A stretch of DNA of 22,174 bases from a virus, in the IMG/VR virus record IMGVR_UViG_3300008110_006323, positions 1-22,174 of that record, one strand, 5' to 3'. The first letter of the stretch is position 1; every line of letters begins with the position of its first letter. Positions 1 to 22,174 of this stretch are shown in pieces. Position numbers and translations under genes: made by a program. Under the pieces are notes generated by a model that was given only the letters and a program-made list of their open reading frames with translations, searched no databases and had not been told where the DNA came from.

Positions 1-12
1 ATAGATATCATA

Positions 13-519
13 TTACTTTGCTTTCTTATCTTCTGTTAAGAGTTGCTTTGTATCAGCAACTTTGCTCTCAGTGGCAGTATCAGTAATATCAATCTTCTTA
101 GGCTTCTTTGAATCTGGAATGATATTCTCGAGCCAAATCTTAAGCATGCCGTTTACAAGTTCGGCATTCTTAATTTCCACAGTGTCTGCGAGAGAGAACT
201 TACGAGTAAATGCGCGATCAGCAATACCCTTGTGAAGATAATCTACATTATTATCTTCGCTTCCGATTGCTGAGTTGCCGGAAATAATTAATGAACCATC
301 CTGGAAAGTCATATCAAGTTGATGCTTACCAAAACCAGCAACAGCCATTTCGATGACGTACTTATTGTCGTCAACTTTGGCAATATTGTATGGTGGATAG
401 TTTGGGATTACTTTTGAGAGAGTTTCGTTTGCTTCTTCGAATCTCTTGATCATTGGTTCAAAACCAACGAAATAACGGTCGAAATTTGGCAAATCAAAAA
501 GTCTTGCTAAATTAGTCAT
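13..519 (-). CDS. hsp20: Small heat-shock protein, Hsp20/IbpA-like
   Basis: An ATP-independent holdase chaperone of 168 residues that would bind unfolding proteins in the infected cytoplasm. The alpha-crystallin domain covers roughly residues 42-132. It contains the segment AVAGFGKHQLDMTF, the IbpA-type stretch YLHKGIADRAFTRKFSLAD and the NGMLKIWL strand near 123-130. A C-terminal I-x-I motif (IDI, 143-145) follows, then a charged tail. The frame is open for 30 more codons upstream, but the start at 519 is preferred because AGGAGG lies 7 bases before that ATG. Hsp20 genes are common in T4-like cyanophages and related marine myophages, where they are thought to help capsid or host protein folding. 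A sigma70-like promoter lies upstream, and the leader can fold a small hairpin (553-558 with 568-573). The family assignment is secure; the infection role is inferred. Confidence 0.93.
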   Translation of the reverse strand: MTNLARLFDLPNFDRYFVGFEPMIKRFEEANETLSKVIPNYPPYNIAKVDDNKYVIEMAVAGFGKHQLDMTFQDGSLIISGNSAIGSEDNNVDYLHKGIADRAFTRKFSLADTVEIKNAELVNGMLKIWLENIIPDSKKPKKIDITDTATESKVADTKQLLTEDKKAK

Positions 520-572
520 ATTTGTCCTCCTGTTAAGCAAGGTTAATGTAACGTAGACCCATAAGGCGTCTA

Positions 573-580
573 CATAAATA
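573..580 (+). promoter_or_regulatory. Putative T4-type late promoter octamer
   Basis: CATAAATA fits the T4-like late consensus NATAAATA and lies 49 bases upstream of the IscA-like start at 629. It directly abuts the -10 box of the opposing hsp20 promoter. An eight-base motif can occur by chance in AT-rich DNA, so this is tentative. Confidence 0.4.
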
Positions 581-609
581 TATATAATGCTAAACCGTAT
601 AAAATGCAA
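581..609 (-). promoter_or_regulatory. Putative early sigma70 promoter of hsp20
   Basis: Reading the minus strand, TTGCAT (609-604) is followed after 17 bases by TATATA (586-581), about 62 bases upstream of the hsp20 start. The 16-mer TTTTTAGTTGCATTTT around the -35 box recurs upstream of the ArfA-like gene with the same 17-base spacing, which supports a real promoter class. No transcript evidence is available. Confidence 0.5.
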
Positions 610-628
610 CTAAAAACTTATATCTGAT

Positions 629-961
629 ATGAAAAATCTTGTTACCGTAACAGAAAAAGCTAAGAAATACTTATTAGATGCGTGTTTATCAGAAAACCGC
701 AATTCTATAAGACTTGAAGTTATAGGTGGTGGTTGTGCTGGGTTTAGCTATAAGTGGGAACTATCGGACCAAAAAGACCCTTTAGATAGTATAGTGCCTT
801 TAGACGAGTCTCATGAACTTATTGTGGATGATACGAGTCTTATGTATGTGATAGGTACAGAAATTGATTATGAGCAAAAGCTTGGAAGCAGCTCTTTAGT
901 CATTAAAAATCCTAACGAATCTTCTTCCTGCGGATGTGGAAAGTCATTTAGCGTAGGATAG
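629..961 (+). CDS. A-type iron-sulfur carrier, IscA/ErpA/HesB family
   Basis: A 110-residue A-type Fe-S cluster carrier, full length for the family. The three conserved cysteines are present: Cys36 in GGGCAGFSY, and Cys101 and Cys103 in CGCGKSF. Together they bind a 2Fe-2S cluster or iron for delivery to target proteins. The protein is cytoplasmic. Comparable genes are carried by marine T4-like phages and are usually read as auxiliary metabolic genes that support Fe-S enzymes during infection. There is no good Shine-Dalgarno before the ATG at 629. A late-type octamer lies at 573-580. Whether it acts as IscA, ErpA or SufA cannot be told from the sequence. Confidence 0.92.
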   Translation: MKNLVTVTEKAKKYLLDACLSENRNSIRLEVIGGGCAGFSYKWELSDQKDPLDSIVPLDESHELIVDDTSLMYVIGTEIDYEQKLGSSSLVIKNPNESSSCGCGKSFSVG

Positions 962-994
962 GAGTTCAAAATCGACGTCCCACAGACGTTTGAT

Positions 995-1201
995 ATGGAG
1001 TGGTCTCAGTGTTATTGGCGATTAGTGTATTGGCAACACAATGTTAAGGAGTACAATTACCCTAGGTGGGACGTAAAGTCCGACTGGTCGAAACAGTCTA
1101 TTTACAATGCGTGGGTTGAGGCGGTAAGTAAATCAGATCCAACTATTAGGATAAGATTAACTTGTCAAAACGGAAAGTATATAGTTCTAGATACCAGATG
1201 A
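995..1201 (+). CDS. Small hypothetical protein, possible earlier start
   Basis: A 68-residue soluble protein rich in Trp and Tyr (MEWSQCYWRLVYWQHN at the N terminus) that I do not recognise. The ATG at 995 has no ribosome-binding site. A good GGAG (961-964) lies 6 bases before an in-frame ATC codon at 971; starting there would add the eight residues I-D-V-P-Q-T-F-D. It follows the IscA-like gene closely and ends 7 bases before the next start, so it is part of the same forward operon. The coding call rests on gene packing and the absence of competing frames. The function is unknown. Confidence 0.6.
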   Translation: MEWSQCYWRLVYWQHNVKEYNYPRWDVKSDWSKQSIYNAWVEAVSKSDPTIRIRLTCQNGKYIVLDTR

Positions 1202-1208
1202 GGATATT

Positions 1209-1622
1209 ATGATACCTACAGATCCAAAAGAAGCAGCAGAATTAGGTAAAAAATGGGGTGAGACCATTACAGATTCAGTATTTGGTTTTTCTGATGATAT
1301 AAAAAAAGTAAAAGCTAAGAATCAGGTTACTAAAGCACGTAATGAATTAGTCAAAATAAATAATGAAATAGCACGTAATAACAACCTTCTTCGCCAGCAA
1401 GCTATGAAAGAGTTAGCTGACGAACAAGAAAGAAAAAGAATGGCTATGATGTCTCCTGCTCAAAAGGAGGCTTATAGAAAGGCAAAAGAAAGAGCAGCAT
1501 TAGAAGAACGTAATAGACAAATTGATGCAGAAAATACTAAACAAATAATACTTGCATCTCTAATTGGTATTTTAATTTTCTTTGCAGTTGGTATGGGTAT
1601 TTTATTTTATTTGAGACACTGA
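1209..1622 (+). CDS. Tail-anchored coiled-coil membrane protein
   Basis: A 137-residue protein of unknown family. Residues about 30-110 are strongly charged and helical, with heptad-like Lys/Glu/Arg and Ala/Leu patterning (for example RKAKERAALEERNRQIDAEN), so a long coiled coil is likely. Residues 112-135 form one hydrophobic segment (ILASLIGILIFFAVGMGILFYL) just before the C terminus, typical of a tail anchor in the inner membrane. AGGA sits 4 bases before the ATG. It lies in a forward cluster with two paralogous one-segment membrane proteins, so a shared envelope role such as lysis accessory or membrane remodelling is possible, but this is inference. Confidence 0.75.
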   Translation: MIPTDPKEAAELGKKWGETITDSVFGFSDDIKKVKAKNQVTKARNELVKINNEIARNNNLLRQQAMKELADEQERKRMAMMSPAQKEAYRKAKERAALEERNRQIDAENTKQIILASLIGILIFFAVGMGILFYLRH

Positions 1623-1623
1623 T

Positions 1624-1941
1624 ATGGAATTTTTTGTTAAATTATTAGCTGACGTAGGGTTTCCTATTGCAGCAGCAGGTGCAGCAGGATACTTTGTATT
1701 TAAAATGATGCAATTTATCTTAGGTACTGTTATTAAATCTATTAAAGGATTAGAAGCGATTATTTCTGGTCTTGATGCACGTGTAAGAGTTATTAATAAT
1801 GAGATTGTGAAAACAGATAAACTTCTGTCTCAGATCATCGATGTTCCAACTGACCCAGAAATAAGTTCAAGATCTAACGATATGAGAACATTAGTAAGAA
1901 CGGAAGATGGTGGAGAATCAGAAGACGAACTTCGTAATTGA
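1624..1941 (+). CDS. Small membrane protein, paralogue of 2052-2360
   Basis: A 105-residue protein with one N-terminal membrane segment (about residues 12-37, starting GFPIAAAGAAGYFVFKMM), then an amphipathic helix (about 40-72) and an acidic, disordered C terminus. The segment GFPI-AAG--GYF and the following L-A/D-RVR-I/L-N pattern are shared with the protein at 2052-2360, so the two look like diverged tandem duplicates. It starts 1 base after the stop of the preceding gene. The glycine/alanine-rich segment followed by a charged helix is reminiscent of small holin-like proteins, but no family can be named. Confidence 0.75.
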   Translation: MEFFVKLLADVGFPIAAAGAAGYFVFKMMQFILGTVIKSIKGLEAIISGLDARVRVINNEIVKTDKLLSQIIDVPTDPEISSRSNDMRTLVRTEDGGESEDELRN

Positions 1942-1942
1942 G

Positions 1943-2083
1943 GTGAGAGTTTCTAAAATAAATGATAGGCGATATTATTCAGTATATGATGCAAGTAGAA
2001 GAAGATTATTGTTACAAACAAAATATTTAAAAGAAGTGGAAGTGTTTACAAATGGATATGGACATAGGGGAACTAGTCAATAA
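1943..2083 (+). CDS. Possible 46-residue protein with GTG start
   Basis: The 110 bases between the two paralogous membrane genes are open from a GTG at 1943 to TAA at 2081-2083. The product is basic, beginning (M)RVSKINDRRYYSVYDASRR. It would start right after the previous stop (1941) and overlap the next start at 2052 by 32 bases. There is no convincing ribosome-binding site. The residue composition looks protein-like and the phage leaves few other gaps this size, but it could equally be spacer. Confidence 0.35.
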   Translation: MRVSKINDRRYYSVYDASRRRLLLQTKYLKEVEVFTNGYGHRGTSQ

Positions 2084-2360
2084 GTATGGATTCCCAATCA
2101 TCGCAGCTGGTGGAATGGGATACTTCATTTACTTTATCTGGATGTGGACGACAACTGAAGTGAGTCCTGTTCTTGCAGATGCAAATAAAACACTTATTGG
2201 TCTCATTGACAGAGTAAGAAGATTAGATAATGATCTTATCAGACTTAATCAGAAACTAAAAATGACTGTAATACTAAAACAAAAAGCAGATTACAGTAAA
2301 GCCGATGTTAAAAAGTTCGATGCTGATATGGAAAAATCATCAGTAAAAAGGAGAGACTAA
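2052..2360 (+). CDS. Small membrane protein, paralogue of 1624-1941
   Basis: A 102-residue protein with a single N-terminal membrane segment (about residues 13-34, GFPIIAAGGMGYFIYFIWMW) followed by a helical, charged domain (LIDRVRRLDNDLIRLNQKLK) and a Lys/Asp-rich tail. It matches the layout and key positions of the protein at 1624-1941. The start could be Met1 or Met3. It is coupled to the following secreted protein through a TAATG overlap. No named family is recognised; the topology predicts an inner-membrane protein with a soluble helical tail. Confidence 0.75.
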   Translation: MDMDIGELVNKYGFPIIAAGGMGYFIYFIWMWTTTEVSPVLADANKTLIGLIDRVRRLDNDLIRLNQKLKMTVILKQKADYSKADVKKFDADMEKSSVKRRD

Positions 2361-2728
2361 TGAGAAAATTTATTATTTTAGGAACTCTACTATTTGCATC
2401 TACTGCAATTGCTGGTAATAATATTCTTCCTTTAAGACCTGGTATTACAAATAATAATGTAATGTTTGGTACTGCAGTTATTCAAGTAGAAAAGGCACCT
2501 ATTCAAGTAGAGAAACCTAAAAAAGGTAAACCTACTAACAAACTAGAATCATCTGATGAGTTTCCATCTGTAGATGGATACTTCGAAGGTCCACTTCCTG
2601 AAGTTATTTTTACCGGTGAACTTGAAGGGAGAGATGGAGAAGGTTCAAGTGTTGATGAGATTACAGAAGTAGGTTTATTTCCACAACCTTATTATTACTG
2701 TATTGACTGTATCAATACATCAGAGTAA
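2360..2728 (+). CDS. Small exported protein with C-terminal CxxC
   Basis: A 122-residue protein with a clear Sec signal peptide: MRKF, hydrophobic IILGTLLFAST, then a likely cleavage after AIA (residues 16-18). The mature part carries a short tandem repeat (IQVEKxP at about 41-46 and 48-53), a lysine-rich patch, an acidic middle and a C-terminal Cys114-x-x-Cys117 pair (CIDC) that could form a periplasmic disulfide or bind metal. The ATG overlaps the preceding stop as TAATG. The gene ends exactly where the opposing cyclase gene ends (2728/2729, no intervening base). The function is unknown. Confidence 0.75.
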   Translation: MRKFIILGTLLFASTAIAGNNILPLRPGITNNNVMFGTAVIQVEKAPIQVEKPKKGKPTNKLESSDEFPSVDGYFEGPLPEVIFTGELEGRDGEGSSVDEITEVGLFPQPYYYCIDCINTSE

Positions 2729-3637
2729 TTACTTACTAGTAGCTCTGTAAACCCCATCAAAACCTTTAGGTGGTCCATCTTCCATACGCTCGAGCATCAT
2801 GTCATAATAGTGCTCGAGCTTTCCATTAAAGCATGTTTTTAATTCTTTTGCAAGCTTAGACGCCCCGCCCCAATTGCCATCATAATAATAAGATAAGAAT
2901 CTAAAGTGTGTCTTTTCTTGATTATTAGCCCAATCGGCTTTATCAACAAGCGTATAGATCTTCACACCTTCTTTTTTACCTTTAACCGCAATACAATCTA
3001 ATTCAATAACGTTATAAGAACTCTTTACCTGATTAGCGGTTTCTGGTCCGAGGATGATCTGTACTCCATAGTTTTTTGATTGTCCTTCGAGTCTTGAGGC
3101 TAAATTAACATTATCCCCAAGGCAAGTATAATCAAAACGTTGTATACTACCCATGTTTCCCACAACAACATTACCAGTATTGATACCCAATCCCATACCG
3201 AACGGGGGGACTCCCTCTTTGGCAATCTCATCATTAAACTCCTTCAACTTATCTAACATCTTGACTGCAGCTTCAACAGCATGTTTAGCATGCTGTGTAT
3301 CATCAAGAGGTGCATTCCAAAATGCCATTTGTGCATCACCAATATACTTGTCAAGTGTTCCGTTTGACTCTAAGATAGACTGAGTCATTGCAGTCATGTA
3401 ACGATTCATTATCTTAGTAAGACCTTGAACGTCTGTACCGTAATGTTCAGATATAGAAGTAAACCCGCGAACGTCAGTAAACATGATAGATAACTCTCTT
3501 GTCTCACCACCAAGTTGTAGAAGTTCTGGATTCTTCTGTAACTTCTCGACCATTGCTGGTGATAGATATGTTCCAAATTGCTTCTTGATTTGTAACTTCT
3601 GTAGATACTCAGATATCATTTTCTGAGCAACAATCAT
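2729..3637 (-). CDS. Class III adenylate cyclase domain, detached from its sensor
   Basis: A 302-residue protein carrying a complete class III nucleotide cyclase domain (about residues 44-232), which makes cAMP from ATP. The metal-binding aspartates are Asp55 (MFTDVRGFTS) and Asp101 (YIGDAQMAFW). Lys97 and Thr171 form the Lys/Thr pair typical of adenylate-specific class IIIb enzymes. Asn178 and Arg182 (GDNVNLASR) are the transition-state pair. The segment before it (KKQFGTYLSPAMVEKL) is the usual linker of CHASE2 cyclases. The ATG at 3637 has no ribosome-binding site. The same frame is open upstream and encodes a membrane-helix sequence (LWDSSYILLAGSLIYF at 3638-3685). This suggests the ORF was once continuous with the CHASE2 gene at 3658-4659. 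About 70 further residues after the catalytic domain are unassigned. Confidence 0.9.
   Translation of the reverse strand: MIVAQKMISEYLQKLQIKKQFGTYLSPAMVEKLQKNPELLQLGGETRELSIMFTDVRGFTSISEHYGTDVQGLTKIMNRYMTAMTQSILESNGTLDKYIGDAQMAFWNAPLDDTQHAKHAVEAAVKMLDKLKEFNDEIAKEGVPPFGMGLGINTGNVVVGNMGSIQRFDYTCLGDNVNLASRLEGQSKNYGVQIILGPETANQVKSSYNVIELDCIAVKGKKEGVKIYTLVDKADWANNQEKTHFRFLSYYYDGNWGGASKLAKELKTCFNGKLEHYYDMMLERMEDGPPKGFDGVYRATSK
2788..2819. repeat. Perfect 9-bp inverted repeat near convergent junction
   Basis: GCTCGAGCA (2788-2796) and TGCTCGAGC (2811-2819) are perfect inverted copies with a 14-base loop, followed on the plus strand by only three Ts. It lies inside the 3' part of the cyclase gene, 60 bases beyond the end of the forward cluster, where it could act as a weak terminator. 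It may also be a chance result of the codons for two Leu-Glu pairs. Confidence 0.3.
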
Positions 3638-3657
3638 AAAGTAAATTAGTGAACCAG

Positions 3658-4659
3658 CTAATAGTATATAAGAAGAATCCCAAAGCTGGTTATAAGTTGT
3701 AAACAGATAAGTGCAAACGCTAATAGTTCTACAGTAGGTGCAATTGCAATACGTTCTGGTGTTGTTCCAGCAAATACAGAAAGTAGTGCCTGTGCTTGTA
3801 GATCTTGAACAAATTGTTCACCATGAGGTGTGGCAACTACTGTAGAAACTCCAGATGCAGACACACCTAGTATAACTAATTTACCTTCAACATCTTTTTG
3901 TTCTACATCTAAGAAATCTATATGCTTAAAACGGCTAGAAGGGTCAAGCCAAATACGAGCATTAGCATCAGTGTTAATAGTCTTAAACTGTGGAATGCGT
4001 ACAGCCTCGATACCTGCTTCTCCAGTTTTAATTTGGAACGATGGGTCATCTGTTAATGTTCTTATTATTTCTAAAGGAAGGGAAGGATATAGTTGATCGC
4101 CAATTCTCACTACCATTGGCATACGTCTGATAACACCATCTATTTCTGGTGTTGATGCAATAGTACCAACACCAGCAGCATTATCTGCAAATTGCTTTAA
4201 CGGAGCAACAGCACCAGGCCAGCTAAAAGTATAGGGGAGAGGGTCAGCACCAATGGCAGAAAATCCTCTCCTAACAGCATCAGGTTTTTGGGTTTGGTTG
4301 GTAGGCACCTGCGCAAGTACGATACCCCCAGATCCCACAGATTTTGCAAATTCATTATCGTGTCCGCTCCTATCGGGTTCTGAAAACAAAATAGGGAATA
4401 CTATTACACCAGCTTGATAATGACGAAGACGTTCAATCATATCAGCAAACTCTTTACGATCAATAGGCCACTGACCCAGCTTTTCGAGAGTCTTATCAGA
4501 TACGTCTACAATTACAATATCTTCGTTTGTTGTTATCTCTTTACTTCGTAACGTATAGTCAATAGACTTAAGTTCAAGAATTTGTACTGGATATGGATTC
4601 CAAACCTTAAGTGCTACTAATGCACCAAGTACAAGTAAAGAAATAAGAAGATTTTTCAT
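3658..4659 (-). CDS. CHASE2 extracytoplasmic sensor, truncated before the last membrane helix
   Basis: A 333-residue CHASE2 protein: an N-terminal membrane helix (residues about 3-17), a periplasmic CHASE2 domain (about 22-300) and a second hydrophobic stretch (about 307-333, ELLAFALICLQLITSFGILL) ending abruptly at a TAG. Typical landmarks are IVIVDVSDKTLEKLGQWP near residue 50 and the GKLVILGVSASGV strand near the end of the domain. CHASE2 domains normally sit in front of a cyclase or kinase through two or three further membrane helices. Here the next downstream ORF is the cyclase, in the -1 frame, so the pair reads as a split or frameshifted receptor cyclase. The start codon overlaps the stop of the short curlin gene as ATGA. 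The signal sensed is unknown. Confidence 0.88.
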   Translation of the reverse strand: MKNLLISLLVLGALVALKVWNPYPVQILELKSIDYTLRSKEITTNEDIVIVDVSDKTLEKLGQWPIDRKEFADMIERLRHYQAGVIVFPILFSEPDRSGHDNEFAKSVGSGGIVLAQVPTNQTQKPDAVRRGFSAIGADPLPYTFSWPGAVAPLKQFADNAAGVGTIASTPEIDGVIRRMPMVVRIGDQLYPSLPLEIIRTLTDDPSFQIKTGEAGIEAVRIPQFKTINTDANARIWLDPSSRFKHIDFLDVEQKDVEGKLVILGVSASGVSTVVATPHGEQFVQDLQAQALLSVFAGTTPERIAIAPTVELLAFALICLQLITSFGILLIYY

Positions 4660-4997
4660 TGTGTCTGGTTCACTATCAATGGATATGGATTACAAGATGA
4701 TATGCCGCAGTACTGTTGTATAGAATAAGAAAGGTTAGAAGAACTATTCTGTGTAACTGAAATATTATAGTTATTAAAGTTACCATATAATTCTATATTA
4801 GAACTATGATTTCCTCCACCTTGTTGATCTATAGAAACAGTACTGTTATTTAGGTCTGTTGCTAGAAAGTTTGATGTAGGATCTCCAATCTGAGTAGCAG
4901 TTATAGCATTACTATTGCCAGTCAGATTAATAATATTGCTTCCTGCATAACAAGGTGTAACTATTAGTAATAGAATTAAACTAATTATTTTTTCCAT
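4656..4997 (-). CDS. Short curlin-like exported protein
   Basis: A 113-residue protein with a signal peptide (MEKIISLILLLIVTPCYA, cleavage near residue 18) and curlin-type repeats rich in Asn, Ser and Gln, such as NSNAITATQIGD and TVSIDQQGGGNHSSNI. Such repeats form the stacked strands of curli amyloid subunits. A Cys pair (YCGISSC) lies near the C terminus. The ATG at 4997 is chosen because it begins the signal peptide; the frame is open upstream but only inside the phosphoesterase gene. It overlaps that gene by 13 bases and overlaps the CHASE2 start by 4. It has fewer repeats than the curlin at 6758-7432, so it could be a minor or nucleator subunit (CsgB-like), which is inference. Confidence 0.78.
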   Translation of the reverse strand: MEKIISLILLLIVTPCYAGSNIINLTGNSNAITATQIGDPTSNFLATDLNNSTVSIDQQGGGNHSSNIELYGNFNNYNISVTQNSSSNLSYSIQQYCGISSCNPYPLIVNQTQ

Positions 4998-5716
4998 AGG
5001 ATTACTTCCATAGTTCCGTCCATATGCTCGACAATTGCTGAGCAAGTTTCGACCCAATCCCCACAATTAAGATACGTAACTCCCATAATATCTCGTCTAT
5101 TAGGATGATGAATATGCCCACAAACAATACCATCACACCCAACAGATTTTGCATAATTGCAGAGAGTTTTTTCATAATCGCCTATAAAATTTACAGCTTT
5201 TTTGACTTTATATTTAAGCCAAGAACTAATAGACCACGGCTTAAATTTTAATTTATTTCTTATTCTATTAATAAAAACATTTATCACTATGGATACATCA
5301 TAAGCCCAGGATCCAAAATGAGATAACCATTTGGCGTGCTCTATAACAACATCAAATTGATCACCATGTATGACAAGATACTTCTTACCATCTACTCCTA
5401 TATGATAATCTTTATCTATTAATTTTATATTACCAAATTCATGATCGCCAAAACTTCTTAAAAATTCATCATGGTTACCAGGTATGTAAATTACTTCTGT
5501 ACCTTTACGAGCCATTCTCATTAACTTCTGAATAACATCGTTATGAGTCTGAGGCCAATAAAAAGATTTATATAATGCCCAACCATCAATAATATCACCT
5601 ACTAAGTATAATTTTTCACATTCAAATGTTTTAATAAATTCTAAAACTTGATTAGCTTGCGACATCTTAGTGCCAAGATGAATATCAGATATAAAAACTG
5701 TTTTATACTTGTTCAT
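4985..5716 (-). CDS. Metallophosphoesterase, LpxH-like (COG2908 type)
   Basis: A 243-residue calcineurin-type phosphoesterase, the normal length of LpxH, which hydrolyses UDP-2,3-diacylglucosamine in lipid A synthesis. The metal-binding motifs are complete: SDIHLG (Asp11, His13), GDIIDGW (Asp41), GNHDE (Asn81, His82), IHGDQFD (His117) and CGHIHHP (His201, His203). There is no signal peptide, so it acts on the cytoplasmic side. Its start overlaps the FecR-protein stop as ATGA, placing it in the middle of the curli operon. LpxH and the wider COG2908 group cannot be separated reliably by eye, so the substrate is uncertain. A role in adjusting the outer membrane during curli assembly is speculative. 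Confidence 0.85.
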   Translation of the reverse strand: MNKYKTVFISDIHLGTKMSQANQVLEFIKTFECEKLYLVGDIIDGWALYKSFYWPQTHNDVIQKLMRMARKGTEVIYIPGNHDEFLRSFGDHEFGNIKLIDKDYHIGVDGKKYLVIHGDQFDVVIEHAKWLSHFGSWAYDVSIVINVFINRIRNKLKFKPWSISSWLKYKVKKAVNFIGDYEKTLCNYAKSVGCDGIVCGHIHHPNRRDIMGVTYLNCGDWVETCSAIVEHMDGTMEVILWKK

Positions 5717-6834
5717 AGTGATTGCTTTATTGTTATAGTTGTTGAACCAGCATTGTTTACAACTTGTTTAATTGATATGTTATCTTGAGTTAATTCGTAA
5801 GTTGTTGTATGAGTATCTGCCACGTTCAGTTCAGCATAATGATTGACATCTTCTCTGTATAATACTACATTGTTCATATCATCTACAAAATATTTAAGTC
5901 CTGCACCTTTATTATATCTATTATAGTTTGGAAGTAGTGAGTTAAACTCTTCTAATTCACTTTGTAAGAATTGTGAACTTTGTGCATCTAAAACATTAAG
6001 CATAAAATCTTGATCTAAGAAATTAATATCTAATCTGTTGTTAATAAGATAATCTTTGTTCAATTCGTCATAAGCTAGAAAATCTACATTGAGGAAATCT
6101 TGATCAAGAAAGCTTTTAGTGGTTGTCATTTCATCTTGAGCTTTTTTAATTTCTCTTGGTGGTGTGACAATGAGAATATTATTAATTTGATTCTCGCTCA
6201 ATTCTAGTATCACAGGTTTAGTAGGAAGTTTACCTCTTGTATCCACTGATGTAGCTTGGAATGGTTTAGTCAACCATACTTCACCAGCATCAGTCATAAC
6301 AACTATTTGTCCTGTGATGCAATCTTTTTCAATGTCTCTGAAGCCGACAGGGCAAGAAGGTAAAAGAATAATAGTACTGCGACCAATCTCGTCAACAGTA
6401 GATGTAAAATCTGTACCTCTGACACCAATCGTAGCAGACGGCGTTTCAACCTTAACTTGTTGTGGATCATTCTTTGCAATCTGTCCTGATGTATACTTGA
6501 CTGTTCCTAAAGCAATCTTAACAGCTAGCTTACCTGCACCTTTGTTAGGATCATACACGAAGTTATCTATCACGAGTTTGCTTTGCTCGGTGATATGAAC
6601 TTGTGTTTGATCCTCAAAAGTAATACCTGCCTTCGCATTAGCAGTAGTGACAGTATCATCCATTTCTACTTTAGTACTAAGCTCGGAAGGTATTACTTCT
6701 TTGTTTCGCTTTATTTCTGTTGGACCAGTCTGTTCTGTAACAGTACCTATTGCAGCATTAGTAGTTGCTGTTAATAGACATAGTGTTGCCAGAGCCAGTA
6801 ATAGTCGCTGTAACGCTGCTATCAATTCCACCAC
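5713..6834 (-). CDS. Exported FecR-domain protein
   Basis: A 373-residue protein with a signal peptide (about residues 5-28, LLLALATLCLLTATTNAA) and a FecR domain (about 30-145) carrying the hallmark TPSATIGVRGTDF at 131-143. FecR domains are periplasmic ligand- or polymer-binding modules. Residues about 240-285 are a degenerate acidic repeat with FLDQDF occurring twice. The last 25 residues (NISIKQVVNNAGSTTITIKQ) resemble a curlin repeat pair. The start is GTG GTG at 6834, inside the preceding curlin gene, giving a 77-base overlap. No ATG in this frame would keep the signal peptide, so the overlap is likely real. Co-transcription suggests a periplasmic partner of the curlins or of the CHASE2 sensor. 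Confidence 0.88.
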   Translation of the reverse strand: MVELIAALQRLLLALATLCLLTATTNAAIGTVTEQTGPTEIKRNKEVIPSELSTKVEMDDTVTTANAKAGITFEDQTQVHITEQSKLVIDNFVYDPNKGAGKLAVKIALGTVKYTSGQIAKNDPQQVKVETPSATIGVRGTDFTSTVDEIGRSTIILLPSCPVGFRDIEKDCITGQIVVMTDAGEVWLTKPFQATSVDTRGKLPTKPVILELSENQINNILIVTPPREIKKAQDEMTTTKSFLDQDFLNVDFLAYDELNKDYLINNRLDINFLDQDFMLNVLDAQSSQFLQSELEEFNSLLPNYNRYNKGAGLKYFVDDMNNVVLYREDVNHYAELNVADTHTTTYELTQDNISIKQVVNNAGSTTITIKQSL

Positions 6835-7432
6835 CTTGATCGATGTTTACTGTATTTGTTGCACCTACTATAGTTAAATTAGCATTATGTCCACTAGTAC
6901 TAGCAGCACCAGTTTGTCTTATTTGAACAGTGTTACCGTTACCACCAGAAATGTCAACTGCTGATTGTGCACCTGATATTGCAGTTGAATCATTGTTGAT
7001 AGTTACATCATTATTATCTGAATTAATATCGATAGTAGATGTACTTGAAGATGTATCAAAATTGCGACTAATTATATTACCATTACCGTAAACTGTATCT
7101 GTCATAGTAATCATAGAACAAGTAACACACAGTAAACTTAAATCATTAAAGTTACCTGTAAATGTGTGAGTCAATGTGTTACCGTTACCGTCTACTGAGT
7201 AGGCAGCTGTATTGTTATTACCTATCTGATCTATCGTTATGGCATTAGAGTTGCCATTTATTATCGCGTGATTTGTTGCATCACCAATGCTGTTACCAAG
7301 TCCAGTTTGTGTAAAATTAATTGTTGAACTGCTACCAATCTGATCAACTATAATACTGTTACTCGCAGCATATGCATATTGAACCATAACAAAGAATGAC
7401 AAAATCATTGCCAATCTTGTTATTAGTTTCAT
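6758..7432 (-). CDS. Long curlin-like amyloid subunit
   Basis: A 224-residue exported protein with a signal peptide (MKLITRLAMILSFFVMVQYA, cleavage after AYA near residue 22). It then consists almost wholly of curlin-type repeats with the pattern N-x-I-x-I-x-Q-x-G-x-x-N: SNSIIVDQIG, NSNAITIDQIGNNNTA, GNTVQIRQTG and TNTVNIDQGG. Composition is dominated by Asn, Ser, Thr, Gly and Ile, as in CsgA. A Cys-x-x-Cys (LCVTC) in the middle is unusual for CsgA. The gene starts 3 bases after the csgG stop, with GAGG from the csgG end as its ribosome-binding site. It is the likely major fibre subunit exported through the CsgG pore. Confidence 0.88.
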   Translation of the reverse strand: MKLITRLAMILSFFVMVQYAYAASNSIIVDQIGSSSTINFTQTGLGNSIGDATNHAIINGNSNAITIDQIGNNNTAAYSVDGNGNTLTHTFTGNFNDLSLLCVTCSMITMTDTVYGNGNIISRNFDTSSSTSTIDINSDNNDVTINNDSTAISGAQSAVDISGGNGNTVQIRQTGAASTSGHNANLTIVGATNTVNIDQGGGIDSSVTATITGSGNTMSINSNY

Positions 7433-7435
7433 TCC

Positions 7436-8236
7436 TTACCTCTTTTCTGACCTATGTTTCCATAATTGTTTTCTCATACCCTCACGGACCATCTGTACTA
7501 CTGCTTCTTCTATTGCAACTCGAACTGCATATGTTGTAGGCTCATTGATATTATTACCAGCCTCAAACTCCACAGTAGTAGTATTCTGGTCTACAAACTT
7601 TAACAAATTTCCATTAGTACCTGTGCTAAGAATAGTCTTAGATACTCCCGTTGATAATAATATCTCACCAGTATTAATGGAAACTAATCTCAATACTACA
7701 GTCACTTCATCTTTACGGTATTGCTGTGATGCACCTATTCCTAATAAACGTGCACCAGCACCTCCAGATGAAACATTACTATCATAACCTACCACACCAC
7801 CTTCGATCATAATACCTGCAACGATTAAAGGTTGTAGTGGCTTTGCTTCTTTACCTTCGTATACTTCTCTCTGACTCTTAATTAGTTGTCTCTCTTTAAC
7901 TAGGTTATCTAAATTAACTCTCTCAACAACTTTAAACCAAGTCCCACCTCCAGCATCCTGGAGAGCCTTTATCATAAACACTTCTGAACCTTGCGATACA
8001 GCTGTGCTAAGATCAGCAAAGCGATCATTAGGTTTTCTTTGTCCGGTCAAATCACCAAACTTGTAAACAGCAACTGGGATAGGATCACTATCAGGTGGCT
8101 GTAAATTTACTAAATCATTCTGACGCTTTTTGTAGATAGGAGTAGGCATTTCTGTCTTTAATTCGTCCCTATAATCTCTAGGCACAGAATTGCATCCTAC
8201 TAGTAAAAGCGATGCTAAAATTATAATATATTTCAT
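7436..8236 (-). CDS. csgG: Curli secretion channel CsgG, outer-membrane lipoprotein
   Basis: A 266-residue CsgG homologue (about the same length as the E. coli protein). It has a lipoprotein signal peptide with lipobox LLVGC, lipidated Cys15. The mature protein follows the CsgG plan: PIPVAVYKFGDLTGQRKP near 51-68, FKVVERVNLDNLVKER, the membrane-inserting stretch around VVGYDSNVSSGGAGARLLGI, and VTVVLRLVSINTGEIL. CsgG forms a nonameric pore that lets unfolded curlins cross the outer membrane. The start overlaps the csgF stop as ATGA, and a curlin gene follows 3 bases later. No CsgE, CsgC or CsgD is visible in the window. Confidence 0.95.
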   Translation of the reverse strand: MKYIIILASLLLVGCNSVPRDYRDELKTEMPTPIYKKRQNDLVNLQPPDSDPIPVAVYKFGDLTGQRKPNDRFADLSTAVSQGSEVFMIKALQDAGGGTWFKVVERVNLDNLVKERQLIKSQREVYEGKEAKPLQPLIVAGIMIEGGVVGYDSNVSSGGAGARLLGIGASQQYRKDEVTVVLRLVSINTGEILLSTGVSKTILSTGTNGNLLKFVDQNTTTVEFEAGNNINEPTTYAVRVAIEEAVVQMVREGMRKQLWKHRSEKR

Positions 8237-8670
8237 ATTGCAAGACTTCCCAAAGGAACAGTTATGTCAGTTGTCAAACCACCAGCGTCAGTTATTATTA
8301 AATGTATACCATCTGCAGTTGATTCCCAGAATATATTAGAACCAGCAACATCAAAAGACCCTGTTGTTAATCCTTGATCTGAAAATAACTGCTCAGCAAT
8401 TTTCTGAGATATAGTAGCGTATATTCTACTCTCTAAGTTATTAAGAAACTTAGCTAGATTAGTATTTTTAGCATCTGCAGCAGCTTTCGCTTCTGCAGCT
8501 TTTTTATCCTCTATAATCTTCATCTTACGAGTGTACTCTTGATTTTCTATCGTAAGAACATGCGAAGACCACCCTTCACCAGAGAATGAAGGGTTATTAA
8601 ACTTGAACACCATCTCAGAAGCTGAGGCTGGAGTTATTATCAAAAAACCTGCTAAAACGTATCTAATCAT
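8233..8670 (-). CDS. csgF: Curli assembly factor CsgF
   Basis: A 145-residue CsgF-like protein. The signal peptide (MIRYVLAGFLIITPASA) is followed by the CsgF N-terminal signature MVFKFNNPSFSG. In E. coli that region inserts in the CsgG pore and makes its second constriction. An Ala/Lys-rich helical stretch (about 57-71) is followed by ISQKIAEQLF and a C-terminal beta domain. GGAGGT precedes the ATG at 8670. The frame is open ten codons further, but without a ribosome-binding site. It is the first gene of the curli operon, with a T4-type late octamer immediately upstream. CsgF anchors the nucleator at the cell surface in the known system. Confidence 0.9.
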   Translation of the reverse strand: MIRYVLAGFLIITPASASEMVFKFNNPSFSGEGWSSHVLTIENQEYTRKMKIIEDKKAAEAKAAADAKNTNLAKFLNNLESRIYATISQKIAEQLFSDQGLTTGSFDVAGSNIFWESTADGIHLIITDAGGLTTDITVPLGSLAI

Positions 8671-8675
8671 AAATA
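8668..8675 (+). promoter_or_regulatory. Putative late promoter octamer for 8740-9338
   Basis: CATAAATA on the plus strand, 64 bases upstream of the start at 8740, fits the T4-like late consensus. It overlaps the csgF start codon on the other strand, so the coding sequence constrains it; treat as tentative. Confidence 0.4.
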
Positions 8676-8684
8676 CCTCCGTGA

Positions 8685-8692
8685 TATTTATA
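8685..8692 (-). promoter_or_regulatory. Perfect T4-type late promoter octamer for the curli operon
   Basis: On the minus strand the sequence TATAAATA is followed after 4 bases by GGAGGT and then the csgF ATG. The match to the T4 late consensus is exact. The spacing would place transcription start at or next to the ribosome-binding site, giving an unusually short leader. No sigma70-type -35/-10 pair was found for this operon. Confidence 0.5.
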
Positions 8693-8739
8693 AATTTCAA
8701 TATGAAAATTTAATGAATTTAATTGATGGAGATATTATA

Positions 8740-9021
8740 ATGGCTAAATTAGATGAATTAACTGCAAAAGATGTATCAGAGGCTCGTTCACTTCACTCAG
8801 AATTAGTAAAGAAGGGTGATGCAACTGCAAGCCATTTTATTTACTGGTATAGTTGGTTTTGGGCTATAAGCTCCACTGTTTACTTTTTTTGTGTAACTTT
8901 TGTACAGTTACCTGAGGGTGGTAGAGATTTTGCAAATATTATTTTAGGATTCTTGCTTGGTACTGCGGTAGCTACCATCATAGGATTTTTCTATGGTAAT
9001 AGCGAAAAAGGAGGCTCTTAA
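8740..9021 (+). CDS. Two-segment membrane protein, holin-like
   Basis: A 93-residue protein with two hydrophobic segments (about 33-55 and 65-86) and a short Lys/Gly-rich C terminus (YGNSEKGGS). The second segment, NIILGFLLGTAVATIIGFFYG, is close to a common pattern in phage holins. The N terminus is charged and helical. The ATG at 8740 has GGAG 8 bases upstream; an earlier ATG at 8713 has none. The gene is coupled by TAATG to an EF-hand membrane protein and is transcribed divergently from the curli operon. Holin is the best guess from size, topology and context, but no lysis enzyme is seen here. Confidence 0.7.
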   Translation: MAKLDELTAKDVSEARSLHSELVKKGDATASHFIYWYSWFWAISSTVYFFCVTFVQLPEGGRDFANIILGFLLGTAVATIIGFFYGNSEKGGS

Positions 9022-9338
9022 TGAGTACTAAAACTTTAGAAAAAGGTTCCAAGTATAATCAATTTGACGTTGATGGTGATGGAACAGTTACTGATGACGA
9101 AATGACTAAAGCACAAGCTATGATCGATGCTGAAAATAAAGACAAAAAAGAAGACCAGCTTCGTTCCATGGCATGGGTTGCAATGGGAAGCATGGTCTTC
9201 TTTACTTTAGCTTTATTTACACCACTTGTTAGCATAGAGAGACTTGGTGCATTAGATAATCTATTACAGATGTTCTATATTGCACAAGCTGGTGTAGTTG
9301 CTACATTCTTTGGTGCTAATGCCTATATGAGCAAGTAA
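9021..9338 (+). CDS. Membrane protein with a canonical EF-hand loop
   Basis: A 105-residue protein with a perfect 12-residue EF-hand calcium loop at 16-27 (DVDGDGTVTDDE: Asp1, Asp3, Asp5, Gly6, Val8, Glu12). A charged linker follows, then two hydrophobic segments (about 50-71 and 80-102). With the loop N-terminal and cytoplasmic or periplasmic depending on orientation, it could sense calcium and gate or assemble a membrane complex. It is translationally coupled to the holin-like gene upstream through a TAATG overlap, and GGAGG precedes the start. It ends tail-to-tail with the reverse gene at 9339 with no spacer. Sea water is calcium-rich, so a calcium-responsive membrane event is plausible but unproven. 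Confidence 0.75.
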   Translation: MSTKTLEKGSKYNQFDVDGDGTVTDDEMTKAQAMIDAENKDKKEDQLRSMAWVAMGSMVFFTLALFTPLVSIERLGALDNLLQMFYIAQAGVVATFFGANAYMSK

Positions 9339-9659
9339 TCAAAGATTACCTGGTTTAGACATCATATCAATCCCTGATTTCTTATCGTCAGATGTAACAA
9401 TATAATTGACGGGAGTAATCAGGGATTTCTTTTTCTCAATATCCCATTCTTTTAGATAATCATTTTCCTTATCAAAAAGAACTAGATAATCATCTTCTGT
9501 AATCTCAGAAACACGAGAGATTGTTTCACCAAGCCATTCTTGGCTAAACTCTTTTGCTTCTTCCATTGTTACTGTATCTTTAGCATCTTCTTCGTTTTCA
9601 CAACGAACAACATATGATGTACGATATGAAGATACTGCGTCAACTAGAAACAGTTTCAT
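9339..9659 (-). CDS. Conserved-looking phage hypothetical protein
   Basis: A 106-residue soluble acidic protein beginning MKLFLVDAVSSYRTSYVVRC, a style seen in small T4-like marine phage proteins; no function is known to me. The start is either ATG at 9659 (TGATG overlap with the upstream stop) or GTG at 9662. Its 3' half contains an 11-bp inverted repeat (9369-9379 with 9417-9427) that may serve the opposite strand. It is the last gene of a reverse operon beginning at 10050. Confidence 0.7.
   Translation of the reverse strand: MKLFLVDAVSSYRTSYVVRCENEEDAKDTVTMEEAKEFSQEWLGETISRVSEITEDDYLVLFDKENDYLKEWDIEKKKSLITPVNYIVTSDDKKSGIDMMSKPGNL
9369..9427 (+). terminator. Candidate terminator for the holin/EF-hand operon
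   Basis: AATCCCTGATT (9369-9379) and AATCAGGGATT (9417-9427) are perfect 11-base inverted copies. Inside the 37-base loop, CGTCA (9386-9390) pairs with TGACG (9407-9411), giving a nested hairpin. The plus strand continues TCTTTTTCTC. It lies 31 bases past the EF-hand gene stop, within the opposing reading frame. The long loop makes it an atypical intrinsic terminator. Confidence 0.4.
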
Positions 9660-9856
9660 CACACACCATACTTTTTAGCAATGTTATGAATTGTTTTAGC
9701 TGCTTCATAATCTGAAACTGTATGGTGAAACCACCCTACAAAAGAACAACCACCAATCAATGCTAATGTGTAATCATGGTTAACCATACCATAGATAAAT
9801 GATATAAAACTAATAAGTGTTACAACTAAAGAACATAAAAACTGTACTTTGAACAT
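9659..9856 (-). CDS. Small two-segment membrane protein
   Basis: A 65-residue protein with two hydrophobic stretches (about residues 5-23, VQFLCSLVVTLISFISFIYG, and 29-45) and a charged C terminus ending NIAKKYGV. The ATG at 9856 is preferred, with GAGGG 8 bases upstream; a GTG at 9859 is the alternative. It shares a TGATG junction with the gene before it and another with the gene after it. The family is not recognised. It is probably an inner-membrane phage accessory protein. Confidence 0.65.
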   Translation of the reverse strand: MFKVQFLCSLVVTLISFISFIYGMVNHDYTLALIGGCSFVGWFHHTVSDYEAAKTIHNIAKKYGV

Positions 9857-10050
9857 CACGCGGCCCTCACTTTAAAATTGTGAAATTTACCATCACGGTT
9901 TAGTTTAGAGACTGCATCGATCCAAGACTTAGCTTCTTTTTCAGATGTAAAATGAATCTTATCCGTGACTGTAAGACCATTTAGAACACCTTTAGCAAGA
10001 GTCTTTTCGAATTCAACAATGTACTTGTATTGACCTGGGTATACTGACAT
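9856..10050 (-). CDS. Small hypothetical phage protein
   Basis: A 64-residue soluble basic protein beginning MSVYPGQYKYIVEFEKTLAK. Its strand-helix pattern (IHFTSEKEAKSWIDAVSKL) suggests a small alpha/beta fold. The ATG at 10050 has GGAGG 7 bases upstream, which lies inside an apparent four-codon N-terminal extension, so the shorter start is chosen. It is the first gene after the tRNA terminator. A TATAAT-like element lies upstream but without a credible -35 box. The function is unknown. Confidence 0.65.
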   Translation of the reverse strand: MSVYPGQYKYIVEFEKTLAKGVLNGLTVTDKIHFTSEKEAKSWIDAVSKLNRDGKFHNFKVRAA

Positions 10051-10095
10051 GTTAGCCTCCATTACTGTATATATTATATATTAGCATAGTTTCAT

Positions 10096-10127
10096 AAAAA
10101 AAGCCACTAGTTTTTACACTAGTGGCT
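10096..10127 (-). terminator. Intrinsic terminator downstream of tRNA(CAU)
   Basis: On the minus strand a perfect 10-bp stem (10127-10118 with 10111-10102), with a 6-base loop and sequence AGCCACTAGT / ACTAGTGGCT, runs into seven T residues (10102-10096). It ends the transcript that carries the tRNA and the genes upstream of it. Confidence 0.85.
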
Positions 10128-10132
10128 AATTT

Positions 10133-10208
10133 TGGTAGACGAGGAGGGATTCGAACCCCCGATAAGACCGTTATGAGCGGCCGGCCTTGACCACTTGGCG
10201 ACTCGTCT
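10133..10208 (-). tRNA. tRNA with CAU anticodon (elongator Met or Ile2)
   Basis: A 76-base class I tRNA that includes an encoded 3' CCA. Acceptor stem AGACGAG pairs with CTCGTCT, the D arm is GCC...GGC, and the anticodon stem is GGCCG/CGGTC with loop CTCATAA. The variable region has 5 bases and the T arm carries TTCGAAT in its loop. The first acceptor pair is A-U and the anticodon stem lacks three consecutive G-C pairs, so it is not an initiator. CAU could read AUG, or AUA if the C is changed to lysidine by host TilS; the sequence alone does not decide. Its 5' end overlaps the stop codon of the upstream gene by 2 bases, so it must be processed from an mRNA. Confidence 0.95.
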
Positions 10209-10404
10209 AGAAAGGTATATCATACGTTTCACCTAATGCAATTTGTATTTCGGTAAAACGTATCATATCTTTTAATTTAGCTATTTTTTCTTGATTTTCT
10301 TCCCATACAGCATCAGAAAGTTGTTTTTTATATTCCTTCAGCTGTACAGCAAGAAGAGGAAACGTAAAGTATGTTACTTCCGTTTCATGGACTAGAGCAC
10401 TCAT
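10207..10404 (-). CDS. Small hypothetical helical protein
   Basis: A 65-residue protein with a short strand region (TEVTYFTFPLLAVQLKEYKK) followed by charged helices (EENQEKIAKLKDMIRFTEIQ). The layout is typical of small T4-like phage proteins, but I recognise no family. The start overlaps the stop of the 30-residue basic gene as ATGA. The TAG stop overlaps the tRNA 5' end, so translation termination and tRNA processing share bases. Confidence 0.65.
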   Translation of the reverse strand: MSALVHETEVTYFTFPLLAVQLKEYKKQLSDAVWEENQEKIAKLKDMIRFTEIQIALGETYDIPF

Positions 10405-10493
10405 TTCTTCTTACGATTATTCCGTGCTTTTCGTTTTTTAGAACCTACTTTACGGCGCCCTTTACGAGGACGATTCTTATGAGGGTGTGCCAT
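10401..10493 (-). CDS. 30-residue extremely basic microprotein
   Basis: The product begins MAHPHKNRPRKGRRKVGSKK and ends RKKK: 16 of 30 residues are Lys or Arg, two more are His, and there is no acidic residue. It must bind nucleic acid, ribosomes or another polyanion. AGGAG lies 7 bases before the ATG, and the TGA overlaps the next start as ATGA, so expression is well supported despite the length. The composition recalls short ribosomal proteins such as L34 or histone-like phage peptides, but no homology is claimed. Confidence 0.75.
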   Translation of the reverse strand: MAHPHKNRPRKGRRKVGSKKRKARNNRKKK

Positions 10494-10502
10494 TATTTAC
10501 TC

Positions 10503-10943
10503 CTAAAAGTTACCAGGTTGAACCTGTAATACTCTAATACCTTCTTCACGCATAGCATCTACTACACGATTACGATCATCAAACCATAAAAAAGGTTCAC
10601 CCCATTCATCTCGAATTTGTTCAAGCAATTCTTTCTTGACGATACCATCATCTCGATAGTCATTAGCTTTTCTCATAAACAAATCGTCGAAATATACATT
10701 ATATTTAATCAACCAATCTAATGTATCTTTACGACTTGTTTCATCTCGAGCAGAACAAAGTACTACTGAACCATAGCTTTTAAAGCACTGAGTCAACCAG
10801 ATGATATCTTCATGAGGAGTATCTTGTGGAAGTAAAGCTTTAAATGTAGTCCAATCTTTAGGTGATTTACGAATGTATTGTAGACGGTGATCGAGATTAC
10901 TTAACGTACCGTCAATATCAAACACAAACACTTTATTATTCAT
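10503..10943 (-). CDS. HAD-family phosphatase, polynucleotide kinase 3'-phosphatase-like
   Basis: A 146-residue HAD phosphatase similar to the C-terminal phosphatase domain of T4 polynucleotide kinase (PseT). That domain removes 3'-phosphates from RNA or DNA ends so they can be religated. It has the catalytic DxDGT (Asp9, Asp11), motif II in LCSARDETSRKDTLDWL, a basic motif region (VKKELLEQI) and the acidic WFDDRNRVVDAMR near residue 125. The kinase half is absent. It could work with a phage RNA ligase in repair of nicked tRNA, or as a stand-alone nucleotidase. AAGGTGA precedes the ATG within the end of the upstream small gene. Confidence 0.82.
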   Translation of the reverse strand: MNNKVFVFDIDGTLSNLDHRLQYIRKSPKDWTTFKALLPQDTPHEDIIWLTQCFKSYGSVVLCSARDETSRKDTLDWLIKYNVYFDDLFMRKANDYRDDGIVKKELLEQIRDEWGEPFLWFDDRNRVVDAMREEGIRVLQVQPGNF

Positions 10944-10946
10944 TAA

Positions 10947-11045
10947 TCACCTTGTAAGCATTTCTGCCAAAATAATACCGAAAATCATACCTGTAAGAAA
11001 CTGCAGCAGATATAGCGCAATTTCCATTTTAGTTTCTTTTGTCAT
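10947..11045 (-). CDS. 32-residue single-span membrane microprotein
   Basis: A short gene encoding MTKETKMEIALYLLQFLTGM, followed by a hydrophobic continuation and a basic end (LTR). Residues about 9-29 form one membrane helix. AGGA lies 8 bases before the ATG and a good promoter sits just upstream (11070-11098). The stop is 3 bases before the phosphatase gene start, and the sequence AAGGTGA serves both as its last codons and as the next ribosome-binding site. The function is unknown; small single-span phage proteins often modulate host membrane enzymes. Confidence 0.7.
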   Translation of the reverse strand: MTKETKMEIALYLLQFLTGMIFGIILAEMLTR

Positions 11046-11069
11046 GTTTTTTCCTTTCATCATATTATA

Positions 11070-11098
11070 ATAATAGGATATTATGAGAAAAAAATCAA
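11070..11098 (-). promoter_or_regulatory. Putative sigma70 promoter for 10207-11045 and the tRNA
   Basis: On the minus strand TTGATT (11098-11093) is followed after 17 bases by TATTAT (11075-11070), 25 bases before the 32-residue gene. It would drive the small-protein, phosphatase and tRNA operon that ends at the terminator at 10096-10127. Confidence 0.5.
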
Positions 11099-11101
11099 CT
11101 C

Positions 11102-11326
11102 TTATTTTTCTGGAGCAAACCTATAATAAATGTCAGCTACTTTACGGATATCGTCATTGGTACGTTCGTAACATTCTTTATCCATAATAGCAGCAACGAT
11201 AAGATGAACATCGTTCTCACTATAATACTTACGAAGAACCTCTTTAAACCTATCCCAGAAATTTACTGGAATGTTAATAACTGGTTTCGTAATATTATTC
11301 TTTTTAAACTCTAGAACCGTTCCCAT
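11102..11326 (-). CDS. Small hypothetical phage protein
   Basis: A 74-residue protein beginning MGTVLEFKKNNITKPVINIP; mostly helical and charged after residue 25 (FKEVLRKYYSENDVHLIVAA). The ATG at 11326 overlaps the end of the upstream gene by 23 bases. A TTG nine codons earlier is possible but less likely. It is the last gene in a run of small reverse genes starting near 13230. No family is recognised. Confidence 0.65.
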   Translation of the reverse strand: MGTVLEFKKNNITKPVINIPVNFWDRFKEVLRKYYSENDVHLIVAAIMDKECYERTNDDIRKVADIYYRFAPEK

Positions 11327-11594
11327 CACCAAGAATCCTTTCAGCGTCTGCAACTGCTTGCTTTGCTAACATAAGATACAATTCTGATTCAATCATTAAT
11401 GGTTTTGATGCGATATGATACACTGCATCTTCAAGAGGATTCCCCTCATTTACTTTTTGAATCGCTTGATGAGCCATTGCACGAACAAACTCATCATTTG
11501 ACTCTTGTTTGATACGAAGTAAAATATCAACAAGATACTGAGTCATTGATCCAGGTGGTCCACCACGATCAGTTAAGAGTCTACGTTTGTTCAT
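11304..11594 (-). CDS. Hypothetical helical phage protein
   Basis: A 96-residue protein, largely helical (VDILLRIKQESNDEFVRAMA, LYLMLAKQAVADAERIL), with a basic N terminus that includes RGGPPGS. The start overlaps the stop of the GapR-like gene as TAATG, indicating coupled translation. No family is recognised. It might act with the GapR-like protein, but that rests only on adjacency. Confidence 0.65.
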   Translation of the reverse strand: MNKRRLLTDRGGPPGSMTQYLVDILLRIKQESNDEFVRAMAHQAIQKVNEGNPLEDAVYHIASKPLMIESELYLMLAKQAVADAERILGDGNGSRV

Positions 11595-11833
11595 TATTCC
11601 ATTCCAATAGCTGACATATAGAGTTCGAGAAGAGCTTCTTCTTCTTGACGTTCTTCTTTTGACTTACGACGAATAGAAACGAGCTTGCGAATGATCTTGG
11701 GATCATACCCTGTTGATTTTACTTCAAGATAGACACTCTTGATATCTTCAGAGATAGCTCTCTTTTCTTCTTCAAGTTTTTCGATGCGGTTAATATACTG
11801 CATCACTTCATCTTTATTTGGTCCATTGCTCAT
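11594..11833 (-). CDS. GapR-like DNA-binding protein (DUF2312)
   Basis: A 79-residue protein that matches the DUF2312/GapR plan along its length: a first long helix (YINRIEKLEEEKRAISEDIK), then VYLEVKSTGYDPKIIRKLVS, then IRRKSKEERQEEEALLELYM and SAIGM. GapR is a nucleoid-associated protein of Alphaproteobacteria. It clamps around overtwisted, AT-rich DNA ahead of replication forks and RNA polymerase and stimulates topoisomerases. A phage copy could serve fast phage replication or compete with the host protein. The start overlaps the upstream stop as ATGA. The family fit is by motif recall, not by alignment. Confidence 0.85.
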   Translation of the reverse strand: MSNGPNKDEVMQYINRIEKLEEEKRAISEDIKSVYLEVKSTGYDPKIIRKLVSIRRKSKEERQEEEALLELYMSAIGME

Positions 11834-12063
11834 TGCATCATTTCCTTCGGTGGTGTAAACGGTCTTACACTATCTTTTGACTCGGCAACTGCTTCCATCA
11901 TAGTATTAAATTCTTCTGGAGGCAACACTGTTTTATACAGTGACATAGTTAAGGATAGCATAGCAGCTCCAACTACAATAGGATCATAGCGGTCTAGTAT
12001 ATCATTCATAAAAGATAATACTTCTGTATATGCTAACTTTAAGTCCTGATCTGAGCTATTCAT
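11830..12063 (-). CDS. Hypothetical helical phage protein
   Basis: A 77-residue acidic protein, mostly helical (LAYTEVLSFMNDILDRYDPI, VGAAMLSLTMSLYKTVLPPE), with a proline-rich end (RPFTPPKEMMQ). It overlaps the upstream gene by 8 bases and the GapR-like gene by 4, so it is in the same translationally coupled string. No function is recognised; its position next to a DNA-binding protein is the only hint. Confidence 0.65.
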   Translation of the reverse strand: MNSSDQDLKLAYTEVLSFMNDILDRYDPIVVGAAMLSLTMSLYKTVLPPEEFNTMMEAVAESKDSVRPFTPPKEMMQ

Positions 12064-12268
12064 TTTCTTTAACCAGTTTTAAAGAATCGCTAGGATCAAT
12101 TACATATCCTATGACTGTAAGAAAATCTCTAAATTTTTCTAACACTGCATTTACATGTACATCAGTAGCATCAAACTCAATTGTACCTGTAGTATCTGGG
12201 AACAACTCATCATGATGTCCTGATGATTCTACTTTGAGTGTTACTTTAACTTGATATTGTTTTTCCAT
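12056..12268 (-). CDS. Hypothetical phage protein
   Basis: A 70-residue protein with beta-rich N-terminal sequence (KQYQVKVTLKVESSG) and an acidic middle (ELFPDTTGTIEFDATDVHVN). The ATG at 12268 is chosen because GGAGA lies just upstream; an apparent four-codon extension begins with TTG. It overlaps the following gene by 8 bases. No recognised family. Confidence 0.65.
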   Translation of the reverse strand: MEKQYQVKVTLKVESSGHHDELFPDTTGTIEFDATDVHVNAVLEKFRDFLTVIGYVIDPSDSLKLVKENE

Positions 12269-12294
12269 CTTTATCTCCAAAGAAGGGAGACGGC

Positions 12295-13230
12295 TTACGC
12301 CGCCTCCGCATAAGAAATTGCCTTGTTAAGAGCAGTGATCTTACGTTGACGATTCTGACCATACCATGAAGACTGCATACGAGACTCGTTTGTATGACCG
12401 AGAACGTGATCAGTAGTATAAGTTACAGCATTAAAAGCATTCCACCATGAACCAGGAGCAAAATCTGCGCCAGGCTGTGTATCTACTACTGACAATACAG
12501 TTTCTGCTGGACGTGACATAACATCCTTGTTTTCCTTCGAAAGAGAAGGAAAGAGCTCACGGAGGTAGTTGTGAAGTGTTTCTTCACTGTAACGCTTAGA
12601 TGAAAGAAACTCTGCAGCTTCTTTATAAGTAGACATCTTATTATTAGCAATACCTAGAGTACGTTTAACCAGTTCCCCATCAAAACTACGGCGATGATTG
12701 AGACGTACAACGAGGTCACTAGAAGAACCAAGAGCGAGAGTAAGCGTATTATTACATACCACCCGAATTGGAGTAAAGCGAATATCAATGGAGCGACCAT
12801 ACTCATGAGGATTGCTAAAAAGAAGATAGCTGTCAACTTTGTCTCCACCAAGAATCTCAAACGATTCATTTACCTTTGCAAGAGCCCAAACATTCTTACC
12901 TTCACGTAATGAACCTGCTGTATGCATTTTCATATTGCCTTCCATAACAAAGTCATGAAAGAAATCAAACGCTTCGTGATTCTGTACTGGGTTCCATTCA
13001 CCTGATACTACTGAGAGAACTTTACCATCAGAAGAACGAACAAGAGCAGAATCTTCTGTAGGAATCTTCTGACCGTTATAGTCAATATAAGTAGGAACTT
13101 TATCGACAGTCCAATCAAGACCTGCCTTCTCAAGCATCTGAGCAGGAGTCAAATCATCTAATACTTTAATACCAAGACCGTGCCAAGGAACTTCACCAGC
13201 ATATGCCATGCTTTCTACCAAATGTGCCAT
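12295..13230 (-). CDS. Phage/plasmid-like protein TIGR03299 (DUF932)
   Basis: A 311-residue protein of the DUF932/TIGR03299 family, widespread in phages and plasmids and of unknown biochemical function. Landmarks are the N-terminal VPWHGLGIKV, the WNPVQNHEAFDFFHDFV segment, the conserved FTPIRVVCNNTLTLAL near residue 150-165 and a C-terminal WNAFNAVTYTTDHVLGH. The length is normal for the family. GGAG lies 7 bases before the ATG, and a sigma70-like promoter lies upstream at 13269-13296. It heads the reverse operon that contains the GapR-like gene. Proposed roles in DNA metabolism or modification are unproven. Confidence 0.9.
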   Translation of the reverse strand: MAHLVESMAYAGEVPWHGLGIKVLDDLTPAQMLEKAGLDWTVDKVPTYIDYNGQKIPTEDSALVRSSDGKVLSVVSGEWNPVQNHEAFDFFHDFVMEGNMKMHTAGSLREGKNVWALAKVNESFEILGGDKVDSYLLFSNPHEYGRSIDIRFTPIRVVCNNTLTLALGSSSDLVVRLNHRRSFDGELVKRTLGIANNKMSTYKEAAEFLSSKRYSEETLHNYLRELFPSLSKENKDVMSRPAETVLSVVDTQPGADFAPGSWWNAFNAVTYTTDHVLGHTNESRMQSSWYGQNRQRKITALNKAISYAEAA

Positions 13231-13268
13231 TTCACTTCTCCATTTTAAAATTGGTCACAATTCACATT

Positions 13269-13296
13269 ATTATAGTAGGCTGTTTTTTTAATTTAA
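13269..13296 (-). promoter_or_regulatory. Putative sigma70 promoter for the TIGR03299 operon
   Basis: On the minus strand a perfect TATAAT (13274-13269) is preceded at 16 bases by TTAAAT (13296-13291), a weak -35. It lies 39 bases upstream of the TIGR03299 start and overlaps the stop of the methyltransferase gene. Confidence 0.45.
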
Positions 13297-13832
13297 GCAA
13301 CTGTTTTTTCTAAAACAGTAAAACCGTTGTTTTCAGTCGTATGGTAATTTACGACCCATTCTCTATGTTCCTTAAGAAACTCTAGAATTGCGGGAAGAAG
13401 ACCTTTACCGTCTTGGCAGGTACAACCATAAGTGTGTGTATCATGAAAAGCAATATACTTATTTACTTTCATGTGATGACGTTCTAATTCATGTTTTACT
13501 TGGGAATAGCTATGATCTGTATCTATGAATAAAAGATCAGTCTGTTCTATATCAATATGTAAAGTATTTCCAATTGAATACTTAACATCACGACCTTGAC
13601 TGCCAGCAAGGTTAAACAATTCTTGTACTTTAGGATCAATAAAAAGATCATAAGAGCGTACTACTGGAGCATTAGATGCAAGTATAGCTCTTGTAGATTG
13701 ACCTTCTCTAACACCAAATTCTGTAACATGATTACAGAGACTAGCAATCCCTCTCAAAAGAGGAAGATGCTGGTTAATATCGGTTGGCGTTAAACACGCA
13801 ATTTCAAATTCATCTAATAATGTAAGGCTCAT
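13293..13832 (-). CDS. SAM-dependent methyltransferase, CmcI/Methyltransf_24-like
   Basis: A 179-residue class I methyltransferase fold. Motif I is VTEFGVREGQSTRAIL (the E-x-G-x-x-x-G loop that binds S-adenosylmethionine). The central DLLFIDTDHSYSQVKHELE and YIAFHDTHTYGCTC match the metal-binding Asp/His pattern of the CmcI and Methyltransf_24 group. These act on sugars or small molecules, and related phage genes sit with glycosyltransferases. The ATG at 13832 is preferred over a GTG at 13847. The substrate is unknown; a capsule, surface-sugar or DNA-base target are all possible. Confidence 0.8.
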   Translation of the reverse strand: MSLTLLDEFEIACLTPTDINQHLPLLRGIASLCNHVTEFGVREGQSTRAILASNAPVVRSYDLFIDPKVQELFNLAGSQGRDVKYSIGNTLHIDIEQTDLLFIDTDHSYSQVKHELERHHMKVNKYIAFHDTHTYGCTCQDGKGLLPAILEFLKEHREWVVNYHTTENNGFTVLEKTVA

Positions 13833-13839
13833 AATATTC

Positions 13840-14142
13840 TCAATCACAGATTACTTGATACTGATTTACCCAGCGCCAACCATTCCAGTATGAACCCATG
13901 AATACATTTTGACATACAGGTTGATAGCGATAAGACTGCTGATAATATCCTTGTTGAGTATTCATCATAAGACCACCTATAATAAGACCACCCACAAGAG
14001 GTGCTACCCAGTTATTATTACCTCCATGGTAGTGATGGTTATGATGTCTAGGTGCATGATGATGTCTTTGCCATTCACCTGCTTGTGCAGAAGTAGAAAA
14101 TATTGTTAAAGCGGTTAATGCACTTAAAAATAATTTACGCAT
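13840..14142 (-). CDS. Exported His-rich, Gly-rich protein
   Basis: A 100-residue protein with a signal peptide (MRKLFLSALTALTIFSTSAQ, cleavage after AQA at 21). Next come a histidine cluster with eight His between residues 27 and 39 (HHHAPRHHNHHYH), a glycine-rich hydrophobic stretch (VAPLVGGLIIGGLMM) and a Tyr/Gln-rich tail with two cysteines (77 and 99). GGAGA precedes the ATG at 14142. The His cluster suggests binding of zinc, nickel or copper in the periplasm. Similar small His-rich exported proteins occur in bacteria, so a host origin is possible. The start overlaps the ArfA-like gene end by 8 bases. Confidence 0.78.
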   Translation of the reverse strand: MRKLFLSALTALTIFSTSAQAGEWQRHHHAPRHHNHHYHGGNNNWVAPLVGGLIIGGLMMNTQQGYYQQSYRYQPVCQNVFMGSYWNGWRWVNQYQVICD

Positions 14143-14263
14143 GTCTTTTCTCCAGACGTTTACGATCGTAAGAGCCTTTACCCTTACACGCACGGATAAC
14201 TCTCGGGCGGTATTTTCGTTCCGAGAGCTCTCTAGCAAAGATGTTTTTTACTGCTGTTTTCAT
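14135..14263 (-). CDS. ArfA-like ribosome-rescue factor, possibly leaderless
   Basis: A 42-residue basic protein whose core matches the alternative ribosome-rescue factor ArfA: KYRPRVIRACKGKGSYDRK at 17-35 corresponds to the ArfA stretch with R-x-R-V and KKGKGSY-x-RK. In ArfA this part lies in the empty mRNA channel of a stalled ribosome, and the protein recruits RF2 to release the chain. The ATG at 14263 has no Shine-Dalgarno and sits 6 bases after a promoter -10 box, so the mRNA may be leaderless. It overlaps the next gene by 8 bases. E. coli ArfA is longer (about 72 residues, functional when truncated). Other small phage proteins with KGKGSY-like tails are the main alternative. Confidence 0.65.
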   Translation of the reverse strand: MKTAVKNIFARELSERKYRPRVIRACKGKGSYDRKRLEKRHA

Positions 14264-14269
14264 AATATT

Positions 14270-14298
14270 AATATAGTATTTTTTTGAAAAAAATGCAA
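14270..14298 (-). promoter_or_regulatory. Putative early promoter of the ArfA-like gene
   Basis: On the minus strand TTGCAT (14298-14293), 17 bases, then TATATT (14275-14270). The surrounding TTTTTAGTTGCATTTT is the same 16-mer as upstream of hsp20. The predicted transcription start coincides with the ATG at 14263. Confidence 0.55.
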
Positions 14299-14327
14299 CT
14301 AAAAAAATATCCAATGATTTCAATGAG

Positions 14328-14723
14328 TTAGTACTTGGATCCTATGGTATATTTTGCTACTAGATTCCACTTATCTTTTTCTTTAAAAGGAATAATTTTT
14401 ATTTGATTAAGGGGAGCTTCTGGTGTTTCTGTTTTATTATAATCTACCTGCTCGATCAACTCCCATTCATCTAATAAATTAACTATTCTATTACGTCTTG
14501 CAATATCACCTTCAGAAAGATCAGCTTGTTTACCATCTAGTAAAAACAATTCTTTGAAATGCACAATATAATACTTACCTTGTTTGTGCAAGATATGACA
14601 GGATTGATATAATGTGTTTTCCTTTTTAGATGCAAGACCTATGCGAGAAAGTGTCTCTTTTACTTTTAGAAAATCTTCTGGACTTCTAAGTCTCACTTCC
14701 ACCAGCTGGTTTATGTTGAACAT
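14328..14723 (-). CDS. regA: Translational repressor RegA
   Basis: A 131-residue homologue of T4 RegA (122 residues), an RNA-binding protein that blocks ribosomes at the start codons of many early phage mRNAs, including those of the replication genes. Alignable blocks are EVRLRSPEDFLKVKETLSRI near the N terminus, LYQSCHILHKQGKYYIVHFK in the middle, LLDEWELIEQV and WNLVAKYTIGS at the C terminus. The ATG at 14723 is used; a GTG nine bases upstream is an alternative. It overlaps the gene 62 end by 38 bases. The order 45-44-62-regA is the T4 order, and the targets probably include its own cluster. Confidence 0.96.
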   Translation of the reverse strand: MFNINQLVEVRLRSPEDFLKVKETLSRIGLASKKENTLYQSCHILHKQGKYYIVHFKELFLLDGKQADLSEGDIARRNRIVNLLDEWELIEQVDYNKTETPEAPLNQIKIIPFKEKDKWNLVAKYTIGSKY

Positions 14724-15108
14724 GATTACCACCTTTTATTATTTTTGTTTTTATATGGTCAATCTGCTCTCTAGTCAGAACTTTACTGATCTCAAGAGCT
14801 CTGTTATAATTCACCTTATAATATTCTTGTATACTTTCTACGTCAGAACTCTCAACAGGCTTTGCCCATTTTGAAAATCTCTTAGAAACTCGTATACTAT
14901 TTAGGTAATAATCATTTTGTAGTATAGAATCCACGTGATTTGCACGATTCATCTCATTAGCATATAGAACTGTATCAACATAATAAGAAAGAGCCCTGTT
15001 CACGAGGAAAGGGCTATAATCTTTTTCGGCTAAAGTTGGATTTTCGCTATTTCTAATTAGATCTTTTTTACTAATATTAATAGCGTTAACATATTCAAAA
15101 GGGTTCAT
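14686..15108 (-). CDS. 62: Clamp-loader small subunit gp62
   Basis: A 140-residue small subunit of the T4-type sliding-clamp loader. It joins four gp44 subunits and loads gp45 at primer ends. The sequence carries LAEKDYSPFLVNRALSYYVD and RVSKRFSKWAKPVESSDVES, which match the conserved positions of T4 gp62 (AQKDYSKFMVENALS and KRYGKWAK). It is shorter than T4 gp62 (187) but within the range of marine myophages. The ATG overlaps the gene 44 stop as ATGA, which fits the fixed 4:1 stoichiometry through coupled translation. Confidence 0.92.
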   Translation of the reverse strand: MNPFEYVNAINISKKDLIRNSENPTLAEKDYSPFLVNRALSYYVDTVLYANEMNRANHVDSILQNDYYLNSIRVSKRFSKWAKPVESSDVESIQEYYKVNYNRALEISKVLTREQIDHIKTKIIKGGNHVQHKPAGGSET

Positions 15109-16040
15109 AGAAACTCCAATGATACCATAACTTCTGTTAAAAATGCAGCTGTGTTAATTTCTGGATCAGCAACAAAAGCTGCTTGATATTGGTATTTTGC
15201 AATCAATACTACTAGCTCTGGAATGCTAGCCGGTTTAACATAATTATAGGCTTGATCATAGAACTTCCTAAACAGCTGCGCAGAATCTGTATCTGAGTTT
15301 TCTCCAACCCATTTACGCATCTCACTAAAGTTCTTTGCCTTAATATAACCAATAAGAGTCTTAAGATTCTCATCAGCAAGATTAACAAAGATACCAGAAT
15401 CAATCTTACCGTTTACTGAGTATCTTTGTAGTTCATTAAGCACACGACGCCAATCAGGCACATGCTTATTAATAAGCTCAGCAACAACAGCTTTATCATA
15501 TTCTACCCCTTCTTTAGAAAGTATTCCCACTGTTCTTTTAAAAAATTGAACTGCAAGTCTAGGTAGATCGTCTTTGGAAATTTTGAAGTCAACCACGGAG
15601 CAACGTGAGTGTAATGGTTCAATGATGCGGTGCTTGAAGTTACACGTGAGTATGAAGCCGCAGTTCCTTGAGAACTCTTCCATAAAATTGCGTAGAGCTG
15701 GCTGTGTAGAGTTGGCGTTAAGGTAGTCGGCTTCGTCGAGGATGACATACTTTCTTCCCCCACCAAAAGATACCGAGGAAGCAAATTGTTGGATGTCGTT
15801 CCGGAGTGTGTCAATATTACCATTCATCGATCCATTGATAACAATATAGTCAGCACCAATCTGTTCTAACATAGCTTTAGCAACTGTTGTCTTACCAACA
15901 CCAGCTGAACCAGTAAGAAGAAGATTAGGTATATTTCCGCTATCTATAAAAGAGCTGAAGGTCTGCTTGAGACCTTCAGGAAGTATACAATCATTAATTG
16001 TCTTTGGTCGATACTTTTCGACCCAGAGAAATTCATCCAT
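15105..16040 (-). CDS. 44: Clamp-loader ATPase gp44
   Basis: A 311-residue AAA+ ATPase, the large subunit of the clamp loader (T4 gp44, 319 residues). It opens the gp45 ring and places it on DNA. The Walker A motif GSAGVGKT is at 44-51, Walker B VILDEADYL at 99-107 (Asp102, Glu103), sensor 1 at Asn134 in LTCNFKHRI, and the arginine-finger motif SRC at 145-147. The N terminus FLWVEKYRPKTI is typical. It begins 2 bases after the gene 45 stop. The C-terminal half is the collar domain. Confidence 0.96.
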   Translation of the reverse strand: MDEFLWVEKYRPKTINDCILPEGLKQTFSSFIDSGNIPNLLLTGSAGVGKTTVAKAMLEQIGADYIVINGSMNGNIDTLRNDIQQFASSVSFGGGRKYVILDEADYLNANSTQPALRNFMEEFSRNCGFILTCNFKHRIIEPLHSRCSVVDFKISKDDLPRLAVQFFKRTVGILSKEGVEYDKAVVAELINKHVPDWRRVLNELQRYSVNGKIDSGIFVNLADENLKTLIGYIKAKNFSEMRKWVGENSDTDSAQLFRKFYDQAYNYVKPASIPELVVLIAKYQYQAAFVADPEINTAAFLTEVMVSLEFL

Positions 16041-16042
16041 AG

Positions 16043-16708
16043 TTACCCACCATACGAACTAGATGCTTCAGTCATGACAAAGTAAATAGTATTGCCTGTT
16101 GACCATTTCGATATACCACGTGATGTTATTTTAACATCATAGTTAGATGAAATCAACTTAACAATGTTTTCTACTTTAAAGAACATATTAAATGTCTTAT
16201 CAGTAGTACCTACTTCAATACTGAATACATCTGTTGTTGGGTTTTTAGAATTAGTAGCAGTGATTGTAATGGTATGCCCATCACCAATCACTGCAATTTC
16301 CGGAAGCTGAAGAACGCTAGTAGCCCTTACGACTCTCTGCAATTCATCTTGAGAAATGGAGAACTCAATATCAGCTCCCGGAAAACTTATCTCTTTATTA
16401 GGATCTGGTGCAACAATCATAGAAGGATCAGCATATGTGTAATTAACTGACTGACGTCCAGATACAATTCTTACTTGCTTATCACTAAAATCTAACTCAG
16501 GTTCTTTAAATAGCGATACAATACCAAGAAACTTTGCAAGTTCATAGATAGCAAATTGTTGAGGAAAAGTTTCTTCCACAATTGCTTTAGCAAAGATATT
16601 CTTAGATGGTGAAATAGTAGTAATACTATTACCAGGTGCTACCAAGAGTGATGGATTGATAGTAGAGAAGTTTTTAAGAATATTAATAGTAGCTTCACTT
16701 AATTTCAT
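16043..16708 (-). CDS. 45: Sliding clamp gp45
   Basis: A 221-residue trimeric sliding clamp (T4 gp45, 228 residues), the processivity factor for phage DNA polymerase and, in T4, the mobile activator of late transcription. Recognisable segments are MKLSEATINILKNFSTINPS, FAIYELAKFLGIVSLFKEPE and the interdomain region IEFSISQDELQRVVRATSVL. The late octamers seen in this window would need gp45 with gp33/gp55-type factors, which are not present here. AAAGGAAA precedes the ATG. The preceding gene ends 14 bases upstream. Confidence 0.95.
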   Translation of the reverse strand: MKLSEATINILKNFSTINPSLLVAPGNSITTISPSKNIFAKAIVEETFPQQFAIYELAKFLGIVSLFKEPELDFSDKQVRIVSGRQSVNYTYADPSMIVAPDPNKEISFPGADIEFSISQDELQRVVRATSVLQLPEIAVIGDGHTITITATNSKNPTTDVFSIEVGTTDKTFNMFFKVENIVKLISSNYDVKITSRGISKWSTGNTIYFVMTEASSSYGG

Positions 16709-16722
16709 AATATAAATTTCCT

Positions 16723-17781
16723 TTAACCAATCTTTTTAAACTTCTTGAGAAGGTTTGGATCAGCTGATCCCATTGGTACTGGTTGAGGTGCTGCAGGTGC
16801 GTTACCTGCACGTTGTTTTTTAATGAGTTCTGCATCTGCAGTTGCTGATGCACCAATAGAAGCTAGTGCTGGCAATTTGCCACCAAACACATATGAGCCT
16901 GAATGTTGTAGATGCATCCATGGACACAACCATACCTTCATGCCAGCCTTGCGTACATTCTGACAGAACAGATAATCTTCAGAAAGATAGCGATCTGTTG
17001 AAGAATTAATCTTTGATTGTGCTTCTGCTAATGCATCAGATACTTCTTTACTAGGAACTGATTCACCTGAAGCAATACGCTTAAGAAGTTCTTCATATTT
17101 TTTAATAGGATTGTGACGATCAACTTCAGCTTGGAAATACATACCGATCTTACGTGAACCATCAAACGCTTCTGTACGAACATGATCTGGTTTATACATA
17201 ATTTCTGGATAAGCAGCAAGATACTTCTTAAAAGTATCCTTACGAATCATCATAAACCCAGTACCAGTTTCTAGCACTTGTGCAGGTTCATCTAAACGAA
17301 TAACTCTTGATGAAGGATCATTCTCATCAATTGCAGGGTTAAATACAAAGTCACCAACAAAATCTTCAAGTACATTAGGGTTTTGATCAGCTACACCTTT
17401 ATCAACTGCCTGTTTAATCTTTTCCCAAGTAATACACTTCTTAGGATAAGGAGCTGCAATAACATCATATTCTGACTCTGGTGTCTGTAATGCCATCATA
17501 GCAATAACATCTTGTGGATTGAATCCAATGTCTGAGTCAATAAACAGGAGGTGCTCTGAATCTGAACGAATAAATTCATCTGCACAATAATTGCGTGCAC
17601 GTGTGATCAATGATTCGTTAAACAAAAAGTATGAACGCACTTCAATGCCATACTTAACACAGAGTGCAGTAAGATCACACATAGAACGTGTATACATCCC
17701 ACCTGCCATACCACCATACATCGGTGTTGCTACAAACAACTTACGCTTTCTAAGCGCTTCTATATCAATTTTAATTTCCAT
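16723..17781 (-). CDS. GT-A type glycosyltransferase-like protein
   Basis: A 352-residue protein with the layout of a family-2-like, GT-A fold glycosyltransferase. It opens with a strand FVATPMYGGMAGGMY, and LLFIDSDIGFNPQDV carries the Asp82-x-Asp84 metal motif. A conserved LETGTGFMMIRKDTF follows in the middle, then SEDYLFCQNVRKAGMKVWLC (the usual acceptor-side E/D-D). The last 35 residues are Pro/Gly/Lys-rich and probably flexible. Similar proteins are common next to replication genes in marine T4-like phages. The acceptor may be DNA bases, virion proteins or cell-surface glycan; the sequence does not say. AAGGAAA precedes the ATG. Confidence 0.82.
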   Translation of the reverse strand: MEIKIDIEALRKRKLFVATPMYGGMAGGMYTRSMCDLTALCVKYGIEVRSYFLFNESLITRARNYCADEFIRSDSEHLLFIDSDIGFNPQDVIAMMALQTPESEYDVIAAPYPKKCITWEKIKQAVDKGVADQNPNVLEDFVGDFVFNPAIDENDPSSRVIRLDEPAQVLETGTGFMMIRKDTFKKYLAAYPEIMYKPDHVRTEAFDGSRKIGMYFQAEVDRHNPIKKYEELLKRIASGESVPSKEVSDALAEAQSKINSSTDRYLSEDYLFCQNVRKAGMKVWLCPWMHLQHSGSYVFGGKLPALASIGASATADAELIKKQRAGNAPAAPQPVPMGSADPNLLKKFKKIG

Positions 17782-17795
17782 TTTTTATTTCCTTA

Positions 17796-17984
17796 TTACC
17801 ACGAACCATCATCAATGATGAATTCTATTCTAAACATTAATAGTCTAATAATTAACTGATGCATCTTAGGGTTAAAATCATCAGGTCTCCTATAATTAAA
17901 ATCTAAACCCCAGCTTATAGGATTAAGAATAAACATAATTGATAAATTTGACCACCTAAGATAATTAAGTATACTTTTGATCAT
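17796..17984 (-). CDS. Small hypothetical phage protein
   Basis: A 62-residue protein beginning MIKSILNYLRWSNLSIMFIL and including NPISWGLDFNYRRP and LLMFRIEFIIDD near the C terminus. This layout looks familiar from small proteins of T4-like marine phages, without a known function. The ATG at 17984 lies inside the end of the upstream nucleotide-metabolism gene (20-base overlap). It is hydrophobic and could associate with membranes. Confidence 0.65.
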   Translation of the reverse strand: MIKSILNYLRWSNLSIMFILNPISWGLDFNYRRPDDFNPKMHQLIIRLLMFRIEFIIDDGSW

Positions 17985-18471
17985 GCGCTTTGCCAATACC
18001 ATAATCACCATCATACTTCTTTAGTGATTGCGACTTAAAGAGAAGGAACTGACCTACACGAGTTCCTTTCTTAATCTTTGCAGGTGCTGTTACATGGAGA
18101 GCACCTGCCATAACGCCATGATAGCCAGAATCGTATAGACCACTAGTAATAAACAAACCATTGCGATTAAGGGTTGATCTAGTAATAACCCAGCCAGCCT
18201 CGTCAGATCCAACCTGGATAATATTTTCCATAATGATCTCATATGAGCCAGGATTGAGGTACCAATAACCTTCATTATCTGGATTGAGTTCTGTAGAACC
18301 TCTATGCTGTTTAGTTTCTTTGCCATTCTCTTCACCAATAACAAATGTCTTATCAAGATCCATTCTAAAGATCTTTTCCACCCGGAGGTCTACTGCATTA
18401 GGTTGAATATCAGTTAACTCTACATTAGTAAGAGTAGATTGAGTATCTTGTGCTGCAATATGTATCATCAT
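17965..18471 (-). CDS. dUTPase/dCTP-deaminase superfamily protein
   Basis: A 168-residue member of the dUTPase-like fold, which handles dUTP or dCTP during phage nucleotide synthesis. Motif-like blocks are PNAVDLR at 24-30, RSTLNRNGL at 98-106, GLYDSGYHG at 111-119 and GTRVGQFLLF at 136-145. The catalytic Glu of dCTP deaminases, expected five residues after the Gly of the third block, is not present (Ala124), and the dUTPase glycine-rich C-terminal motif is also absent; the end reads GDYGIGKAHDQKY instead. The exact reaction therefore remains open, with dUTP hydrolysis slightly favoured. The start overlaps the amidotransferase stop as ATGA. Confidence 0.8.
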   Translation of the reverse strand: MMIHIAAQDTQSTLTNVELTDIQPNAVDLRVEKIFRMDLDKTFVIGEENGKETKQHRGSTELNPDNEGYWYLNPGSYEIIMENIIQVGSDEAGWVITRSTLNRNGLFITSGLYDSGYHGVMAGALHVTAPAKIKKGTRVGQFLLFKSQSLKKYDGDYGIGKAHDQKYT

Positions 18472-19112
18472 GAAGCTTCATCCATAAAAAAATAAGGGTT
18501 TTCAAATGTATCAAAATGTCCTACAATCTCCATCATAGGCTGTCCTGGAATAAATTGCCAGATATAATTTGGTTCTAACGGTCTCGAACCAGTAAATTTA
18601 GTAGATGATATATTACCTTGCTCATCAATAAACATAGGAGATATTTCATTACGAAAGAGTTGTAAACCTACCCCATCTTCATAGTATAGACAAGAAAACG
18701 TACCATCAATATTGTTTAAGTTTTTTGTATACTTGTATTTGTGTAGTATGAGATATGTATCCCATGTAATATATCCTAATGCTGCACCTGAACTTTCAAT
18801 AAACTTTTTAATCCAGTTATCTTTAATAATACCATTATGCCAAAGATAATGATTACCTATATTAGCTGGGTGTATAGAATTCTCTGATTTATTATCTGTT
18901 GTAGGTGCTTGCATATGAGCAATACAATATTGCCCTTCTGGTATATTTACATCGTAAATAGGAAATAATCCTAATGCTTTTTGCATATATGTAATACGTT
19001 TAATTTTAGGATCATAGTAAGAAAATGAATAAGAATGCCCACCCCTGTATGCATTAAGCATAGCAAGTTCTACTATTTTACCTTTATCGAAACTTCCAAA
19101 TATACTACACAT
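18468..19112 (-). CDS. Class II glutamine amidotransferase next to QueC
   Basis: A 214-residue Ntn-type glutaminase that releases ammonia from glutamine. The nucleophile is Cys2, exposed after Met removal (MCSIFGSF), so the start at 19112 is chosen over an adjacent ATG and a longer frame. Other family positions are LNAYRGGHS (Arg23-Gly24), CIAHMQAPTT, WHNGIIKD at 91-98 and ITWDTYLILH. No synthetase domain is attached. Archaea and some phages have Gat-QueC fusions in which such a domain turns preQ0 into the amidine G+ (archaeosine base). Here it directly overlaps the queC stop, so it could be a split version of that enzyme. Another ammonia acceptor is possible. Confidence 0.82.
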   Translation of the reverse strand: MCSIFGSFDKGKIVELAMLNAYRGGHSYSFSYYDPKIKRITYMQKALGLFPIYDVNIPEGQYCIAHMQAPTTDNKSENSIHPANIGNHYLWHNGIIKDNWIKKFIESSGAALGYITWDTYLILHKYKYTKNLNNIDGTFSCLYYEDGVGLQLFRNEISPMFIDEQGNISSTKFTGSRPLEPNYIWQFIPGQPMMEIVGHFDTFENPYFFMDEAS

Positions 19113-19879
19113 CATAGGCCTAGAGAATTGTAAGGTAAATATTTTTCCCAATCAATAGGAGGGTTATACGGAATAGGATCTTTTACCCTTGCTTTAATGA
19201 AGTTAGCAATTCGTTCAGAGCATGAAGGACATTTTCCGCAAGAGTTGCCATTTTCATCAGGGTTATAGCAAGTAAGTGTGTAATCAAATCTAACATTACC
19301 TAACTCCTGTGCAATCATAATCTCATCATACTTAGAGAGCAAACTAAAAGGTGCTTCTAGTTTTACTTTATGTGTACGATTTTGATCTGCAACTGCATTC
19401 ATACAATCAACAAACTTCTGAGTTGTATCCCAATAACCATATTCATCATGTACTTGTAACCCAGTAAACACATGAGATGCTTTGTTTGATTCTGCAAATG
19501 AAAATGCTAGTGCATTAAGAATCATATTGCGGAACGGTACATAGGTTTTAGGTTGTGGATCTCCAAGAACTTCTTTGATGGTTGGCATAGCCACGTCAGT
19601 GCCGCCGATATTTGCACTGACATCCTTTACAATATCACCAAGAATTCCAAGATCCAATACTTTATGAGCAATACCAAGATGTTGACACGTTTTAGCAGCC
19701 ATCTCAAGCTCTTTTACTTGCTTCTGTCCATAATTATATGATAAAGCAAACACTCTATTATTGCCATACTTTTTAACAAGTATGTAAGTCATAATTGTAG
19801 AATCTAGACCACCAGAAAGAACTGATACTACATTTTGATCTGTATCAGGTAACTTACTTAATGCTTCGTTCATATTCAT
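19112..19879 (-). CDS. queC: 7-cyano-7-deazaguanine synthase QueC
   Basis: A 255-residue PP-loop enzyme that converts 7-carboxy-7-deazaguanine to preQ0 with ATP and ammonia. The ATP-binding loop SGGLDST is at 22-28, followed by ALSYNYGQKQVKELEMAA, the TYVPFRNMILNALAFSFAE signature and the zinc site TCYNPDENGNSCGKCPSC (four cysteines). The full family length is present. The ATG at 19879 is used, overlapping the DUF3310 gene end by 26 bases; a second ATG lies two codons later. With QueF downstream in the pathway and a DpdA-like gene in the same operon, it most likely feeds DNA base modification rather than tRNA queuosine. Confidence 0.95.
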   Translation of the reverse strand: MNMNEALSKLPDTDQNVVSVLSGGLDSTIMTYILVKKYGNNRVFALSYNYGQKQVKELEMAAKTCQHLGIAHKVLDLGILGDIVKDVSANIGGTDVAMPTIKEVLGDPQPKTYVPFRNMILNALAFSFAESNKASHVFTGLQVHDEYGYWDTTQKFVDCMNAVADQNRTHKVKLEAPFSLLSKYDEIMIAQELGNVRFDYTLTCYNPDENGNSCGKCPSCSERIANFIKARVKDPIPYNPPIDWEKYLPYNSLGL

Positions 19880-20210
19880 TTGCAATTTCTTCCTGTAAAT
19901 ACCACATTGCTTTGTGTAAATCTTCTAGACGCTTTGCTGGATCTTTTTTACCTGCTCGTGCAACATACTTAACTACATTACCGAGTGAGAAGCTTAACTC
20001 CCACGCACGAATAACTTTAATGACTTCATATGGATTATCTTTACCACCATAATGATCTGGGTGATTTACTGCCTCTTTTTTACGAGTAGTCTCTCTATGA
20101 ACTGGTTGATGTACAACTTCTTTTTCTGTTGCAGGTTGTACAGCAGGTATAACCGGTCTTGCTGGAACACTACCACTAGTAATTATACTACCACCTGTTT
20201 TAATAGCCAT
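19854..20210 (-). CDS. DUF3310 (SaV-like) protein with N-terminal extension
   Basis: A 118-residue protein. The C-terminal half is a DUF3310 domain: NHPDHYGGKDNPYEVIKVI, LGNVVKYVARAGKKDP and LEDLHKAMWYLQEEI. The first 45 residues are a Ser/Pro/Thr-rich linker and probably disordered. DUF3310 proteins are common in phages, often annotated as nucleotide-kinase-like, with no established function. A second copy lies at 21140-21376 and the two bracket queF. The ATG is 2 bases after the queF stop. Confidence 0.88.
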   Translation of the reverse strand: MAIKTGGSIITSGSVPARPVIPAVQPATEKEVVHQPVHRETTRKKEAVNHPDHYGGKDNPYEVIKVIRAWELSFSLGNVVKYVARAGKKDPAKRLEDLHKAMWYLQEEIANEYERSIK

Positions 20211-20211
20211 A

Positions 20212-21147
20212 TTATTGCCTCAATGTTTTAGTGTTTAACTTACCTGCATCAACCAAGTCTCTTGCATACTTGAAAATTAAATGATCATTAGTTGCGCGTA
20301 CTGGATTAATATCAATACCACCACGGCGTGTATAAAGACATGATACAAGAAGTTGATCTGGTTCTAATAAATCATAAAGTCTCTTATAGACACATTCACA
20401 TATTTCTTCATGAAAGTGATTTTCTCTACGCATAGAAACAATATACTGTAGAAGTGATTCTGGTGTTACTGTCTTATTACCTTTGATTGAGATGTAAATA
20501 TCACCCCAGTCAGGTTGGTTAGTAACACGACAGTTTGAACGAAGAACTGCTGAACGCCAGTTATAATGTGCGTCAGGGTTAGTATCTTTTACTACTAAGA
20601 TAGCAGGATCTTCGTTATATTGATTAAACTCAATCTTCTCTACATTAACACTATGTTCAAGAGATATAAATGAGAAATTACCAATAGGTGATGAACAGGA
20701 TGTGCTTTCATCACAAAATGCTACTTGAATTGCATCTTGTTCAACACCTAATGTTTTAGAAAGGTCTCTGTAGATAATATCTACTACTTCATCAATAACA
20801 TCAGAAACTGTATCACCTAAACGTGCCATATTAAATGAGTTCATATAAAGCTTAAGTGATTTTGATTCTACAATGTTAGGTGAATCAGACGGATACACAC
20901 AACGAATAACCCCGCAAACAGGAAAACCGTTTGTAGTAAGGGTGGAAAACTCATAACAATTCCAAGTATCGTACCCAACAAAAGGAAGATTATCATCATC
21001 GATGTTATAGACGGTACGATTAAGATGGCGAGGGATACCGACGAGTAAAGTAGGATCAATGTTATCAGGAGTAACATAAGGTTTAACAACTGAACCATCA
21101 CCAGCTTTTCCTAGGTGCACAGACGCAATATCTTCAATATTAACCAT
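20212..21147 (-). CDS. queF: NADPH-dependent preQ0 reductase QueF, bimodular type
   Basis: A 311-residue long-form QueF that reduces the nitrile of preQ0 to the aminomethyl group of preQ1. The N-terminal half has YDTWNCYEFSTLTTNGFPVC and the NADPH-site motif ESKSLKLYMNSFN at 94-106. The C-terminal half has the nucleophile Cys206 and acid Asp213 (SNCRVTNQPDWGD), the FHEE substrate motif near 245 and TRRGGIDINPVR. The E. coli enzyme has the same bimodular order. GAGG lies 8 bases before the ATG at 21147. Phages with queF and a transglycosylase are known to carry preQ1-type bases in DNA, and that is the likely role here. Confidence 0.95.
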   Translation of the reverse strand: MVNIEDIASVHLGKAGDGSVVKPYVTPDNIDPTLLVGIPRHLNRTVYNIDDDNLPFVGYDTWNCYEFSTLTTNGFPVCGVIRCVYPSDSPNIVESKSLKLYMNSFNMARLGDTVSDVIDEVVDIIYRDLSKTLGVEQDAIQVAFCDESTSCSSPIGNFSFISLEHSVNVEKIEFNQYNEDPAILVVKDTNPDAHYNWRSAVLRSNCRVTNQPDWGDIYISIKGNKTVTPESLLQYIVSMRRENHFHEEICECVYKRLYDLLEPDQLLVSCLYTRRGGIDINPVRATNDHLIFKYARDLVDAGKLNTKTLRQ

Positions 21148-21376
21148 TTTTCTTTTCCTCATATGCAATTGCAAATTCTAAAAACTTAGCAGCTTTCTTA
21201 AGATCTTGAAGTACAGGATCTTTATTACCTGCTCTCCAAACATACTTAAAAGCTTGAAATCGATTATAATCTGTAAACGTATCGTTAGTAGAAGTCTTAC
21301 ATAATTCTTCAATCACATCAATACATTCATACTTACTATCACCTTTATAGTGACTAGGTCTAATAGCATCAGACAT
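21140..21376 (-). CDS. Short DUF3310 (SaV-like) protein
   Basis: A 78-residue DUF3310 protein: IRPSHYKGDSKYECIDVIEE at the N terminus, then FQAFKYVWRAGNKDPVLQDL and KKAAKFLEFAIAYEE. The His-Tyr and Y-hydrophobic-x-R-A-G-x-K-D positions match the copy at 19854-20210, but the long N-terminal extension is missing. It overlaps both neighbours by 8 bases, so all are co-translated. The function is unknown. Confidence 0.87.
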   Translation of the reverse strand: MSDAIRPSHYKGDSKYECIDVIEELCKTSTNDTFTDYNRFQAFKYVWRAGNKDPVLQDLKKAAKFLEFAIAYEEKKNG

Positions 21377-21902
21377 TAATATGCTCCGGTAAGAATTCTA
21401 ACCATGATTGTAGTGAACAATCCTTTAGTGTATTATAAAGCTCTTCTTTAGTAATGCAAGTGTTATCTCTAAGAACACTATGAACTACTTCACCTTCATC
21501 TACCCCTTCAGTTACTTTATGAATAACCGATCCAATAGTATGATACTTGGCATGACCTTCCCAAGTTTTCTCTTGAGGGTCTTTACCTTTAAGTTCTGGA
21601 TGTAGATGAATAGCTGCAGGATGTCCGTTAAAGATATCATGCATTGTTACAATATCTTTAGGAATAATTTTAAGATAACCATGAAGTGTTATAAAACATC
21701 TTCGTTTAGTAAAACGCAATGAGTTATGAATAGCCTCAAAGTTCATAATAGTGACCTTATCTACCGGTATATTATGTGACCATTGATCTTCATTTCTATT
21801 ATTAGTAATAATATCAGTAGGCCAGACATCGAAGTGATCACAAATCTTCTTGAGTTCACTTCCTGTCTGACTAAAGAGTGCTATCCAAGGTCTCAATTGC
21901 AA
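21369..21902 (-). CDS. Formyltransferase (PurN/Fmt fold) in the deazaguanine cluster
   Basis: A 177-residue formyl_trans_N domain protein, which moves a formyl group from 10-formyltetrahydrofolate to an amine. N-terminal IALFSQTGSELKKI aligns with the PurN phosphate loop. The catalytic triad is present: Asn92 and His94 in FNGHPAAIHLHPELKGKDPQ, and Asp135 in VTEGVDEGEVV. It is shorter than PurN (about 210) and has no Fmt C-terminal domain. The start appears to be TTG at 21902, overlapping the DpdA-like gene. Its place between a DpdA-like gene and queF suggests that it formylates the aminomethyl group of preQ1, giving 7-(formylamino)methyl-7-deazaguanine. Purine synthesis is the alternative. 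Confidence 0.85.
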   Translation of the reverse strand: MQLRPWIALFSQTGSELKKICDHFDVWPTDIITNNRNEDQWSHNIPVDKVTIMNFEAIHNSLRFTKRRCFITLHGYLKIIPKDIVTMHDIFNGHPAAIHLHPELKGKDPQEKTWEGHAKYHTIGSVIHKVTEGVDEGEVVHSVLRDNTCITKEELYNTLKDCSLQSWLEFLPEHINV

Positions 21903-22174
21903 AACTTTCTAAACTGTTCAATATTACCTTTAATAAACTCAAGTTGCATATCTGTTACTTCTTCAGACATGTACTCAATAAGCTTAGTAGAGATCTTATC
22001 ATCAAGACCAGTAGGACGATACTGCACACCATTTAATCCGTGAACAATAGGATTAGAAGTATCCACAGAATCAATCCACTTGTAATCTTTATAAGCAATA
22101 AACTCTTGAGGAAGACCGCAGCCGAGAAGGTGATGAGGCTTGTTAGTATCAATAATACCATCATTGAGAAGATC
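21893..22174 (-). CDS. DpdA/TGT-like transglycosylase, 3' end only
   Basis: The last 93 codons of a gene that enters from the right edge, ending TGA at 21893-21895. The segment KPHHLLGCGLPQEFIAYKDY and the following WIDSVDTSNPIVHG resemble the C-terminal part of phage DpdA proteins, a branch of the tRNA-guanine transglycosylase family that swaps guanine for a 7-deazaguanine in DNA. The catalytic aspartates may lie outside the window, except possibly the Asp of SVDTS. It overlaps the formyltransferase start by 10 bases. Assignment is from remembered family motifs and from the adjacent queC and queF. Confidence 0.75.
   Translation of the reverse strand, partial: DLLNDGIIDTNKPHHLLGCGLPQEFIAYKDYKWIDSVDTSNPIVHGLNGVQYRPTGLDDKISTKLIEYMSEEVTDMQLEFIKGNIEQFRKFCN

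Follow-up and report, generated by a model that had tools for sequence, protein, structure and literature searches.

What base does a phage make with a set of 7-deazaguanine genes at the end of its contig, and does the formyltransferase encoded among them belong to the same pathway? We addressed this question in a stretch of 22,174 nucleotides (the window) from a T4-like phage. Gene calling and profile searches of the window revealed dpdA, a formyltransferase gene (FT), a DUF3310 gene, queF, a second DUF3310 gene, queC and a glutamine amidotransferase gene (Gat), which run from right to left on the minus strand (Table 1). The initial annotation had described dpdA, FT, queF and queC as one overlapping operon. 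All four were found in a single tightly packed run, but one DUF3310 gene separates FT from queF, and the second separates queF from queC. Gat and both DUF3310 genes had been missed in that annotation. The same gene order recurs in more than 100 viral contigs in IMG/VR, which rules out chance as the origin of the cluster.

Table 1. Features of the cluster, listed from the right end of the window
Feature	Coordinates	Strand	Evidence
dpdA (DpdA3-type DNA guanine transglycosylase), C-terminal 93 codons; the gene runs off the contig end	21893..22174	-	Identity to contig L004 and phage immuto
FT, DpdN-like formyltransferase, TTG start, 175 aa	21369..21896	-	PF00551, E 5.6e-9
DUF3310 protein (78 aa), between FT and queF	21140..21376	-	PF11753, E 4.3e-13
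queF, two-module 7-cyano-7-deazaguanine reductase	20212..21147	-	PF14819, 4.5e-29; PF14489, 1.3e-20
Second DUF3310 protein (118 aa), between queF and queC	19854..20210	-	PF11753, E 6.3e-15
queC, 7-cyano-7-deazaguanine synthase, start ATG 19873 or 19879	19112..19873	-	PF06508, 2.3e-52
Gat, standalone class II (Ntn-type) glutamine amidotransferase	18468..19115	-	phrog_12378, 3.8e-45
dCTP deaminase-like/dUTPase-like gene, end of the overlapping run	17965..18471	-	PF22769, 8.3e-14

We propose that this cluster is very likely the distal half of a pathway through which the phage replaces guanine in its own DNA with a formylated 7-deazaguanine. FolE, QueD and QueE, encoded off the contig and present in relatives, would convert GTP to 7-carboxy-7-deazaguanine. 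QueC, using ammonia freed from glutamine by Gat, would convert this to preQ0, and QueF would use NADPH to convert preQ0 to preQ1. A DpdA3-type transglycosylase would swap guanine in DNA for the deazaguanine. With 10-formyl-tetrahydrofolate as donor, FT would formylate preQ1 at its aminomethyl nitrogen, yielding 7-(formylamino)methyl-7-deazaguanine (fdPreQ1) in DNA. Formylation takes away the amine's charge and would hide the DNA from host nucleases.

The DpdA-like gene reported by the initial annotation is present, but only as a C-terminal fragment of 93 aa at the contig end. Near-identical and related IMG/VR contigs extend the locus to the right and provide a full dpdA, folE, queD and queE. 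The last three lie upstream of dpdA in these relatives, beyond the right edge, which the initial annotation had named as one of two possible sources, the other being the host. Over the cluster, contig L004 and the window share 99-100% identity; L004 includes the full dpdA and part of folE before it ends, and the order queE-queD-folE-dpdA-FT is seen in L005, L009 and L011. The window fragment is 100% identical to the end of the full-length L004 DpdA and 57% identical to the "DNA guanine transglycosylase" of Flavobacterium phage vB_FspM_immuto_2-6A (immuto; NC_055915). LLGCGLPQEF and DTSNP motifs are present in the dpdA product. D52 and D208 are invariant and lie at motif positions matching the Asp pair of TGT, although E. 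coli TGT gives a weak profile match; by motif position, Asp208 (full protein numbering) is the putative nucleophile. Sequence alone hardly identifies DpdA3 as a TGT, with no match in Pfam and weak matches in NCBIfam and by hhalign. We used L004 DpdA, which is identical to the window over the shared part, for fold matching. The full-length model matched TGT structures with Z scores of 17-18 over ~230 residues (one of them 17.7, rmsd 3.0, 231 residues). The proposed link to TGT is made through this modelled fold only, and it agrees with the assignment of the gene as a DpdA-type base-inserting enzyme.

An NADPH-binding motif and a Cys/Asp active site are the marks of the QueF nitrile reductase. 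The window QueF (start ATG 21147, in a reading frame open from 21174) has the NADPH motif ESKSLKLY, Cys215, Asp222 and FHE. The NADPH motif is kept in 148/148 homologues, and the Cys/Asp site is kept in the window protein and in most homologues. Because both are kept, this QueF looks from its sequence like a nitrile reductase and not like QueF-L, the archaeosine synthase, as expected of the preQ1-making enzyme that had been proposed. Its score of 240.1 is below the TIGR03138 equivalog cut-off of 293.45.

FT scored 36.4 bits against PF00551 (gathering threshold, 26.1), the formyl transferase superfamily, and the Asn-His-Asp triad that had been noted in it is intact. N92/H94/D135, numbered from TTG 21902, where the listed 177-aa reading frame begins, align with N106/H108/D144 of PurN and are invariant in 116/116 distinct sequences. 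TTG 21896 is the best choice of start, and from there FT overlaps the stop codon of dpdA by 4 bases (TTGA); overlaps of 4 bases or similarly short are common among relatives, with ATG, GTG or TTG starts. An AF2 model of FT (pLDDT 95) matched the GAR transformylase fold with a Z score of 19.5 and an rmsd of 2.4 over 169/177 residues. Cui et al. 2023 reportedly found fdPreQ1 in phage DNA and are said to have predicted a dPreQ1 formyltransferase, DpdN, its activity being predicted rather than assayed. FT shares the context of DpdN, since its gene stands next to those for DpdA and QueF among the deazaguanine genes of a phage, and this context suggests preQ1 as its substrate. The DpdA3 subfamily reportedly allows full replacement of G, an extent that may apply here as well. 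The gene content reported for this fdPreQ1/DpdN/DpdA3 system matches that of the window.

FT may act on dPreQ1 within DNA. A variant of our main reading, in which FT formylates free preQ1 before insertion, and DpdA3 takes formyl-preQ1, is a possibility that we entertain tentatively. FT, like PurN, is a small protein of one domain, and no added DNA-binding part is apparent in it; besides, the dpdA and FT genes overlap. Both features would suit the variant. Campylobacter phages, however, have a DpdA3 without any preQ1 step; thus, DpdA3 enzymes are not bound to a single base, a point that is not decisive between the two orders.

We then asked how tightly FT is linked to DpdA3 and QueF, each anchor being represented by its 80 top-scoring matches out of more than 550. 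Among FT-anchored viral contigs with room in this best 80, QueF comes next in 60/60 and DpdA3 lies directly before FT in 65/67; of the two others, one carries DpdA3 at another place in its record. Among the corresponding DpdA3-anchored contigs with room, FT follows in 76/77 and QueF in 63/63. These counts are not independent events, because the contig sets overlap and contain near-copies. QueF is found without FT in L080, Pseudomonas phage pf16 and KVP40. In Campylobacter phages with DpdA3 we found neither QueF nor FT, and QueC was seen in one of them, CP21. That the Campylobacter DpdA3 phages have neither gene, while QueF also occurs without FT, is consistent with FT working downstream of QueF, at the amine of preQ1. 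A Clostridiales MAG contig has DpdA3 and FT, and QueF was not found in that MAG; therefore, this contig would either depend on another source of preQ1 or break the rule. This tight linkage and the presence/absence asymmetry make it unlikely that FT formylates another substrate (a sugar nucleotide, tRNA or protein) for DNA hypermodification or host takeover. Such a role would agree with the further fold matches of FT, which include Fmt, ArnA and sugar N-formyltransferases. The same holds for a remote relative of FT from a Microcoleus MAG: it lies in an unrelated-looking cluster, without DpdA3, beside a gene that looks like a DegT-type aminotransferase. A scan for FT in contigs from about 85,000 genomes gave only three matches, one of which (L097) is a contig with the whole cluster.

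The closest curated family and closest folds of FT are those of PurN, and marine T4-like cyanophages do carry purN. FT could thus be there to boost purine synthesis as an auxiliary PurN, the way it is in cyanophages, and lie among deazaguanine genes only by chance. The initial annotation would have given way had FT grouped with PurN. It does not: the branch separating the FT (DpdN-type) clade from bacterial and cyanophage PurN has 100/100 support. FT scored 29.4 bits, far below the PurN equivalog cut-off of 150.1 (TIGR00639), and the PurN-invariant G9, N13 and E173 are replaced by Q, E and S in FT sequences, almost without exception. We rejected PurN identity on these three grounds, and with FT sitting beside DpdA3 and QueF, an auxiliary PurN is highly improbable. 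The signature SQTGSE, NGHP and ELKGKDPQ separates FT from PurN. Database records file FT relatives under the PurN name, and that of immuto is annotated as phosphoribosylglycinamide formyltransferase.

QueC proteins have the motifs SGGxDS and C(x)8CxxCxxC (PMC13329287). The window QueC has SGGLDS and the four-cysteine zinc motif, with the first spacer one residue longer, and scored 170.3 bits, above the TIGR00364 cut-off of 150.3. The Gat gene overlaps queC by 4 bases, and Gat homologues adjoin QueC in KVP40-like phages and pf16. A Pfam search of the window Gat gave no match; its KVP40 homologue is annotated with PF00310. The N-terminal Cys, RG, HxQAPT, WHNG and WDT are invariant in 82/82 Gat sequences, and the N-terminal Cys after Met together with RG and NG mark a class II enzyme. 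We observed two QueC clades, one with Gat and the zinc motif and the other mostly without both, and the two types are swapped within the same DpdA3/FT/QueF cluster (window versus L005). The single exception to this rule is L148, where a Gat-type QueC is followed by unrelated genes. We rejected Gat as a requirement of the pathway, since Gat-less contigs keep DpdA3, FT and QueF. The swap in an unchanged cluster therefore suggests that Gat is the ammonia feed of QueC and not an archaeosine maker. We consider it reasonably probable that phages carry a two-subunit glutamine-dependent preQ0 synthase, formed by a zinc-motif QueC and a dedicated standalone Gat and swapped as a unit for a Gat-less QueC without the zinc motif; Gat would supply ammonia to QueC and would not set the final base. 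This two-clade pattern is less familiar than the rest of the cluster.

In Enterobacteria phage 9g, a Gat-QueC fusion makes archaeosine (dG+) with DpdA (PMC6884629), whereas the window has the two domains as separate proteins, together with QueF. An archaeosine end product, with a minor role for FT, is very unlikely here: QueF, present with FT in all 60 contigs counted above, would drain preQ0, and contigs with a Gat-less QueC are otherwise unchanged. Furthermore, mass spectrometry showed dPreQ1 at 15% of dG in the DNA of Vibrio phage 6E351A (PMC12028318), a relative of the KVP40-like phages. Its record has homologous QueF, QueC and standalone Gat, and no FT match. If the two-subunit synthase is real, Gat feeds QueC without fixing the final base, unlike the 9g fusion.

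Formyl-deazaguanine modification of this kind, which would serve as armour against host enzymes, is known from other phages; what the present cluster adds is the dedicated Gat partner of QueC. Such clusters are common in phage contigs, FT and DpdA each having more than 550 relatives in IMG/VR. Immuto, a cultured phage, has queD, queE, folE, dpdA, FT (39% identical) and queF (46%) in one run, as in the window and its relatives. It differs in having a thymidylate-kinase-like gene where the window has DUF3310 and its own QueC about 11 kb upstream; no Gat match was found. The formylation step and the role of Gat can be tested in immuto and E. coli. The DpdA3 of Campylobacter phages CP21 and CP220 is of the same family (about 41% identical), and such phages, which differ from the window in being without QueF and FT, are reported to be highly modified with dADG (PMC6884629). 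KVP40-like Vibrio phages and pf16 have folE - ORF - queF - queC - gat, with the same QueF-QueC-Gat run as the window, but KVP40 and pf16 gave no DpdA3 or FT match. A thymidylate-kinase-like P-loop gene takes the DUF3310 place between FT and queF in most relatives of the window cluster, and a gene of this kind also adjoins DpdA3 in CP21. In many relatives with room, a dCTP deaminase-like/dUTPase-like gene follows Gat/QueC, so that the run ends as it does in the window.

Starting at the window's right edge and reading along the minus strand, the cluster consists of dpdA (last 93 codons), formyltransferase (FT), DUF3310, queF, DUF3310, queC, gat and, last, a gene resembling dCTP deaminase. By coordinates, overlaps between adjacent genes measure 4-20 bases, and where there is no overlap the gap is 1 base. 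The initial annotation had proposed a 7-deazaguanine DNA-modification cluster of dpdA, formyltransferase, queF and queC; all of these genes are there and the interpretation stands; what modified base results, whether it is formylated before or after insertion, and how much of the guanine it replaces are matters of prediction. Cui et al. in 2023 reportedly described the same chemistry in phage DNA and predicted this formyltransferase. We add the pathway half absent from the window, the asymmetric co-occurrence of FT with QueF, the separation of FT from PurN, and a QueC/Gat module swap. The source of the window (a complete IMG/VR record; 22,174 bases, GC 35.7%) is, judging by gene content, a T4-like phage, because the genes just past the downstream end of the cluster include those for the sliding clamp (gp45) and the clamp loader (gp44); the closest isolate gp44 is that of Stenotrophomonas phage DLP6 (64% identity), followed by Methylophilales phage Melnitz.

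The folE, queD and queE genes, guessed to lie beyond the right edge, were located there in relatives. The viral contig L004, 99-100% identical to the window across the cluster, adds the whole of dpdA and a portion of folE. Contigs L005, L009 and L011 (FT 92, 79 and 53% identical to the window's) read queE-queD-folE-dpdA-FT and continue to queF and queC.

The DpdA fragment shares 57% identity with a Flavobacterium phage vB_FspM_immuto_2-6A protein annotated as DNA guanine transglycosylase and is related to Campylobacter phage proteins. Sequence-only methods scarcely detect its relationship to tRNA-guanine transglycosylases (TGTs). We found that an AlphaFold2 model of the complete L004 DpdA (mean pLDDT 93.9) matched TGTs at Z 17-18 and rmsd about 3.0 over some 225-231 of 263 residues, and all 50 structure matches listed were bacterial or archaeal TGTs. 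The Campylobacter and Flavobacterium phage members suggest that it belongs to the DpdA3 subfamily reportedly defined by Cui et al. 2023.

We asked which genes accompany one another in two IMG/VR contig sets, one gathered by DpdA and one by FT, each the best 80 of >550 matches. Among contigs with room, FT was present in 76/77 and QueF in 63/63 of the DpdA set; in the FT set QueF was present in 60/60 and DpdA3 adjoined FT in 65/67, these counts describing a rule rather than a number of independent events, as the sets overlap and hold near-copies. One of the two exceptions carries DpdA3 elsewhere in its record. The contrasts in presence and absence outweigh these linkage counts. Campylobacter phages have DpdA3 (and QueC, shown in CP21), and neither QueF nor FT was found in them; L080, KVP40 and pf16 have QueF, and FT was not found. 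Thus, FT accompanies QueF while QueF occurs independently of FT, as would be expected if FT acts on the QueF product. L080, a 27-kb contig in which FT was not found anywhere, is a natural variant predicted to carry dPreQ1. An exception to the rule is L096, where DpdA3 and FT occur and QueF was not found in the MAG: either the record is incomplete, or preQ1 comes from the host, or FT has a different substrate.

A rival identity for FT is PurN. FT matches PF00551 (36.4 bits, cut-off 26.1), and its model (pLDDT 95.3) folds like GAR transformylase (Z 19.5, rmsd 2.4, 169 residues). The triad N92/H94/D135, invariant in 116 distinct sequences, aligns with PurN N106/H108/D144, in which His108 and Asp144 are catalytic (PMC3261824). 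The motifs NGHP and ELKGKDPQ are particular to the family. PurN G9, N13 and E173 (E. coli numbers; 8/8 PurN compared) are replaced in the FT family by Q (113/116), E (116/116) and S (112/116); in PurN, N13 and E173 contact GAR. The phylogeny proposed initially places FT outside PurN: in a 40-row tree, a 100/100 branch parts the family from bacterial and cyanophage PurN, Fmt and ArnA. Because this branch is long, the tree argues for "not PurN" and is silent on the family's origin. A distant FT relative in a Microcoleus MAG (L095) has no DpdA3 in its cluster; its neighbors resemble genes for radical SAM, kinase, DegT-type aminotransferase and phosphoribosyltransferase proteins, and it may formylate a different aminated nucleoside or sugar.

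Phage QueF has the NADPH motif in 148/148 sequences, and the window's QueF also retains the active-site Cys, Asp and His-Glu, which argues for reduction to preQ1 over the ammonia chemistry of QueF-L (PMC5485725). The two are hard to tell apart by sequence alone, and the QueF-type phages measured contained dPreQ1 (Hutinet et al. 2019, PMC6884629). Vibrio phage 6E351A, whose QueF, QueC and Gat are homologous to the window's, has dPreQ1 at 15% of dG (PMC12028318).

Directly after queC comes the gene for a class II glutamine amidotransferase (Gat), with the N-terminal Cys, RG, HxQAPT, WHNG and WDT invariant in 82/82; Gat homologues likewise adjoin QueC in KVP40-like phages and pf16. A 75-row QueC tree separates Gat-partnered from Gat-less clades with one exception (two changes versus 13 in shuffles). 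The four-cysteine zinc motif is present in 55/55 Gat-partnered rows and missing from 13/14 Gat-less rows. In L005, where FT is 92% identical to that of the window and DpdA 96% identical to that of L004, QueC is of the Gat-less kind and shares only 30% identity with the window's QueC. Read most simply, both types of QueC make preQ0, and one of them gets its ammonia from Gat.

In the slot separating FT from QueF, the window's group has DUF3310, and most relatives have an AAA_28 protein that is thymidylate-kinase-like. Campylobacter phage CP21 is without FT, and there too a gene annotated as thymidylate kinase comes after DpdA3. This kinase-like gene may contribute to the modification. A glycosyltransferase-like protein is encoded between the cluster and gp45; its position is kept in relatives, and it is also present in Sinorhizobium, Caulobacter and Stenotrophomonas phages.

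Elsewhere, the window carries a curli block that also includes FecR, metallophosphoesterase, CHASE2 and nucleotide cyclase genes, all on the minus strand. Phage curli blocks in the literature reportedly have no CsgA/CsgB fiber subunits (PMC7029224, PMC9004378), whereas this block holds a candidate fiber subunit.

Positions of features in the window and in relative contigs
Record	Positions	Strand	Feature	Remark
Window	2729-8700	minus	Curli block	
Window	4656-5066	minus	N/Q-rich repeat protein, second one	curli block
Window	6758-7432	minus	Curlin-repeat-like secreted protein	Pfam curlin repeat 20.5 bits, below cut-off 20.7
Window	7436-8236	minus	CsgG	curli block
Window	8233-8700	minus	CsgF	curli block
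Window	16723-17781		Glycosyltransferase-like protein	phrog_1574
Window	21140-21376		DUF3310	FT/QueF slot
L002	12525-13049		Thymidylate-kinase-like AAA_28	FT/QueF slot
L003	6276-6818		Thymidylate-kinase-like AAA_28	FT/QueF slot
L011	4960-5502		Thymidylate-kinase-like AAA_28	FT/QueF slot
L012	3144-3677		Thymidylate-kinase-like AAA_28	FT/QueF slot
L080	5293-8329		DpdA3, kinase-like gene, QueF	
L095	5995-6537		Distant FT relative	Microcoleus MAG
L096	786-2196		DpdA3, FT	Clostridiales MAG contig
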